The translations under genes were made by a program, and so were the position numbers. This document shows positions 1-64,000 of a stretch of 64,000 bases of DNA, piece by piece (position 1 is the first letter of the stretch; every line of letters begins with the position of its first letter). The notes under the pieces are model-generated. The model did not search any database and was not told the origin of the DNA. It saw nothing but the letters and a program-made list of their open reading frames with translations. This stretch comes from an uncultured Bacteroidales bacterium (GTDB lineage: Bacteria; Bacteroidota; Bacteroidia; Bacteroidales; Bacteroidaceae): positions 1-64,000 of the forward strand of contig CADBXO010000015.1 in assembly GCA_902798685.1 (NCBI GenBank), read 5' to 3'.

Positions 1-1353
<1,353 letters not shown>

Positions 1354-1629
1354 TTATTTGCCAACCACAGCCAGAACATCGCTCTGGCGCATAATCAGAT
1401 ATTTGGTTCCCTCAACTTCAAGCTCGGTGCCTGAATATTTGCCGTAAAGCACCTGGTCACCCTTCTTGAGGATCATCTCCTCATCCTTGGTGCCGTTACC
1501 TACTGCAATTACCTCACCCTTAAGGGGTTTCTCCTTTGCTGTGTCAGGAATGATGATACCACCCACAGTCTTCTCCTCGGCTGCTGCCGGGAGTATCAGA
1601 ACGCGGTCTGCTAATGGTTTAATGTTCAT
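1354..1629 (-). CDS. groES: Co-chaperonin GroES
   Basis: The 91-residue heptameric lid of the GroEL chamber. It begins [12 protein letters not shown] and carries the mobile-loop region with the [18 protein letters not shown] segment around residues 18-35. The C-terminal [12 protein letters not shown] strand is present. Length is normal for the family. It is first in the groES-groEL operon and is preceded by a 137-base non-coding stretch containing a candidate promoter and an inverted repeat. No CIRCE (HrcA) operator is visible there. Confidence 0.98.
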
Positions 1630-1691
1630 ATCTTTATTGTTTAAGTTATTTGTTGCGACTTAAAAGCCCCTCATCGGGCAATTGGGTAAGA

Positions 1692-1752
1692 GCCAAAAAT
1701 ATGCCAAACTGCCATACGGGTGTAAAGTGTCACCAGTCATGACAGTTTGGCA
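1692..1752 (-). promoter_or_regulatory. groES upstream region: -7 box and long inverted repeat
   Basis: On the minus strand TATTTTTG (1694-1701) fits the Bacteroidetes -7 consensus TAnnTTTG; no good -33 TTTG is found at the right distance. The same place reads TGGC-N7-TGGC, which resembles a sigma-54 -24/-12 element, so two promoter types are possible. A perfect 10-bp inverted repeat, TGCCAAACTG (1702-1711) and CAGTTTGGCA (1743-1752), lies just upstream with 31 bases between arms. It could be a regulator site for heat-shock control or part of the cdaA transcript end. Function is inferred. Confidence 0.45.
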
Positions 1753-1766
1753 CAATAAAAGTTTAC

Positions 1767-2540
1767 TTATCTGACATTCTCAGAGAGGAAACGCGTAAGC
1801 GCATCGGCTGACAGGTCTCTCTGGAACGATCCTTTATGGAATACCGTAATCCTTCCGGTCTCCTCAGATACCACCACTGCCACGGCGTTGGTCTTCTCGG
1901 CTATTCCCATAGCTGAGCGGTGACGAAGGCCGAATGACTTGGGCAGCTCCTCGGACTGTGATACAGGCAGGATGCAGGCGGCTGATTCTATGCGGTCACC
2001 CACTATGATCATTGCGCCGTCATGCAGCGGGCTGTTCTTGAAGAATATGTTCTCTATAAGGAACTGGTTGATATTGGCATTGACCGTCTCGCCCGATGCA
2101 ATCACATCATGCAGTTCATCGGTCTCACCTATCACTATCAGGGCACCCTCCTTGTTGTGGCTCATGCTCTCGCAGGCCTTTACTATGGGCTCCCACTTGG
2201 TTATATCCTGACCGTTGTGACGGCGGACAAGCCAATGGAACAGCTTGCGGGTACGTGTTGATGTGCCGATGTCACGGAAGAAATGGCGGATATCATCGGC
2301 AAACAGCACGATCAGGGCAATCACGCCCACATCGACCAATTTGTTCATCACGGCTCCCAGGAGCTGCATCTTAAGGACTTGTGAAACCACAATCCAGACC
2401 AGGATGAACACAAGGATTCCTATGAACATGTTGAGCGAACCGGTCCTCTTCATCAATTTGTACAGATAGAATAGGAGCAACGAGACGCATACCACGTCAA
2501 TTATGTCCTTGATACCGAATGATACGAAATAGTCTACCAT
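1767..2540 (-). CDS. cdaA: Diadenylate cyclase CdaA (c-di-AMP synthase)
   Basis: Membrane-bound enzyme making cyclic di-AMP from two ATP. Three N-terminal hydrophobic segments (about 12-28, 37-55, 66-82) are followed by the DAC catalytic domain. The signature DGA (174-176) sits in SPLHDGAMIIVGDRI and the second motif RHRSA is at 206-210. The length of 257 residues fits the CdaA class rather than DisA. It lies 4 bases after folP, a neighbour arrangement common in Bacteroidetes. No CdaR-type regulator gene is adjacent. c-di-AMP usually controls potassium and osmotic balance and wall integrity, consistent with wall genes upstream in the same run. Confidence 0.95.
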   Translation of the reverse strand: MVDYFVSFGIKDIIDVVCVSLLLFYLYKLMKRTGSLNMFIGILVFILVWIVVSQVLKMQLLGAVMNKLVDVGVIALIVLFADDIRHFFRDIGTSTRTRKLFHWLVRRHNGQDITKWEPIVKACESMSHNKEGALIVIGETDELHDVIASGETVNANINQFLIENIFFKNSPLHDGAMIIVGDRIESAACILPVSQSEELPKSFGLRHRSAMGIAEKTNAVAVVVSEETGRITVFHKGSFQRDLSADALTRFLSENVR

Positions 2541-2544
2541 ATCT

Positions 2545-3315
2545 TTATCTGTTATCTTTTAATGCCTGCATTATGCGGACGGTATGGGCTGCCTCCTCTA
2601 CATCATGAACGCGGATCCAGTCAGCACCCTGCTCTATTGCCACCGTATTCATGGCAATTGTAGCCGGCAGCGCCTGCTCAGGTGTGATCTTAAGCAGCTT
2701 CCACGCCATTGATTTGCGGGAAAGGGCCGACAGTACCGGAAGTCCGAACTTACAGAGCTCAGACTGATGGGCCAGCACGGTGTAGTTCTGCTCAACTGTC
2801 TTTCCGAAACCATATCCGGGGTCCAGTATCACCTTGCGTTTTACGTCAACCCCAGCCTTTTCCATTATCTGCAGCCTCTCCTTAAAGAATGACATCATCT
2901 CTCCCACAGGATCCTCCTTGATGGTCTCCGACCACATGAGCACATACTGAGCGCCCGTATCGGCCACCACCTTATACATGTCATCATTGCCTCCATAAAC
3001 ATCATTGATGATATCCACCTTCCACTCCCTGACGCAGCGCTCTGCAATCTGCGGACGGTAGGTATCAACTGAAAGCAATATGTCAGGGAACTCAGCACGG
3101 ATGGCTTCAAGTCCCCATTCCAGGCGCTCCATCTCCTCCTCGGCCGATGCCTGCACGGCATTCGGTCTGGTGGAGCAGCCGCCTACGTCTATGGCATCGG
3201 CCCCATGGGAGATCATAAAGCGGACTCTTTCCAGAAGAGTGGTTTCGTCCTGAACACGTGACCCGCTCCAGAAGGAGTCAGGGGTCACGTTAATGATTCC
3301 CATTATCTTTACCAT
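2545..3315 (-). CDS. folP: Dihydropteroate synthase
   Basis: Condenses 6-hydroxymethyl-7,8-dihydropterin pyrophosphate with p-aminobenzoate in folate synthesis; the sulfonamide target. TIM-barrel motifs seen: IINVTPDSF (7-15), GGCSTRPNA (45-53), SVDTYRP (82-88), ILDPGYGFGKT (163-173), SALSRKS (196-202) and RVHDV (235-239). The chosen ATG at 3313-3315 gives 256 residues and lies one base after the stop of the preceding gene. A longer reading from 3360 would run into that gene, and MGIINV at 3303 is an alternative start. It is followed closely by cdaA and is probably cotranscribed with murF and the SGNH hydrolase. Confidence 0.95.
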   Translation of the reverse strand: MVKIMGIINVTPDSFWSGSRVQDETTLLERVRFMISHGADAIDVGGCSTRPNAVQASAEEEMERLEWGLEAIRAEFPDILLSVDTYRPQIAERCVREWKVDIINDVYGGNDDMYKVVADTGAQYVLMWSETIKEDPVGEMMSFFKERLQIMEKAGVDVKRKVILDPGYGFGKTVEQNYTVLAHQSELCKFGLPVLSALSRKSMAWKLLKITPEQALPATIAMNTVAIEQGADWIRVHDVEEAAHTVRIMQALKDNR

Positions 3316-3316
3316 C

Positions 3317-3985
3317 TTACTTCTTCTCTGCGTCCAGGAAGGCCTGTACCTGCTCGGCAATCTTGGTCATACCGGCTGCAGTGGGGTGATTCATGCGCTT
3401 CTCAATGCCCTCTACAGCAATTACGGGAACATTGTAGTGCTTGCAGATCTCCCTCATTGACTCACCCAGATTCTCTGACATACCGTCATTCAGAAGTGAG
3501 TAGATCTTCATGTTGGGATACAGCTTCTTGAGGTTGTCAAGCAGGTATGCAAATGCGGGACGGTAGAAATAGAGGTCCTCCTTTGTCCAGTTTGAATATT
3601 TGTAATCACCAAAGGGCTCGTGTGTCCAGTCATCATTGGTACCGCCGAATATGAACAGGATATCAGGGGCGCCGATGCAGTTCAGACGGGTTACGAAAGC
3701 GCGGTCTGAATAGTCGTCGTGGTTGTAGCCGCGGCAGCAGACGGTACTGCCTGACCATGAATCGTTCTTTTCAAGAACCCATCCGTTCTTCTCGATTACC
3801 TGAGCCCACCACTGCTGGCTCTGCTCTGTTACGCCGCAGAACTGGTTGGGATAGAATGTGTCATAATACTTGGGCATGGAACCCGTGAATGTTGAATAGG
3901 AGTCACCCATTACGGAGACCTTCAACTGTGCGGAAATAACGCCGCAAACAAGAACGCTTACGAATAATGCAAAAAACTTTTTCAT
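3317..3985 (-). CDS. Secreted SGNH/GDSL-family hydrolase
   Basis: A 222-residue serine hydrolase with a cleavable signal peptide (MKKFFALFVSVLVCGVISAQ), so it acts in the periplasm or outside. The SGNH blocks are present: GDSYS (27-31, nucleophile Ser29), the oxyanion block FGGTNDDW (113-120) and the catalytic NHPTAAG (199-205, His200). It lies between murF (2 bases upstream) and folP (1 base downstream). The substrate is unknown. Location in a wall-synthesis run makes a deacylase or deacetylase on a cell-surface polymer possible, but this is inference. Carbohydrate esterases of plant polysaccharide use share the same fold. Confidence 0.85.
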   Translation of the reverse strand: MKKFFALFVSVLVCGVISAQLKVSVMGDSYSTFTGSMPKYYDTFYPNQFCGVTEQSQQWWAQVIEKNGWVLEKNDSWSGSTVCCRGYNHDDYSDRAFVTRLNCIGAPDILFIFGGTNDDWTHEPFGDYKYSNWTKEDLYFYRPAFAYLLDNLKKLYPNMKIYSLLNDGMSENLGESMREICKHYNVPVIAVEGIEKRMNHPTAAGMTKIAEQVQAFLDAEKK

Positions 3986-3987
3986 AA

Positions 3988-5292
3988 TTATAAATTGGTT
4001 ATGGTTTTAGTTAATCCTATACTGTTGGAACCCTTGATCAGGATTGTCTTTCCGTTCACGGGTTCACTCTGCAATGCACTGTTTACAGCCTCGACGTCAG
4101 GAAAAAGCCTGAATCCGGAATCCTGGGCCACGCCGGCAAACTCACTGCCCACCAGCCAGACCTGGGTGAATCCGTATCTGTGTATCTCCTCGACAATACG
4201 TCTGTGCTCATCCATAGAAACCTCTCCCAGCTCCCTCATATCACCCAGGATAAGCATCTTGTCCTGAGCCTTTATCATGCTGAAGTTCTCAAGTGCGGCC
4301 GCCATGCTTGTGGGGTTGGCATTGTAGGCGTCAACCACCAGATGGTTGCGTCCGGTCTCTGTCAGCTGTGAGCGGTTGTTCTGCGGCATATACTCTGCAA
4401 CTGCAGCCGATGCATCCTGCTCCTTTACTCCGAACTTGAGTCCGATGGTAATGGCGGCTAGTGCGTTGTCCACATTGTATGCGCCTATAAGGTTTGTCTG
4501 GACAGTATGCCATCCACCCTTTCCGCTGCGCCAGCGGAACTTGACAAATGGATTGCACTCCAGCACCTCACCCTCAACTAGCAGTCCGTCATGTCCGGGC
4601 TTGCCGTATTCAATAACAGGCAGTCCTGCACACATCTGCTGCAGATGCTCATTGTCTCGGTTTACGAATGCCGTACCGCCGTGCTCACGCAGCCAGTCAT
4701 AAAGCTCGCCCTTGGTGCGCTTTACCCCCTCGAATGAGCCGAATCCCAGCAGATGGGCTTTACCCACATTGGTTATCAGTCCATAGTCAGGCTGGCTTAC
4801 CTCCACCAGTTCCTTTATGTCGCCGGGATGGCTTGCACCCATCTCAATGATGGCATACTCATGCTCAGGCTTTAATCCGAACACCGTGAGCGGAACACCT
4901 ATGGAGTTGTTCAGGTTACCCTGCGTGCAAAGTACCTTGTAGGTGGAACTCATCACTGCATTGGTAAGCTCCTTTGTGGTGGTCTTGCCGTTGGTTCCGG
5001 TAATGCCTATCACGGGAGTTCCCAGAGTGCGTCTGTGAAGAGCCGCAACCTGCTGCAGTGTAGCCAGCACATTGTCCGTGAGAATCATCCTGGGATCCTG
5101 TGCGTCATAGAGATCCGCATTGTCCATGACGGCGTAAGGACAACCCTGCTCCAACGCTCCGCGCACGAACTCATTTCCGTCAAAACGCTCACCCTTCAGG
5201 GCAAAGAACATCAGTCCGGGACCGCATTTGCGGCTGTCAGTGGTTACGCCCGTACACTTTTGGAATATGCTGTAGATCTCATTCACTGTCAT
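3988..5292 (-). CDS. murF: UDP-MurNAc-tripeptide:D-Ala-D-Ala ligase MurF
   Basis: Cytoplasmic ATP-dependent ligase adding D-Ala-D-Ala to the UDP-MurNAc-tripeptide, the last precursor step before the membrane. The 434 residues include the N-terminal substrate domain (TTDSRKCGPGLMFFAL), the P-loop GTNGKTT (99-105), the NNSIGVP segment typical of MurF and the C-terminal domain with ILGDMRELG. It sits apart from the dcw cluster, as in other Bacteroidales. The ATG is only 8 bases from a good -7 promoter box, so the message may start at or very near the start codon. Confidence 0.97.
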   Translation of the reverse strand: MTVNEIYSIFQKCTGVTTDSRKCGPGLMFFALKGERFDGNEFVRGALEQGCPYAVMDNADLYDAQDPRMILTDNVLATLQQVAALHRRTLGTPVIGITGTNGKTTTKELTNAVMSSTYKVLCTQGNLNNSIGVPLTVFGLKPEHEYAIIEMGASHPGDIKELVEVSQPDYGLITNVGKAHLLGFGSFEGVKRTKGELYDWLREHGGTAFVNRDNEHLQQMCAGLPVIEYGKPGHDGLLVEGEVLECNPFVKFRWRSGKGGWHTVQTNLIGAYNVDNALAAITIGLKFGVKEQDASAAVAEYMPQNNRSQLTETGRNHLVVDAYNANPTSMAAALENFSMIKAQDKMLILGDMRELGEVSMDEHRRIVEEIHRYGFTQVWLVGSEFAGVAQDSGFRLFPDVEAVNSALQSEPVNGKTILIKGSNSIGLTKTITNL

Positions 5293-5299
5293 AGTACCG

Positions 5300-5307
5300 C
5301 AAAAATA
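5300..5307 (-). promoter_or_regulatory. Candidate murF -7 promoter box
   Basis: TATTTTTG on the minus strand matches TAnnTTTG. Its last base lies 8 bases before the murF ATG, predicting a leaderless or nearly leaderless transcript. No convincing -33 TTTG is found 19-21 bases upstream. Confidence 0.45.
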
Positions 5308-5421
5308 GCAATTTTAGACCATCTTATACCTTTATTACAATATCTTTTGGAAAGGTTTATGTCTCTAAAACTCACAAAAAGGCGCAAAAAGTGCATTTAA
5401 AGTACATTTTTTCGTGTTTTT

Positions 5422-5453
5422 TTTGCTGCTTTAACAAATGTTCCCTACTTTTG
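5422..5453 (+). promoter_or_regulatory. Bacteroidetes-type promoter of the beta-barrel gene
   Basis: TTTG (5422-5425) and TACTTTTG (5446-5453) are separated by 20 bases, a full match to TTTG-N19-21-TAnnTTTG. The predicted start near 5460 gives a leader of about 80 bases before the ATG at 5540. The leader is AT-rich and contains two AAAGGACT repeats (5461 and 5473 region). Confidence 0.8.
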
Positions 5454-5539
5454 GCGCAACAAAGGACTAAAAAAAGGACTTTTTAAGGACTATACAATTA
5501 TAAAAAGGATACTAACAATCAATCTAAAATCACACAATT

Positions 5540-6088
5540 ATGAAGAAAGTATTATTCGTTATCGCAACTCTCGCACTCTGCATGTCTGCAAACGCAAAGT
5601 ATTGGTTCAGCGGTTCACTCGGTTTCAACAGCCAATCAGTTTATGGTACTGACAACAAGGAAAAGACTCAATATTTCTGCCCCGAATTCGGTATGGCAAT
5701 TGAGGACGCTCTTGAAGTTGGTGTAGGCCTTAACATCAAGAACCCGACATCTCTCAGCGGCCAGCAGAAATTCTCATTCGGCTTTGCACCTTTCCTGAGA
5801 TATACATTCCTCGACGAGGGCAGCTTCCATATGTTTGTACAGGGCAGCTTCGAGTATGAGGTTGTATCACCCAGCGGCTACAACTATTGGAATCTTGGAC
5901 TGTACATACAGCCCGGTATCCGTTTCGACCTCTCTGACCAGTGGTCAATCGTATCAAAGTTCGAGGGTCTCAGATACGTTCACACAAGCCAGCCTGAGTT
6001 AGCTTATCCCGGCATCCAGAAGCAGAACTACTTCGGTCTGGGCGCAGACTTCTCAGCTCTCAGCTTCGGTCTCGTATACGAGTTCTGA
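5540..6088 (+). CDS. Small secreted outer-membrane beta-barrel-like protein
   Basis: A 182-residue protein with signal peptide MKKVLFVIATLALCMSANA. The mature part alternates aromatic/hydrophobic and polar residues in short strands (for example YWFSGSLGFNSQS, FLRYTFLDEG, YNYWNLGLYIQPGIRF, FGLGADFSALSFGLVYEF). It ends in a phenylalanine strand, as expected for a small 8-strand barrel recognised by the BAM machinery. It has its own strong promoter and a terminator directly after, so it is a monocistronic and probably abundant gene. The family resembles Bacteroidetes outer membrane beta-barrel (OmpA-like N-terminal) proteins. The specific role is unknown. Confidence 0.75.
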   Translation: MKKVLFVIATLALCMSANAKYWFSGSLGFNSQSVYGTDNKEKTQYFCPEFGMAIEDALEVGVGLNIKNPTSLSGQQKFSFGFAPFLRYTFLDEGSFHMFVQGSFEYEVVSPSGYNYWNLGLYIQPGIRFDLSDQWSIVSKFEGLRYVHTSQPELAYPGIQKQNYFGLGADFSALSFGLVYEF

Positions 6089-6108
6089 TATAAATTCTCA
6101 TAAAAAAA

Positions 6109-6139
6109 CAGCCGGCCAAATGGTCGGCTGTTTTTTTGT
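6109..6139. terminator. Intrinsic terminator, usable on both strands
   Basis: Nine-base stem CAGCCGGCC / GGTCGGCTG (one G-U pair) with an AAAT loop, flanked by A7 and T7. It ends the barrel gene on plus and the tRNA-Leu transcript on minus. Confidence 0.85.
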
Positions 6140-6142
6140 TCG

Positions 6143-6223
6143 TACAGACGGGGGGAATCGAACCCCCACATCAAAGATACTAGATCCTAAGTCTAGCGCG
6201 TCTACCAATTCCGCCACGTCTGC
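6143..6223 (-). tRNA. tRNA-Leu (anticodon UAG)
   Basis: On the minus strand the acceptor arms GCAGACG and CGTCTGT pair (last pair G-U) with discriminator A. The D arm is GGCGGAATTGGTAGACGC. The anticodon stem CTAGA/TCTAG holds the loop CTTAGGA with anticodon TAG. A type II variable arm (TATCTTTGAT region) and the T arm GGGGGTTCGATTCCCCC follow. CCA is not encoded. It reads CUN leucine codons. Confidence 0.95.
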
Positions 6224-6252
6224 AACAAAAGCGCGTCCCGGATGGAACGCGC
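6223..6252 (-). terminator. Hairpin and T-run between sppA and tRNA-Leu
   Basis: On minus, GCGCGTTCC / GGGACGCGC form a nine-base stem (one wobble) with loop ATCC followed by TTTTGTT. It should end sppA read-through. The tRNA promoter predicts a start near 6248, inside the 5' arm, so tRNA transcripts would escape this terminator. Confidence 0.6.
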
Positions 6253-6254
6253 TG

Positions 6255-6285
6255 CAAAAGTAACTCTTTTTACATTAATATCAAA
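6255..6285 (-). promoter_or_regulatory. Promoter of tRNA-Leu
   Basis: Minus strand TTTG (6282-6285) and TACTTTTG (6255-6262) with exactly 19 bases between them: a perfect Bacteroidetes promoter. It fits between the sppA stop and the terminator hairpin. Confidence 0.8.
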
Positions 6286-6289
6286 AGCG

Positions 6290-8002
6290 TCATTTTATTT
6301 CCATGACGCTCTCCAGACGCAACATCAGGGCCGGACTGCGCATCTGACGCATTCTGGAAATAGCCGGGAACATGTCGCCCAGTGACGGCTCATTCTCGAC
6401 GCGTGTTGTCAAATTTTCCTCAGGATCCTCCGTATCACCGCCCGACAGCATCTTGAAGAGTGACACCTCCTTTGCAACCGGATATCTGCTCAACTGATAA
6501 TCAGCCTTGCTCAAACCCACCTTTGCAGCTGCATAGTTGATGGCGTCGTACAGACCGCCCAGGCTGTCAACAAGACCTATCTTCAGTGCATCGGCACCTG
6601 ACCAAACGCGGCCCTGGCCTATAGCATCGACACTGTCCTTTGAGATACCGCGTCCTTTAGATACCAGACCGGTGAAGTCGTCATAAATCCTCTCAATCTG
6701 CTTCTGAACGTATGCCACCTCCGAGTCATCAAGCTGACGCAGGCCGCTCATCATATCGCTGTGCGATGAAGTACCCACGGATTCAATGTTGACCTTGAGA
6801 TTCTTGCGGATTGCATCGCCCGCACTGGGTATCATACCGAATACACCGATAGAACCCGTGATGGTGCTCTCATCTGAGAAGATATAGTCTGACTGGGCCG
6901 ATATCCAATAACCGCCCGATGCGGCATAGTCACCGTAGCTGGCAATAACCGGCTTCACGGCACGCAGCAGTTCAAGCTCATGCCTTATAGCCTCTGATGC
7001 CTGAGCGCTTCCGCCGGGAGAGTTGACACGGAATACAACCGCCTTGACCTTCTTGTCCTCACGCACCTTACGTATGGTAGCGGCCAGTTTGGAGCCCACG
7101 ATATCGGCATCAGAACCACTGTTCACAATCTCACCGTCAGCATATACGACGGCAATCCTGTTCTTGCGGCTGCCCTTCTTGATCTTGGTTGCGTATTTGT
7201 TGATCTTTACAAAACCCACCTCCTGGATCCTGCCAGCTCCGTTCTGCTGGCAGAGGTATTTGTCAACCTGGTCCTTGTACCATATCTCATCAATAAGACC
7301 TTTGGCCTTATACTCCTCGGGGTGACACATCTCAAGGTTCTCAACCCACTCGTTGAACTCCTTCTGGCTGACACCGCGTGAAGCCGCGATCTGTCCGGAT
7401 ATGGTGTTCCATATTGAATTGAGGAGAGCCTCATTCTGAAGACGGTTCTCAGGGCTGGCGCTGTTGCGTACAAACATCTCACCGGCAGACTTGTACTTAC
7501 CGTGACGTATCAGCTGGACATCAACGCCCAGTGCGTCAAGCAGATCCTTGAGGAATATCATCTGACTGCCCACACCCGTAATCATGCTCTCCGATGCAGG
7601 ATCAAGAATGATCTTATCGGCCACCGATGCCAGATAATAGGACATGTTACTGAAGTTCTCACAGTAGGCTATCACCGGCTTGCCGGATTTCCTGAAACGC
7701 TCCAGGGCGGCACGGATCTCCTCCACCTGTGATACGCCGGCTGAGATATTCTCGGGGGTCATGTATATCATTCCAATGGTCTTGTCCTCGGCAGCCGCAT
7801 CGATGGCATTGATGTAACTGAGCAGAGTGACCGAATTGGGAGTACCCTGAACGATTGACATAACGTCCAGAGACGAACCGCCTGTCTTACGTTCTGCAAT
7901 AGGATTCTTGAAATCAATCTTAAGAACTCTGGCCTTTCCTGCAAATGCCATAAGCGGCAGCATGGCCAGAACAGCTGCTGCAAACAATCTCGCTTTTCTC
8001 AT
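6290..8002 (-). CDS. sppA: Signal peptide peptidase SppA (67-kDa type, S49)
   Basis: A 570-residue tandem-domain S49 serine protease that degrades signal peptides left in the membrane. The catalytic lysine is in YKSAGE (Lys171) of the first domain. The nucleophile is in AASGGYW (Ser362) of the second, after the RVNSPGGSAQASEAIRHEL strand. The N-terminus MRKARLFAAAVLAMLPLMAFAG looks like a short signal sequence or anchor; many Bacteroidetes homologues have a longer anchor. The gene starts 3 bases after the S41 peptidase, ending a four-gene operon led by parC. Confidence 0.93.
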   Translation of the reverse strand: MRKARLFAAAVLAMLPLMAFAGKARVLKIDFKNPIAERKTGGSSLDVMSIVQGTPNSVTLLSYINAIDAAAEDKTIGMIYMTPENISAGVSQVEEIRAALERFRKSGKPVIAYCENFSNMSYYLASVADKIILDPASESMITGVGSQMIFLKDLLDALGVDVQLIRHGKYKSAGEMFVRNSASPENRLQNEALLNSIWNTISGQIAASRGVSQKEFNEWVENLEMCHPEEYKAKGLIDEIWYKDQVDKYLCQQNGAGRIQEVGFVKINKYATKIKKGSRKNRIAVVYADGEIVNSGSDADIVGSKLAATIRKVREDKKVKAVVFRVNSPGGSAQASEAIRHELELLRAVKPVIASYGDYAASGGYWISAQSDYIFSDESTITGSIGVFGMIPSAGDAIRKNLKVNIESVGTSSHSDMMSGLRQLDDSEVAYVQKQIERIYDDFTGLVSKGRGISKDSVDAIGQGRVWSGADALKIGLVDSLGGLYDAINYAAAKVGLSKADYQLSRYPVAKEVSLFKMLSGGDTEDPEENLTTRVENEPSLGDMFPAISRMRQMRSPALMLRLESVMEIK

Positions 8003-8005
8003 ATA

Positions 8006-9067
8006 TCAAAAGTTTACCAGTTTGTCATTGATGAATGCGCGTGCACTCTCAATATAGGTGTCCACGCCTGCCTGGACATCCTCGTCCTTCATATCCAGGC
8101 GTATATGCGGAGCAACGCCGAATTCCACATGATTCTGATCGGCATCAAACGTGGGGGCCGATGAGAACCTTACCACCCATCCGTTAGGCAGTTCCGATGA
8201 CATGGGGTAGCCACCGCCTCCGCCTGTGGTATCACCCATGAGCGTCACGTTCTCAAGAGGTTTCATGAAGTAGGCAAATTCATTCGCACTGCTGAAAGAG
8301 CTGCGGTTTGTCAGTACGACAACAGGCTTTATCCATCTCAGATCATACTCTGCAGGGCTCAGTTCAGTCTTATACATCTTGGAGAAATCATTATGACCGG
8401 GGCCGTTCTTGTAACAGGCATAGCCCACCGTCACCTTCTTCTCCGTAAAGCGTGACGCCAGTGACTCGGAAGCAACCACAATACCGCCGCCGTTGTCGCG
8501 TATGTCAATTATCAGGCCGTTGCAGAGAGCCATATTGTTCAGCATGACATTCATCCTGCCGGCAGACATGGAATGCTCGAAACTCTCAATCACCAGATAT
8601 CCTATGTTATCTTCAAGAATGCGGTAGTAGTAACCGTTTCCGCCATATATGTAGTCATTTCCAAGGTACTTGTTCTGCAGATCCTTGGAGAAGTTTGCCG
8701 GATAGTCCGTCTTCCAGCTCCAGTTACGGCCGTAGTCATAAGCACTGGTCAGGTTGACATGACCGTCACGCAGTTCACCTATCATCTTGCAGAGCACCTC
8801 AAAAAGAGCCCTGTCTGACATGTCGTCCGATATGTTCGCGGCATACCTGGTCTTGACCTCATTCCAGTCCACACCCAGTTTCTCCTTCTTGAGGTCAAAG
8901 AAACAGTAATGCTCATCCATTATAGTCCAGAGAGCCATGAAGTTTCCCTGGGGGGTATCCGGGAATTCGCGGTCAGGAACCTCACCGTTCAACGCACAGG
9001 AGACCGGAAGCAATGCCGTCAACAGCACCGCCATCGCCAGAATCATATTTAAACGTCTCCTCTTCAT
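8006..9067 (-). CDS. S41-family peptidase lipoprotein
   Basis: A 353-residue protein with an N-terminal lipobox (LLPVSC), predicted to be lipid-anchored in the envelope. The C-terminal half has the S41 (tail-specific/C-terminal processing protease) core: LIIDIRDNGGG, the nucleophile block NRSSFSSANEFAYFM, and TGGGGGYPMSSELPNGW. I see no PDZ domain, so it resembles the short tricorn/CtpA-like S41 lipoproteins of Bacteroidetes. The ATG at 9065-9067 forms a 4-base ATGA overlap with the preceding gene, which decides the start. The substrate is unknown; it may act in envelope protein turnover alongside sppA. Confidence 0.85.
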   Translation of the reverse strand: MKRRRLNMILAMAVLLTALLPVSCALNGEVPDREFPDTPQGNFMALWTIMDEHYCFFDLKKEKLGVDWNEVKTRYAANISDDMSDRALFEVLCKMIGELRDGHVNLTSAYDYGRNWSWKTDYPANFSKDLQNKYLGNDYIYGGNGYYYRILEDNIGYLVIESFEHSMSAGRMNVMLNNMALCNGLIIDIRDNGGGIVVASESLASRFTEKKVTVGYACYKNGPGHNDFSKMYKTELSPAEYDLRWIKPVVVLTNRSSFSSANEFAYFMKPLENVTLMGDTTGGGGGYPMSSELPNGWVVRFSSAPTFDADQNHVEFGVAPHIRLDMKDEDVQAGVDTYIESARAFINDKLVNF

Positions 9068-9912
9068 CTGTCCCACTTTTTACTCTGAAACCTGGTGGCA
9101 AAGCCAACGGTAAACATGGAGTTGACAACCATATGTAATTGACCTCCCAGATAATTCCTGATTCCGTCAATCGTGAAACCTACCCTCAAACGGCTTTCCT
9201 TAATTGGCAGGATCAAAGCTACCTGCTGAGTAAAGGCTACATTGTTGAACGGAGATATGAAGTGAATATTCTTTCCGTAGTCGCCATACCTGTAGAAATA
9301 ATAGTACGGCTCGTCATAGTCCGGAGCGAAACTCAATCCGGCAAGCGGAACATAGAGGGTGGCCTGGAATGCCATGTCATATCCGAAATCCCTGAATCGC
9401 AAAGTGTTGTCAACACAGATACCGCCGCCTATGTAACCTTCAATGTTGAAAGGATTGTTCGAATTCTGCTGATTATACAGGAAACCGAACTCGCACATCG
9501 CGGCAGGACCCGCCAGTAGGTCATACTTGCTGTATTTGAGCGCATGCCACATGAATCCTGCGTATTCGCGGCTGCTGAGTATCATGGTACGGCCTCCGCT
9601 GCGAGGGTTCTTCATTACGCTGAAACATAGATCGGAGTGATTACGGCCCTGAGAGAACAGTTTGTATGGTTCGTAACCTGTCCAGCCGTCATACTCAAAA
9701 CCGAATGAGGTGCCCATGTATGGTGATTGGGACAGGTATTTGTCGTGGGTTTTGGTAGTACCGACTTTAAAGGAGTTCACCCTTATTGTCTCCATGTACT
9801 GCGGCATATTGAACACATTCCGCTGGGCCAGAGCCTGCAGAGGGAAGGATACCGCAAGTACTGCAAGAAGTACCGAGGCAAACCTTCTAGAACAGCGAGA
9901 GCTGTCCGTCAT
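9064..9912 (-). CDS. Predicted outer-membrane protein of unknown function
   Basis: A 282-residue protein with signal peptide FASVLLAVLAVSFPLQALAQ. The mature part has many aromatic, alternating strands (YKLFSQGRNHSDLCFSVMK, YYYFYRYGDYGKNIHF, LRVGFTIDGIRNYLGG, FTVGFATRFQ), which suggests a beta barrel. The ATG at 9910-9912 lies inside the last 26 bases of parC, so the genes overlap. The stop overlaps the next gene by 4 bases, indicating translational coupling. I do not recognise a named family. The 3' neighbours are envelope peptidases. Confidence 0.7.
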   Translation of the reverse strand: MTDSSRCSRRFASVLLAVLAVSFPLQALAQRNVFNMPQYMETIRVNSFKVGTTKTHDKYLSQSPYMGTSFGFEYDGWTGYEPYKLFSQGRNHSDLCFSVMKNPRSGGRTMILSSREYAGFMWHALKYSKYDLLAGPAAMCEFGFLYNQQNSNNPFNIEGYIGGGICVDNTLRFRDFGYDMAFQATLYVPLAGLSFAPDYDEPYYYFYRYGDYGKNIHFISPFNNVAFTQQVALILPIKESRLRVGFTIDGIRNYLGGQLHMVVNSMFTVGFATRFQSKKWDR

Positions 9913-12580
9913 CACCTTTTTCTGTATTCTCGTCATCCGTCTGTACGGAATTGTCATTCTCATCCGAATCGGCCTCAACCGGTTCCGGTTCGGGCTCGGG
10001 TTCCGGCATACGCAGCGGCACAAGCTCCTCAACATCCTTCACGTTGAATGCGGTAACCCTGCGTCCGCGTGCCTTTACACCCTTTATACCCACAAAGCTT
10101 TCGGCATCAATCTCCATCGGCTCACGGAAGCTGTCTGCTCCTCCCAATGTAACCAATAGACGCGGATAAACCGTATCTGTTAACAGGACAAGGCGGCTGT
10201 CTTTCTCCTCGCCCAGGATATTGATACGTTTGGCCGAAGGATCCAGATTGAATCTCTTCAGGTAGAGGAAACCCTTCTGTGAGGCATCGAACAGCACGGC
10301 TGTCCAAACCTTGCCGGGTTTGTATTTCTCAATGCGCAGAAGACCTGCGTCAAAGTGACAGTTGGCATCGGGAGCGGTAGTGTAATACTCACCGTCAGCA
10401 TTGATTACCAGCAGCAGGTCATCGCTGTCGAACTCACCCAGGAAATCACCGTGTCCGTCAAAGTCAAGACGCAGGATATCCTTGTCGAACCAAACCTTGC
10501 GTCCGCCCAGAGTGGATGAACCCAAAGCCTTGAGTCCGATACTCTTGACCTCGTTACGGGTAAGCAGGTTACCCATTGACTGACGTCCCTTGATCATAAG
10601 GTCGCTGAAGTCCTTGTCGAATACAGGCTTCTTGAGCTTGGGATTGGGTTTGAGGGTAACCTTGATAACCTCGGCCTCACCGTTATGGTTGGCACTGAAG
10701 TACATTATCTTGGAGCCCGCCTTGCCCTGAGTCAGGTCATACTCCTTGTCACGTGTCAGACCGGTGGCGGCAAAACGCTTCATGAAGTATGCGCCGTTGC
10801 GGCCGTCGCGGTAAACCACGTTGTATATGGTGCGCTTGTCGTTCTTCTTGAATACGTCAAGATAGAGCACGTTCTGTCCCACGAACAGCTTATCGGCCAC
10901 CTTGACCACCTTGTATCGGCCGTCCTTGTAGAAGAGGATTATGTCATCCAGGTCAGAGCAGTTGCAGACAAACTCGTCCTTCTTGAGTTCCATGCCGATG
11001 AATCCGTCGGCGCGGTTGATGTAGAGCTTCTGGTTTGCCTCGACAACCTTGGTTGCCACGATGGTGTCAAAGTTCTTGATCTCTGTCTTGCGCTCGTACT
11101 GTGCCCCGTACTTGTCCTTGAGCATGTTGAACCACTTGATGGTGACTGCAACCATATTGCTCAGGTCCTTGTCTATGCGGGCTATATCGGCCTTCATCTT
11201 TGCAATCAGCTCCTCGGCCTTCTCCTTGTTGAACTTGAGGATACGGGCCATCTTGATCTCCATCAGCTTGAGGATATCCTCCTTGGTCACCTCGCGGATC
11301 ATCTGCGGGTAGTAAGGAGTCAGACGGTCATCGATATGCTCGCATGCGGCATCCATTGTGGGAGCCTCTTCAAACTCGCGGTCCTTATAGATACGCTCCT
11401 CGATGAATATCTTCTCAAGTGAGGCAAAGTGCAGCTGCTCCATTATCTCACTGCGCTCAATCTCCAGCTCACGGCGCAGCAGTTCCTTGGTGTTGTCGAC
11501 TGATTTGCGCAGCACGTCACTTACAGTAAGGAAGTGAGGCTTGTTCTCATCAATCACGCAGCAGTTGGGCGATATGCTCACCTCACAGTTGGTGAATGCG
11601 TAAAGTGCGTCGATGGTCTTGTCCGATGACACACCGGGCGCGAGTGATATGCGGATCTCAACCTTGTCGGCAGTGAGGTTCTCCACCTTGCGGATCTTTA
11701 TCTTGCCTTTCTCTCCGGCCTTTACGATTGACTCACACAGCGTCATCACGTTCTCACCGAACGGAATCTCATTTATGACAAGGGTCTTGTTGTCAGCTTC
11801 TTTCGTAATCTTGGCACGGATGCGTACCATACCGCCGCGCTCACCGTCATTGTAACGTGACACGTCTATGGCACCGCCTGTCTGGAAGTCCGGATAGAGA
11901 TGGAACTCCTCCTTCCTAAGATATGAGACAGCAGCATCACAAAGCTCGTTGAAATTATGCGGAAGTATCTTGCAGGACAATCCTACGGCAATACCTTCGG
12001 CTCCCTGAGCCAGCAACAGAGGGAACTTTACAGGCAGTGTGACCGGTTCCTTGTTACGGCCGTCATACGATGCCTTCCACTCGGTTGTCTTGGGATTGAA
12101 CAGAGTCTCCAGAGCGAATTTAGAGAGACGGGCCTCAATGTATCGGGGTGCTGCGGCGCGGTGGCCTGTAAGGATATTTCCCCAGTTTCCCTGGCACTCT
12201 ATAAGCAGGTCCTTCTGACCCATCTGAACCAGGGCGTCACCTATTGAGGCATCGCCGTGGGGATGGAACTGCATGGTGTGACCCACAATGTTGGCCACCT
12301 TGTTGAAACGGCCGTCATCCAGACGTTTCATGGAGTGCAGGATACGTCTCTGCACAGGTTTGAGTCCATCCACGAAATGAGGTACGGCACGCTCCAGAAT
12401 TACGTAAGACGCATAGTCCAGGAACCAGCCCTGATACATTCCGGAAAGCTGGTGGCGTATCATGCCGTTGTCATCCGTCACCGGGTGATATGTAGAGTGT
12501 CCGGCATCCTGTCCTTCATCGGTCGCGTTCACCTCCGGCTCGCGGAGTTCCTCATCCATTTCCTCTATTTCGTCGCTCAT
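9887..12580 (-). CDS. parC: DNA topoisomerase IV subunit A (GyrA/ParC family)
   Basis: An 897-residue type IIA topoisomerase A subunit that cuts and rejoins DNA with its partner B subunit. Seen: PVQRRILHSMKRLDDG (75-90), the QRDR-type HPHGDASIG (107-114) and the catalytic tyrosine in AAAPRYIEARL (Tyr147). A coiled-coil/gate region and a degenerate C-terminal beta-propeller region with few GyrA boxes follow, which is why ParC is preferred over GyrA. The tail is strongly acidic (repeated EP, then DSDENDNS) and ends QLSLF, a consensus sliding-clamp-binding pentapeptide. The gene heads an operon with the outer-membrane protein, S41 peptidase and sppA. No parE is in this window. Confidence 0.92.
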   Translation of the reverse strand: MSDEIEEMDEELREPEVNATDEGQDAGHSTYHPVTDDNGMIRHQLSGMYQGWFLDYASYVILERAVPHFVDGLKPVQRRILHSMKRLDDGRFNKVANIVGHTMQFHPHGDASIGDALVQMGQKDLLIECQGNWGNILTGHRAAAPRYIEARLSKFALETLFNPKTTEWKASYDGRNKEPVTLPVKFPLLLAQGAEGIAVGLSCKILPHNFNELCDAAVSYLRKEEFHLYPDFQTGGAIDVSRYNDGERGGMVRIRAKITKEADNKTLVINEIPFGENVMTLCESIVKAGEKGKIKIRKVENLTADKVEIRISLAPGVSSDKTIDALYAFTNCEVSISPNCCVIDENKPHFLTVSDVLRKSVDNTKELLRRELEIERSEIMEQLHFASLEKIFIEERIYKDREFEEAPTMDAACEHIDDRLTPYYPQMIREVTKEDILKLMEIKMARILKFNKEKAEELIAKMKADIARIDKDLSNMVAVTIKWFNMLKDKYGAQYERKTEIKNFDTIVATKVVEANQKLYINRADGFIGMELKKDEFVCNCSDLDDIILFYKDGRYKVVKVADKLFVGQNVLYLDVFKKNDKRTIYNVVYRDGRNGAYFMKRFAATGLTRDKEYDLTQGKAGSKIMYFSANHNGEAEVIKVTLKPNPKLKKPVFDKDFSDLMIKGRQSMGNLLTRNEVKSIGLKALGSSTLGGRKVWFDKDILRLDFDGHGDFLGEFDSDDLLLVINADGEYYTTAPDANCHFDAGLLRIEKYKPGKVWTAVLFDASQKGFLYLKRFNLDPSAKRINILGEEKDSRLVLLTDTVYPRLLVTLGGADSFREPMEIDAESFVGIKGVKARGRRVTAFNVKDVEELVPLRMPEPEPEPEPVEADSDENDNSVQTDDENTEKGDDGQLSLF

Positions 12581-12598
12581 TTTAAGAATCTTTGGACG

Positions 12599-12630
12599 CG
12601 AAATTACTGCTTTTCAACGACAATTCCCAA
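12599..12630 (-). promoter_or_regulatory. Candidate parC promoter
   Basis: Minus strand TTG (12628-12630), 21 bases, then TAATTTCG (12599-12606), one base off TAnnTTTG. The predicted leader is about 12 bases. Confidence 0.4.
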
Positions 12631-12745
12631 TTCCAGAGGCCCAACTTGGCCCCTTTTGGCCGTCAACTTTTCAACAATTTTCATGATTTATGCAACGTTT
12701 ATCCAAATGGCTCATTATTACCTTTTTTAAGAGTGCCGATTCCCC

Positions 12746-12772
12746 TTTGTATTAAATAAAAGAGTACCTTTG
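12746..12772 (+). promoter_or_regulatory. Candidate glyS promoter
   Basis: TACCTTTG (12765-12772) is a perfect -7 box. TTTG at 12746-12749 is only 15 bases upstream, shorter than the usual 19, so the -33 assignment is uncertain. Confidence 0.5.
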
Positions 12773-12798
12773 CGGAAATTTTCGGAAAAAAGCTGATT

Positions 12799-14260
12799 AT
12801 GGCACAGGAAGACGTTTTCAAAAAGATTGTAGCGCATTGTAAAGAATACGGTTTTGTATTCCCTTCAAGTGAGATTTATGATGGCCTGGGCGCTGTTTAT
12901 GATTATGGACAGCTGGGCGTTGAGATGAAGAACAACATCAAGACCTACTGGTGGCAGAGCATGGTTCTGCTGCACGACAACATTGTAGGTATTGACTCTG
13001 CAATATTCATGCACCCCACCATCTGGAAGGCATCAGGTCACGTTGACGCATTCAACGATCCTCTGATTGACAACCGCGACTCAAAGAAGCGTTACCGCGC
13101 TGACGTTCTTATTGAAGACCAGATTGCAAAATATGACGAAAAGATAGAGAAGGAGGTTGCCAAGGCCGCCAAGCGTTTCGGAGACTCTTTCGATGAGGCC
13201 AAGTACCGCGCCACCAGCGCCAACGTACTGGAGCACGTAGCCAAGCGTGACGCCCTGCACGAGCGTTACAAGAAGGCCATGAACGACGGCAATCTGGACG
13301 AGCTCAAGCAGATCATCCTGGATGAGGGTATCGTATGCCCCATCAGCGGTACCCGCAACTGGACCGATGTACGCCAGTTCAACCTCATGTTCTCAACCGA
13401 AATGGGTTCGACCGCCGACGGTTCAATGAAGATCTATCTGCGTCCCGAGACCGCACAGGGTATCTTTGTAAACTACCTGAACGTTCAGAAGACCGGCCGC
13501 ATGAAAATTCCTTTCGGTATCGCCCAGATAGGTAAGGCCTTCCGTAATGAGATCGTTGCCCGCCAGTTCATCTTCCGCATGCGTGAGTTCGAGCAGATGG
13601 AGATGCAGTTCTTCATCAAGCCCGGCACCGAGCTTGACTGGTTCGCCAAGTGGAAGGAGACCCGCATGAAGTGGCACCAGGCACTGGGCTTCGGCGCAGA
13701 CCACTACCGTTTCCACGATCATGACAAGCTGGCCCACTACGCCAACGCAGCTACAGATATCGAGTTCCTCATGCCCTTCGGTTTCAAGGAGGTTGAGGGA
13801 ATCCACAGCCGTACCAATTTTGACCTCTCACAGCATGAGAAGTACAGCGGCAAGAGCATCAAGTACTTTGATCCCGAGACCAACGAGAGCTACACTCCGT
13901 TCGTAATCGAGACCCCGCGTAGTCCTGCATCTGCCCGCACCTCTGGCTCCCGTCAAGCTGGCTATCCTGCCTCTCGTTAAGAAAGACGGACTGCCCGAGC
14001 TGGCCCGTTCAATCCAGAACGACCTGAAGTTCCACTTCAACTGCCAGTACGACGAGAAGGATTCAATCGGTAAGCGTTACCGCCGTCAGGATGCCATCGG
14101 TACTCCTTTCTGCGTAACCGTTGACCACCAGTCACTCGAGGACCAGACAGTTACCCTGCGCAACCGTGACACCATGGAGCAGCAGCGCGTTAAGATTGCA
14201 GACCTCTGCAATATCCTTTCCGATACAGTATCAATAACAAGCGTCCTCAAGACACTCTGA
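12799..14260 (+). pseudogene. glyS: Glycyl-tRNA synthetase, interrupted by a deletion and frameshift
   Basis: Class II dimeric glycyl-tRNA synthetase that charges tRNA-Gly. The first 372 codons read normally, with motif 1/2 regions such as YDYGQLGVEMKNNIK and FRNEIVARQFIFRMREFEQMEMQFF. After YTPFVIET (to 13914) the frame breaks and a stop follows at 13978-13980. Good homology resumes in another frame at 13916 (RVVLHLPAPLAPVKLAIL) and runs to the stop at 14258-14260. Joined parts total 486 residues against about 513 for the family. Roughly 27-30 residues are therefore missing, including the class II motif 3 (G-DR). Because the enzyme is essential and no second copy is visible, an assembly error is the likeliest cause. 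Confidence 0.85.
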
Positions 14261-14262
14261 TC

Positions 14263-14883
14263 ATGAAGCGTTTTTGGGCCATATTCACTGTTCTTGCAGC
14301 CGTCGTCATGCTGGCTTTCTCCTCATGCAAGGAGACCAAGGAGTTTGACGACCATGCAAACTGGCAGAGCCGTAATGAAGAGTACCTGGCAGGTATAGCT
14401 TCATCATACAGCAAAGATATGCCTGAGACACCGGTCAAGGGAGACCGTTTCAGACTTCTCTCCTTCAGGCTTGACCCCCAGAAGACATGGTCAAACTGCG
14501 ACTACGTATATTGCGAAGTCCTTGAAAAGGGAACCGGAACCGAGACACCCTACCACACTGACAGTGTCCGCATCAATTACCGTGTACGTCTTATACCTAC
14601 CGACTACTATCCTGAAGGCCAGGTTGTCGACCAGTCCTTCAAGACCCAGTCACTCGACCCGTCGGTAAACATACCCGCTTCATTTGCGGTAAGAGGCGTA
14701 ATAGAGGGAGTCACCACCGCGCTCATGTACATGCACTGCGGTGACTACTGGAGGCTCTACATTCCTTCTGACCTTGCTTACGGATCCAATGACAACGGAA
14801 TAATCCCGGCCTATTCGACATTGATCTTTGAGATCAACCTGACAGAGTTAGCCCGAACCGGAAAGGATCTTTCACCGAGATAA
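14263..14883 (+). CDS. FKBP-type peptidyl-prolyl isomerase lipoprotein
   Basis: A 206-residue envelope protein with a lipoprotein signal (MLAFSSC). The C-terminal half is an FKBP domain: VRINYRVRLIPTDYYPEGQVVDQSF, the VIEGVTTALMYMHCGDYWRLYIPSDLAYG core and the closing strand STLIFEINLTEL. It should speed cis-trans proline isomerisation of exported proteins. It begins 2 bases after the glyS stop and shares its transcript. The N-terminal 50-70 residues are a linker typical of Bacteroidetes FKBP lipoproteins. Confidence 0.9.
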   Translation: MKRFWAIFTVLAAVVMLAFSSCKETKEFDDHANWQSRNEEYLAGIASSYSKDMPETPVKGDRFRLLSFRLDPQKTWSNCDYVYCEVLEKGTGTETPYHTDSVRINYRVRLIPTDYYPEGQVVDQSFKTQSLDPSVNIPASFAVRGVIEGVTTALMYMHCGDYWRLYIPSDLAYGSNDNGIIPAYSTLIFEINLTELARTGKDLSPR

Positions 14884-14920
14884 CATATACCAATAATCAT
14901 ACCAATAACAGTTATTTATC

Positions 14921-15151
14921 ATGGCAAAAATTAGAGGTGCCGTCACAGTTGACGCTGAACGCTGCAAAGGCTGCGAGTTGTGCGTTTACACCTGCGACAA
15001 ACAGGTGCTTGGCATGTCGACAGCCGTCAACAGCAAGGGTTACCACTACGCCTATATGGCAAACCCTGAAGCCTGCGTAGGTTGCACCAACTGCGGCATT
15101 ATCTGCCCTGACGGAGTAATTTCAGTCTATAGGGTAAAAGTAGAGGAGTAA
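14921..15151 (+). CDS. 4Fe-4S ferredoxin-like delta subunit of 2-oxoacid:ferredoxin oxidoreductase
   Basis: A 76-residue dicluster ferredoxin subunit. Two 4Fe-4S motifs are visible: CKGCELCVYTC with a partner cysteine, and CVGCTNCGIICP. It passes electrons from the thiamine-diphosphate site to soluble ferredoxin. It is the first gene of a four-subunit operon (delta, alpha, beta, gamma), the layout of archaeal/bacterial KOR and VOR enzymes. The next gene starts 2 bases after the stop. It shares promoter and direction with glyS and the FKBP gene, though a separate promoter cannot be excluded. Confidence 0.88.
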   Translation: MAKIRGAVTVDAERCKGCELCVYTCDKQVLGMSTAVNSKGYHYAYMANPEACVGCTNCGIICPDGVISVYRVKVEE

Positions 15152-15153
15152 TT

Positions 15154-16229
15154 ATGGAAGAAAGAGAAATGAGACTTATGAAAGGCAACGAGGCAATTGC
15201 CGAGGCCGCTATCCGCGGGATACCCTATCACTCCGCAGACGGAGGTAATGGAGTATTTGATGGAGACCGATGCCACCGCCCGCACAGGCATGGCCGTACT
15301 CCAGGCCGAGAGTGAAGTTTCCGCCATCAATATGGTCTATGGCGGCGCATCCACAGGACACAGAGTAATGACATCCTCATCAAGCCCCGGCATAAGCCTG
15401 ATGGCAGAGGGTATATCATATCTGGCAGGAGCCGAGCTGCCCTGCCTGCTGATCAACGTATCACGCGGAGGTCCCGGACTGGGAACCATCCAGACTGGGA
15501 ACCATCCAACCCAGCCAGGCTGACTATTTCCAGACTGTAAAGGGAGGCGGTCACGGTGACTACAAGCTGCTCACCCTGGCTCCCTCTTCAGTTCAGGAGT
15601 TGGCCGATTTCATTGCACTCGGTTTTGACCTTGCGTTCAAGTACCGCAACCCGACCATGATCCTGGCCGACGGTGCACTGGGTCAGATGATGGAGAAGAT
15701 CTACCTGCCCGCACAGCGTCCCCGCATGACCGAGTATCCCGACTGGGCTACCAACGGTACCCCCGAGGGTAAGGAGCGCCGCTTCATCACCTCTCTGAAC
15801 CTGCTGCCGCAGGAGCACGAGCTGGTTAACATCCGCCTTCAGAAGAAGTACCGCGAGATGGAGCAGAATGAGGTACGTTATGAGATGATTCAGTGTGAAG
15901 ACGCCGATTACGTTATCGTAGCATTCGGCATCATCGCCCGCATAGCACAGAAGAGCATTGAGCTGGCACGCGCCAAGGGCCATAAGATCGGCCTGTTCCG
16001 CCCCATCTCTCTCTATCCATTCCCCTATGACCAGATCCGCGAGCTGGCTGACAATCCCCGTATCAAGGGCCTCTTCTCAGTTGAGCTGAGCGCCGGTCAG
16101 ATGATCGAGGATATCCGTCTGGCTGTCGAGGGCCGCAAGCCCGTAGGCTTCTTCGGCCGTCTGGGCGGTATGGTTCCCACACCCGAGGAGATTGAGACCG
16201 CTCTCTACAATTACTTTAATATCAAATAA
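15154..16229 (+). pseudogene. vorB: 2-oxoacid:ferredoxin oxidoreductase alpha subunit, two frame breaks
   Basis: The pyrimidine-binding alpha subunit (KorA/VorB type). Three frames are needed to read it: 15154-15216 ([21 protein letters not shown]), 15218 to about 15492 ([15 protein letters not shown] to GGPGLGTIQ) and about 15509-16229 ([15 protein letters not shown] to YNYFNIK). The first break fits loss of about 20 bases (family sequence has roughly seven more residues before GYPITP). The second is an exact 16-base tandem duplication. Repairing both gives about 360 residues, the normal family length. The beta and gamma subunits are intact. Either the operon is inactive or, more likely, the assembly is wrong here. 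Confidence 0.85.
15477..15508 (+). repeat. 16-bp perfect tandem duplication inside the alpha-subunit gene
   Basis: GACTGGGAACCATCCA occurs at 15477-15492 and again at 15493-15508. Removing one copy restores the frame [15 protein letters not shown], so the extra copy is the cause of the second frameshift. Confidence 0.95.
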
Positions 16230-16237
16230 GCACAGCA

Positions 16238-17032
16238 ATGGAAGTAAACGATATAATCAAACCGGAGAATCTGGTATATCAGAAGAGCCGTCTGATGGCT
16301 GAGAAGCAGTTCAACTTCTGCCCCGGCTGCGGCCACGGTGTAGTTGTACGCACCATTGCCGAGGTCATCGAGGAGATGGGTATCGAGCACGACGTTATCG
16401 GTATCTCACCGGTAGGCTGCTCAGTATTCCTCTATGATTTCTATAAGTTCGACGTAGTTGAGGCCGCTCACGGCCGTGCTTGCGCTGTTGCCACCGGCAT
16501 CAAGCGCGTGCAGCCCGACAAGTTCGTATTCACCTACCAGGGTGACGGTGACCTTGCCGCCATCGGTACCGGTGAGACCATGCATGCCTGCAACCGCGGT
16601 GAGAACATCGTCATTGTATTCATCAACAACGGTATATACGGAATGACCGGCGGTCAGATGGCCCCCACCACCCTGGAGGGAATGAAGACCACCACCTGCC
16701 CCCGCGGCCGTGACGTAAAGACCATGGGTTACCCCCTCAACATCACCCCGCTGCTGGCTCAGCTGGACGGTGTATGCTATGTAACACGTCATTCAGTTCA
16801 CACTCCCGCCAACGTACGCAAGCTCAAGAAGGCTCTGCGTCAGGCTTTCGAGAACCAGCGTGACAAGAAGGGAACATCAATCGTAGAGGTTGTTTCCAAC
16901 TGTAACTCAGGCTGGGGTCTCTCTCCCAAGCAGGCCAACGACTGGATGGTTGAGAACATGTTCAAGAAATACCCTCTGGGTGACATGAAAGTTGACGGCA
17001 AGATCGTCATGGACATGAACGCTCCCAGATAA
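16238..17032 (+). CDS. 2-oxoacid:ferredoxin oxidoreductase beta subunit (thiamine diphosphate)
   Basis: A 264-residue subunit that binds thiamine diphosphate, and in this family usually a 4Fe-4S cluster. Seen: FCPGCGHGVVVRTIAE (about 24-39), the ThDP/Mg motif GDGDLAAIGTGE, and NNGIYGMTGGQMAPTT. It catalyses CoA-dependent oxidative decarboxylation of a 2-oxoacid, or the reverse carboxylation, with the alpha subunit. Sequence alone does not separate 2-oxoglutarate from branched-chain 2-oxoacid substrates. It lies 8 bases after alpha and 20 before gamma. Confidence 0.93.
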   Translation: MEVNDIIKPENLVYQKSRLMAEKQFNFCPGCGHGVVVRTIAEVIEEMGIEHDVIGISPVGCSVFLYDFYKFDVVEAAHGRACAVATGIKRVQPDKFVFTYQGDGDLAAIGTGETMHACNRGENIVIVFINNGIYGMTGGQMAPTTLEGMKTTTCPRGRDVKTMGYPLNITPLLAQLDGVCYVTRHSVHTPANVRKLKKALRQAFENQRDKKGTSIVEVVSNCNSGWGLSPKQANDWMVENMFKKYPLGDMKVDGKIVMDMNAPR

Positions 17033-17052
17033 CCTGAAAAGACACGAACATC

Positions 17053-17589
17053 ATGACAGAAGAAATAATCATAGCCGGATTCGGAGGACAGGGAGTCCTC
17101 TCAATGGGTAAGATAATTGCATACTCAGGCCTCATGCAGGGTCTGGAAGTGTCTTGGATGCCGTCATACGGTCCTGAGATCCGTGGTGGTACAGCCAACG
17201 TAACGGTTATCCTGAGCGACAGCCGTATCAGCTCACCTATCCTGCAGAAGTTCAGCACCGCTATCATCCTGAACCAGCAGTCAATGGACAAGTTCGAGCC
17301 GATGGTAAAGCCCGGTGGCGTACTCATCTACACCCCCAGTACCATCACCCGCAAGCCCACCCGTACAGATATCACCATCTACCCCATCAAGGCCATCGAG
17401 GAGGCCGCCAAGATCAACGCCTCCAAGGTAGCCAACATGTTCCTGCTTGGAGCGTTCATGAAGATCCGCCCCATCCTTCAGGTAGATTACGTGATGGAAG
17501 GAATCAAGCACTCCGTCTCAGAGCGCAACTGGAAATACCTGCCGCTAAATGAAAAAGCGATAAAGGCAGGTATGGAACTTGTAAAATAA
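17053..17589 (+). CDS. 2-oxoacid:ferredoxin oxidoreductase gamma subunit
   Basis: A 178-residue gamma-domain protein beginning with the nucleotide-fold motif GFGGQGVLSMGKIIAYSGL. It contains the conserved SYGPEIRGGTANVTV segment. Family members contribute to CoA binding and holoenzyme assembly. It is the last gene of the delta-alpha-beta-gamma operon; a strong terminator begins 5 bases after the stop. Confidence 0.93.
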   Translation: MTEEIIIAGFGGQGVLSMGKIIAYSGLMQGLEVSWMPSYGPEIRGGTANVTVILSDSRISSPILQKFSTAIILNQQSMDKFEPMVKPGGVLIYTPSTITRKPTRTDITIYPIKAIEEAAKINASKVANMFLLGAFMKIRPILQVDYVMEGIKHSVSERNWKYLPLNEKAIKAGMELVK

Positions 17590-17590
17590 A

Positions 17591-17618
17591 AAAAGGCGTC
17601 CCGACGGACGCCTTTTTT
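17591..17618. terminator. Bidirectional terminator between convergent operons
   Basis: GGCGTCC / GGACGCC seven-base perfect stem with loop CGAC, flanked by A-run and T6. It serves the oxidoreductase operon (plus) and the acyl-CoA ligase operon (minus). Confidence 0.9.
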
Positions 17619-19278
17619 ATTTAGCTGCATCTTTGTTTCTTATCTCCACTCGTTTGATCTTTCCGCTGATTGTCTTGGGAAGTTCATCAACGAACTCAAC
17701 CACACGCGGATATTTGTAAGGAGCCGATACCTTCTTTACGTGGTTCTGGATATCCTTGATAAGTTCCTCCTTGTCGGGCAGGTCCTTATACTCCTTTGCC
17801 AGGATGATGGTAGCCTTTACCACCTGTCCGCGGACTTCATCGGGCACGCCTGTTACGGCGCACTCTACGACTGCGGGGTGAGTCATCAGGGCGCTCTCTA
17901 CCTCGAACGGTCCTATACGGTAACCCGAACTCTTGATAACGTCATCGGTACGGCCCACGAACCAGTAGTAACCGTCACCGTCACGCCATGCGACATCGCC
18001 TGTATGGTAGATTCCGTTGTCATGAACGGTCTTGGTAAGTTCCTGATTATGATAATACTCCTCAAACAGACCCAGAGGAATGCGCTTGTCGGTATGCAGG
18101 ATAATCTCACCGCTCTCACCGTCCTCAGCAGAACGGCCGTCGTTTGTGAGAAGGTCCATATCGTATGCGGGGTTAGGTACACCCAGTGATCCGGGTTTGG
18201 GAGTCATCCATGGGAACGTACCTATTGTCATTGCGGTCTCGGTCTGTCCGAATCCCTCATGTATATCCAGTCCGGTATGCTCCTTCCAGAAGTCGAATAC
18301 GCTGGGGTTGAGAGGCTCGCCTGCAGTGGTGCAGTATTTGAGAGCACTCAGGTCATACTGGCTCAGATCCTCACGAATCAGATAACGGTAGATTGTGGGA
18401 GGAGCGCAGAATGAAGTCACCTTGTACTTTGCCATTGCAGCCAGTATATTGGCGGGAGTGAACTTCTCGTGGTCATATACGAACACAGCAGCGCCTGACA
18501 GCCACTGTCCGTAGAGTTTTCCCCATACAGCCTTACCCCAACCTGTATCGGCCACGGTAAGATGAAGGCTGTTCTCATTCACGTTGTGCCAGTACTTGGC
18601 GGTAACGATGTGTCCCAGAGGATAGAGGAAGTTGTGAGCCACCATCTTGGGGTTGCCGCTTGAACCTGAAGTAAAGTACAGAAGTGATATGTCGTGATTG
18701 TCATTGACATGCTCGGGACGTACAAACTCCCCGGCGTTCTTCATTCCCTCGTCCATGCTGTACCAACCATCCTTATTATATGAGCCGGTGGCAACACGGA
18801 TCTTCACTGAAGGAGCATCCTTGAGGCAGTCGTTGACATGCTGTATCATGATAGGCTCATCGGCCGATACAATCATCTTTATCTGAGCTGAGTTTGCACG
18901 GTAGATAAGGTCTTTCGGGGTGAGCAGATGGGTTGCGGGGATTGCCACGGCGCCCAGCTTGTGCAGAGCCACAATCGAGAACCAGAACTCGGCACGACGC
19001 TTGAGCATCATCATCACGCAGTCACCCTTACCTATTCCGAGAGACTGATAGAATGATGCCACCTGGTCCGATTTGCGCTTGATATCGGCAAATGTATAAC
19101 GTACCTCGGCACCCTCATCGTTGGTCCACAGCAGAGCAAGTTTATCGGGATTGGTCCTGGCCCACTCATCGACTACATCGTAGCCGAAATTGAAATTGTC
19201 CGGGACTATTATCTCAAAGTTTTTCTGGAAATCCTCAAGTGAGTCGAACTCTACCTTGCGTAAGTATTTTTCAAGCAT
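17617..19278 (-). CDS. AMP-forming acyl-CoA synthetase (acetyl/medium-chain type)
   Basis: A 553-residue ANL-superfamily ligase that activates a carboxylic acid with ATP and CoA. Seen: the AMP-binding loop FTSGSSGNPK (202-211), EGFGQTETAMTIG, the hinge GRTDDVIKSSGYRIGPFEVES and the catalytic lysine segment PKTISGKIKRVEIR near the end. The overall pattern resembles ACSM/acetyl-CoA synthetase-like enzymes for short or medium acids. It is last in a four-gene operon XRE-cupin, ligase, XRE-cupin, ligase. The convergent 2-oxoacid oxidoreductase could use its acyl-CoA product. The substrate is not decided by sequence. Confidence 0.9.
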   Translation of the reverse strand: MLEKYLRKVEFDSLEDFQKNFEIIVPDNFNFGYDVVDEWARTNPDKLALLWTNDEGAEVRYTFADIKRKSDQVASFYQSLGIGKGDCVMMMLKRRAEFWFSIVALHKLGAVAIPATHLLTPKDLIYRANSAQIKMIVSADEPIMIQHVNDCLKDAPSVKIRVATGSYNKDGWYSMDEGMKNAGEFVRPEHVNDNHDISLLYFTSGSSGNPKMVAHNFLYPLGHIVTAKYWHNVNENSLHLTVADTGWGKAVWGKLYGQWLSGAAVFVYDHEKFTPANILAAMAKYKVTSFCAPPTIYRYLIREDLSQYDLSALKYCTTAGEPLNPSVFDFWKEHTGLDIHEGFGQTETAMTIGTFPWMTPKPGSLGVPNPAYDMDLLTNDGRSAEDGESGEIILHTDKRIPLGLFEEYYHNQELTKTVHDNGIYHTGDVAWRDGDGYYWFVGRTDDVIKSSGYRIGPFEVESALMTHPAVVECAVTGVPDEVRGQVVKATIILAKEYKDLPDKEELIKDIQNHVKKVSAPYKYPRVVEFVDELPKTISGKIKRVEIRNKDAAK

Positions 19279-19287
19279 AAAAAAGAA

Positions 19288-19845
19288 TCAGATGATAATT
19301 GCAAAGAAACGTGCGGGCTCACCGTTGAGTGCGCGCATTCCGTGCGGTTGTGTTGCATCAAAGTATATACTGTCGCCGGGATTGAGCACCAGTTCCTTTC
19401 CGGCTATGCTCAAAAGCAGTGTGCCTTTCAGTACCAGATTGAACTCCTGACCTTCATGTGAGTTCAGGTGCATATGCTCCTCCATCTTGGGATCAACGGT
19501 AACGATGAAGGGAGATGCCTTGGCATGCTTGAATCCCATTGCAAGTGCCTGATACTTATAGGCTTTCTGACGCTCGATGACGGGACCCTTGCCCTTGCGT
19601 ACCAGCCAGTAGCTGGTCATGTTGGGAGCATCGCCGGCAAACAGCTCCAGAGGCTCAACGCCCAGGACGTTTGCTGCATTGCAAAGGAAGTTCATAGGAA
19701 TGTCTGATTCCCCTGACTCGTATTTAATCAACTCATCGGGAGTGATGCCGCACTTGGAGGCAACCTCCTCAACGGTCATGTCAACGTCCTCACGCAATCC
19801 GCGCAGACGCATGGCCATCTGTTTGATCTGTTCGTTTATTTCCAT
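19288..19845 (-). CDS. XRE-family regulator with C-terminal cupin
   Basis: A 185-residue transcription factor: an N-terminal Cro/C1-type helix-turn-helix (about 8-62, MTVEEVASKCGITPDELIKYESGES) and a C-terminal cupin barrel (HMHLNSHEGQEFNLVLKG, NPGDSIYFDATQPHG) that should sense a small ligand. It is one base from the upstream ligase and 9 from the downstream ligase, so it likely controls this operon or related acid-use genes. Its cupin keeps the HxxxxxH...E pattern partly, so metal binding is possible. Confidence 0.88.
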   Translation of the reverse strand: MEINEQIKQMAMRLRGLREDVDMTVEEVASKCGITPDELIKYESGESDIPMNFLCNAANVLGVEPLELFAGDAPNMTSYWLVRKGKGPVIERQKAYKYQALAMGFKHAKASPFIVTVDPKMEEHMHLNSHEGQEFNLVLKGTLLLSIAGKELVLNPGDSIYFDATQPHGMRALNGEPARFFAIII

Positions 19846-19846
19846 A

Positions 19847-21499
19847 TCAGATAACTTCTATTCCCTGCTCCTCGCAAAGCTTGAGGCTAAGCTCACGGAG
19901 TTTGAATTTCTGAATCTTGCCGCTACCGGTAAGCGGATACTCCTTTACAAAGAATACGTATTTGGGTATCTTGTAACGGGCAATCTTGCCGCGGCACCAG
20001 TCACGAACCTCCTCTTCGGTAAGTTTGGCACCCTCATCCAGTATGATGAATGCACCAACCTCCTCACCGTATTTCTTGGAGGGAACACCTGCCACCTGTA
20101 CGTCACGTACGCCGGGCAGATGATAGAGGAACTCCTCGATCTCACGCGGGTAGATGTTCTCACCGCCGCGGATGATCATATCCTTGATACGGCCCGTAAT
20201 ACGGTAGTTGCCGTTCTCATCCATGATTCCAAGGTCACCTGAATGCAGATAACCGTTCTCGTCAATAACCTCGGCTGTAGCCTGTGGGTTCTTGTAATAA
20301 CCCTTCATGACGTTGAAGCCCTTGCAGCACATCTCACCCTGAGTACCTACGGGAACCTCCTTGTTGGTCTCGGGATCAAGCACCTTGACATCGACGAACT
20401 CATAGTCGCGGCCCACTGTGGTATAACGTACCTCATCGGGATCGTCTATGCGGGTCTGGCTCATACCGGGTGAAGACTCGGTCAGGCCGTATACGCTTGT
20501 AACATGCAGATACATCTTCTCCTCAACCTTGCGCATGAGCTCGATCGGACAGAGTGATCCAGCCATGATACCTGTACGCAGGCATGAGAGGTCAAACATA
20601 TCGAACATGGGGTGGTTCAGCTCGGCAATGAACATGGTGGGCACACCGTACAGAGCGGTGCAACGCTCCTTGTGGACCGATGCCAGCGTAACCAGCGGGT
20701 CGAAACGCTCCACAACCACCTCGGTACAACCGTGGGTAAGGCAGTTCATGGTTGCCAGAACCACGCCGAAGCAGTGGAACAGAGGCACACATACGCAGAG
20801 CTTGTCATCCTGGGTGAACTTCATGTGCTCACCGGTCAGGAATCCGTCATTCGCAATGTTATAGTGGGTAAGCATTACACCCTTGGGGAAACCTGTGGTT
20901 CCCGATGTGTACTGCATGTTCACAACGTCGTGGCAGTTTACTGACTTGCGCAGACGCTGGAACTCATCATCCTCGGTATTCTCACCAAGAAGCAGTATCT
21001 CGGCGGTGTTGTACATGCCGCGGAACTTCTCCTGGCCGATGTAAACGACGTTCTTGAGCTTGGGGAAACGCTTGCTCTCCAGGTGACCGCGCTGGCATTC
21101 GCGCAGCTCGGGCAGCATGGTGTAAGCCATATCCACGTAGTTGCTCTCCCATGTGCCGTCGGTAAGGCAGAGGGTATGCATATCGGAGTCCTTGCAAAGG
21201 TACTCCAGCTCATTCTGCTTGTAGTTGGTGTTTACGGTAATGCACACGGCGCCTATCTTGGCGCATGCATAAAGGAATGTGAGCCAGTCAGGTACGTTCT
21301 GGGCCCAAAGACCCACGTGTGTACCCTTGGTCACACCTATTGCTATAAGGCCGCGGGCCATGTCATCGACCCTCTCGTTGAACTGTTTCCAAGTGAAACG
21401 GAGGTCGCGGTCCGAATAGACTATATATTCTTTGTCAGGCGTAGTCTGAGCCCAGTGCTCAAGCCAGTCGCCCAACGTTCTCTCTGATAACTGGTACAT
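19847..21499 (-). CDS. AMP-forming acyl-CoA synthetase (fatty-acid type)
   Basis: A 550-residue ANL-superfamily ligase. Seen: the loop [48 protein letters not shown], the hinge [18 protein letters not shown] and the catalytic-lysine end [16 protein letters not shown]. It resembles FadD/acyl-CoA synthetase family enzymes more than the neighbouring ligase does, so the two probably use different acids. It is flanked by two XRE-cupin genes and starts 7 bases after the first. Confidence 0.9.
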
Positions 21500-21506
21500 G
21501 TCGGAA

Positions 21507-22082
21507 TTAAATAGGAGTATAGACTACTGCAAGAATACGTGCCTTCTGGCCGTTGTAGCCGTGCACGTGATGCTTAACGATTGAATCATAGTAAATGCTG
21601 TCACCCTTCTCAAGAACGTATGAGTTCTTGCCGTAGTTGATCTCGACCTGACCGTCCAGGACGTAGATGAACTCCTCGCCCTCGTGGGTAGAGAGATCGA
21701 ACTTGGGATTCTCATCCGGCAGTATATCAATTACGAAAGGCTCCAGATGGCGGTTGTCCTTACCCTCTGAGAGTGAATGGTAGATCATGTTCTCATGACC
21801 TTCGGCTGCGTGGTTTGAAAACCTTACGCTCTCACGCTCGTCCTGAGCACGGCTTACAACCGCACCTACGCTCTGCTGGTCATCCAGGAAAGTACCTAGT
21901 CGTACACCTAGTACACGGGCTATCTTGATTAGAGGAGCCAGACCCGGCAGCGGGCCGTCATTCTCTATTGCCTTAACTTGGTCTACGGTTAGCTGTGCGC
22001 GCTCGGCCAGAACCTCAATCTCCATCTGCTTGGACTCTCTGAGAGAGCGGATTTTCTTACCTACTGGTACTTTCGAATTCAT
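21507..22082 (-). CDS. XRE-family regulator with C-terminal cupin (first gene of ligase operon)
   Basis: A 191-residue regulator with HTH (about 7-63, [22 protein letters not shown]) and a C-terminal cupin ([43 protein letters not shown]). It shares architecture but limited sequence with the second regulator in the same operon, so the regulator-ligase pair looks like an old duplication. Its own promoter has a -7 box at 22124-22131 and a palindrome between that box and the ATG, a natural place for self-control. Confidence 0.88.
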
Positions 22083-22100
22083 GATTTTCTGTATTATTAT

Positions 22101-22131
22101 ACGGAATATACCGTTTTATGCCGCAAAAATA
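22101..22131 (-). promoter_or_regulatory. Promoter -7 box and candidate operator of the XRE-ligase operon
   Basis: TATTTTTG on minus (22124-22131) fits the -7 consensus. Between it and the start codon the 14-base near-palindrome ACGGAATATACCGT (22101-22114) has ACGG/CCGT arms and only one mismatched pair. It may be the binding site of the cupin regulator encoded just downstream. Confidence 0.45.
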
Positions 22132-22228
22132 CAAAAAAGGCGCAATATGCACTCCACAACGCTAATAATTATGGGATTATATAGTAAAAATTGTATTTTT
22201 TAAATAATGTGTTGTTGAATTTTTATAT

Positions 22229-22236
22229 TATCTTTG
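22229..22236 (+). promoter_or_regulatory. gyrB -7 promoter box
   Basis: TATCTTTG fits TAnnTTTG and lies 21 bases before the gyrB ATG. No well-spaced -33 element is seen. Confidence 0.5.
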
Positions 22237-22248
22237 TGTGTCTTATAA

Positions 22249-24213
<1,965 letters not shown>

Positions 24214-24233
24214 GTTCAGCATATCAACAAGAA

Positions 24234-24261
24234 AGGCCCTGCAACCGCAGGGCCTTTTTTT
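24234..24261 (+). terminator. gyrB terminator
   Basis: AGGCCCTGC / GCAGGGCCT perfect nine-base stem with loop AACC followed by T-run. Confidence 0.92.
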
Positions 24262-24265
24262 GTGC

Positions 24266-24293
24266 ACAAAAAAAGGTTGGAAAAATCCAACCT
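24266..24293 (-). terminator. rpsT terminator
   Basis: On the minus strand AGGTTGG / CCAACCT with loop ATTTTT is followed by eight or so T residues, 35 bases after the rpsT stop. Confidence 0.85.
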
Positions 24294-24327
24294 GTAAACT
24301 GATTCAAACCGACAAAGGGGTTTAAGA

Positions 24328-24582
24328 TCAAGCGAGCTTAGCGATGTGAGCGCAGAGCTTTGACTTGAGGTTAGCGGCCTTGTTCTTGTGGATGAGCTTG
24401 GTCTTAGCCAGCTTGTCCAGCATCTTCTGAACCTTAGGATAGGTTGCAGCAGCCTCCTCCTTGTTGGTCATAGCGCGAAGCTGACGAACTGCATTACGCA
24501 TGGTCTTTGCATAATAACGGTTGTGAAGTCTTCTCTTCTCGCTCTTTCTGATAGCCTTCAAGGCTGATTTGTGGTTTGCCAT
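24328..24582 (-). CDS. rpsT: 30S ribosomal protein S20
   Basis: An 84-residue basic helical protein of the 30S subunit, beginning [21 protein letters not shown] and rich in Lys/Arg. Length is normal. The ATG at 24580-24582 is chosen because MANHKSA is the family N-terminus; the frame is open further upstream only by chance. A perfect promoter lies about 70 bases upstream. The intervening leader has a small hairpin (AGCCT-CTCG-AGGCT) that could be used in the autoregulation known for S20 in other bacteria. Confidence 0.96.
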
Positions 24583-24652
24583 TATAAAAAGCCGATATAC
24601 GAACGCGCCATCCTTTCCGGTAGCCTCGAGAGGCTGCCCTATAAAGCGGATG

Positions 24653-24683
24653 CAAAAGTAGTTACATTTTTCCAAACGGCAAA
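24653..24683 (-). promoter_or_regulatory. rpsT promoter
   Basis: Minus strand TTTG (24680-24683), 19 bases, TACTTTTG (24653-24660): a perfect TTTG-N19-TAnnTTTG promoter. Confidence 0.85.
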
Positions 24684-24729
24684 CTTTCTCCAGTATTTTT
24701 TTATATCTTCGTGCCACAGAGAAAAAGTC

Positions 24730-25458
24730 ATGTGGCAGGCGGAAAAGGGAATACTGGTAGGTTCAGTGAGGCATAATGACCGCACAAGCGTGGCGCATAT
24801 ATTCACCAGCCAGCACGGAATGGTGCCGTTCATCTGGTTCCTTTCCAAGACCGGAAAGAACGCCAGCCGCAACACCCTGCTACAACCCCTGACCCAGCTG
24901 GAGTTCCAGGCCGAATACATTCCCACTGAGAACCTCCAACATATCAAGGAGATAAAGAACTGCGCCCCCTACGGAGATATTCCAAGGAATCCCCTTAAAA
25001 GTGCCATTTCGCTGTTCCTGTCAGAGTTCCTGACATACGCATTGAAGGGAGAGCAGAACAATCCGCAGCTTTTCAGTTTCCTGAGCGAGTCACTCAAGTG
25101 GTTCGATGCCGCTGCTGACGGCACCTACTCCAACTTCCACATAGCCTTCATGATAGGTACCGCAAGTCACATAGGCATCTGCCCCAACAGTGACGACTAC
25201 ACACCCGGATGCGTGCTTGACATGCGCGACGGCTGTTTCACCCCGCTGCTGCCCAAGCATACCGAGTACATGCCGGCCGAGCTCTCATACAAGCTCTACC
25301 TGCTCATGAACTCTGACTATGACGGAATGAAAGACGCGCCCCTGACTGGTCAGGAACGCGTCATGCTGTTGAATGCGCTCAACAATTTCTTCCGTCTTCA
25401 CATACCCTCCTTCCCTGTGCTCAAGTCAATTGAGGTCCTGGAGACGGTATTCGGTTAA
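24730..25458 (+). CDS. recO: DNA repair protein RecO
   Basis: A 242-residue recombination mediator working with RecR to load RecA at gaps. It has the N-terminal OB-fold start [20 protein letters not shown] and the helical C-terminal region ending in [24 protein letters not shown]. It is divergent to rpsT, with only the region 24583-24729 between them. Its stop overlaps the ftsZ stop by 4 bases tail to tail. No zinc-finger cysteines are visible, unlike in some Firmicutes homologues. Confidence 0.88.
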
Positions 25459-26666
25459 GCGCGCAGAGCCTTGAGCTCGGACAATCCCACAGTATTGCGG
25501 AGATATGTAGGTGATGCCTCGATGGCATCAATCAGTGCGTCGTTGTCAAGATCGGCATCGGACATCTCATAGAGATAGAGCTGGCGCTTGTCGACACGGT
25601 CACCGTAGATATCCTCGATTACGCGGTCTGCCTCCTCTTCATCATCCATCATAGGAATACTCTCCATTCCGAATCCGGTGGCAAGTACCGTAATCTTGAC
25701 CTCATCGGTCAGGGTATCGTCATTGGCAAGACCCCAGATAACCTCAATGTTCTTGTCCTCGAACTTATCCATGAAGTGACGTACCTCATTCATCTCATCC
25801 AGCATAAGCTGATGGTCTGACTGTGTACTCTGATAGATGTTGAACAGTATCTTCTTGGACTTATGGATGTCATTGTTGTAGAGAAGGGGTGACTTGAGGG
25901 CCGAATCAAACGCCTGGTTCACACGGTTCTCACCCTTGGCAACACCGGTACTCATTATTGCTACACCGCCGTTACTCAGGATCTTCTTGACATCACGGAA
26001 GTCAAGGTTGATTATTCCGCGGCAGGTAATAAGCTCGGCTATACTCTTGGTTGCGGTGGTAAGGGTCTCATCCACATGTTTGAATCCTGTGGCTACACTC
26101 TTGTCGGGATATATCTCAAGCAGTTTCTCGTTACTGATTACAAGCAGGGCGTCAACATACTGTGACATCTCGCGAACACCCTTGAGGGCCTGCTTGATCT
26201 TGGGACGCATCTCAAACTTGAACGGGATGGTAACGATACCCACGGTAAGCATGCCGCACTCCTTTGCGCATCTGGCAATAACCGGAGCAGCACCGGTACC
26301 TGTACCGCCGCCCATACCGGCAGTGATGAATACCATCTGGGTATCATCCTTGAACTGCGCCTTTATCTCCTCAATGCTCTCCTCGGCTGCCTTGCGTGCA
26401 ACTGCGGGATCATTTCCGGCACCCAGACCGTTGGTGGTCTGACGTCCCAGCTGCAGTTTGATGGGTATATCTGAATCGGCCAGCGCCTGCTGGTCAGTAT
26501 TGGCAATCACGAATACCACGTCATGAATACCCTCACGGTACATGTTCTTGACAGCATTGCTGCCACCGCCGCCCACACCGATAACCTTGATTATCTTACG
26601 TGACTCAGTAGGGAAATCAAACGGAAGAATCTCTTTCTCCTCAAATTCTTTAATATCCTGGTTCAT
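25455..26666 (-). CDS. ftsZ: Cell division protein FtsZ
   Basis: Tubulin-like GTPase forming the division ring. Seen: GVGGGGSNAVKNM near the N-terminus, the tubulin signature GGGTGTGAAPV, and the T7-type loop region DFRDVKKI. The C-terminus lacks the classic long linker of Proteobacteria and ends [19 protein letters not shown]. The ATG at 26664-26666 (MNQDIKEFEEKE, 403 residues) is preferred. An in-frame TTG at 26687 would start the protein earlier but overlaps the ftsA stop. It is the last gene of the dcw cluster. Confidence 0.96.
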   Translation of the reverse strand: MNQDIKEFEEKEILPFDFPTESRKIIKVIGVGGGGSNAVKNMYREGIHDVVFVIANTDQQALADSDIPIKLQLGRQTTNGLGAGNDPAVARKAAEESIEEIKAQFKDDTQMVFITAGMGGGTGTGAAPVIARCAKECGMLTVGIVTIPFKFEMRPKIKQALKGVREMSQYVDALLVISNEKLLEIYPDKSVATGFKHVDETLTTATKSIAELITCRGIINLDFRDVKKILSNGGVAIMSTGVAKGENRVNQAFDSALKSPLLYNNDIHKSKKILFNIYQSTQSDHQLMLDEMNEVRHFMDKFEDKNIEVIWGLANDDTLTDEVKITVLATGFGMESIPMMDDEEEADRVIEDIYGDRVDKRQLYLYEMSDADLDNDALIDAIEASPTYLRNTVGLSELKALRA

Positions 26667-26683
26667 AGTCGTTATCGGTTTAA

Positions 26684-28135
26684 TCAATTAGCGGAATTCT
26701 GACCGTTCTCATCCTTATCCTCAAAGAAACTCTCGCCCATGCTCATCACATCATCGACCCAACGTTTGAAGATGCTCACCTTCTTGGTACGCTTCTTCTC
26801 GGCTTCCTCCTCCTTGGCTGCAGTTTCCTCCTCCTTCTGGGCAGCGGCCTTCTCACGCTCCTCCTGTTCCTTGCGGTCACGCTCGGCCTGGGCGCTCTCA
26901 CCTGCCTCGGTAAAGAGGTCTATCTGAACCACCTTATCCTGATTCTCGGCCGATATGTTATCTATCTCATCCATCTTGGGCAGTTCGCAGCAGTTCTCAT
27001 CACCCTTGGCCATGACAGAAAGCAGGGCCAGCTGTGATCCGTCACCGCGCTTCCAGCTGGGTTCAACCCATGTAACGCCGCAGGCAGGTTCAGTTACCAC
27101 GCGCGGACGGCGCATTGAAGGCATCAGTTTTACAAACACCTGGTCCAACTGGCGCAGCTGTGAGCCGCCGCCCGTCAGAACTATTCCCGCATAGAGAACC
27201 TCGGCATACCCTGAAGCCTTTATCTGTACACAGACGTTACGGATAATCTCCTCGTTACGGGCTTCGATGATATCGCCTATATCCTTGAGCAGCACCTTGT
27301 TGTCATTGATCATTATGGTCTCACTGGCATCCTGGCTGCCAATCAGGTTGCAAAGTCCGTAGGTGCACTTGAGCTGCTCGGCCTGCTCAGGTTCTATCTT
27401 GAGTACAGCCGAAAGGTCACGTGTTATAAGCGCACTTCCCAGCGGGATTACGCGCAGGTAACGCAGCATACCGCTCTTGTAGACTGATACGGTTGTGGTA
27501 TCGGAACCGTAGTCAACCAGTACGCATCCCTGCTGACGGTCATCATCAGTCAGGATGGCATCGGCCTGGGCCATGGGGGCCACATAACCATCTACAATCT
27601 CCACCTGTGCCATCATAAAGCACTGGGCTATGTAATCGGCCACCTGTTTCTTGAGCAGGATATTCAGGTAACTGCCTCCGAGTGAGCGGCAAGCCACACC
27701 CATGGGGTCAGTCTCCGTTCCGCGTTTGTTGTCAACCACATACTCCTGTGACTCCTGGAACAGGTTGACATAACCTTCATAATCTATCTCACTGCACTGT
27801 TGGAACATATCGTCGATAACCTCCTGGCTGACAACAGTCTCCTCTTCAAACTGATGCTCAACCTTGCTTATTATCGACTTCAGGCCCTTGGCATTGTAAC
27901 CCACATAGACCTTCTCTATGCTGGTTGAAAGGATTGCGTTCAGCCTCTCCACCACCTCGGCAATGGCATTCGCAGTCTTGTCCAGATTATAGACAGCACC
28001 GTGACGGATGCATGATGATGACGGTACTCCGGCATAAGCCAGCACCTTGAGTGAGCCGTCAGTCATAATCTGACCTGCCACGCCTGAGATCTTGGACGAT
28101 CCGAGCTCAATTGCAACAATAACTTTGTCTTCCAT
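26684..28135 (-). CDS. ftsA: Cell division protein FtsA
   Basis: An actin-like membrane tether for FtsZ, 483 residues. Seen: VAIELGSSKISGVAGQI, the SHS2 region, the ATPase motif VLVDYGSDTTTVSVYK and VLTGGGSQLRQLDQVF. The C-terminus has a long Lys/Glu-rich coiled segment (about 410-455). It then ends in an amphipathic stretch (VSIFKRWVDDVMSMGESFF) that should bind the inner membrane. The long charged linker is typical of Bacteroidetes FtsA. It starts 5 bases after ftsQ. Confidence 0.95.
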   Translation of the reverse strand: MEDKVIVAIELGSSKISGVAGQIMTDGSLKVLAYAGVPSSSCIRHGAVYNLDKTANAIAEVVERLNAILSTSIEKVYVGYNAKGLKSIISKVEHQFEEETVVSQEVIDDMFQQCSEIDYEGYVNLFQESQEYVVDNKRGTETDPMGVACRSLGGSYLNILLKKQVADYIAQCFMMAQVEIVDGYVAPMAQADAILTDDDRQQGCVLVDYGSDTTTVSVYKSGMLRYLRVIPLGSALITRDLSAVLKIEPEQAEQLKCTYGLCNLIGSQDASETIMINDNKVLLKDIGDIIEARNEEIIRNVCVQIKASGYAEVLYAGIVLTGGGSQLRQLDQVFVKLMPSMRRPRVVTEPACGVTWVEPSWKRGDGSQLALLSVMAKGDENCCELPKMDEIDNISAENQDKVVQIDLFTEAGESAQAERDRKEQEEREKAAAQKEEETAAKEEEAEKKRTKKVSIFKRWVDDVMSMGESFFEDKDENGQNSAN

Positions 28136-28140
28136 CTATC

Positions 28141-28878
28141 TTATTTTCGTTTCTTGCATACTACCTGACCATCGTAGGCTACGCTTATTGAGCGGTATTT
28201 GTTCCAGCCTACATTGTCCAGACCCTTCTCATAGAAGTTCATGAGACGGTCCAGCTTATCCTCAACGTTATCGGCCGTGCCGATTATCAGCAGGTGGTCA
28301 CCCACGCGGGGTACCAGTTCTATCTGTCCGTCCTTGGTCACGTTTATCTGCTCAATCTGAGCCTTCCAGAACTCCGAACGGTCAATTACACGAACCACCT
28401 TAAGCAGGTCACCGGACGCGAACTGGCGGTCTATGTATCCGGTCGCTACCGGAAGCTGCACCGCCAAGGAGCGCTGAGTAAGTATCTCGCCCCTGCTGTC
28501 CACATAGAAGTCCTGGCCGCGGTTGTTGATGACACGTACCAGAGGTACCTTGCTTGAGAGGTTTATCCTGAGCATGTCACCGCCGGTCTTGTAACACTGT
28601 ACCTTGCCCACCAGCGGATGCATCATCAGTGTGGCCTCTATCTTTTCAGGTTCTATCTCTTCAAGCGGCAGACCCACAGGATCTATCGAATGCTCCTGAA
28701 GCACTGCCAGCACCATCTCCTCATCAATAAGGTCAAAATGGAGACTGTCCGTGATATGCAGGTCCACGCCGCGGCACAAACGGGTATCCTCATGCCTGTC
28801 AGTCATGGCCATCGCCGAATATACCAGATATCCGGCCAGAACAACCACCGATAATATGGACAGTATCTTCTTTAACAC
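28141..28878 (-). CDS. ftsQ: Cell division protein FtsQ/DivIB-type
   Basis: A 245-residue bitopic protein: one membrane segment (about 4-24) then a POTRA-like domain (VDLHITDSLHFDLIDEEMVLAVL) and the FtsQ beta domain (PLVRVINNRGQDFYVDSRGEIL). It links FtsA/FtsZ to the septal synthase. The start is GTG at 28876-28878, one base after the murG-murC stop; no in-frame ATG occurs until residue 23, inside the membrane segment. Confidence 0.88.
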   Translation of the reverse strand: MLKKILSILSVVVLAGYLVYSAMAMTDRHEDTRLCRGVDLHITDSLHFDLIDEEMVLAVLQEHSIDPVGLPLEEIEPEKIEATLMMHPLVGKVQCYKTGGDMLRINLSSKVPLVRVINNRGQDFYVDSRGEILTQRSLAVQLPVATGYIDRQFASGDLLKVVRVIDRSEFWKAQIEQINVTKDGQIELVPRVGDHLLIIGTADNVEDKLDRLMNFYEKGLDNVGWNKYRSISVAYDGQVVCKKRK

Positions 28879-28879
28879 C

Positions 28880-31384
28880 TTATTTGAGTATCTCAGTTAT
28901 GGTTTCAACATAATCCTCCAGATCACCTGCACCCAGGGTTACCAGCACCTCAACATCATCCTTGATGGACTTGACAAGTTCAGGAACCTGGTTGCGTGAG
29001 ATGACACCCTTGCATACGCCCGGCTTCATGTTCTCTGCCAGCAGAGCGCTTGTAACACCCGGTATGGGTTGCTCACGTGCGGGGTATATCTCCAGCAGCC
29101 ATACCTCATCAAAGAGTGAGAGGCTGTCAGCGAATTCATTGTAGAAATCCCTTGTGCGGGTATACAGATGCGGCTGGAAAATACATGTAATCTTGCGGTC
29201 GGCATAGAGCTTGCGCAGTGACAGGGCGCACTGACGGATCTCCTCGGGATGATGTGCATAGTCACTCAGGTAAACCTTATCGGCCTTCTTGACATGGAAA
29301 TCAAAGCGGCGGTCGCATCCGCGGAATGAGCCGATACGCTCGCGGATGACATCATCCGATGCACCGCTCATCTGTGCCATAGCCATGGCAGCCACGGCAT
29401 TCTCCACATTGATGGGGATTGGAACGCCCAGCTCGACATCGGCGATGCTGCCCAGCGGTGATACGTAATCGAACCTGAGCTCACCGTTTCCTATCCTTAT
29501 GTTTGCGGCGTGGAAATTTCCCTCGTCCAGTCCGTAGGTATAAAGGTTCACACCCTTCTGAAGCTGGGGCTTGATCTTGTCGGCCAGCCCCACATGCAGT
29601 ATCAGGTCACCGCCCGGCTTGATGAGTGAAGTATACTTGCGGAAGCTCTCCACATATGCCTCATAAGTGCCGTAAATATCCAGATGGTCCGCATCGACGG
29701 CTGTGATTACCGTGCGCAGCGGAGTCAGATGATGGAACGAACGGTCAAACTCATCGGCCTCAATTACCACACGGCGGCTCCTGTTTGAAATCATCAGGTT
29801 GCTGCCTATGTTCTTGAGAATACCGCCCAGGAATGCGTTGCAGCCCTCATCGGTACCGTTCAGGATGTATGCCACCATTGATGATGTGGTAGTCTTGCCG
29901 TGTGTACCGGCCACGCACAGACCGTCCAGAGAACGGGTCAGCGTACCCAGCACCTGAGCACGTTTCTGCACGTCAAAGCAGTGCATGTTGAACCAGCTCA
30001 GTATCTTATTGTCAGCCGGAATGGCCGGAGTATAGACCACCAGTGTCGATGCTGAATCCTTGAAACAGGGGTCAACCTTCTCCACGTCATCTTCAAAACC
30101 GATCATGGCACCCTCCTTTATCAGGGCCGATGTCAGCTCAGTCGATGTCTTGTCATATCCGCCCACCCTGCATCCGCGGGCCAGGAAGTAACGTACCAGA
30201 GCGCTCATTCCTATGCCTCCGGCGCCTACAAAGTATACTGACTTGATGTCATCCAGCTTGAGTGATCCGCTTCCGTAACCGGCCAGCTTGAGCACCTCGC
30301 GGGCTATAATCTCGGCCGAGTCATACATGGCCAGCTTGAGTATGTTGTCATGCAGCTGCTCCAGACGGGCGTTGTCCTTTACAAGGTCAATGGCTGCAGG
30401 AATAAGTTCCTTCTTGGCATCCACGTCACGGATATGGATTGCGGCATCCCTGTCGGCCAGGGCCAGGGCGTTCTTGGTCTGATGGTCCTCGGCCACGTTG
30501 GGTGAGGGAACCAGGATGACCGGCTTGCCCAGCAGGCAGAGCTCGGAAATGGTACCGGCACCGGCACGTGAAATCACCAGGTCGGCGGCTGCGTAAGCCT
30601 GATCCATATCCTGCACGAACTCTGTGGGGAAGAGATTGTCAACGGCCTCCTCATCGGCCAGACGGCTCTTCATCTCCTCAAAGTAGTACTTGCCGGTCTG
30701 CCATACGAACTGAACGTCATAAGACATACGTATCAGGTCCAGGTTGGCCATCACGCTCTCATTGAGTGTACGTGCGCCCAGGCTGCCTCCTACAATAAGT
30801 ACCGTTCTCTTGTCGGGGTCAAGACCCATGGCAGTGCAGGCCTTCTTGCGGGTGATTCCGCCCTTGGTAAGGGTGGGACGAACCGGGTTACCTGTCTTGA
30901 TTATCTTGTCGGCAGGGAAGAAACGGTCCATGCCGTCATATGCTACACATATCTTGGAGGCTTTCTTGGCCAGCAGCTTGTTGGTGACACCGGCGTATGA
31001 GTTCTGCTCCTGAAGCAGTGTGGGTATACCCATCTTTCCGGCTATGCTCAGAGTCGGTCCGCTGGCGTAACCGCCCACTCCCACTGCAACCATGGGGCGG
31101 AACTGGCGTATTATGCGGCGTGCCATCATCTGGCTGCGCATAATCTTGAACAGCACCACAATGTTCTTGAGCGGGTTCTTACGGTCAAAACCGCAGATGG
31201 GCAGTCCTTTGATGTTGAAACCTGCCTGCGGGACACGCTGCATCTCCATACGGCCTTGAGCTCCCACAAAGAGTATCTCCGCCTCCGGACTCAGTGCCTT
31301 GATTGCATGCGCTATCGAAACTGCAGGAAATATGTGTCCTCCTGTACCGCCTCCGCTGATTATAATTCTTGGTTTTTCCTCCAT
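28880..31384 (-). CDS. murG-murC: MurG-MurC fusion: lipid II GlcNAc transferase joined to UDP-MurNAc:L-Ala ligase
   Basis: One 834-residue reading frame encodes two complete wall enzymes. Residues 1 to about 368 are MurG (GGGTGGHIFPA at 11-21, VGVGGYASGP, QEQNSYAGVTN, GGSLGARTLN, SRAGAGTISEL), which makes lipid II from lipid I. Residues about 375-834 are full-length MurC (GAGGIGMSAL at 387-396, AGTHGKTTTSSM, EADEFDRSFH, DYAHHPEEI), which starts the stem peptide. The join is a short linker GYGSGSLK (369-376). No ATG, GTG or TTG codon lies at the expected murC start; the first ATG is Met393, after the nucleotide loop, so separate MurC translation is unlikely. In most bacteria these are separate genes. 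Confidence 0.93.
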   Translation of the reverse strand: MEEKPRIIISGGGTGGHIFPAVSIAHAIKALSPEAEILFVGAQGRMEMQRVPQAGFNIKGLPICGFDRKNPLKNIVVLFKIMRSQMMARRIIRQFRPMVAVGVGGYASGPTLSIAGKMGIPTLLQEQNSYAGVTNKLLAKKASKICVAYDGMDRFFPADKIIKTGNPVRPTLTKGGITRKKACTAMGLDPDKRTVLIVGGSLGARTLNESVMANLDLIRMSYDVQFVWQTGKYYFEEMKSRLADEEAVDNLFPTEFVQDMDQAYAAADLVISRAGAGTISELCLLGKPVILVPSPNVAEDHQTKNALALADRDAAIHIRDVDAKKELIPAAIDLVKDNARLEQLHDNILKLAMYDSAEIIAREVLKLAGYGSGSLKLDDIKSVYFVGAGGIGMSALVRYFLARGCRVGGYDKTSTELTSALIKEGAMIGFEDDVEKVDPCFKDSASTLVVYTPAIPADNKILSWFNMHCFDVQKRAQVLGTLTRSLDGLCVAGTHGKTTTSSMVAYILNGTDEGCNAFLGGILKNIGSNLMISNRSRRVVIEADEFDRSFHHLTPLRTVITAVDADHLDIYGTYEAYVESFRKYTSLIKPGGDLILHVGLADKIKPQLQKGVNLYTYGLDEGNFHAANIRIGNGELRFDYVSPLGSIADVELGVPIPINVENAVAAMAMAQMSGASDDVIRERIGSFRGCDRRFDFHVKKADKVYLSDYAHHPEEIRQCALSLRKLYADRKITCIFQPHLYTRTRDFYNEFADSLSLFDEVWLLEIYPAREQPIPGVTSALLAENMKPGVCKGVISRNQVPELVKSIKDDVEVLVTLGAGDLEDYVETITEILK

Positions 31385-31392
31385 ATATATTG

Positions 31393-32667
31393 TTAGTTTT
31401 CGTCAAATGATTCGTTTCCGTCAACCGGTGTGGGGACATCGGCCTCTGTTCCCAGAACCTGCTCTCCACGCTCCTCCTTCTCAAGGGTATTGCTTATACC
31501 CAACAGCATGCCTATGCATCCGCTTGTCATCAGGACCGATGTTCCTCCCTTGCTTATGAGCGGTAGCGGCTGTCCTGTAACGGGGAACAGACCCACTGCG
31601 ACAGACATGTTGATGAATGCCTGCAGACCGAGCAGCATACCCAGTCCCATCGCCAGATAGGCGGGATATTTCTCCTTGCACTTGGTGGCTATACGGCCCA
31701 CCCTGAAGAGCAGGACTATATAGACAAGCATCACAACTGCGCCTCCCAGTATACCCAGTTCCTCTATTATGATTGCATAGATAAAGTCACAGCTGGCCTC
31801 CTGCAGATAGTCACGCTCATCGGAGTTACCCGGACCCTTGCCCAGAATGTTACTGGTTGCAATGGCTATGTTGGCGTGGGTCTCCTGAGGTTTCTCGGGA
31901 GCCACCAGTTTTGCATACTCGTATGCGCTGGGCTTGTTCCTGGTCTGAGAGAAATCCTGCAGACGCGCCTGCCATGTGGTGGCACGTGAAGGAATGATCT
32001 TGGAGTCACGTATGGTCTGCGCCGGAACGAACAGCAGTATCACCACTGCCACTATTCCCGCTCCCACTACTACACCTGTCAGGGCAAGCATCCTGCGCCA
32101 TGCAATACCGCCCAGTATCATCATCACGAATATCACACCTGCCAGAAGCACGGCCGTGGAGAGGTTCTCACCCACAATCAGTGCATCTACGAATCCCGTC
32201 AGCGCCAGTATCTTCCAGAATGTGTTGGCCTGGCTGAGTTCATCATCCGGTTTGAGTTTGGAGAGCCAGTAAGCCACTGTCATGATTACCCCAATCTTAC
32301 CGAGTTCGGACGGCTGCAGCTGGAAGAATCCCAGATTGATCCAGCGTTCGGCACCCGATGAACCCATACTGCGTACCGACAGATAACCCAGCAGCAGTAT
32401 TGACAGCGGCACGAGCAATACCGGGAACAGCCTGTACCACTTGTAGTGGAGCAGATGCACCAGCCACATACCCACCAGACCTATGCACAGGTGCATGGTA
32501 TGTGAAATGATAGGTGCCAGGAAACTGCTCTTACCGAATGTAAGACGGCTGCTGGCGCTGAACACCTCCACGAGAGATATCAGGCACAGTATGAAGACCA
32601 TGGTCCAGATGGTACGGTCTCCGTTAAGCAGTTGTCTGCGTTTGGGTTTATCCTCAGTATTCTCCAT
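31393..32667 (-). CDS. ftsW: Septal peptidoglycan glycosyltransferase FtsW
   Basis: A 424-residue SEDS-family polymerase with about ten membrane segments. It contains the SEDS signatures GSSGAERWINLGFFQLQPSELGK and PVTGQPLPLISKGGTSVL. It polymerises lipid II with the FtsI transpeptidase. Located between murD and murG-murC with an 8-base gap downstream. A soluble acidic tail of about 30 residues follows the last membrane segment. Confidence 0.95.
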   Translation of the reverse strand: MENTEDKPKRRQLLNGDRTIWTMVFILCLISLVEVFSASSRLTFGKSSFLAPIISHTMHLCIGLVGMWLVHLLHYKWYRLFPVLLVPLSILLLGYLSVRSMGSSGAERWINLGFFQLQPSELGKIGVIMTVAYWLSKLKPDDELSQANTFWKILALTGFVDALIVGENLSTAVLLAGVIFVMMILGGIAWRRMLALTGVVVGAGIVAVVILLFVPAQTIRDSKIIPSRATTWQARLQDFSQTRNKPSAYEYAKLVAPEKPQETHANIAIATSNILGKGPGNSDERDYLQEASCDFIYAIIIEELGILGGAVVMLVYIVLLFRVGRIATKCKEKYPAYLAMGLGMLLGLQAFINMSVAVGLFPVTGQPLPLISKGGTSVLMTSGCIGMLLGISNTLEKEERGEQVLGTEADVPTPVDGNESFDEN

Positions 32668-32676
32668 ATCCTTTTA

Positions 32677-34011
32677 TTACAATGCTCTTACGCAAGCCTT
32701 GAACTGTTCGCCGCGATCCTCATAGCTCTTAAAGAGGTCGAAGCTGGCGCAGCAGGGGCTCAGCAGTACAATCTCACCGCTGTGAGCCATCTTGTATGCA
32801 GCGTCAACCGCATCCTTCATTGACTGAACATCGGCCACGGGAAGTCCGAATCCGTCAAAGAAATCATGCAGTTTCTCATTGTGCAGACCCATGTAGACCA
32901 GGCCGCAGCACTTCTCGCGAACCAGATCAGCTATCTCGTTGTAGTCATTACCCTTGTCCTTGCCTCCCAGAATCAGCACGCACTTTACCGGCATGCTCTG
33001 CAGGGCGTACCAGCAGCTGTTCACGTTGGTAGCCTTGGAGTCATTGATAAAGTCGATTCCGTTTACGCGGGTCACGCGCTCCAGACGGTGCTCCACACCC
33101 TGGAATGTCTGCAGGGCCTTGCGGATTGTCTCGCTCTTGATACCGGCAATGTTGGCCGATATTCCCGCAGCCATTGAGTTGTAGAGGTTATGCTTGCCTG
33201 TGAGCGAGAGTGACTCCTGCTCCATGTTGAAGGCGTACGGCTTGGTGAAGTAGAGTGTGCCGTCCTCAACATATGCTGCCAGATCCTCCTTCTTTGCCTC
33301 GGCAAAGGGATAGAGGGTAGCCTGCAGACCGTACTTCTTGAGCTCACGGGTGATGATGGGATCATCGCTCCAGTAAACGAAAGCGTCATCCTTGGTCTGG
33401 TTGCGTATTACGCGCATCTTGGCATCCACGTAATTCTGCATCTCATGGTCATAACGGTCCAGATGATCGGGGGTTATGTTCATGAGGATGGCGATGTCTG
33501 CCTTGAAGTCATACATGTTGTCCAGCTGGAAGCTGCTCAGCTCTATTACATAGTAGTCAAAGTTCTTCTCGGCTACCTGCCAAGCCAGACTGCTTCCTAT
33601 GTTACCTGCCAGACCCACGTTCATGCCGGCCATCTTGAAGATGTGATAGATGAGTGATGTGGTCGTGGTCTTGCCGTTGGATCCGGTAATGCAGATCATC
33701 TTGGCGTTTGTGTATCGGCCCGCAAACTCAATCTCCGATATGATGGGGGTACCCTGGGCCATGAGTTTCTGGATGATGGGAGCCTCCTTGGGAATGCCCG
33801 GGCTCTTAATCACCTCATCGGCTGCAAGGATACGCTCCTCAGTATGCTGTTTCTGTTCCCACTCAATTCCGCGCAGGTCAAGTTCATTACGGTAGTGCTC
33901 CTTAATCTCGGACAGGTCCGATACAAACACGTCAAAGCCTTTGGCCTTAGCCAGTATGGCGGCACCAGTACCGCTCTCTCCTGCTCCCAATACTACAATC
34001 TTCTTTGCCAT
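32677..34011 (-). CDS. murD: UDP-MurNAc-L-Ala:D-Glu ligase MurD
   Basis: A 444-residue Mur ligase. Seen: the N-terminal Rossmann start VVLGAGESGTGAAILAK, the SPGIPKEAP segment, the P-loop ITGSNGKTTTTSL, NITPDHLDRYD, and NDSKATNVNSCWYAL characteristic of MurD. It acts in the cytoplasm after MurC. Separated by 9 bases from ftsW and 6 from mraY. Confidence 0.96.
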   Translation of the reverse strand: MAKKIVVLGAGESGTGAAILAKAKGFDVFVSDLSEIKEHYRNELDLRGIEWEQKQHTEERILAADEVIKSPGIPKEAPIIQKLMAQGTPIISEIEFAGRYTNAKMICITGSNGKTTTTSLIYHIFKMAGMNVGLAGNIGSSLAWQVAEKNFDYYVIELSSFQLDNMYDFKADIAILMNITPDHLDRYDHEMQNYVDAKMRVIRNQTKDDAFVYWSDDPIITRELKKYGLQATLYPFAEAKKEDLAAYVEDGTLYFTKPYAFNMEQESLSLTGKHNLYNSMAAGISANIAGIKSETIRKALQTFQGVEHRLERVTRVNGIDFINDSKATNVNSCWYALQSMPVKCVLILGGKDKGNDYNEIADLVREKCCGLVYMGLHNEKLHDFFDGFGLPVADVQSMKDAVDAAYKMAHSGEIVLLSPCCASFDLFKSYEDRGEQFKACVRAL

Positions 34012-34017
34012 TTTAGG

Positions 34018-35304
34018 TTATCTGATTTTCAAGGTCAATATTGTAAGTGCTGCAAGACCTATGCTTATGATCCAGGTCCTGAGCGTTATCTTGGTCTCAA
34101 ACTGTAACTTGTTGTCATTTCCGTGGAACTTGACGGTGCTGGTGGGATCCGCCTTGAGCACCTGCTCCATGCTGGTACGGAAATGGTCATGAATGGGGGT
34201 GCGCTTCCATATACGCTGGTGAACGCCCTTGCGCTTGCCTATCTTGTAGTAGAAACGCTGGCAGATGACCGACAGGCTCTCAACCAGGAACACACCGCAG
34301 AGTATGGGAAGCAGCAGCTCCTTGTGAATGCAGAGCGCAGCCACGGCAATGATGCCGCCGATGGTCAGACTGCCCGTATCACCCATGAATATCTGTGCCG
34401 GGTATGAGTTGAACCAGAGGAAACCTATCAGGGCTCCCACGAAGGCGGCCAGATACACAACCACCTCCTGGCTTCCCGGAACGTACATCAAGTCAAAGTG
34501 ACTTGCCGTCACGACGTTACTGGATACGTACGCCAGAATACCCAGCGTAACTCCTATTATGGCCGAGTTGCCCGCAGCCATACCGTCCATGCCGTCGTTC
34601 AGGTTAGATCCGTTCGATACTGCGGTTACTACAAACAGTGTAAGCAGTACAAAGAAAATCCAACCTGCCTTGTACTTGTTGCTCTCACCCAGCCAGCCGA
34701 ATGCATCGGCATAGTTGAGGTTATGGTTCTTGAAGAACGGTATCGTGGTACGGGTTGACTTTACATCGGGAGTCTTTACAACAATCTCGGTGTTGTTCTC
34801 GATGCGTGTCTCAACCTTCTCGTTTATCACCACCTGGGGGCTGTAGCGCAGGGTCAGACCCACAATCAGGCCCAGTGCCAACTGACCGGTTACCTTGAGC
34901 CAGCCGTTGAGTCCCTCCTTGTTACCCTTGAATGTCTTGATGTAGTCATCGGCAAAACCTATGACACCAAGAATAATGGTAGTTATGAGCATGAGCCACA
35001 TGTAGACATTCTTAAGGTCACCTATCAGGAGACAGGGAAGCAGGATGGCTACGATGATTATAACACCGCCCATGGTAGGAACGCCCTTCTTGGTCACGCC
35101 GAACGGATCCAGCTTGGCATCACGCTGAGTCTCGGATATGTTACGTTTCTTGAGCAGGTCAATGAAATGACTTCCGAACCAGCATGACACGATCAGTGAC
35201 GTTACCAGAGCGAATATGGCTCTGAAGGTCACATAACTGAACATTCCACCACCCGGAATATCGATTCCGGCATTCTTCAAGTATTCAAACAGACTGTACA
35301 GCAT
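34018..35304 (-). CDS. mraY: Phospho-MurNAc-pentapeptide transferase MraY
   Basis: A 428-residue integral membrane enzyme making lipid I. Seen: the catalytic FADDYIK, NGSNLNDGMDGMAAG, FMGDTGSL and the HHH-like region KRKGVHQRIWKRTPIHDHF. It is about 65 residues longer than E. coli MraY. The extra part lies around residues 165-225 (YSPQVVINEKVETRIENN to GWLGESNKYKAGW), an insertion between membrane segments also usual in Bacteroidetes. Confidence 0.95.
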   Translation of the reverse strand: MLYSLFEYLKNAGIDIPGGGMFSYVTFRAIFALVTSLIVSCWFGSHFIDLLKKRNISETQRDAKLDPFGVTKKGVPTMGGVIIIVAILLPCLLIGDLKNVYMWLMLITTIILGVIGFADDYIKTFKGNKEGLNGWLKVTGQLALGLIVGLTLRYSPQVVINEKVETRIENNTEIVVKTPDVKSTRTTIPFFKNHNLNYADAFGWLGESNKYKAGWIFFVLLTLFVVTAVSNGSNLNDGMDGMAAGNSAIIGVTLGILAYVSSNVVTASHFDLMYVPGSQEVVVYLAAFVGALIGFLWFNSYPAQIFMGDTGSLTIGGIIAVAALCIHKELLLPILCGVFLVESLSVICQRFYYKIGKRKGVHQRIWKRTPIHDHFRTSMEQVLKADPTSTVKFHGNDNKLQFETKITLRTWIISIGLAALTILTLKIR

Positions 35305-35317
35305 CTATACCTTTTAT

Positions 35318-36766
35318 TTAAAAGCATTCACGAATAACTTCATGGTCGTCAAAGTGGTGCTTGACTCCCTTAACATCCTGGTAATCCTCATGACCCTTTC
35401 CTGCCACCAGGATCACATCACCAGCCTGAGCGATCATGCAGGCCGTGCGGATTGCCTCGCGACGGTCAACTATGGTTATCACCTTCTGCATATCCTCCTT
35501 TGTCAGACCGGCCAGCATATCGTTGATGATATCCTGCGGCTCCTCAAAGCGGGGGTTATCGGATGTGATGATTACCTTGTCGCTGTATTTGACGCTCTCC
35601 TTGGCCATAAGCGGACGCTTGCCCTTGTCGCGGTTGCCGCCGGCACCCACAACGGTAATGATCTGACCCTTGCCGTCCAGCACATCCACGATAGTGGTAA
35701 GTACGTTAGTCAGGGCGTCGGGGGTATGTGCGTAATCCACGATTGCGGTGAATCCCTTGGGTGAGCGGATTGCATCGAATCGGCCGTTCACGGGAACCAG
35801 TGTACTCATTACGGTTAGCACTTCCATCGGGTCACGGCCCAGGTTGACTGCAGTTCCGTAAACAGCCAGCAGGTTGCTTGCGTTGAACTTGCCTATGAAC
35901 TTGAGGAACACCTCACGTCCGTTTATCTCCAGCAGCATTCCGTCAAAACCGGACTCCAGCAGACGGCCCTTGAAATCACTCATGCTGCGCAGTGAGTATG
36001 TGGTGACCTTAGCCTTGGTGTTCTGTGCCATCACCAGACCGTTCTTGTCATCCAGGTTGGTAACCACGAAAGCATCCTTGGGCAGATCATCAAAGAATTT
36101 CTTCTTGGCCTTGAGGTAGTTCTCAACGGTCTTATGGTAATCCAGATGATCACGTGTCAGGTTGGTGAATATTCCGCCGGCATACTTCAGGCCGCCAATG
36201 CGCTTCTGCACGATGGCGTGCGAGCTGCACTCCATGAAGACGTACTTGCAGCCCTCATCGGCCATACGTCCAAGCAGACGGTTCAGTGTAACGGCGTCAG
36301 GTGTGGTATGATCGGCCGGGATGGGCTCTCCGTCAATGTAGTTGCATACCGTTGAGAGCAGACCGGTCTTGTAGCCGAACTTGCGGAACATGTTGTAGAG
36401 CAATGTGGCGATGGTGGTCTTGCCGTTGGTACCGGTAACACCCACCAGCTTTACCTTGTCTGTGGGGTTGCCGAAGAACCTTGTGGCTACTATGCCTACT
36501 ACATCCTCGCAGTCGGGTACCTGGATGTAGGTCACTCCGTCGGCAGTCTGATCGGGCAGCACCTCACACAAAACTGATGTAGCACCAAGTTCGATAGCCT
36601 TGGGTATGAACTGATGACCGTCAACGGTAGTGCCGCGCATGGCCACGAACAGACAACCCTTGGCTGCCTTGCGTGAATCCAGCTGGATATCGGTAACCTC
36701 AACTCCGGTATCACCTACCGTCCTGAGTATCTTAAGTCCTGAAATAAGTTCTCCAATTGTCACCAT
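35318..36766 (-). CDS. murE: UDP-MurNAc-dipeptide:meso-diaminopimelate ligase MurE
   Basis: Adds the third stem-peptide residue. Seen: the P-loop [41 protein letters not shown], and the substrate motif DNPRFEEP, which indicates meso-diaminopimelate rather than lysine. The ATG at 36764-36766 gives 482 residues. A GTG at 36775, overlapping the ftsI stop in a GTGA arrangement, is a possible alternative and would add three residues. Confidence 0.96.
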
Positions 36767-36771
36767 ATATG

Positions 36772-38961
36772 TCACATTGATAATGTTAACTGTATTCTGT
36801 CACCCTTCTTGAAACGGGTATTGCGTGAAGGAACCTGGGTCTTTACCTTACCCACTCCCTCTATGCTCACTCTCATTCCCATACGCTCAAGCAGATAAAG
36901 GGCGTCCGATGCCCCCATTCCGCGTACATCGGGAACGATACCGTCGGCATACTCCACGTAGTTCATCACGTATCGGCCCGAATCGGAATTGACCGAGCCC
37001 CATATGCTGTCAGGCAGTGAACGGTCTATCTTGCGCATCAGGTTCTTCTTGCCAAGTCCCTTGAGCACTGTGCTTGCCTTGGCCAGATCACCCGGCATCA
37101 CCTTGGGTATGAACTGACGCACCGAATCATACGCCTCATGGACATCCCTCAGGTTACGGCTTGCCATCACCTTCTCGGATATCTCATGGAATGCGGGAGC
37201 TGCCCATGTGGCACCGCCTGCCGCACCGCCGTCGGTACGAACCGATACTATGCACGAGTATTGCGGGTTATCGGCCGGGAAATATCCGCAGAACGATACC
37301 ATGTATCTCCTGGGACCGTTCCTGTAACCTGCATCACCCTGTGACAGCTGAGCAGTTCCGGTCTTTCCGGCAACGGCAAAGTATTTTGATCCGGCATTCT
37401 TTCCGGTACCGTCGGCCACCACAAGTTCCAGCATGCTCTTTACCTTGGCCAGAGTCTCGTCCTTGCACATATGGCGTACCACCACCTCGACCGGGAACTC
37501 CTGGACCACCTCATCCTCACGGGTAACCTTGGTTACCAGACGGGGAGCAACCATGCAGCCGCCGTTGGCTATGCCGTTGTAGAAGGCCAGAGTATTTATT
37601 ACCGGCAGCTGGGTGTTGTAACCTATCGACATCCAGGGCAGGCGTGTGGCATCCCAGTAGCCGTCACGTCTTATGACAGGTGCAGCAGTACCGGTAAGCT
37701 GTAAGCCAAAATGGGTGTTTATTCCGGTGCGGTAAACACCGTCCACAAACTCCTGCGGATTATCCTTGTACGCGGCATGTATCAGTTTGGATGTGCCTAT
37801 GTTGCTGGAGTTGGCAATGATATAGGGAACACTCAGCCATCCGTACTCATGTGAATCAGTCATCCGTGAGCCGCCGAATCCGGTATAGACGCCCTTCTCG
37901 CAATAGACACTGTCCTTGAGGTTTATCTTGCCGGCATCAAGCGCCACCATCATGGATACGGGCTTGAATGTAGAACCGGGCTCATAAATCTCCCTTACCG
38001 CGTTGTTCTGTATCTCGTCAAACTGACCGGGAGCCGTCTTGGTAAGACTGGCCATGGCCTTGATGTCACCCGTCTTGACCTCCATCAGAACTACTATGCC
38101 CGATGCAGCGTTGTGTGAATCCATCACCTTGCGCAGGGCCACCTCGGCGATATCCTGCATATCCACATTAAGCGTGGTATGTACGTCACAGCCGTCAATC
38201 TGAGGAACATCGGCCACCATACGGGTCACGTTCTGCACCTTCTCCTGATGTCCGCGACCCGGTGTGCCGCGCAGAAGCGAGTCAAACGAAAGCTCCAGAC
38301 CGTTACGGGCCGAATCCTTGGCCTCGTACATGCTTCCGATGGTACGGGCAGCCAGGGCACCGAACGGTTTCTGACGTGATATCTTGGACTCTGCGCTGTA
38401 GAACCACATCTCATACTTGGGCTTGAGCCATACGGTCTTGACCAATGACTTGTACTGGTTGTATGATATGGGGTATGAGTTTCTGGAGGTACCGGGAAGC
38501 AGCAGCCATGAGTGTGACTTGGCTTCAAAACCCTTCTGGTAATGGTCAGCGAACTCCTGAACCGAATACTTGGGGAAAATCTCGTGCATCTGACGTGCAA
38601 ACTCAGCCAGATGGTTGTTGTAAAGGGTATCCTTACGCATCTGGTCCTTCTTGGCACGTGCCTCATCCCTCTCGGCTGTCTTGAAATCCAGGAATATGCG
38701 GTACTGCTTCATACTGCTTGCCAGCAGCAGTCCCTCATCACTGAGTATGTTTCCGCGACGCGGCTCGATAACCCTGTTGACCGGAGTCATGTTACGCTCC
38801 ACATCATTCCAGTACTGCCTCTCGCCGAACATGACCATAACCATCTTGATGATGATGAGAGCGCCCCACACAAGCATGAGCAGGAACAGAGAGAGGTATT
38901 TGCGGGATACCCTCTTCTTCTCCTGCTTGCGTGCGTCGTCCTTCTCAGCCATATCAATCAT
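36772..38961 (-). CDS. ftsI: Septal penicillin-binding protein FtsI with PASTA domain
   Basis: A 729-residue class B transpeptidase crosslinking septal wall. It has one membrane segment (about 22-45), a pedestal domain, and the transpeptidase motifs STFK (330-333, nucleophile Ser330), SSN (385-387) and KTG (533-535). A single C-terminal PASTA domain (about 672-729, [20 protein letters not shown]) is typical of Bacteroidetes FtsI. The ATG overlaps the ftsL stop by 4 bases (ATGA), which fixes the start. Confidence 0.95.
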
Positions 38962-39278
38962 TTGGGCAGTTTGTACGGCGGTTCTGTACTGGGCTGCAGT
39001 CCGGAGCCGTTCCGGGTAGCCACCTTCTCCACGTATGACGGTTTGCTCTTGGCCGATACGTCACTCGTGGTATTCAGTGTCTGGTACTGCATGTCCACCA
39101 GCTCACGTCTGAGTCTTTCAGCGTAAGCCTGGTCGCGCTGGTATGCATATCGGTTGCCGATGTAGAAGATCACGCATGCCAGAATCTCCAGCAGCAACCA
39201 GAAATTGCGCTGGATAAGGTCGGGCATGGACTTCATCAGTCCTTTGCGCTTTGGAGTGCTCTGTGTTGCCTCTTCCAT
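38958..39278 (-). CDS. ftsL: FtsL-like cell division protein
   Basis: A 106-residue bitopic protein with one membrane segment (about 26-46, FWLLLEILACVIFYIGN) and a short periplasmic coiled coil (YAYQRDQAYAERLRRELVDMQYQTL). Similarity to E. coli FtsL is low, but position between rsmH and ftsI, size and topology match the Bacteroidetes FtsL/DUF family. It should form the FtsQLB-like bridge to FtsW/FtsI. Confidence 0.85.
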   Translation of the reverse strand: MEEATQSTPKRKGLMKSMPDLIQRNFWLLLEILACVIFYIGNRYAYQRDQAYAERLRRELVDMQYQTLNTTSDVSAKSKPSYVEKVATRNGSGLQPSTEPPYKLPK

Positions 39279-39279
39279 A

Positions 39280-40188
39280 TCAGATCTTCTCGGCTATTCT
39301 CAGTTTGGCACTGCGGGAACGCGGGTTGGCGGCCTGCTCGGCGGCATCGGGAATAACGGGTTTCCCTATTGCCTTGAACGGCACCTCGCGGTTTCCGTAG
39401 AAATCAGTCTTAATCTCACCCTCAATGTTTCCGCTCTTCATAAGGTTCTTGACCATGCGGTCCTCGATGGAGTGATATGTTATCACCACCAGACGTCCGC
39501 CTTTGTCAAGCAGTCCCACTGCACCGGTCAGCATCTCACGCAAGGCGTCAACCTCATGGTTCACCTCCATACGCAGAGCCTGGAACAGTTTTGCGGTATC
39601 TTTCTTTTCACGCTCACGGCCTATGACCGGGCGTACGGCATCCAGCAGCTGGGTAACAGTCTCCAGACGGCTGTTCTTACGTGCACGGCCGATGGCTGCG
39701 GCCACCTGACGTCCGTTCTGCAGTTCGCCGTACAGCCAGAACAGCTGTGCCAGTTTCTCCTCGGGGTACTCATTGAGTACGTCCGATGCCTTCATACCCT
39801 CCTTCTGGTTCATGCGCATGTCGATGGGACCCTCAAAACGGAATGAGAATCCGCGTGTGCTGTCATCGAAATGATGCCATGACACACCCAGGTCGGCAAG
39901 AATGCCGGTAACCTTCTCATGGCCGTACCAGCGCATGAAATTGGGCATATAACGGAAATTGGAATAGACGAAAGTAAAGCGGTTGTCCTTGATGATGTTG
40001 TTCATGGTATCGGCATCCTGGTCGAAACCGTACAGATGACCTTTGTTGCTGAGTCGGGACACTATTTCGCGCGAGTGGCCGCCACCACCGAAGGTGGCAT
40101 CCACATAGACCCCGTCAGGGTCCACCACAAGTCCTTCTACACTCTGTCTGAGAAGAACCGGCACATGATATGTCCCACTTGTGTCCAC
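39280..40188 (-). CDS. rsmH: 16S rRNA (cytosine1402-N4)-methyltransferase
   Basis: A 302-residue SAM-dependent methyltransferase (MraW). Seen: YHVPVLLRQSVEGLVVDPDGVYVDATFGGGGHS (SAM loop), FDQDADT, GILADLGVSWHHFDDSTRGFSF and the closing NPRSRSAKLRIAEKI. It modifies the decoding centre of the 30S subunit. Second gene of the dcw operon, 25 bases after mraZ. Confidence 0.97.
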   Translation of the reverse strand: MDTSGTYHVPVLLRQSVEGLVVDPDGVYVDATFGGGGHSREIVSRLSNKGHLYGFDQDADTMNNIIKDNRFTFVYSNFRYMPNFMRWYGHEKVTGILADLGVSWHHFDDSTRGFSFRFEGPIDMRMNQKEGMKASDVLNEYPEEKLAQLFWLYGELQNGRQVAAAIGRARKNSRLETVTQLLDAVRPVIGREREKKDTAKLFQALRMEVNHEVDALREMLTGAVGLLDKGGRLVVITYHSIEDRMVKNLMKSGNIEGEIKTDFYGNREVPFKAIGKPVIPDAAEQAANPRSRSAKLRIAEKI

Positions 40189-40213
40189 TTACCTGTTATG
40201 TGTGTTGTATGTA

Positions 40214-40669
40214 TCACTCAGTCATGAATTTTTTCAGGTTATCAGCAAAATCGCTGTCCGACATGAACGGCTGCTTGCTCTCTGTAGCCGCAATGTCCGG
40301 AGCCCAGATCTCTATGGTCTGCTCCATTCCCACAAACAGGGCGTCCTGCTTTATACCCACCTTGTCGAGCAAGGCCTGCGGCAGCAGCATACGTCCGTTG
40401 CTGTCCAGCTGCACTTCCTGAGCCTCAGATACAAGTTTGCGATACACCATCTGCTGGTTTCCGTCAAAACGGTTCAGCTTGGCACGCACCTTTGCAATCT
40501 CCTCCTGCCACTGTGCTGCAGGATATACCACAAGACAGTTCTCAAAGTAGTCCTTGCGGACCACCAGTGTCTGGCTCTCGGACTGCTGCAGGATGCGGCG
40601 GAATCCGGCGGGCATGAACGCTCTGTTCTTGGCGTCCAGACGTACGGGGAACTGACCTATGAAGCTCAT
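40214..40669 (-). CDS. mraZ: Transcriptional regulator MraZ
   Basis: A 151-residue protein of two AbrB-like (SpoVT) domains, each with the DxxGRxxxP-type motif (LDAKNRAFMPAGFRR near 10-24; LDSNGRMLLPQALLDK near 93-108). It represses the dcw operon by binding repeats upstream of its own gene. The ATG at 40667-40669 (MSFIGQFPVRLDAKNR) is chosen because the -7 promoter box is at 40697-40704, so the earlier in-frame codons lie upstream of the transcript start. Confidence 0.95.
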   Translation of the reverse strand: MSFIGQFPVRLDAKNRAFMPAGFRRILQQSESQTLVVRKDYFENCLVVYPAAQWQEEIAKVRAKLNRFDGNQQMVYRKLVSEAQEVQLDSNGRMLLPQALLDKVGIKQDALFVGMEQTIEIWAPDIAATESKQPFMSDSDFADNLKKFMTE

Positions 40670-40696
40670 TCTTTGCTGATAATCGATATTCGGTTT

Positions 40697-40704
40697 CAAA
40701 GTTA
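40697..40704 (-). promoter_or_regulatory. dcw operon promoter (-7 box) upstream of mraZ
   Basis: TAACTTTG on minus fits TAnnTTTG. It predicts a start near 40690 and a leader of about 20 bases. The -33 zone is occupied by the MraZ repeats and has no good TTTG. Confidence 0.7.
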
Positions 40705-40713
40705 AAACAATTT

Positions 40714-40743
40714 CACCCACTTTGACCCACTTTGCCCCACTTT
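40714..40743 (-). promoter_or_regulatory. MraZ boxes: three 10-bp direct repeats
   Basis: On the minus strand three consecutive 10-bp units read AAAGTGGGGC, AAAGTGGGTC and AAAGTGGGTG. The AAAGTGG core and 10-base period match the MraZ operators known from Mycoplasma and the TGGGN repeats of E. coli. The array overlaps the -33 zone of the mraZ promoter, so binding should block polymerase: autorepression of the whole dcw operon. Confidence 0.9.
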
Positions 40744-40795
40744 TTATTTAAAAAAGTTTTCCACTTTCGGTTAATAACCCAGAAGCCTATAAATC

Positions 40796-40838
40796 AAAAA
40801 GTTGGCCCAAACCGGTTGAAGTACCGGTTCAGGCCAAC
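40796..40838 (-). terminator. Terminator of the SulP transporter gene
   Basis: Outer stem GTTGGCC / GGCCAAC and inner stem ACCGGT / ACCGGT, followed on the minus strand by T5. It lies 26 bases after the gene's stop and isolates it from the dcw promoter. Confidence 0.8.
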
Positions 40839-40863
40839 TCTATAATCTGTTGATAACTACCGC

Positions 40864-42540
40864 TTACTCGGCCAGGATTTCCTCGGCGCGCTTGAGTGCC
40901 AGATTGATGTGGCTGCAGATATTCTCCTTACCTACAACGTCATCCATTCCGGCATCCTCAATCACTTTCATAACCTGCGGATTTACACCTGACAGAACCA
41001 CCTTTACACCCATCTGGGAGCACATACGGCACATGTTCTGAAGGTTGTGAACACCGGTTGAATCAATGAACGGAACCTTACGCATACGGATGATGCGCAC
41101 CTTGGCGCGACCGCCCATATCACCCATCATCTCCTCGAACTTGTTACCGATGCCGAAGAAATAGGGACCGTTGATCTCATAGACCTTTACACCCTCGGGG
41201 ATGGTCAGGTGATCCAGATTACCCTGAACGTCAGAATCGGCATTGGGATCAATCTCATCACTGAGCACTGATACGTTGGTGGTCTCGGCCATACGCTTCA
41301 TGCAAAGCAGGCAGGCAATCAGTACACCAACCTCGATTGCTACGGTAAGGTCAAAGATCACTGTCAGGAAGAATGTTACCAGCAGTACGACGATATCGGA
41401 CTTGGGGTTCTTGAGGATGGCCTTGAAGCTGCGCCATTCACTCATGTTGTATGATACGACTACCAGAATTCCGGCCAGGCAAGCCATGGGGATGAACTTT
41501 ACCAGCGGCATGAGGAACAGGTAGATTAAAGCCAATACAATGGCGTGCGCAATACCTGCCACCGGAGTGCGCCCGCCGTTGTTGATGTTGGTCATGGTTC
41601 GTGCTATTGCGCCTGTGGCAGGTATACCGCCTATCAGAGGTGATACCATATTGGCAATACCCTGTGCCACAAGTTCCTGGTTGCTGTCGTGACGGTCACC
41701 AATCACACCATCGGCTACTGCTGCAGAGAGCAGTGACTCAATTGCACCCAACATGGCAATTACCATTGCAGGCTGAGCAAGGCGACGGATGCTGTCCCAG
41801 CTGAGCTTGGGAACCTCGGCCTGAGGCAGTTGGGTTGATATTGAGAAACGGTCACCGATGGTCTCTATGCCCTCTACGCCTACGCCGCGCAGAATGAGGC
41901 AGACAATTGTCATAATGATGATTGCCACAAGAGAACCGGGAAGTTTACGACTGATCTTGGGAGTGAAAACAATGATAAGTATGCTGCCCACGCCAATGAG
42001 GAGTGACCACCAGCTTACCGTATCAAAGTTCTGGAAATATACCACCCACTTGTCAAGGAATCCTGCCGGAACACTCTCTATCTGGAGTCCGAACAGATCT
42101 TTGATCTGGGTAGCGAATATGGTCAGGGCGATACCGCTTGTAAAGCCCACGACTATGGGATAAGGAATATACTTGATGATGGTTCCCAGGTGCAGGACAC
42201 CCATGAGTATAAGGAACGCGCCTGCCATGAAGGTTGCTATGCAGAGACCGTTCATTCCGTAATCCTGTATGATGCCATACACAATGACGATGAAAGCTCC
42301 GGTAGGACCGCCTATCTGAACCTTGCTTCCGCCAAAGAATGAGATGATGAAACCTGCTACGATAGCAGTGAGAATACCGGCCTCAGGAGTAGCTCCTGAT
42401 GCGATACCGAATGCGATGGCAAGCGGCAGAGCCACAATACCGACAATTACACCTGCGAGCAGGTCCTGAACAAGAGTCTGTTTGTCGTAACCGTTCTTGA
42501 GAGTTGAGAACAGTTTAGGTTGGAAACCTTTGATATTCAT
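40864..42540 (-). CDS. SulP-family inorganic anion transporter with STAS domain
   Basis: A 558-residue SLC26/SulP membrane protein with 12-14 membrane segments. It has the family segment LPLAIAFGIASGATPEAGILTAIVAG near the N-terminus and GGIPATGAIARTMTNINNGGRTPVAGI. A cytoplasmic STAS domain follows (about 440-558), with the IPFIDSTG-like motif VPFIDSTGVHNLQN. Substrate may be sulfate, bicarbonate or another anion; sequence does not decide. The gene stands alone with its own terminator. Confidence 0.92.
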   Translation of the reverse strand: MNIKGFQPKLFSTLKNGYDKQTLVQDLLAGVIVGIVALPLAIAFGIASGATPEAGILTAIVAGFIISFFGGSKVQIGGPTGAFIVIVYGIIQDYGMNGLCIATFMAGAFLILMGVLHLGTIIKYIPYPIVVGFTSGIALTIFATQIKDLFGLQIESVPAGFLDKWVVYFQNFDTVSWWSLLIGVGSILIIVFTPKISRKLPGSLVAIIIMTIVCLILRGVGVEGIETIGDRFSISTQLPQAEVPKLSWDSIRRLAQPAMVIAMLGAIESLLSAAVADGVIGDRHDSNQELVAQGIANMVSPLIGGIPATGAIARTMTNINNGGRTPVAGIAHAIVLALIYLFLMPLVKFIPMACLAGILVVVSYNMSEWRSFKAILKNPKSDIVVLLVTFFLTVIFDLTVAIEVGVLIACLLCMKRMAETTNVSVLSDEIDPNADSDVQGNLDHLTIPEGVKVYEINGPYFFGIGNKFEEMMGDMGGRAKVRIIRMRKVPFIDSTGVHNLQNMCRMCSQMGVKVVLSGVNPQVMKVIEDAGMDDVVGKENICSHINLALKRAEEILAE

Positions 42541-42728
42541 AAAGTTGGACGTCTTTTTGCCGGCCCTTTGCCGACATGTTTTTTTGTTACTTTTCGTTTT
42601 CGGCCGCGAAATTACACATTTTCCGGCCCCATTGTAACACCTATCCCCTTCACAACTTTATAATATTGTGCAAATTATACATTTTTAACCCCATTTGCAA
42701 TCTGCAGATACCAAAAGAGAGGCCGATA

Positions 42729-42758
42729 TTGCAGATTCAGGAAATAAATGTACCTTTG
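42729..42758 (+). promoter_or_regulatory. tRNA-Val promoter
   Basis: TTG (42729-42731), 19 bases, TACCTTTG (42751-42758); start of the tRNA is 20 bases downstream. Confidence 0.8.
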
Positions 42759-42777
42759 CTGCGCTTTCAGAAAAACC

Positions 42778-42852
42778 GATCCTTTAGCTCAGTTGGTTTA
42801 GAGCGCTTGCTTGACAGGCAAGAGGTCAGCAGTTCAAATCTGCTAAGGATCA
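42778..42852 (+). tRNA. tRNA-Val (anticodon GAC)
   Basis: Acceptor GATCCTT pairs with AAGGATC and discriminator is A. D arm TAGCTCAGTTGG. Anticodon stem CTTGC/GCAAG with loop TTGACAG gives anticodon GAC. T arm CAGCAGTTCAAATCTGCT-like. CCA is not encoded. It has its own promoter and terminator. Confidence 0.95.
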
Positions 42853-42853
42853 C

Positions 42854-42884
42854 AAAAAAAAGGCGGTTAACCCGCCTTTTTTTT
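42854..42884. terminator. Bidirectional terminator after tRNA-Val
   Basis: AGGCGG / CCGCCT stem with loop TTAAC, A-run before and T8 after. It serves tRNA-Val (plus) and the convergent lipoprotein gene (minus). Confidence 0.88.
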
Positions 42885-42898
42885 GTGATCCGGAAGCT

Positions 42899-43669
42899 TT
42901 AATCCCAGTATTCAATCTCGCGGACAAGCACCTCAAGAGGAATGCGGAACTCATTGTATGTGCGGCAGTCTTTCCAGTTGCCGTGCTCATCCAGATCTCC
43001 GTACTCGAAGATGATTGCGCTCTGCTCATGACTGCCGTCGGCGTCATATTCTGTATAAAGGTGCTTCTCTATCACATTGTGATTCTCATCGAACTTGTTA
43101 GTCTCAACACTCTTGACACCCTTCTTTGAGTCCGTAATGGTAATCTTTACAGGATAGCCCTGGCGGTCTGTCTTTATCACACTCACCGTGGTAACCTTTC
43201 CGTTCTCAGTAACCACTGACTTATTACGGCGCAGGAACGAACTCTCCTTGACGGTCATACGTGTGAAACGGCCGTTCATCTCCTTATTATATTCAAGGGT
43301 TCCCTTATCCTTAGATATAAGGTTGAGGGTAGCCACTGTTCTGCCTCCCGATTTCTGTGAGCTGCGTATGGAGACACCGTCCTCATACAGGCTCTCGGTC
43401 TCCACCTGGACACGCTCTGCACTGTCCTGTACGGCTGAGTATATCTCATTTCCGTATACATCATATATGGAGGTGATGATTTTCATGACATCCGTTCCGC
43501 CGGAACCGGCATGCCAGACCTCGGGCATAAGATGATAGACCGTAACCTTCTGGACACGTCCGTTCAAGCCTCCGAAAGGTTTCTCCTTGTAACGGTTTCC
43601 GCATGAAATCATAACCATGGAGCATAATACAGCCACCCAAACGGCCAATTGTCTTCTGTTCATTTTCAT
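42899..43669 (-). CDS. Lipoprotein of unknown function
   Basis: A 256-residue protein with a lipoprotein signal (VAVLCSMVMISCG). The mature part is rich in beta-strand segments with YD-repeat-like text (YDVYGNEIYSAVQD, DENHNVIEKHLYTEYDADGS, DEHGNWKDCRTYNEF). This style is common in Bacteroidetes envelope proteins with antiparallel beta-sheet repeats. It overlaps the stop of the DUF3109 gene by 4 bases (ATGA), so the two are coupled. Function unknown. Confidence 0.75.
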   Translation of the reverse strand: MKMNRRQLAVWVAVLCSMVMISCGNRYKEKPFGGLNGRVQKVTVYHLMPEVWHAGSGGTDVMKIITSIYDVYGNEIYSAVQDSAERVQVETESLYEDGVSIRSSQKSGGRTVATLNLISKDKGTLEYNKEMNGRFTRMTVKESSFLRRNKSVVTENGKVTTVSVIKTDRQGYPVKITITDSKKGVKSVETNKFDENHNVIEKHLYTEYDADGSHEQSAIIFEYGDLDEHGNWKDCRTYNEFRIPLEVLVREIEYWD

Positions 43670-44247
43670 ATAATGTTCTGTTTCTTCATTTCACCTACCG
43701 TAAGTTCCAGCTCATCATACCACTCCTGTCCGAATCGGCGTATTAGCGGTTCCTTAAGGCATTTATATACGGGAATATGCTCGCGGTGCCCCTTTATTGC
43801 GGCAGCCTGGCATACATCCCAGCGGTCATAGTTCAGTCCCCAGTAGGGGCCGATTTTCTTGACGCGGATGGGATACAGATGGCACGATACCGGCTTCATG
43901 AAGCTGACCTTTCCCTCGCGGTAGGCCTTCTCGATTGCGCAGTAGCAGCAACCCGTCTCATCGTAGCAGGTAAAGACGCAGTCCTTGCCGTTCACAATCT
44001 GGGTCACCAACTCTCCCTCCGGGTCGGGATAGGCAATACCCCTCTCCTCTATGGCCTTAAGGGCATCGGCCGATAACATATCCCTGATTACGGGCAGGAG
44101 TTCCTCAATCTGCGCTATCTCCTCGGGGGTAACGGGCGCACCGGCATCACCTTCGATACAGCATGCTCCGTGACACTTTTTTAAGTCACAGCAGAACTCC
44201 TTGGTAATGACATCAAGGGAAACTATCGTATCCTGAATCTGAACCAT
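43666..44247 (-). CDS. DUF3109 family cysteine-rich protein
   Basis: A 193-residue protein with a conserved cysteine pattern: CCDLKKCHGACC (about 19-30), then CVFTCYDETGCCYCAIEKAY and KPVSCHLYPIRVKK. The spacing resembles the Fe-S/zinc pattern of the YkgJ (CxxxCxxCC) type. Conserved in Bacteroidetes with no settled function. A TACTTTTG -7 box (44252-44259, minus) ends only 5 bases before the ATG, suggesting a leaderless message. Confidence 0.85.
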   Translation of the reverse strand: MVQIQDTIVSLDVITKEFCCDLKKCHGACCIEGDAGAPVTPEEIAQIEELLPVIRDMLSADALKAIEERGIAYPDPEGELVTQIVNGKDCVFTCYDETGCCYCAIEKAYREGKVSFMKPVSCHLYPIRVKKIGPYWGLNYDRWDVCQAAAIKGHREHIPVYKCLKEPLIRRFGQEWYDELELTVGEMKKQNII

Positions 44248-44251
44248 CGCG

Positions 44252-44259
44252 CAAAAGTA
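44252..44259 (-). promoter_or_regulatory. -7 promoter box of the DUF3109 gene
   Basis: TACTTTTG on minus, perfect consensus, with its last base 5 bases from the ATG. No spaced -33 element is seen. Confidence 0.5.
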
Positions 44260-44299
44260 GTGAAATAATTGCTACCTTTAGCCCTCAAACGAGCAAACT

Positions 44300-44779
44300 A
44301 TGACTTCAACCATACTGATTGTTCTTGCCGTAATTCTGGCTGTTATCGGCATTATAGGCAGCATAGTTCCGGGACTCCCCGGCCCTCCATTGAGTTGGGT
44401 AGGACTGCTGCTGGCGTTTCTGAGCCATAAACTGGGCGGGGCCGATATGACCCTCACGTTCGTACTCATCTGGCTAGGCGTGACCGTAATCGTCTCCGTC
44501 CTGGATTATACCGTCCCTGCCAAATTCACCAAACTGGCCGGAGGCTCCAAAGCCGGAAGCCAGGGAGCCCTGATAGGAATGGTAATAGGAATTTTCCTTA
44601 CCCCCATAGGCATGATACCGTGCAGTCTTGCCGGAGCGTTCCTTGCCGAGATGTTCCAGGAGAACAAATCCGCAGGTGATGCACTCAAAGCCGCATTGGG
44701 CACATTCGTAGGTTTTATCGTAGGAACAGGCATGAAACTCATAGTTTCCGTGACAATGGCCTGGTACATCGTTTTCTGA
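44300..44779 (+). CDS. DUF456 family membrane protein
   Basis: A 159-residue hydrophobic protein with four to five membrane segments and the glycine-rich DUF456 pattern (IGSIVPGLPGPPLSWVGLLL, GGSKAGSQGALIGMVIGIFL, GTFVGFIVGTGMKLI). Function unknown; the glycine-zipper helices suggest tight membrane packing. Divergent to the DUF3109 gene. A weak -7 box TACCTTTA lies at 44273-44280. Confidence 0.85.
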   Translation: MTSTILIVLAVILAVIGIIGSIVPGLPGPPLSWVGLLLAFLSHKLGGADMTLTFVLIWLGVTVIVSVLDYTVPAKFTKLAGGSKAGSQGALIGMVIGIFLTPIGMIPCSLAGAFLAEMFQENKSAGDALKAALGTFVGFIVGTGMKLIVSVTMAWYIVF

Positions 44780-44789
44780 AAAAAATATT

Positions 44790-44797
44790 TAACTTTG
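44790..44797 (+). promoter_or_regulatory. -7 promoter box of the esterase gene
   Basis: TAACTTTG, perfect -7 consensus, 54 bases before the ATG at 44852. No good -33 TTTG is found. Confidence 0.5.
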
Positions 44798-44851
44798 CGT
44801 GCCTTGTAAGGTATTATATACAGAATATTACTTCTTAATTACATCAATAAA

Positions 44852-45907
44852 ATGAAAAAGAAAATTCTTCTCGCAGCGGCTGTTATGATGTCGCTCACAT
44901 GTTTCGCCCAGTTCCCGGGCGGTGGTTTCGGTGGTGGTATGCCTCAGGGCGGTTTCGGCGGCGGTATGCCTCCTATGGGCGGCGGCGGATTCGGCGGTTT
45001 CGGCGGATTCGGTGGTCCTCAGGGTGGTGCCCAGGTTGAGTGCTCCGAGAAATTCACCGATATCAACTACGCCGGTGACGACGGTCAGGTTTATCACATG
45101 CTCGACATCTATCTTCCCAAGGAAGTTAAGGATAAGTACCCTGTAGTTGTACACATCTACGGTAGCGCATGGGGCAGCAACAGTTCAAAGGGTATGGCCG
45201 ATATCAACACAATCGGTCAGGCTCTGCTCAATGCCGGTTATGCATTGGTTTGCCCGAACCACCGTTCAATCGCCGACGGCAAGTGGCCCGCTCAGGTTAA
45301 CGATATCAAGGCTGTTATCCGCTTTATCCGCGCCAACGCCGACAAGTACAAGTTCGATACTTCATTCATCGCAACCTCAGGTTTCTCATCAGGCGGTCAC
45401 CTGAGTGCCGTTACCGCTCTTTCAAACAACGTAAAGATCGGTAAGTACGGCAAGGCCGAGTATGACATCGAGGGTAACGTAGGTCCCTACACCAAGGAGT
45501 CCAGCTATGTAAACGCATTCTGCGACTGGTCAGGTCCCACAGAGCTCCTGCACATGGATTGCGGTAACGCTATGATATTCGGCGGCGCAGGCAATACCCC
45601 TGAGGAGCAGCTCATCGGTCTGCCCAAGGAGGGTAACGAGGACAACTTCGTGCTGCTGAGCGCAACCGGTTTCCTGGACAAGAACGACGTTGCAGGTTAC
45701 ATGTTCCACGGTGATGCCGATCCTATCGTTGCATCATGCGTAAGCCAGCGTCTCTATGATGAGATGCAGAAGGCCGGTGTAGAGAGCTACATCGTACGCG
45801 TTCCCGAGGGCAGCCACGGTGGTGCAGCTATGTACACCGAGGAGAACCTCAAGAAGATGGTTGACTTCCTGAACGCCCAGCGCGCCAAGACAGCAAAGAA
45901 GAAATAA
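44852..45907 (+). CDS. Secreted alpha/beta-hydrolase (esterase) with glycine-rich N-terminal segment
   Basis: A 351-residue secreted enzyme. A signal peptide (MKKKILLAAAVMMSLTCFA) is followed by about 40 residues of Gly/Phe/Met/Pro repeats (units such as GGGFGGGMPQ and GGFGGFGG). The alpha/beta-hydrolase domain follows: HMLDIYLPKEVKDKYPVVVHIYG (HG-type oxyanion region), nucleophile GFSSGGHLS, acid FHGDADPIV and histidine PEGSHGGA. It resembles BD-FAE/acetyl-xylan-type esterases of gut Bacteroidetes. Own promoter and strong terminator. The substrate is not known. Confidence 0.85.
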   Translation: MKKKILLAAAVMMSLTCFAQFPGGGFGGGMPQGGFGGGMPPMGGGGFGGFGGFGGPQGGAQVECSEKFTDINYAGDDGQVYHMLDIYLPKEVKDKYPVVVHIYGSAWGSNSSKGMADINTIGQALLNAGYALVCPNHRSIADGKWPAQVNDIKAVIRFIRANADKYKFDTSFIATSGFSSGGHLSAVTALSNNVKIGKYGKAEYDIEGNVGPYTKESSYVNAFCDWSGPTELLHMDCGNAMIFGGAGNTPEEQLIGLPKEGNEDNFVLLSATGFLDKNDVAGYMFHGDADPIVASCVSQRLYDEMQKAGVESYIVRVPEGSHGGAAMYTEENLKKMVDFLNAQRAKTAKKK

Positions 45908-45928
45908 CACAATACAGTGTCAAAAAGA

Positions 45929-45965
45929 ATGCCGCAGCCCTCACGGGTTGCGGCATTTATTTTGT
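45929..45965. terminator. Esterase gene terminator
   Basis: Twelve-base stem ATGCCGCAGCCC / GGGTTGCGGCAT (one G-U pair), loop TCAC, followed by TTTATTTTG. It may also serve the convergent M56 gene. Confidence 0.88.
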
Positions 45966-45983
45966 AAACAAGGAGAGATTTAT

Positions 45984-48761
45984 TTATTCCTTAGTGGGAT
46001 ACAGGTACAATACAATTGCGCCATTTTCATTCTCATTGATAAACATATACTGCATTATCTGGTCCTCCTCTGAGACAACCTGAACCATAAACTCCATCTT
46101 GAATCTCCTACCCTTGACTTCAAGTTTGTTCAGGCCCTCACGCTCAAGCATCTCATCACGGGGATTCTTTTCTGAGTCAGGCTTAATCCAGGAAAATGAG
46201 TACTTACCGTCGATCATTATGATTGACTTGCTGTCGGACACAGTCATCCTTCCCCTGTTGTCAATCACAATCTTTCCGATTGTATTACGTTCGGTTCCAC
46301 GTGCTCCCCTGCCGTCTTCCTCAAACTCAAACTGTGCAATCTCGGCACGGTATTCACCCTCCGCAATCACATCGACAAGATTTACAGTGGTACCTTTGGG
46401 ACGCGGTTTGTTAAGTTCAATGCTTACTGGCTCGTGGCATACGTTGGCCTTGAAAATGTTGATACCCTTGCTCCACTCCTCCTCACTTATGGGCGGGAAT
46501 ACGACCTTGAAATGAGTAGCCACAAAGTCACCGTGACGGTCAAAGTCCTCATCGGTGGGAACACCGGTAACCTTTTCTGCTTTCAGAACCTTACCATCAG
46601 ACAGAGTAAGAGTGATGTCGCTGCCAAGATAACCCGGGAACGCATGATTCTGCATTATCTCCATCATGGCATACACCTTAGTCTCATCCTCAGAGAAATC
46701 AATTCTGGATATAGTCACAAAATCCTTAACCTCATCCTTCCCCCTATGGGTTGTCTTGAGTTCGACTGCGCTCCTATCACGGATTACCCTGATATTGTCG
46801 TAGTCAATGGGAGTTTCAGATACCTGCAGGCCTGATATGCGCTCATCACCGTCTTCATCAATCACGTCAATAACCTTCACGTCATCAGGAATGGCTACGT
46901 CAAAGTGGACCGATGAGATATAATAACCGTTATCGGGACTCCAGTAGTGGATGCCTATCATATCATTTAGACCCTCATACTTGGAAGATGTGTATCTCTG
47001 ACCGTCAACATCAATCATCATTTCTCCGCCCGGCATGATCCAGAGGTCTGTCAACTGGATTGATTTGAATATCAATATCAGTTCACTGGGAGTTTTTACC
47101 ACATCGGTCAAGTTAAGGAACGAACCGTTGGCATTGTAGAATGACCTGGGATTCTCAATGTGCACGCCCTTGTCAAAATAATCCTTTGAACGGCTGTCAT
47201 TGAACTTACGGATCACCTTATCCGCATCCATGCCAGGATACTCCTCTGAAAGCTTCCTTCCCTTGGGAATGAGAGTATACATCTTATACCGGTCATTTTC
47301 CATATCCACTACGGCCGATACCTGTTCGATTCCGCGTGACCATGCGGCCTGGGTCATCTCCTCAAGGTCAGTGTAGGGCATGCTGCCAGGCTTTGGATAG
47401 ATAGCCAGTCCGTGACCGTCATACATATCAATCCACTTGAGCATGAGCGCCTTGTCACCGGTGATTGATATGTCCTTGTACTTGTACTCAAACCCTCTTG
47501 CCAGGAAGTGCTGCAGGCGGTCTTCGTGAGAGTTGCAGATAAGCTCAAAGCGATACCTGCCTCTACCCTCATCATAAACTCTTGCCACACGGAATTCGGG
47601 CATGGTCATACGTGCCAGCATCTCCTCATTGGTAGCCACCGATGTCTTGATACCCACGGCATTCAACTGCTCGGCATAGGGCTGAACCTCGGCCAGGCTC
47701 TCAATGGGATACTCAAACATGAGTGTCATACGGGTGGTCTTGAATCCCTGGTAGTTCTTAAGGTACTGAGCCACCTCACTGGCCTTCATATCGGCCTGAA
47801 CGCCGTCAAAAGTGCGGACTTTGGCACTGCCGTCCTGGAATATCCAGGTCTTGCCGTCCTCAAATATCGGCCAACGGAACGTACCCTCCTGGGCCCTTAC
47901 AACATTCACATTCGCGGTTGCAAACAAGAAGAAATACGCGATTGCAGGGATGAAAAGGACTCTGAGCCTTCTCCATCCGCTTGATTGTTTTTTGTCCATC
48001 ATATCTATTCTCTTTTTAAGGTTGGATTGCTTCAGCCAACTGGTCATGGCCATACCCCTGTTGGCGGCTACGGCATTAACCAGCATAAGTTTGTACTCCT
48101 TTGGATTGGCTCCGCTGTCAATCACAGCCTTATCAGCTTCAAACTCATGAATGAGCTCGAATTCCTTCCTGAGCAGGATCATGATGGGATTGAACCACTG
48201 AAATGCCGTCATGATATCCGCCATCAGAAGGTCAAGGGAATGCCATCGGTGAGCATGAAGATTCTCATGCTTCCAGACCGATGCATTCTCGCTTTCCAGC
48301 CAGTCATGCGGCATAACGACATACTTCATCCAGTTCAGAGGTCCTGGAATCTGATCGGACTCAATCACATCGACACCCTCGGAACGGTCTGCATAACGTC
48401 CCTTACGGATGATACGTGACATAGCCCACACTGAAATGCCTTTCTTGATGAGCACGAACAGCACACCTGCCCCGTACAATACCAGCAGTATTGTCAAGAG
48501 GTTTACGGGATCAGATGTCTGTGGGGCTGCTGCATCAAGATCAGATGCAACAATTTCAGCAGTCTCTTTGGGCACATCAGTGGCAACAGTCTGTCTTGTG
48601 ATGTGGAAGAGAGGCAAAACAAAGGAGAGAAGTGCAATGGTTATAAGAACCAACCGGTTAAAACGGTGGAACGTCTCACGTCCCAGCAGCAGACGATAGC
48701 ATCCAAACAGTGCTGCAACAAGTACTGCCACTTTGACCTGATATAATAACAATGCCTCCAT
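45984..48761 (-). CDS. BlaR1-like M56 metallopeptidase with large C-terminal domain
   Basis: A 925-residue membrane sensor-protease. Three N-terminal membrane segments (about 8-26, 36-53, 88-108), a cytoplasmic zincin domain with HENLH (165-169) and EFEAD (206-210), then a fourth membrane segment (about 264-284) are typical of M56/BlaR1. The roughly 640-residue C-terminal part is periplasmic. It is not a penicillin-binding sensor (no STxK/KTG motifs seen) and looks beta-rich. The BlaI-type repressor gene lies 51 bases upstream. By analogy a signal outside would trigger cleavage of the repressor. Confidence 0.85.
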   Translation of the reverse strand: MEALLLYQVKVAVLVAALFGCYRLLLGRETFHRFNRLVLITIALLSFVLPLFHITRQTVATDVPKETAEIVASDLDAAAPQTSDPVNLLTILLVLYGAGVLFVLIKKGISVWAMSRIIRKGRYADRSEGVDVIESDQIPGPLNWMKYVVMPHDWLESENASVWKHENLHAHRWHSLDLLMADIMTAFQWFNPIMILLRKEFELIHEFEADKAVIDSGANPKEYKLMLVNAVAANRGMAMTSWLKQSNLKKRIDMMDKKQSSGWRRLRVLFIPAIAYFFLFATANVNVVRAQEGTFRWPIFEDGKTWIFQDGSAKVRTFDGVQADMKASEVAQYLKNYQGFKTTRMTLMFEYPIESLAEVQPYAEQLNAVGIKTSVATNEEMLARMTMPEFRVARVYDEGRGRYRFELICNSHEDRLQHFLARGFEYKYKDISITGDKALMLKWIDMYDGHGLAIYPKPGSMPYTDLEEMTQAAWSRGIEQVSAVVDMENDRYKMYTLIPKGRKLSEEYPGMDADKVIRKFNDSRSKDYFDKGVHIENPRSFYNANGSFLNLTDVVKTPSELILIFKSIQLTDLWIMPGGEMMIDVDGQRYTSSKYEGLNDMIGIHYWSPDNGYYISSVHFDVAIPDDVKVIDVIDEDGDERISGLQVSETPIDYDNIRVIRDRSAVELKTTHRGKDEVKDFVTISRIDFSEDETKVYAMMEIMQNHAFPGYLGSDITLTLSDGKVLKAEKVTGVPTDEDFDRHGDFVATHFKVVFPPISEEEWSKGINIFKANVCHEPVSIELNKPRPKGTTVNLVDVIAEGEYRAEIAQFEFEEDGRGARGTERNTIGKIVIDNRGRMTVSDSKSIIMIDGKYSFSWIKPDSEKNPRDEMLEREGLNKLEVKGRRFKMEFMVQVVSEEDQIMQYMFINENENGAIVLYLYPTKE

Positions 48762-48812
48762 TTATATAATTCTGTTTATTTAGCAAAAGGTTCTACTGTT
48801 CTCCGGAGGTTT

Positions 48813-49175
48813 TCATCCCTCCTCTTCTTTGATGCGCTTGATTAGTTCCTCAAGCTCATCGACGCTTATCTTGTCATTCTTGACCAGAGCCGATACCGCA
48901 TCGATATAGGAATTCTCAAAGCAACGCGATACTATTCGGCCGATGGAACTGTTACTGTACTCATCACGGCTTATAACAGCGTGATACCTGTAACCCATCC
49001 CCTCTTTACTGTGACCCAGGAATCCGTTCGACTCCAGCAGACGGACCTGAGTGGAGATAGTGTTGACGTGAGGCTTGGGATCCGGCAGTAGCTCCCTGAG
49101 CTCACCGACAGTCATAGCGCCGTTCTGCCAAAACAGCTCCATGATGTCTTCCTCTTTCTTACTTAATCTCTTCAT
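48813..49175 (-). CDS. BlaI/MecI-family repressor
   Basis: A 120-residue winged-helix repressor: MKRLSKKEEDIMELFWQNGAMTVGEL, recognition region LPDPKPHVNTISTQVRLLESNGFLGH (about 31-56) and a C-terminal dimerisation helix region with the VKNDKISVDELEEL tail. In this family the M56 partner causes cleavage in the second half, freeing the promoter. Three matching palindromes lie in the 105 bases upstream, so it almost certainly represses its own operon. Confidence 0.92.
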   Translation of the reverse strand: MKRLSKKEEDIMELFWQNGAMTVGELRELLPDPKPHVNTISTQVRLLESNGFLGHSKEGMGYRYHAVISRDEYSNSSIGRIVSRCFENSYIDAVSALVKNDKISVDELEELIKRIKEEEG

Positions 49176-49176
49176 A

Positions 49177-49190
49177 AAAACTATAGTTTT
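49177..49190. promoter_or_regulatory. BlaI-type operator 1
   Basis: Perfect palindrome AAAACTATAGTTTT, 2 bases before the repressor start codon. Core ACTAT/ATAGT is shared with operators 2 and 3. Confidence 0.7.
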
Positions 49191-49217
49191 GCATTCATTT
49201 CAGAACTAACTCTGCGG

Positions 49218-49225
49218 CAAATATA
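49218..49225 (-). promoter_or_regulatory. -7 box of the BlaI/M56 operon
   Basis: TATATTTG on minus fits TAnnTTTG and lies directly next to operator 2. The leader is about 35 bases and contains operator 1. Confidence 0.6.
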
Positions 49226-49244
49226 CAACTATTTTTTATAGTTG
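49226..49244. promoter_or_regulatory. BlaI-type operator 2
   Basis: Perfect inverted repeat CAACTAT-N5-ATAGTTG between the -33 and -7 positions of the promoter, where a bound dimer would block polymerase. Confidence 0.8.
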
Positions 49245-49266
49245 ACTCACAAAACCCCAAAAATTA

Positions 49267-49281
49267 ACTATAAAATATAGT
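49267..49281. promoter_or_regulatory. BlaI-type operator 3
   Basis: Perfect inverted repeat ACTATA-N3-TATAGT, upstream of the promoter, with the same ACTAT/ATAGT half-sites. Confidence 0.75.
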
Positions 49282-49349
49282 CGACTCCCGATTTAAAAAA
49301 AAAAAGCAGCCCCAGAAGGCTGCCATTCGAGCGGAACTTAAGTTCCCCC

Positions 49350-50531
49350 TTAAAGAAGAGCTGAAGCTAAAGAATCAAGAGAGGGAATGTCCGATTCCTT
49401 CATGCGGCTCTTGATTGTAACCATAGGCTCTACAATCTCAATACCGTTCATTGCGGAGAGCATCTCCTTCATGACACGACCGGCCGAAGGAGCCCAGGAT
49501 CCATTCTCCACAATACCGACCTTACGGTTGCAGAACCCCTTGATCTGAAGACGGTGCAGGAACTCATACATAGGAGTAAATACGCCTGCATCATAAGATG
49601 AAGCTGCAACCACCAGAGTAGAGTGACGGAAAGCATCCTCAACATTCTCGGCAAAGTCCGAGCGGCAAAGATCACTTACAACCACACGCTCCACACCCTT
49701 GGCACGAAGAATCTCTGCCAGCTTCTCTGCAGCAGCCATAGTGCCGCCGTGGATTGAAGCGCAGGCAATGAAAATGCCCGGGGTCTCAACAGCGTAGTTG
49801 CACCATATATTATATAGGTTAAGATATTCAGAAAGGTTGTCCTCAAGGATAGGACCGTGAAGCGGACGGATAGTCTTGATGGCGAGCTGAGCCGTCTTGC
49901 CAAGCAGAGTGCGAACCGGACTGCCGTACTTGCCCACGATATTGAAGTAGTAGCGACGGGCCTCGCAACTCCAGTCATCATCATCGCGGCCATAGAATCC
50001 GCACTTGCTCAGAGCACCGAACTTACCGAAAGCATCAGCACTGTAAAGAGCACCATCGGCCTCATCGAAAGAAACCATAACCTCCGGCCAATGAACCATA
50101 GGAGCGCCGATAAAGCGAAGCTTATGCTCACCCAGTTCAAGTTCCGAACCCTCCTTGACAGCCAGGGTGCGTCCCTCAATCTGAATACCCTCAAAGAACT
50201 GCTCCAGCATCTGGATAGCCTTAGCGCTAGCCACAAGAGTAACAGCGGGGAACTCGGCAAGAGCCCAAGCAATCAGGGCCGAGTGGTCCGGCTCCATATG
50301 ATGAACGACAAGGTAATCGGGCTGGCGGCTGCCAAGAGCCTCCTTGAGATTGGCCTTCCACTCATCGGCCTTGCGGGCATCGGCCGTATCAAGAACAGCC
50401 ACCTTATCATCAAGGATGACGTAAGAGTTGTACGCCATTCCTTCAGGAACTATGTACTGACTCTCAAACAGATCCAGATCCAGGTCATCAACTCCGATAT
50501 ACTTTACCTTATCACTCAGATTCCTTACCAT
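49350..50531 (-). CDS. Flavodiiron protein (FprA family, O2/NO reductase)
   Basis: A 393-residue cytoplasmic enzyme. The N-terminal metallo-beta-lactamase-like domain binds the diiron site (HHMEPDHSAL, HWPEVMVSFDE, YSADAFGKFG). The C-terminal flavodoxin domain (about 250-393, FIACASIHGGTMAAAEKLAEIL, VVAASSYDAGVFTPM) binds FMN. It reduces O2 to water or NO to N2O using electrons from rubredoxin, whose gene is divergent and 99 bases away. The ATG at 50529-50531 (MVRNLSDKVKYIG) is chosen. A -7 box TATTTTTG lies at 50553-50560 on minus. Confidence 0.92.
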   Translation of the reverse strand: MVRNLSDKVKYIGVDDLDLDLFESQYIVPEGMAYNSYVILDDKVAVLDTADARKADEWKANLKEALGSRQPDYLVVHHMEPDHSALIAWALAEFPAVTLVASAKAIQMLEQFFEGIQIEGRTLAVKEGSELELGEHKLRFIGAPMVHWPEVMVSFDEADGALYSADAFGKFGALSKCGFYGRDDDDWSCEARRYYFNIVGKYGSPVRTLLGKTAQLAIKTIRPLHGPILEDNLSEYLNLYNIWCNYAVETPGIFIACASIHGGTMAAAEKLAEILRAKGVERVVVSDLCRSDFAENVEDAFRHSTLVVAASSYDAGVFTPMYEFLHRLQIKGFCNRKVGIVENGSWAPSAGRVMKEMLSAMNGIEIVEPMVTIKSRMKESDIPSLDSLASALL

Positions 50532-50570
50532 AACATTTAAAATTTGATAATACAAAAATAGTCATTCCGC

Positions 50571-50600
50571 TTGGAATAATGGCTCCCGTTGCTATATTTG
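50571..50600 (+). promoter_or_regulatory. Rubredoxin promoter
   Basis: TTG (50571-50573), 19 bases, TATATTTG (50593-50600); the ATG is 31 bases downstream. The divergent flavodiiron -7 box lies 11 bases to the left, so the two promoters are back to back. Confidence 0.75.
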
Positions 50601-50630
50601 CAAAACAACATTAACCTAAAACCAAAGATT

Positions 50631-50789
50631 ATGAGCAAGTACGTTTGTGATATGTGCGGTTGGGAGTATGATCCCGCCGAAGGTTATCCTGAGGGTGGAA
50701 TAAAACCGGGTACCCCCTGGGAGGAGATACCCGATGATTTTGTATGCCCGATATGCGGCGTAGGAAAGGAGCAGTTCTCAGCCGAGTGA
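50631..50789 (+). CDS. Rubredoxin
   Basis: A 52-residue single-iron electron carrier with both CxxCG knuckles: [15 protein letters not shown] and [13 protein letters not shown]. Length and motifs are those of classic rubredoxins. It is the likely electron donor for the divergent flavodiiron protein. The last 12 bases overlap the 3' end of nhaA on the other strand. Confidence 0.96.
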
Positions 50790-52187
50790 CTTCTTACCTG
50801 TTCCTGAAACCAGCTTTATAAGAATTGTACCCAGAATGCCGGCAGCCAGAGAGCCCATCAGAATGGCTATCTTGCCGGCATTTCTCATTTCCTCTACTGC
50901 AGCTGCATCCTGGAATGAGAGCGTATCCACAAAGATGGACATTGTAAATCCGATACCACCAAGGCAGGCAACAGCAAAGAACATTGCCCAGCCGGCCTTC
51001 TCAGGCATCTCGCAAAGCTTTGACTTGATAGCGGCATAGCTGAAAAGCGTGATGCCCAGCGGCTTGCCCAGTACCAGACCCAGGAAAATACCCAGCCCCA
51101 CTCCTCCGGCCACACCGGCAGTATTGAAGATATTGAAGTATGCCAGATCCGGAATCTCAACACCTGCATTTGCCAATGCGAAGATAGGCATGATAAGGAA
51201 GTTGACCCAGGGTGAAAGGGCATGCTCAACGCGGTAGCTCATATTGAGTGATCCGTATGCGGTCTTGTGTATGCGGCGCAGGAAATGACGCTGCGGACCG
51301 TTGGGGAACATAGTCTCATCATCAATCTGGTCAAAGGTGAGCAGTTTCTGTGAGAAGAACTTGATCTTGTGCAGAACGTATGAGCGCTCGTAACGGGCCT
51401 CGGAAGGAATGATGAACGCCATCACTACACCTGACATGGTTGCGTGTATACCCGAGTAGTAGAAAAGCACCCAGACTACGACTGCCAGTCCAAGATATAC
51501 GGCTATATGCTTGTGTCCCAGACGTCTTATGAGCAAAGCAAAGACAATCACCACCACTGATACGGCAAGCAGCATCAGGTTTACATGACCGCCGTAGAAG
51601 ATAGCAACCACCAGAATGGCAATCAGGTCATCGGCAATGGCAAGGGCGGTAAGGAACACCTTGAGTGAAACGGGAACCCTGTCACCCAGCACAGAGAGTA
51701 TGCAGACTGCGAATGCAATATCAGTTGCGGTAGGAATACCCCAGCCAGAAGCACCAATCGTACCGCGGTTTACCAGAGTATAGAGCAGAGCCGGCATGAT
51801 AACACCGCCGAATGCGGCAACCACCGGAAGCAGGGCCTTCTTAACCGATGACAGCTCACCGTGTGCCACCTCGCGCTTGATCTCAAGTCCGACGGTGAAG
51901 AAGAATACCACCATCAGGATATCGTTGATGAACTTCTCAATGGTCATTCCGTGAGGGAACAGCCAGTCAACGCTGCCCTCGGGACTCTGCATATGAATCT
52001 GGATGCTGGTCTCAAGGAAAGCATGGTAATAGTGGCGTGTTGAAGGCAGGTTTGCCAGCAACATGGCAATGATCACACACAGCAGGAGCAGCACACCCTG
52101 AAACCAGGGCTGGTGTGAAAGACGGTCTTTCTTACGGTTGAACTCCAGAACGCTGCGGTTCCATGTATAAATAGGGATCAGTTTCAT
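50778..52187 (-). CDS. nhaA: Na+/H+ antiporter NhaA
   Basis: A 469-residue integral membrane antiporter with about 12 membrane segments. Seen: [26 protein letters not shown] and [14 protein letters not shown], which hold the paired ion-binding aspartates (ALAIADD), and [15 protein letters not shown] near the end. The ATG at 52185-52187 is chosen; the upstream in-frame codons start with TTG and sit in a terminator-like hairpin tail. About 80 residues longer than E. coli NhaA, as usual in Bacteroidetes. Confidence 0.95.
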
Positions 52188-52231
52188 AAAAATAAAAAAG
52201 GACAACCGACGGTCATAGTCCGGACCGTCGG
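52188..52231 (-). terminator. Terminator-like hairpin directly before nhaA
   Basis: Perfect nine-base stem CCGACGGTC / GACCGTCGG with 8-base loop, followed on minus by TTGTCC and a T-rich run ending at the nhaA ATG. It ends the gpmI transcript or acts as an attenuator for nhaA. Confidence 0.7.
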
Positions 52232-52256
52232 CTATATTTAAACAATAGTTTAGCAG

Positions 52257-53759
52257 TTACTTAACGAGAACCTTACCGTTCATCTCAGCCGGGATGGGCA
52301 GACCCATTACGGTGAGGATTGAAGGAGCGACATCGGCCAGGATACCTGACTCAACCTTAGCGTCCTTGCGCGGGGTAACGTAGATTACCGGAACAGGATT
52401 CAGTGAGTGAGCGGTGTTGGGTGTACCGTCGGCGTTCAGGGCGTTGTCGGCATTACCGTGGTCGGCAATGATGATAGCCTCATAGTTATGAGCCTTGGCA
52501 GCCTCGATAACATCATGAACGCATGCGTCAACAGCAACTACAGCCTTCTCGATAGCCTCGTAAACACCTGTATGACCAACCATATCGCCGTTTGCAAAGT
52601 TTACAACGATGAAGTCATACTTATCGGTGCCGATGGCCTCGACCAGCTTGTCGCGAACGATGTAAGCGCTCATCTCAGGCTGCAGGTCATAAGTGGCAAC
52701 CTTGGGTGAGGGAACCAGGATGCGGTCCTCGCCCTCGAACGGAAGCTCGCGGCCGCCGTTCAGGAAGAATGTAACGTGAGCGTACTTCTCAGTCTCAGCA
52801 ATGTGCAGCTGCTTGAGGCCCTGAGCTGACAAATACTCACCCAGAGTGTTGTTCACGTTCTCCTTGTCAAACAGAATGTGTACGCCTGTGAATGAAGCAT
52901 CGTACGGAGTGAGGCAGTAGTACTGCAGACCGGGAATGGTGTGCATGCCCTCCTCTGTCAGGTCCTTCTGTGTAAGAACTATTGTCAGCTCCTTTGCACG
53001 GTCATTACGGAAGTTGAAGAAGATGATGGCGTCACCCTCCTCGATACGGCTGTCATAAGCCTCGTTTACGATAGGCTTCATGAACTCGTCGGTAACACCC
53101 TCGGCATATGACTCCTCAACAGCCTTAACCATATCTGAAACCTTGCGGCCCTCACCGTTTACCAACTGGTCATAAGCGATCTTTACACGCTCCCAACGCT
53201 TGTCACGGTCCATCGCATAATAACGGCCGATGATTGTGGCAACCTTGTCACCGCGCTTTACCAGCTGGTCGATGAAACCCTTGCCGCTCTTGGGATCGGT
53301 ATCACGACCGTCCATGAAACAGTGTACATATGCATTCTCAATGCCGTACTCACGGGCAATATCAGTCAGGCAGAACAGGTGCTCCAGTGAGCTGTGAACG
53401 CCGCCGTCTGAAACCAGACCCATAAAGTGCAGCTTCTTGCCGCTCTGCTTGGCGTAACTGTAAGCCGATACAATCTCCTTGTTCTGACGGATGCTGCCGT
53501 CTGCGATGGCGCGGTTTACCTTTACCAGATCCTGATAAACAACACGGCCGGCACCGATATTGAGGTGACCTACCTCTGAATTACCCATCTGACCGTCGGG
53601 CAGACCAACGTTCTCACCTGATGCAAGTAGCTGTGCATTAGGATAATTGGCATTCAGATAATCCATGTAAGGAGTGGGAGTGTTGTAAATCACATCGGCC
53701 TTGGAGCGGTTACCTATGCCCCAGCCGTCAAGAATCATAAGGAGTGCTTTCTGTTTCAT
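52257..53759 (-). CDS. gpmI: 2,3-bisphosphoglycerate-independent phosphoglycerate mutase
   Basis: A 500-residue glycolytic enzyme interconverting 3- and 2-phosphoglycerate. Seen: [11 protein letters not shown] (metal Asp), the phosphoserine motif [15 protein letters not shown] (Ser61), [27 protein letters not shown] and IADHGNADN. The ATG at 53757-53759 ([14 protein letters not shown]) is chosen; codons upstream overlap the promoter. Length is normal. Confidence 0.97.
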
Positions 53760-53798
53760 ATAGTAGTGTGTTTTTAACCTTGCTTTTTTAAACGGGTG

Positions 53799-53806
53799 CA
53801 AAGGTA
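53799..53806 (-). promoter_or_regulatory. gpmI -7 promoter box
   Basis: TACCTTTG on minus, perfect consensus, about 40 bases before the ATG. No spaced -33 TTTG is seen. Confidence 0.55.
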
Positions 53807-53840
53807 CACATTTTTAACATTTTCAGCGCATTAAAAATGT

Positions 53841-53876
53841 ATAAATAAAGGGTGGCCGCGTTATGCAGCCACCCTT
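53841..53876 (-). terminator. Terminator of the lipoprotein gene
   Basis: AAGGGTGGC / GCCACCCTT perfect stem with 11-base loop followed on minus by TTTATTTAT. Confidence 0.75.
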
Positions 53877-53907
53877 CAGTTAAAACTGTTATATCAGTCT
53901 GTTACAA

Positions 53908-55362
53908 TTATTTCTTCTTGTCTGAATTCATCTCCTCGATAAACTCACCAAAGGCAGCTTCGAACTTTTCCTTAATCGTGCCAACCATGTTGGTATAATC
54001 AATCTTTTCAAAATAGTCCTCAATCATTACCTCAACCTCATTGCCTTCCTCGTCATGTACAATAAAGACGGGACATGCACCTGCGCGGTCAAACAGCTCT
54101 CCAATCTTGTCAAATACGCTCCTTCCCTTATTTCTGTCACGTATCTCTCTGAAGACAAACTTGAACTTTGCCTGAGGCTGGTTGAAGCCCTCGAAGTAGA
54201 TTCCTGCATTGATGATAGCGTTGAGCTGCTCAACTGTCTCCTTAGCCTTCTCCTCAGTGATAGTTGCACCGGGAACCATAAGGCTGCGCAGTGTAGTAGC
54301 AAGTTCCTCGTTCTTGAAAGGACTATCCAGAGTACCCTTTATCTCAACCTTACCTCCTCCCAGTGAAGCATTCAGGCTGATTGACTTGAGTTTCTCGGGA
54401 TTCTGAGCCCAAACCAGAACGGCAGTGGTATCCTGTATGTCAAGACCTTCAAATACGGCATCAACCTTACCGTTGATTGAAAGCAACTGATAATCGTCGT
54501 ATTTTGCAGCCAGATTGGCTTCAATACCCTTGCTCTGATCGTACTTGACGCCGCCTGACAGTTCATAGCTTACAACTTTGATAGTTGCTGATGCGGAGAA
54601 TTGGGTTCCCTCAAATCTGACAATATCTTCAGCATCTTCAACATCTTCAACATAAAGACTCATGTCCGATGTGTACTGACCGTTGAGTGCTGCAAGTACC
54701 TTGTCATCAAGAGAGATTGATATATCGGCTGACTTAGGCAGATAGACGGTCTTCACCTTCTCCTCCCTGCTGACGGAAATGACACTCTCACCGGCTCTTA
54801 CATTGGCTTTCAAAGAGAGTTTGTGGTTGTTTACGAATACATTCAACTGTAAATAATCCACATCATGCCTGATATTGTCCAGGATAAACAGCTTAGTGTA
54901 GGTAGTGTCAATACGGTTACCTGCGCCACCACCCTCGCCTACGGCATAGACAGTATCAATCAGAACCGTGTCGGTAATGAACAGGTCAGCCGACATGTAA
55001 AGAGGAGAAAGGTCAATAGCAACGGTATCCTGGGCGAACAAGATAACCGCTTTACTCATCTTATCCTGGAAAAGGCTGTCTTCCAATACAGCAGGACTTC
55101 CCAGAGCCTGAACAAGATCCATCAACTCGATGTCGGATCCCATAATCTCCTCGGCAAATTCAAGAGCATGTGAAAAATCGGTAAAACTGATAGCATCGGC
55201 AACGCCATCCAAAGCAGTGGTGATAGCCTGCTGCTGTTCCTGGACAGTCAAATACCTTTCACTGTCATTACCGCCATTATTGATTTTTTCATCATCGTTA
55301 CATGAGATGAATGCGAATGCACCTAATGCAAGTGCAAAAACACTTAAAAATAACCTTTTCAT
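53908..55362 (-). CDS. Lipoprotein of unknown function
   Basis: A 484-residue protein with a lipoprotein signal (LGAFAFISC) and an acidic start to the mature part. The rest contains many beta-type segments (LNVFVNNHKLSLKANVRAG, VDAVFEGLDIQDTTAVLVW, SLNASLGGGKVEIKGTLDSPF) and ends with a charged helical tail. It resembles large single-domain envelope lipoproteins of Bacteroidales. I do not recognise a named family. It stands alone with its own -7 box and terminator. Confidence 0.75.
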   Translation of the reverse strand: MKRLFLSVFALALGAFAFISCNDDEKINNGGNDSERYLTVQEQQQAITTALDGVADAISFTDFSHALEFAEEIMGSDIELMDLVQALGSPAVLEDSLFQDKMSKAVILFAQDTVAIDLSPLYMSADLFITDTVLIDTVYAVGEGGGAGNRIDTTYTKLFILDNIRHDVDYLQLNVFVNNHKLSLKANVRAGESVISVSREEKVKTVYLPKSADISISLDDKVLAALNGQYTSDMSLYVEDVEDAEDIVRFEGTQFSASATIKVVSYELSGGVKYDQSKGIEANLAAKYDDYQLLSINGKVDAVFEGLDIQDTTAVLVWAQNPEKLKSISLNASLGGGKVEIKGTLDSPFKNEELATTLRSLMVPGATITEEKAKETVEQLNAIINAGIYFEGFNQPQAKFKFVFREIRDRNKGRSVFDKIGELFDRAGACPVFIVHDEEGNEVEVMIEDYFEKIDYTNMVGTIKEKFEAAFGEFIEEMNSDKKK

Positions 55363-55391
55363 AAAATATCAGTTTTGGTTGTAATCTGCGC

Positions 55392-55399
55392 CAAAGGTA
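55392..55399 (-). promoter_or_regulatory. -7 promoter box of the lipoprotein gene
   Basis: TACCTTTG on minus, 30 bases before the ATG. No -33 TTTG at the right distance. Confidence 0.55.
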
Positions 55400-55441
55400 A
55401 GCATAATTACAATCGGTTGTCCCCGAAATGTAAAAAAATGT

Positions 55442-56656
55442 TTAAAACATACCTTTTACACGCTCGATTCCGGCGCTGAGAGTATCGATTTCGGCCTTTG
55501 TATTGTAGAAGGAGAATGATGCACGAACCGTGCCAGGGATACCCATACGGTCCATAAGCGGCTCGGCACAATGGTGGCCGGTACGTACTGCTATACCCAA
55601 CCGGTCAAGCAGGGTTCCCATATCTGAGGGATGAATGTTTCCTACCAAGAACGATATGACGGCACTGCGGTGATCTGAATTACCTATAATACGCATGCCC
55701 GGTATCTCTGTCAGTTTGCCTAATGCGTAGTCGCAAAGCTCTGATTCATACTGTGCAATTGCATCCAGACCTATCTCCTGAACGTAATCAAGAGCAGTGG
55801 CAAGGGCGATTGAGCCCACATAGTCAGGAGTTCCGGCCTCAAACTTGTAAGGCAGTTCGTTATAGGTGGTCTTTTCAAAGGTAACGCGCTTTATCATCTC
55901 ACCTCCGCCCTGATAGGGAGGCATCTTTTCAAGCAGTTCTTTACGGCCGTAGAGTACGCCTATTCCGGTAGGTCCGTAAATCTTGTGTCCGCTGAATGCG
56001 TAGAAATCGGCCCCAAGTTCCTTTACGTTCACTTTGATGTGAGGTACAGACTGGGCACCGTCCACTGCAACGGGAATTCCGTGCGAATGGGCTTGGCTTA
56101 TGATTTCTGAAATAGGATTCACGGTTCCTAAAACATTGGAGACATGTGTGATGCTTACCAATTTAGTCTTAGGGTTAAGGAGTGATCTGAAAGCATCCAT
56201 ATCCAGCTCTCCACGGTCGGTTACAGGTATGATCCTGAGTTTGAAACCATATCTGGCGGCCTGGATCTGCCAGGGAACTATGTTGCTGTGATGCTCCATT
56301 CCGGAGATGATAACCTCATCACCCTCCTTAAGGAATGCCTGGGCGAATGAACTTGCAAGCAGGTTCATGCTCTCGGTCGTTCCGCGGGTAAAGATAATCT
56401 CCTCCCTGCTGCCGGCTCCTATGAACTGACTTACCTTGTCACGGGCGGCCTCCATCATGTCGGTGGCCTGCTGGGAGAGGAAATGGATGCCGCGGTGAAC
56501 GTTGGCATTCACGTTGCAGTATGCCTCACTTATGGCATCGATGACGCACTGAGGCTTCTGGGTAGTGGCGGCATTATCCAGATAGACGAGCGGTTTACCG
56601 TAAACCTCACGTCCCAGAATGGGGAAATCCCTGCGAATTCTCTCTACGTCAATCAT
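55442..56656 (-). CDS. sufS: Cysteine desulfurase SufS
   Basis: A 404-residue PLP enzyme supplying persulfide sulfur for Fe-S assembly. Seen: YLDNAATTQKP, THVSNVLGTVNPI, the PLP lysine in FYAFSGHKIYGPTGIG, and the active cysteine in RTGHHCAEP. The ATG at 56654-56656 (MIDVERIRRDF) is chosen; upstream codons lie within sufD's end. No sufE is visible in the window, so sulfur transfer probably uses a partner elsewhere. Last gene of the SUF operon. Confidence 0.96.
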   Translation of the reverse strand: MIDVERIRRDFPILGREVYGKPLVYLDNAATTQKPQCVIDAISEAYCNVNANVHRGIHFLSQQATDMMEAARDKVSQFIGAGSREEIIFTRGTTESMNLLASSFAQAFLKEGDEVIISGMEHHSNIVPWQIQAARYGFKLRIIPVTDRGELDMDAFRSLLNPKTKLVSITHVSNVLGTVNPISEIISQAHSHGIPVAVDGAQSVPHIKVNVKELGADFYAFSGHKIYGPTGIGVLYGRKELLEKMPPYQGGGEMIKRVTFEKTTYNELPYKFEAGTPDYVGSIALATALDYVQEIGLDAIAQYESELCDYALGKLTEIPGMRIIGNSDHRSAVISFLVGNIHPSDMGTLLDRLGIAVRTGHHCAEPLMDRMGIPGTVRASFSFYNTKAEIDTLSAGIERVKGMF

Positions 56657-56663
56657 ATACTTT

Positions 56664-58010
56664 TTATCTGCAAGCACGGCAGCCCTCACACTGGGTGAGT
56701 TCACCGCGGAAACGTTTCTCTACAAGTCTGTTCAGGCGGTCACGGAGCGGCTCAAGTGATACCCTTCCGATAACCTCGCCTACGAATGCCTGCATCAGCA
56801 TCATACGGGCCTCAGCCGCAGGAATGCCGCGCTGGCGCATATAGAACATGGCCTTATCGTCAAGCTGACCCACTGTAGCGCCGTGTGAGCACTTTACGTC
56901 ATCGGCATATATCTCCAACTGGGGCTGTGTAAACATTCGTGCCTGGCGGGTAAGACAGATATTACGGTTAGTCTGCTGTGACTCAGTGTGTTGAGCTCCA
57001 TGACGAACCAGAACCTTTCCTGCGAATGCCCCACTCGCGCTGTCGTCCAAAACGTATTTAAACAGTTCGTTGCTGGTGCAGTCTGATACGCGATGGTCCA
57101 CAAACGTCATATTATCAACGTGTTGCTCCTTGTCAATGGTGGCAATACCGTTCAGTGAGAGGTTTGAACCGCGTCCTGCAAAAGTTGAGAAAACAGTGTT
57201 GCGTGTCTGACCGTTATGCAGTGTCACGTAGTCAATCTCAACGTTGCTGTCTGCCTCCTGACTGACGTAAAGCTCTGATGTACGCTTATTTGCGTAATGA
57301 GTCTCCTCCAAGTCATACAACTCAAAACTGGAGTTCTCGCCTGCGAACACCTCTATTACCTGAGTTGTCAAGTATTGATTCGCAGCGATGGCATGGTCGC
57401 AAAGCAGCAGTTTTGCCTGTGCACTGCGTCCCAGAACCACCAGAATCCTGCGGTTGACCATAAGGTCCACCTTGGAACTCAAAAGTGTGATAAGCTGCAA
57501 AGGTTTTTCCAGAACAACTCCGTCCGGAACGTAAAGCAGGAATCCATCCTGTGCAAACAGGGTGTTGATTGCTGCAATTCCCGGTTTGTCCATATCGGCC
57601 AGCTTGCCGTAGAACTTCTCAACCAGTTCGGGGCGGTTCTGAGCGGCCTCCCTGAGGCTGCCGGCAAACGCTCCGTCGGGCAGGCTGTTCTTGGCAGCCG
57701 TATCGGAACTTGCAAAGGTATCGTTGGCCAGGAAATAGAGTTGGGTGCTCAGATTGGGCACGCTGCACTTGAAAGCCTGGGCCAGGTCAACGGGCATCTC
57801 CAGACGGGCCAGGTTCATACCCCAGTCGGGCTCGAACCAGGCCGATACGTCAGTATGCAGATACTCCTCAAGTCCTTTGTGAGGCAGGCCGTACTGCTCA
57901 AGACTCTTGAGCGCGGCATCACGCAGGCTGTTCATGACACCGGCCGATCCACGGTCCACCAATGCCCTGTTATCCTTGAAAAGCTCTATGTAATTCTGTA
58001 CAGGCTTCAT
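56664..58010 (-). CDS. sufD: Fe-S scaffold protein SufD
   Basis: A 448-residue component of the SufBC2D scaffold. Beta-helix core with the C-terminal signature KCSHGATVGQLDDKAMFYMRQRGIPAAEARMMLMQAF (Cys/His acceptor region). It ends in ECEGC-like QCEGCRACR, a cysteine-rich tail. The ATG overlaps the sufC stop by 4 bases. Confidence 0.93.
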   Translation of the reverse strand: MKPVQNYIELFKDNRALVDRGSAGVMNSLRDAALKSLEQYGLPHKGLEEYLHTDVSAWFEPDWGMNLARLEMPVDLAQAFKCSVPNLSTQLYFLANDTFASSDTAAKNSLPDGAFAGSLREAAQNRPELVEKFYGKLADMDKPGIAAINTLFAQDGFLLYVPDGVVLEKPLQLITLLSSKVDLMVNRRILVVLGRSAQAKLLLCDHAIAANQYLTTQVIEVFAGENSSFELYDLEETHYANKRTSELYVSQEADSNVEIDYVTLHNGQTRNTVFSTFAGRGSNLSLNGIATIDKEQHVDNMTFVDHRVSDCTSNELFKYVLDDSASGAFAGKVLVRHGAQHTESQQTNRNICLTRQARMFTQPQLEIYADDVKCSHGATVGQLDDKAMFYMRQRGIPAAEARMMLMQAFVGEVIGRVSLEPLRDRLNRLVEKRFRGELTQCEGCRACR

Positions 58011-58771
58011 TTCTGAGAATCCTCAAATTCCTTAATAACCCAGTCATAACCACGCTCCTCAAGCTCAAGTGCCAGTTCAGGACCGGCGGTCTTGATGATA
58101 CGTCCGTGATAGAGCACGTGAACGATATCGGGCTTGATATAGTCGAGCAGACGCTGATAGTGGGTGATGACAATCACTGATGTCTCGGGGCTCTTGAGAC
58201 GGTTGACGCCATCGGCCACAATACGCAGGGCATCGATGTCAAGACCTGAATCAGTCTCGTCAAGTATGCTGAGAGACGGCTCAAGCATGGCCATCTGGAA
58301 TATCTCGTTACGTTTCTTCTCACCGCCGCTGAATCCCTCGTTGACCGAGCGGTTCATGAACTTGGCGTCAAGCTTTACCAGGTCACGCTTCTCCTTGATG
58401 AGTTTCAGGAAATCAGTGGGTGACATGGGCTGCAGACCCAGGGACTTGCGCTTCTCATTGATGGCGGTACGCATAAAGTTGGTCATGCTCACACCAGGTA
58501 TCTCAACGGGATACTGGAATGACATGAACAGTCCCTCATGGCTGCGGTCCTCGGCCGGCATATCCAGCAGGTTCTTACCCTTGAAGGTAACTGAGCCTTC
58601 AGTAACCTGATAGGAAGGATGGCCCACAAGCACGTTGCTCATGGTACTCTTGCCCGATCCGTTGGGACCCATAATGGCATGAACCTCGCCGGCATTCACC
58701 TCAAGGTTAATACCTTTCAATATCTCTTTGCCGTCTATTCCGGCATGAAGGTTTTCAATCTTAAGCATCAT
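58007..58771 (-). CDS. sufC: Fe-S assembly ATPase SufC
   Basis: A 254-residue ABC-type ATPase driving the SufBCD scaffold. Seen: Walker A GPNGSGKST, signature FSGGEKKRNE, Walker B LSILDETDSGLDIDAL, and the switch histidine VITHYQR. ATG at 58769-58771, with a second ATG one codon later; either is possible. Confidence 0.97.
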   Translation of the reverse strand: MMLKIENLHAGIDGKEILKGINLEVNAGEVHAIMGPNGSGKSTMSNVLVGHPSYQVTEGSVTFKGKNLLDMPAEDRSHEGLFMSFQYPVEIPGVSMTNFMRTAINEKRKSLGLQPMSPTDFLKLIKEKRDLVKLDAKFMNRSVNEGFSGGEKKRNEIFQMAMLEPSLSILDETDSGLDIDALRIVADGVNRLKSPETSVIVITHYQRLLDYIKPDIVHVLYHGRIIKTAGPELALELEERGYDWVIKEFEDSQK

Positions 58772-58773
58772 AA

Positions 58774-60234
58774 TTAACCTACCGTATTTTCAAGTGACAC
58801 CGAAAGCAGGCGCTGGGCCTCGACCGCAAACTCCATAGGCAGTTTGTTGAGCACCTCCTTGGCGTAACCGTTAACAATAAGGCCGATGGCCTGTTCCATA
58901 GGTATGCCACGCTGGTTGCAGTAGAACAGCTGATCCTCAGAAATCTTTGAGGTAGTTGCCTCATGCTCCACAATGGCAGTCTCGTTCTTTACATCCATGT
59001 AAGGGAATGTATGTGCGCCGCAGTCGCTTCCCAGCAGCAGTGAGTCGCACTGGCTGTAGTTACGCGCGCCGTCGGCATGCTCGCCCACCTTTATCAAACC
59101 TCTGTATGAGTTCTGACTGTGTCCGGCCGATATACCCTTACTTATTACCGTACTCTTTGTGTTACGGCCTATATGTATCATCTTGGTACCCGTATCGGCC
59201 TGCTGCCAGTTATTGGTAAGGGCCACCGAGTAGAACTCACCCTGTGAGCCGTCACCCTGCAGTACGCAGCTGGGGTACTTCCATGTTATGGCCGATCCGG
59301 TCTCCACCTGGGTCCATGACAGCTTGCTGTCAACACCCTTAAGGAGTCCGCGTTTGGTCACGAAGTTGTATACACCACCCTTGCCGTTCTCATCACCCGG
59401 ATACCAGTTCTGAACGGTGCTGTACTTGACCTCGGCGCGGTCCAGCACCACAATCTCAACGATAGCGGCATGCAGCTGATTCTCATCACGCATTGGTGCG
59501 GTACAACCCTCCAGATATGATACGTAGCTGTCATCATCGGCCACAATCAGCGTGCGCTCGAACTGACCTGTTCCGGCGGCGTTGATGCGGAAGTATGTAG
59601 ACAGCTCCATGGGGCAGCGGACGCCCTTGGGAATGTATACGAATGAGCCGTCACTGAAAACAGCGCTGTTCAGTGCGGCAAAGAAATTGTCACGGTAATT
59701 GACCACGCTGCCCAGATACTGCTTTATCAGGTCGGGGTGGTTCTTTACGGCCTCACCCATTGAGCAGAATATGATGCCCTTCTCGGCCAGGGTCTGCTTG
59801 AAGGTGGTCTTGACCGATACTGAGTCCATGACCGCATCGACGGCCACGCCGCCGCTCAGCGCCAGACGCTCCTCAAGGGGTATACCCAGCTTGTCGAAGG
59901 TCTTCATAACCTGAGGATCTATCTCCTCCAGGCTCTTGGGACCCTCCTTCTTGACCGTGGGGTCAGCGTAGTATGATATGTTCTGATAGTCTATCTCAGG
60001 GATATCCAGGTGCGCCCAATGAGGCATTTCCATGGTAAGCCAATGACGGTACGCCTTAAGACGGAACTCCAGCATCCACTCCGGTTCGCCCTTGCGCTCT
60101 GAGATGAGCCTTACGGTATCCTCGGTCAGACCGCGGTCTATTATATCGGTGTGGACATCGGTAGTGAAACCGTACCTGTACTTCTCGGCACTGATCTCCC
60201 TTATCAGACTGTTGTCCTGTGTCTCGGTATTCAA
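58774..60234 (-). CDS. sufB: Fe-S scaffold protein SufB
   Basis: The main scaffold of the SUF complex, 486 residues from the chosen start. Seen: [18 protein letters not shown], the [19 protein letters not shown] region, and the cluster-building end [22 protein letters not shown]. The start is uncertain. TTG at 60232-60234, 4 bases after the cvpA stop, gives a normal-length protein. The first ATG (60312) would add 26 residues and overlap cvpA by 74 bases. Confidence 0.93.
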
Positions 60235-60238
60235 CTTA

Positions 60239-60799
60239 TCAAACCTTTTGTTGGTCTTTCTTGTCTTTATCTTTGTCTTCTTTCTTATAGTCAGGAATAA
60301 GTTCCTCGGCATTATCCTTAACCTTGTTCCAGGTCCACTGCAGGCAGAATCCTGAGAACTCGCTTATCGGAACATAGAGCTGTGACTGTCTCTTCTCCTC
60401 CTGCTTTACAATCTTGTCGGAGACACCGGTCATATCCAGCACCATGATTACCAGACCCATTATGAGCACCACCTTGAAGAATCCGAACACAGCTCCCAGA
60501 GCCCTGTCCACGAAACCCAGGTTGGCAGCATGCACCAGCTTGGAAAGAGCCTTTCCAAGCAGTCCGCATACCATGGGCACTACAAGAAGAATTATCACAA
60601 AAGCCACAATCCTGGCAGTCTGTCCGGACATCCTGAATATGCTCAGTATCAGACCGGCAAACGGCTCATAAAGCAGTGTGCCCAGGATAATGCCCAGGAT
60701 AAGACCTCCCAGGCTTAATACCTGCTGGATGACACCCTTGACGATGCCCTCTATCACACCTACCAGCATGACTATAATGATAATCCAATCCAATATCAT
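60239..60799 (-). CDS. cvpA: CvpA-family membrane protein
   Basis: A 186-residue protein with four membrane segments (about 1-20, 28-47, 62-80, 100-122) and the CvpA pattern [23 protein letters not shown]. It has a charged, Lys/Asp-rich C-terminus. The family is linked to colicin V production in E. coli and to envelope stress; the mechanism is unsettled. It lies between infB and sufB, as in other Bacteroidetes. Confidence 0.9.
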
Positions 60800-60812
60800 A
60801 ATCTATCCTGTT

Positions 60813-63758
60813 TTAAAGAGTCTGCTTAACCTCAATCTGAGTGAATGTCTCTATGATATCACCCTCCTTGATGTCATTGTATGATACCAGGCTCATACCG
60901 CACTCCATACCTGCCTGAACCTCCTTGACATCGTCCTTGAAGCGTTTCAGAGCCTGAATGTCGCCGGTGTGGATAACAATGCCGTCGCGGATGACGCGGG
61001 CCTTGTCGTTACGTGAAACCTTACCCTCACGTACACGGCAACCTGCAACCATACCTACCTTTGAGATGTGGAATACCTCCATAACCTCGACGGTAGCGGT
61101 AACCTCCTCCTTGACCTTGGGAGCAAGCAGGCCTTCCATAGCTGACTTGACCTCGTCAATGGCATCATATATGATTGAGTAGATACGGATATCAACATCA
61201 TTCTGCTCGGCAAGACGCTTTGCAGCACCTGACGGACGTACATCGAAGCCGATGATAATGGCGTTTGAAGCCGATGCCAGGCTGACATCACTCTCAGAGA
61301 TGGCACCTACAGCTTTGTGGATAACGTTGACCTGGATGTTCGGAGTAGAGAGCTTGATGAGTGAGTCACTCAGAGCCTCGACTGATCCGTCCACATCGGC
61401 CTTGACGATAAGGTTGAGCTCGTGGAAGTCGCCCATCTTGATACGGCGGCCCAGCTCATCCAGAGTCAGAGTCTGTGCGGTACGTACACCCTGCTCACGC
61501 TGCAGCTGCTCACGCTTGCCTGTGATCTCACGGGCCTCACGCTCGCTGTCCACAACGTGGAAGCTTACACCGGCCTGAGGTGCGCCGTTCAGACCCAGAA
61601 TCAGCACAGGCTCTGCGGGAGCGGCTGATTTCATCTTCTGGTTACGCTCGTTGAACATAGCCTTAACCTTACCCCATGATGTTCCGGCAATCACGATGTC
61701 ACCCATCTTAAGGGTACCGTTCGATACCAGCACGGTAGCCACGTAACCGCGGCCCTTGTCCAGTGAAGACTCGATGATGGTACCGGTAGCCTTACGGTTG
61801 GGGTTAGCCTTGAGGTCAAGCATCTCGGCCTCCAGCAGCACCTTCTCCATAAGTTCGGGAACACCTATACCCTTCTTGGCCGATATGTCCTGGCTCTGGT
61901 ACTTGCCTCCCCAGTCCTCGACCAGGAAGTTCATCTGAGCCAACTCCTGCTTGATACGCTCGGGATCGGCAGCGGGCTTATCGACCTTGTTGATTGCGAA
62001 TACTATAGGTACACCGGCTGCGGTGGCGTGTGCGATAGCCTCCTTGGTCTGGGGCATCACGTTGTCATCGGCAGCGACGATGATGATGGCAATATCAGTT
62101 ACCTGAGCACCACGGGCACGCATGGCGGTAAATGCCTCATGACCCGGAGTATCCAGGAATGTGATGTGACGTCCGTCATCCAGTTTCACGTTGTAGGCAC
62201 CGATGTGCTGGGTGATACCACCTGCCTCACCGGCAATCACGTTTGACTTGCGGATGTAGTCAAGCAGAGATGTCTTACCGTGGTCTACGTGACCCATAAC
62301 GGTTACGATAGGTGCGCGCGGTACCAGATCCTCCTCCTTATCCTTCTCCTCGCTGATTTGCTGGGCAACCTCGGCGCTTACGAAGTCGGTGCTGAAACCG
62401 TACTCATCGGCCACGATATTGATTGTCTCGGCATCCAGACGCTGGTTGATTGACACCATCATACCTACGTTCATACAGGTTGCGATAACCTGGGTAACGG
62501 GTATGTTCATCATGGTGGCAAGCTCATTGGCTGTTACGAACTCGGTAAGCTTAAGTACCTTGCTCTCGGCCATCTCCTGCTCCAGAGCCTCCATCTGACG
62601 CTGCTGAACCTGCTCACGCTTGTCCTTGCGGTACTTTGAAGACTTGGTCTTACCCTTCTGGAATGATGAGAATGTATCTCTGATCTGACGGTTTACGTCT
62701 TCGTTTGAGAACTCAGCCTTATCGGCCTTGTTGAAACGGTGATCCTTATTGTTACGGCCGCCGCCCTTCTGTGCATCCTTGCCGCCGCCACGGTTCTCGT
62801 TCTGTGACTGGTTGTAGCTGTCGGCCTTGGTCAGGTCAACCTTCTCGCCGCCTATGCGGACACGGTTCTTCTTGCGCGGAGCATCGCCGTCCTGGTTCTT
62901 GTCACCGGGCTTGATCTCCTTCATCAGGGACTCCTTGAACTGCTGACGCTGTTGCTGGCGCTGCAGCTCCTTGGCCTCGCGTTCCTTCTTCTTCTCCTCC
63001 TTGGACTTCTTCTTGGGACGGGTTGACTGATTGATGGCTGTCAGGTCAATCTTACCCACGGTCTTGATATTCAGACCACCGTTCTGGGGAGCTTGAATCT
63101 TGAACACGTTCTCCTCCTTGGGAGCCTCGGCCTCGGGTTCGGGAGTAGCCACTGCCACAGGCTCTGCAGCCTTGACGGGAGCCTCCTCCTTCTTGGGCTC
63201 AACCTTTACGGGTTCAGCCTTTACGTGCTCTGCCTTAGGTACAACGACCTTCTTGGGCTCGGGTTTGGGCTCAGCCTTAACCTCGGGCTCCTTCTTGACG
63301 GGCTCGGCGGGCTTAACCTCCTCCTTCTTGGGCTCAATAGGCTCTGCCTTAGGCTCAGCAACCGGTTTCTCCGGCTCCTTCTTCTGGACAGGCTCTGCCT
63401 TGGGCTCCTCCTTGGCCTTACCAAGGTCAATCTTACCTACGGTCTTGAACTTTATTACCGGCTCCTCGGGGATGACGGTCTCCACCATCTCCGGCTCCTT
63501 CTTGGCAGGCTTCTCCTCCTGTACAGGCTCATCGGCAGTACTCTTTCTGCTCATACGGTCCTGAAGGAAACGGTTGGCCTCCTCGCGGATGGTTTTGTCC
63601 TGACTGTACTCAGCCACCAGGAGGTTGTACTCCTCGTCGGTAAGTTTCTGGTTCAGGTCCTCGGTAATATCGGCAAAACCCTTCTTGTGCAGGAACTCCA
63701 CCAGGGTGGAAACTCCCACATTCAACTCTCTTGTTGCTTTACTTATTCTTATCGCCAT
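60813..63758 (-). CDS. infB: Translation initiation factor IF-2
   Basis: A 981-residue GTPase placing initiator tRNA on the ribosome. The N-terminal winged domain ([23 protein letters not shown]) is followed by about 200 residues of repeated Lys/Pro/Glu (KPEP, EPKKEE), and a basic stretch around residues 240-290. Then come the IF2 core with [16 protein letters not shown] (G1), DTPGHEAF (G3), NKVDKP (G4) and the C-terminal IF2-C domains. The KPE-rich linker is unusually long and low-complexity. Third gene of the nusA-infB-cvpA-suf run. Confidence 0.97.
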
Positions 63759-63805
63759 CTATAAAAATACTTTCTTGTTGTCCAGGGCTCTGCCCCGATT
63801 GTTCT

Positions 63806-64000
63806 TTACTTCTTTATGTATTTCTGGAACTCCTCTTCATCGGCAAACTCACGTGCCAGGATGTCCAGTATCTCATCTACCTGCTCCTCCTCGAGGTCAA
63901 CTGACTCAGTCAGGATCTCACGGTCAGCACGCAGAACGGCCTTGGCTGTCTCAAAGCCTGCATCATGCAGAGCGTCAACAACCCAATCCTCAATATCACC
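63806..64000 (-). CDS. nusA: Transcription factor NusA, C-terminal 64 residues only
   Basis: The frame is open from the window edge to a TAA at 63806-63808. It ends in the acidic C-terminal domain DLEEEQVDEILDILAREF followed by ADEEEFQKYIKK, a helix-hairpin-helix-type repeat found at the end of Bacteroidetes NusA. Its position immediately upstream of infB, as in most bacteria, supports the call. The N-terminal part is beyond the window. Confidence 0.85.
   Translation of the reverse strand, partial: GDIEDWVVDALHDAGFETAKAVLRADREILTESVDLEEEQVDEILDILAREFADEEEFQKYIKK

Follow-up and report, generated by a model that had tools for sequence, protein, structure and literature searches.

Does the dcw cluster of an uncultured Bacteroidales bacterium encode MurG and MurC as one protein and, if so, what might their union mean for the synthesis of peptidoglycan? 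The question arises from a 64,000-nucleotide stretch of DNA (hereafter the window; contig CADBXO010000015.1, positions 1 to 64,000), on whose minus strand a single frame runs from an ATG at 31384 to a TAA at 28880-28882, encoding 834 amino acids with zero internal stops. A sequence-only reading of the window had reported a single 834-residue frame holding both enzymes, leaving its strand unstated, within an otherwise ordinary dcw order; the Pfam matches and the open frame confirm the first point, and the family matches of the neighboring genes bear out the second. Specifically, the order in the sense of transcription is a PBP with a PASTA domain, murE, mraY, murD, ftsW, murG-murC, ftsQ, ftsA, and ftsZ, each of the others occupying its own frame:

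36772 to 38961, minus strand: PBP with a PASTA domain (Pfam), ftsI by position; no NCBIfam PBP model scores above its cut-off
35318 to 36775, minus strand: murE (TIGR01085, 500.3 bits)
34018 to 35304, minus strand: mraY (TIGR00445, 240.1 bits)
32677 to 34011, minus strand: murD (TIGR01087, 421.6 bits)
31393 to 32667, minus strand: ftsW, the upstream neighbor of the fusion, in a separate frame (FTSW_RODA_SPOVE, 215.3 bits; best NCBIfam ftsW match 242.7 bits, below its cut-off of 337.5)
28880 to 31384, minus strand: murG-murC fusion gene, 834 amino acids plus TAA (domain and family matches; frame uninterrupted in 31 of the genus's 37 genomes)
28141 to 28878, minus strand: ftsQ, the downstream neighbor of the fusion, in a separate frame (Pfam FtsQ_DivIB_C, 28.5 bits)
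26684 to 28135, minus strand: ftsA (TIGR01174, 198.4 bits)
25455 to 26687, minus strand: ftsZ (Pfam Tubulin and FtsZ_C)

The fusion gene itself divides into three parts:

30284 to 31384, minus strand: MurG part, residues 1-367 (Pfam PF03033 and PF04101; TIGR01133, 284.1 bits)
30251 to 30283, minus strand: residues 368-378, a linker (AGYGSGSLKLD) whose sequence varies, unbroken in all 31 fused members of the genus, with a dN/dS near 0.13
28883 to 30250, minus strand: MurC part, residues 379-834 (Pfam PF01225, PF08245, and PF02875; TIGR01082, 324.3 bits)

Several lines of evidence support the presence of a complete MurG and a complete MurC in this one polypeptide. Pfam places Glyco_transf_28 (residues 7-145) and Glyco_tran_28_C (194-354) on the MurG side and, in the same chain, Mur_ligase (383-484), Mur_ligase_M (491-670), and Mur_ligase_C (692-819) on the MurC side. 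The NCBIfam murG model is matched above its cut-off of 250.25 bits over profile positions 4-351 of 353, and the murC model, which is the chain's best NCBIfam match, is covered from position 2 to 445 of 449 at a score 11 bits below its cut-off of 335.1. Further, in an alignment of 22 of the genus's 31 fused members, the MurG signatures GGTGGH, QEQN, GNPVR, GGSLGAR, SE, and HQT.NA and the MurC signatures GxGGIGM, GTHGKTTT, EADE, DADHLD, DYAHHP, and QPHLYxRT (x free) are invariant in all 22. These stretches, which we take to be active-site motifs, with those of MurG presumably forming the donor and acceptor site, align with E. coli MurG (35.3% identity) and E. coli MurC (33.6% identity), and both halves look functional on this comparison. 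Among the 26 distinct PDB sequences matched by the protein, none covers both halves.

The fusion is also very probably the cell's sole source of both activities, since the MurG and MurC reactions are both essential to peptidoglycan synthesis and no separate copy of either gene was found. In the window's genome (83.74% complete, 42 contigs), a search with the fusion returned one match plus a weak match within murD, and a MurC profile found the fusion and four weaker places, namely murD, murE, window positions 3988-5292, and locus L144. Across the 31 fused genomes of the genus, a search with the same query (E 0.001) returned no second MurG match, and the extra matches were weak (20-28% identity) and confined to the MurC part, as expected for other Mur ligases. 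No separate MurG or MurC was found even in the fused genomes given as 100% (G019) and 97% (G007) complete.

The weaker places themselves include two MurF-like ligases in the window's genome. One, at window positions 3988-5292 on the minus strand, is a stand-alone MurF (NCBIfam, 368.5 bits); the other, at positions 1180-3648 of L144, is an 822-amino-acid protein in which Pfam recognizes the middle domain of a Mur ligase together with an alanine racemase. Many members of the genus are given as 80-87% complete, although some of them have few contigs (for example, G026 with 20 contigs and 84%, and G030 with 30 contigs and 87%), which may reflect a lineage-specific loss or divergence of marker genes.

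Among the 37 genomes of the genus, a group of gut bacteria, the fusion occurs as one open frame in 31, of which the 30 other than the window's are 69-97% identical to the window protein, and as two adjacent genes in 6 (G011, G015, G016, G017, G022, and G024). In these six, the murG stop is present, murC lies in another frame, and the junction is very short or overlapping; their existence indicates that the fusion is dispensable in this lineage. From at least 595 candidates among named GTDB genomes, 80 loci were kept, 77 with separate genes and 3 fused: L032, L033 (from horse faeces), and L040 (from water-buffalo caecum). The fused three are not counted as additional cases, corresponding for L033, L040, and L032 to G018, G008, and G033 (L032 is the same as G033 in the aligned MurG and MurC). 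A family-wide trait is unsupported: in a search of 151 genomes of the family (2 without a match), none of the rows listed from outside the genus held both proteins without a stop, and when eight long-open-frame rows of that search were fetched, stops separated the genes in all eight. In a phylum sample of 395 genomes (10 without a match), the sole full-length stop-free match among the rows listed was that of the window's genome. As a separate observation, at L095 (Hoylesella shahii, about 4780-5186), the murG frame stops early at 4804 and the murC match starts at 5186, which suggests that this murG is broken or mis-sequenced in the draft.

The junction has remained open throughout the fused members of the genus, where zero stops were found over 833-839 codons counted from the match start. 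Its linkers span about 9-12 residues and differ in length by a few. The GYGSGSLK segment that the sequence-only reading had described as a Gly/Ser linker is present in the window, but its Gly/Ser content is not conserved: it is confined to close relatives, with linkers such as GFENGPLA, GFKTGKVD, and KADKAFSI elsewhere. Estimates of dN/dS from 190 non-independent pairs of 20 close species were lowest in the two enzyme bodies (0.059 for MurG residues 1-350 and 0.054 for MurC) and higher in the MurG tail (residues 351-367; 0.142) and in the linker (0.131). Purifying selection acts on the linker, more loosely than on the two bodies, and the linker behaves as a translated and constrained stretch.

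Although the MurG+MurC tree hinted at two origins within the genus, most of the phylogenetic evidence favors one. Specifically, in a tree of seven dcw proteins (FtsZ, FtsA, FtsW, MurD, MraY, MurE, and FtsI; 20 rows, 10 of them fused, with MurG and MurC left out), the ten fused rows form one clade (99/99), and the six unfused species of the genus fall as two successive outer branches. A tree of FtsW only (48 rows, 32 fused) also unites the fused rows (87/91, and 88% of 200 bootstrap trees). The MurG+MurC tree separated L031 and L145 from the remaining 30 fused rows and recovered one clade in 2% of 200 bootstrap trees, but an AU test did not reject a single fused clade (p 0.393), and we rejected the two-origin alternative on these grounds. 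A single gain with zero losses among the sampled species of the genus is the most likely history. Close relatives with a murG stop and a murC start, which the sequence-only reading had listed as a refutation of its claim, do occur (6 of the 37 members); because all fused rows group together as a single clade within the genus, they reflect evolution, not error. The most likely origin of the fusion is a single event in the common ancestor of that clade, namely loss of the murG stop at a junction that would have been short or overlapping, like those of the present sister species; reversal would be hard once the murC start had gone.

Single chains holding MurG and MurC domains together, which the sequence-only reading had proposed to look for, occur both in the window's genus and in other Bacteroidales families. 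In an order sample of 295 genomes, searched with a profile query at a threshold of 1e-150 (170 of the 295 gave any match, so weaker fusions could escape), both proteins lay in one stop-free frame in six genomes: the window's, G758 (family f145), G762 (f150), G618 (f105), and G653 and G753 (both f140). The five fusions outside the window were checked in fetched DNA, and those of G618, G762, and G753, the three scanned, have both halves above the NCBIfam cut-offs, with TIGR01082 scores of 407.5, 360.4, and 358.2 bits among these three other-family proteins. Within f145 (45 genomes), the fusion was found in fetched DNA of 12 and separate genes in 20 others; one fused genome with 6% contamination (G880) also carries a separate murG/murC pair. 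The fusion is present in 1 of 3 genomes of f150 (separate genes in 1 of 3), 2 of 2 of f140, and 1 of 1 of f105, and linker sequences differ among lineages. On a quick tree of 74 rows, which has some long rows and on which gains and losses are indistinguishable, the fused and separate states changed at least 13 times, 8 of these changes being forced by starred branches; within f145 the two states alternate, with at least 9 changes, 5 of them so forced. The fusion is present in five families, namely the window's and at least four others, and its state has changed repeatedly.

Two further features were seen in f145. First, in L218 (G864) a 7-base unit is repeated 11.4 times in tandem at positions 2668-2747, which take in the linker (2669-2743). 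Since 7 is not a multiple of 3, one unit more or fewer would disrupt the fused frame; this junction could be slippage-prone, or the assembly could have miscounted its units. Second, in G867, G880, G864, G894, and G891, several matches break off inside the MurC part, at query residues 618-620, with the frame continuing in some, a pattern that an insert or a divergent stretch between the central and C-terminal domains of MurC could produce.

Is this junction simply one of many in a tightly packed cluster that could have lost a stop? In a set of 178 loci, which was gathered for MurG-MurC fusion and is thus enriched in it, MurG and MurC are fused in 47, as against none for seven other dcw neighbor pairs (0/39, 0/88, 0/134, 0/165, 0/171, 0/144, and 0/91), all of which lie closer together, by median gap, than unfused MurG and MurC. 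The 295-genome order sample, which had not been selected for the fusion, gave a similar picture when joined FtsW+MurG and MurD+FtsW queries were run against it. For FtsW-MurG, 146 of the 295 genomes were matched at 1e-120, and the 32 rows that span both genes all have a stop; for MurD-FtsW, 239 were matched, and the 74 spanning rows among those listed all have a stop; for MurG-MurC, 6 of the 44 spanning rows among those listed have none. If genomes are independent, the chance of all six falling on one of three pairs is 0.0013, or 0.0008 counting matched genomes only, values that ignore kinship (two of the six share a genus), differences in threshold, and the use of a profile query for MurG-MurC against single sequences for the other pairs. 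Sixteen rows with long frames, drawn from the searches of the phylum and order and for FtsW-MurG, were fetched, and the queried gene pair shares a frame in none of them, as in none of five fetched long-frame MurD-FtsW rows. An apparent shared frame at L248 was rejected, the MurC query there matching murD itself at 24% identity. At L239 (269-2582; G551), the MurG-bearing frame spans 771 codons and extends back over ftsW in another frame, which is probably a chance open frame. Of the three pairs sought in the order sample, fusions turned up for MurG-MurC and not for FtsW-MurG or MurD-FtsW, a hint that some physical constraint or benefit is particular to MurG and MurC.

We consider it highly probable, judging from the sequence, that the gene encodes one bifunctional peptidoglycan enzyme in which an N-terminal MurG glycosyltransferase is followed by a short variable linker and a C-terminal MurC L-alanine ligase, with both halves presumably active in the same polypeptide. 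Because MurG associates peripherally with the membrane, MurC would be held there beside it at 1:1, perhaps near MraY and FtsW as the sequence-only reading had proposed. Direct channeling of substrate is not expected, because MurD, MurE, MurF, and MraY act between the MurC and MurG steps; at most, the fusion would bring the start and the end of the lipid II branch together and keep them in balance, and a plausible benefit would be a fixed 1:1 dosage with local supply near MraY and MurG. It is conceivable, although we hold this tentatively and at less than even likelihood, that separate lineages of Bacteroidales have repeatedly and convergently tethered MurC, the first amino-acid ligase, to MurG, the last, membrane-bound transferase, the advantage being that MurC would sit at 1:1 in a Mur complex close to the membrane, with MurG as its scaffold. 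If convergent tethering is true, fused and unfused sister species would constitute a natural experiment on a Mur "metabolon". With 31 fused and 6 unfused species in one genus and at least four further families, there are matched pairs on which tethering could be tested, and they bear on whether the cytoplasmic Mur enzymes act as one complex around MurG.

The strongest competing explanation, to which we give close to an even chance, is near-neutral loss of the stop codon: a small indel or stop loss joins adjacent genes, the halves keep working, no tethering benefit follows, and loss of the murC start then works like a ratchet. Such a reading contests the functional meaning of the fusion, not its existence. 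It accords with the short or overlapping junctions of the unfused relatives in the genus, with linkers that differ between lineages and, in the genus, accumulate amino-acid changes more rapidly than the two enzymes they join, and with the alternation of fused and separate states in f145. It is less easily reconciled with equally tight dcw neighbors being unfused where MurG-MurC is fused in 47 of the 178 loci (a fusion-enriched set), with zero FtsW-MurG and zero MurD-FtsW fusions against six of MurG-MurC in the order sample, and with zero losses among the 31 fused members of the genus. Neutral stop loss accounts for the origin of the fusion equally well, and the neighbor-pair control weakens it only in part.

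A less likely alternative is that two proteins are still made, with MurC freed either by initiation at one of two in-frame codons or by proteolysis of the linker:

30326 to 30328, minus strand: ATG353, in-frame candidate internal start, not conserved, 26 residues ahead of residue 379
30293 to 30295, minus strand: GTG364, in-frame candidate internal start, not conserved, 15 residues ahead of residue 379, where the MurC part starts

The sequence-only reading had claimed that no start codon exists at the expected murC site and that separate synthesis of MurC was unlikely. Its first claim stands for residues 365 to 392 of the window protein, where no in-frame ATG, GTG, or TTG occurs, but ATG353 and GTG364 lie just upstream. 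Its second claim agrees with the wider comparison, as start positions near the junction are not conserved across the 31 fused members: an in-frame ATG, GTG, or TTG falls within residues 350-384 in 28 of them, yet no position is common to more than 17, and L015, L020, and L030 have none. A few fusions have an ATG inside the linker itself (L017, L023, L145, and L180), and L178, from another family, has no in-frame start in the span that opens 20 residues ahead of the end of MurG and reaches 12 residues into MurC. Internal initiation as a rule thus seems unlikely from these sequences, and we regard the production of two proteins, by either route, as improbable, even if ATG353 and GTG364 would permit a certain amount of free MurC from the window gene. 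The weakest alternative, an assembly or sequencing artefact in the form of a missed stop or frameshift, retains a negligible probability: the window's genome is incomplete and in 42 contigs, and such an error could still apply to single-species fusions of other families, but within the genus it is ruled out by the recurrence of this open frame in 31 species genomes, the other 30 at 69-97% identity to the window protein, and by purifying selection on the linker.

The MurG-MurC architecture has already been published, although the sequence-only reading knew of no described fusion of this kind. Laddomada 2016 (PMC4929429), in its text and Figure 3 legend, gives murG and murC as fused in the actinomycete C. 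gilvus, and ftsW and murG as fused in K. flavida, and MurG/MurC fusions are mentioned again in PMC6420597. As described there, the C. gilvus gene, like that of the window, joins the same two enzymes in one fused dcw gene, and the window protein likewise carries MurG and MurC in one uninterrupted frame; the two belong to different phyla (Actinomycete versus Bacteroidota). That the genus's fused clade has unfused outgroups argues for an origin independent of the actinobacterial fusion. An arrangement of murG-murC2-murC1 in Frankia, also considered as a fusion, is instead an operon according to the relevant passage of PMC7231273. In the open-access literature, we found no published account of a MurG-MurC fusion in Bacteroidales, and, as far as our searches show, what is new here are the Bacteroidota cases, the single clade in the genus, the five-family recurrence, and the neighbor-pair control; the evolutionary case is stronger here than in the published passages on the C. 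gilvus fusion, which say nothing of its linker, distribution, phylogeny, or selection. Passages in PMC4929429 and PMC6420597 use gene fusions as indirect support for Mur enzymes working as a complex around MurG, and the latter also notes that MurG oligomers have been reported and proposed as the scaffold of a Mur complex.

Other fusions of Mur enzymes share some aspects of the window protein and differ in their partners. In the passages of PMC6420597 on Bordetella pertussis, MurE-MurF likewise places two Mur enzymes in one chain, which is elongated and flexible and interacts with MurG, itself a proposed scaffold; unlike the window fusion, it covers consecutive steps and does not include MurG. 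In Verrucomicrobium spinosum, MurC is also joined to another cell-wall enzyme, lineage-wide, and the MurC domain of MurB/MurC allowed complementation, but, as described in PMC4803751, the partner is MurB, which acts at the preceding step, and a MurG domain is absent; a MurB domain is in turn absent from the Pfam matches of the window protein. The Chlamydia MurC/Ddl fusion (as described in PMC4803751; NF011171) similarly joins MurC across non-consecutive steps, but its partner is Ddl and its MurC is N-terminal. The window protein matches NF011171 through its MurC part alone (profile 7-442 of 809, 186.6 bits against a cut-off of 1015), the match stopping at position 442, and its Pfam matches include no Ddl domain. 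Finally, the 822-amino-acid protein of L144, in the same genome, resembles the window fusion in joining two cell-wall precursor enzymes but differs in involving other enzymes at another locus; the NCBIfam model for a MurF/alanine racemase is NF008897, and the assignment of L144 itself comes from a Pfam scan.
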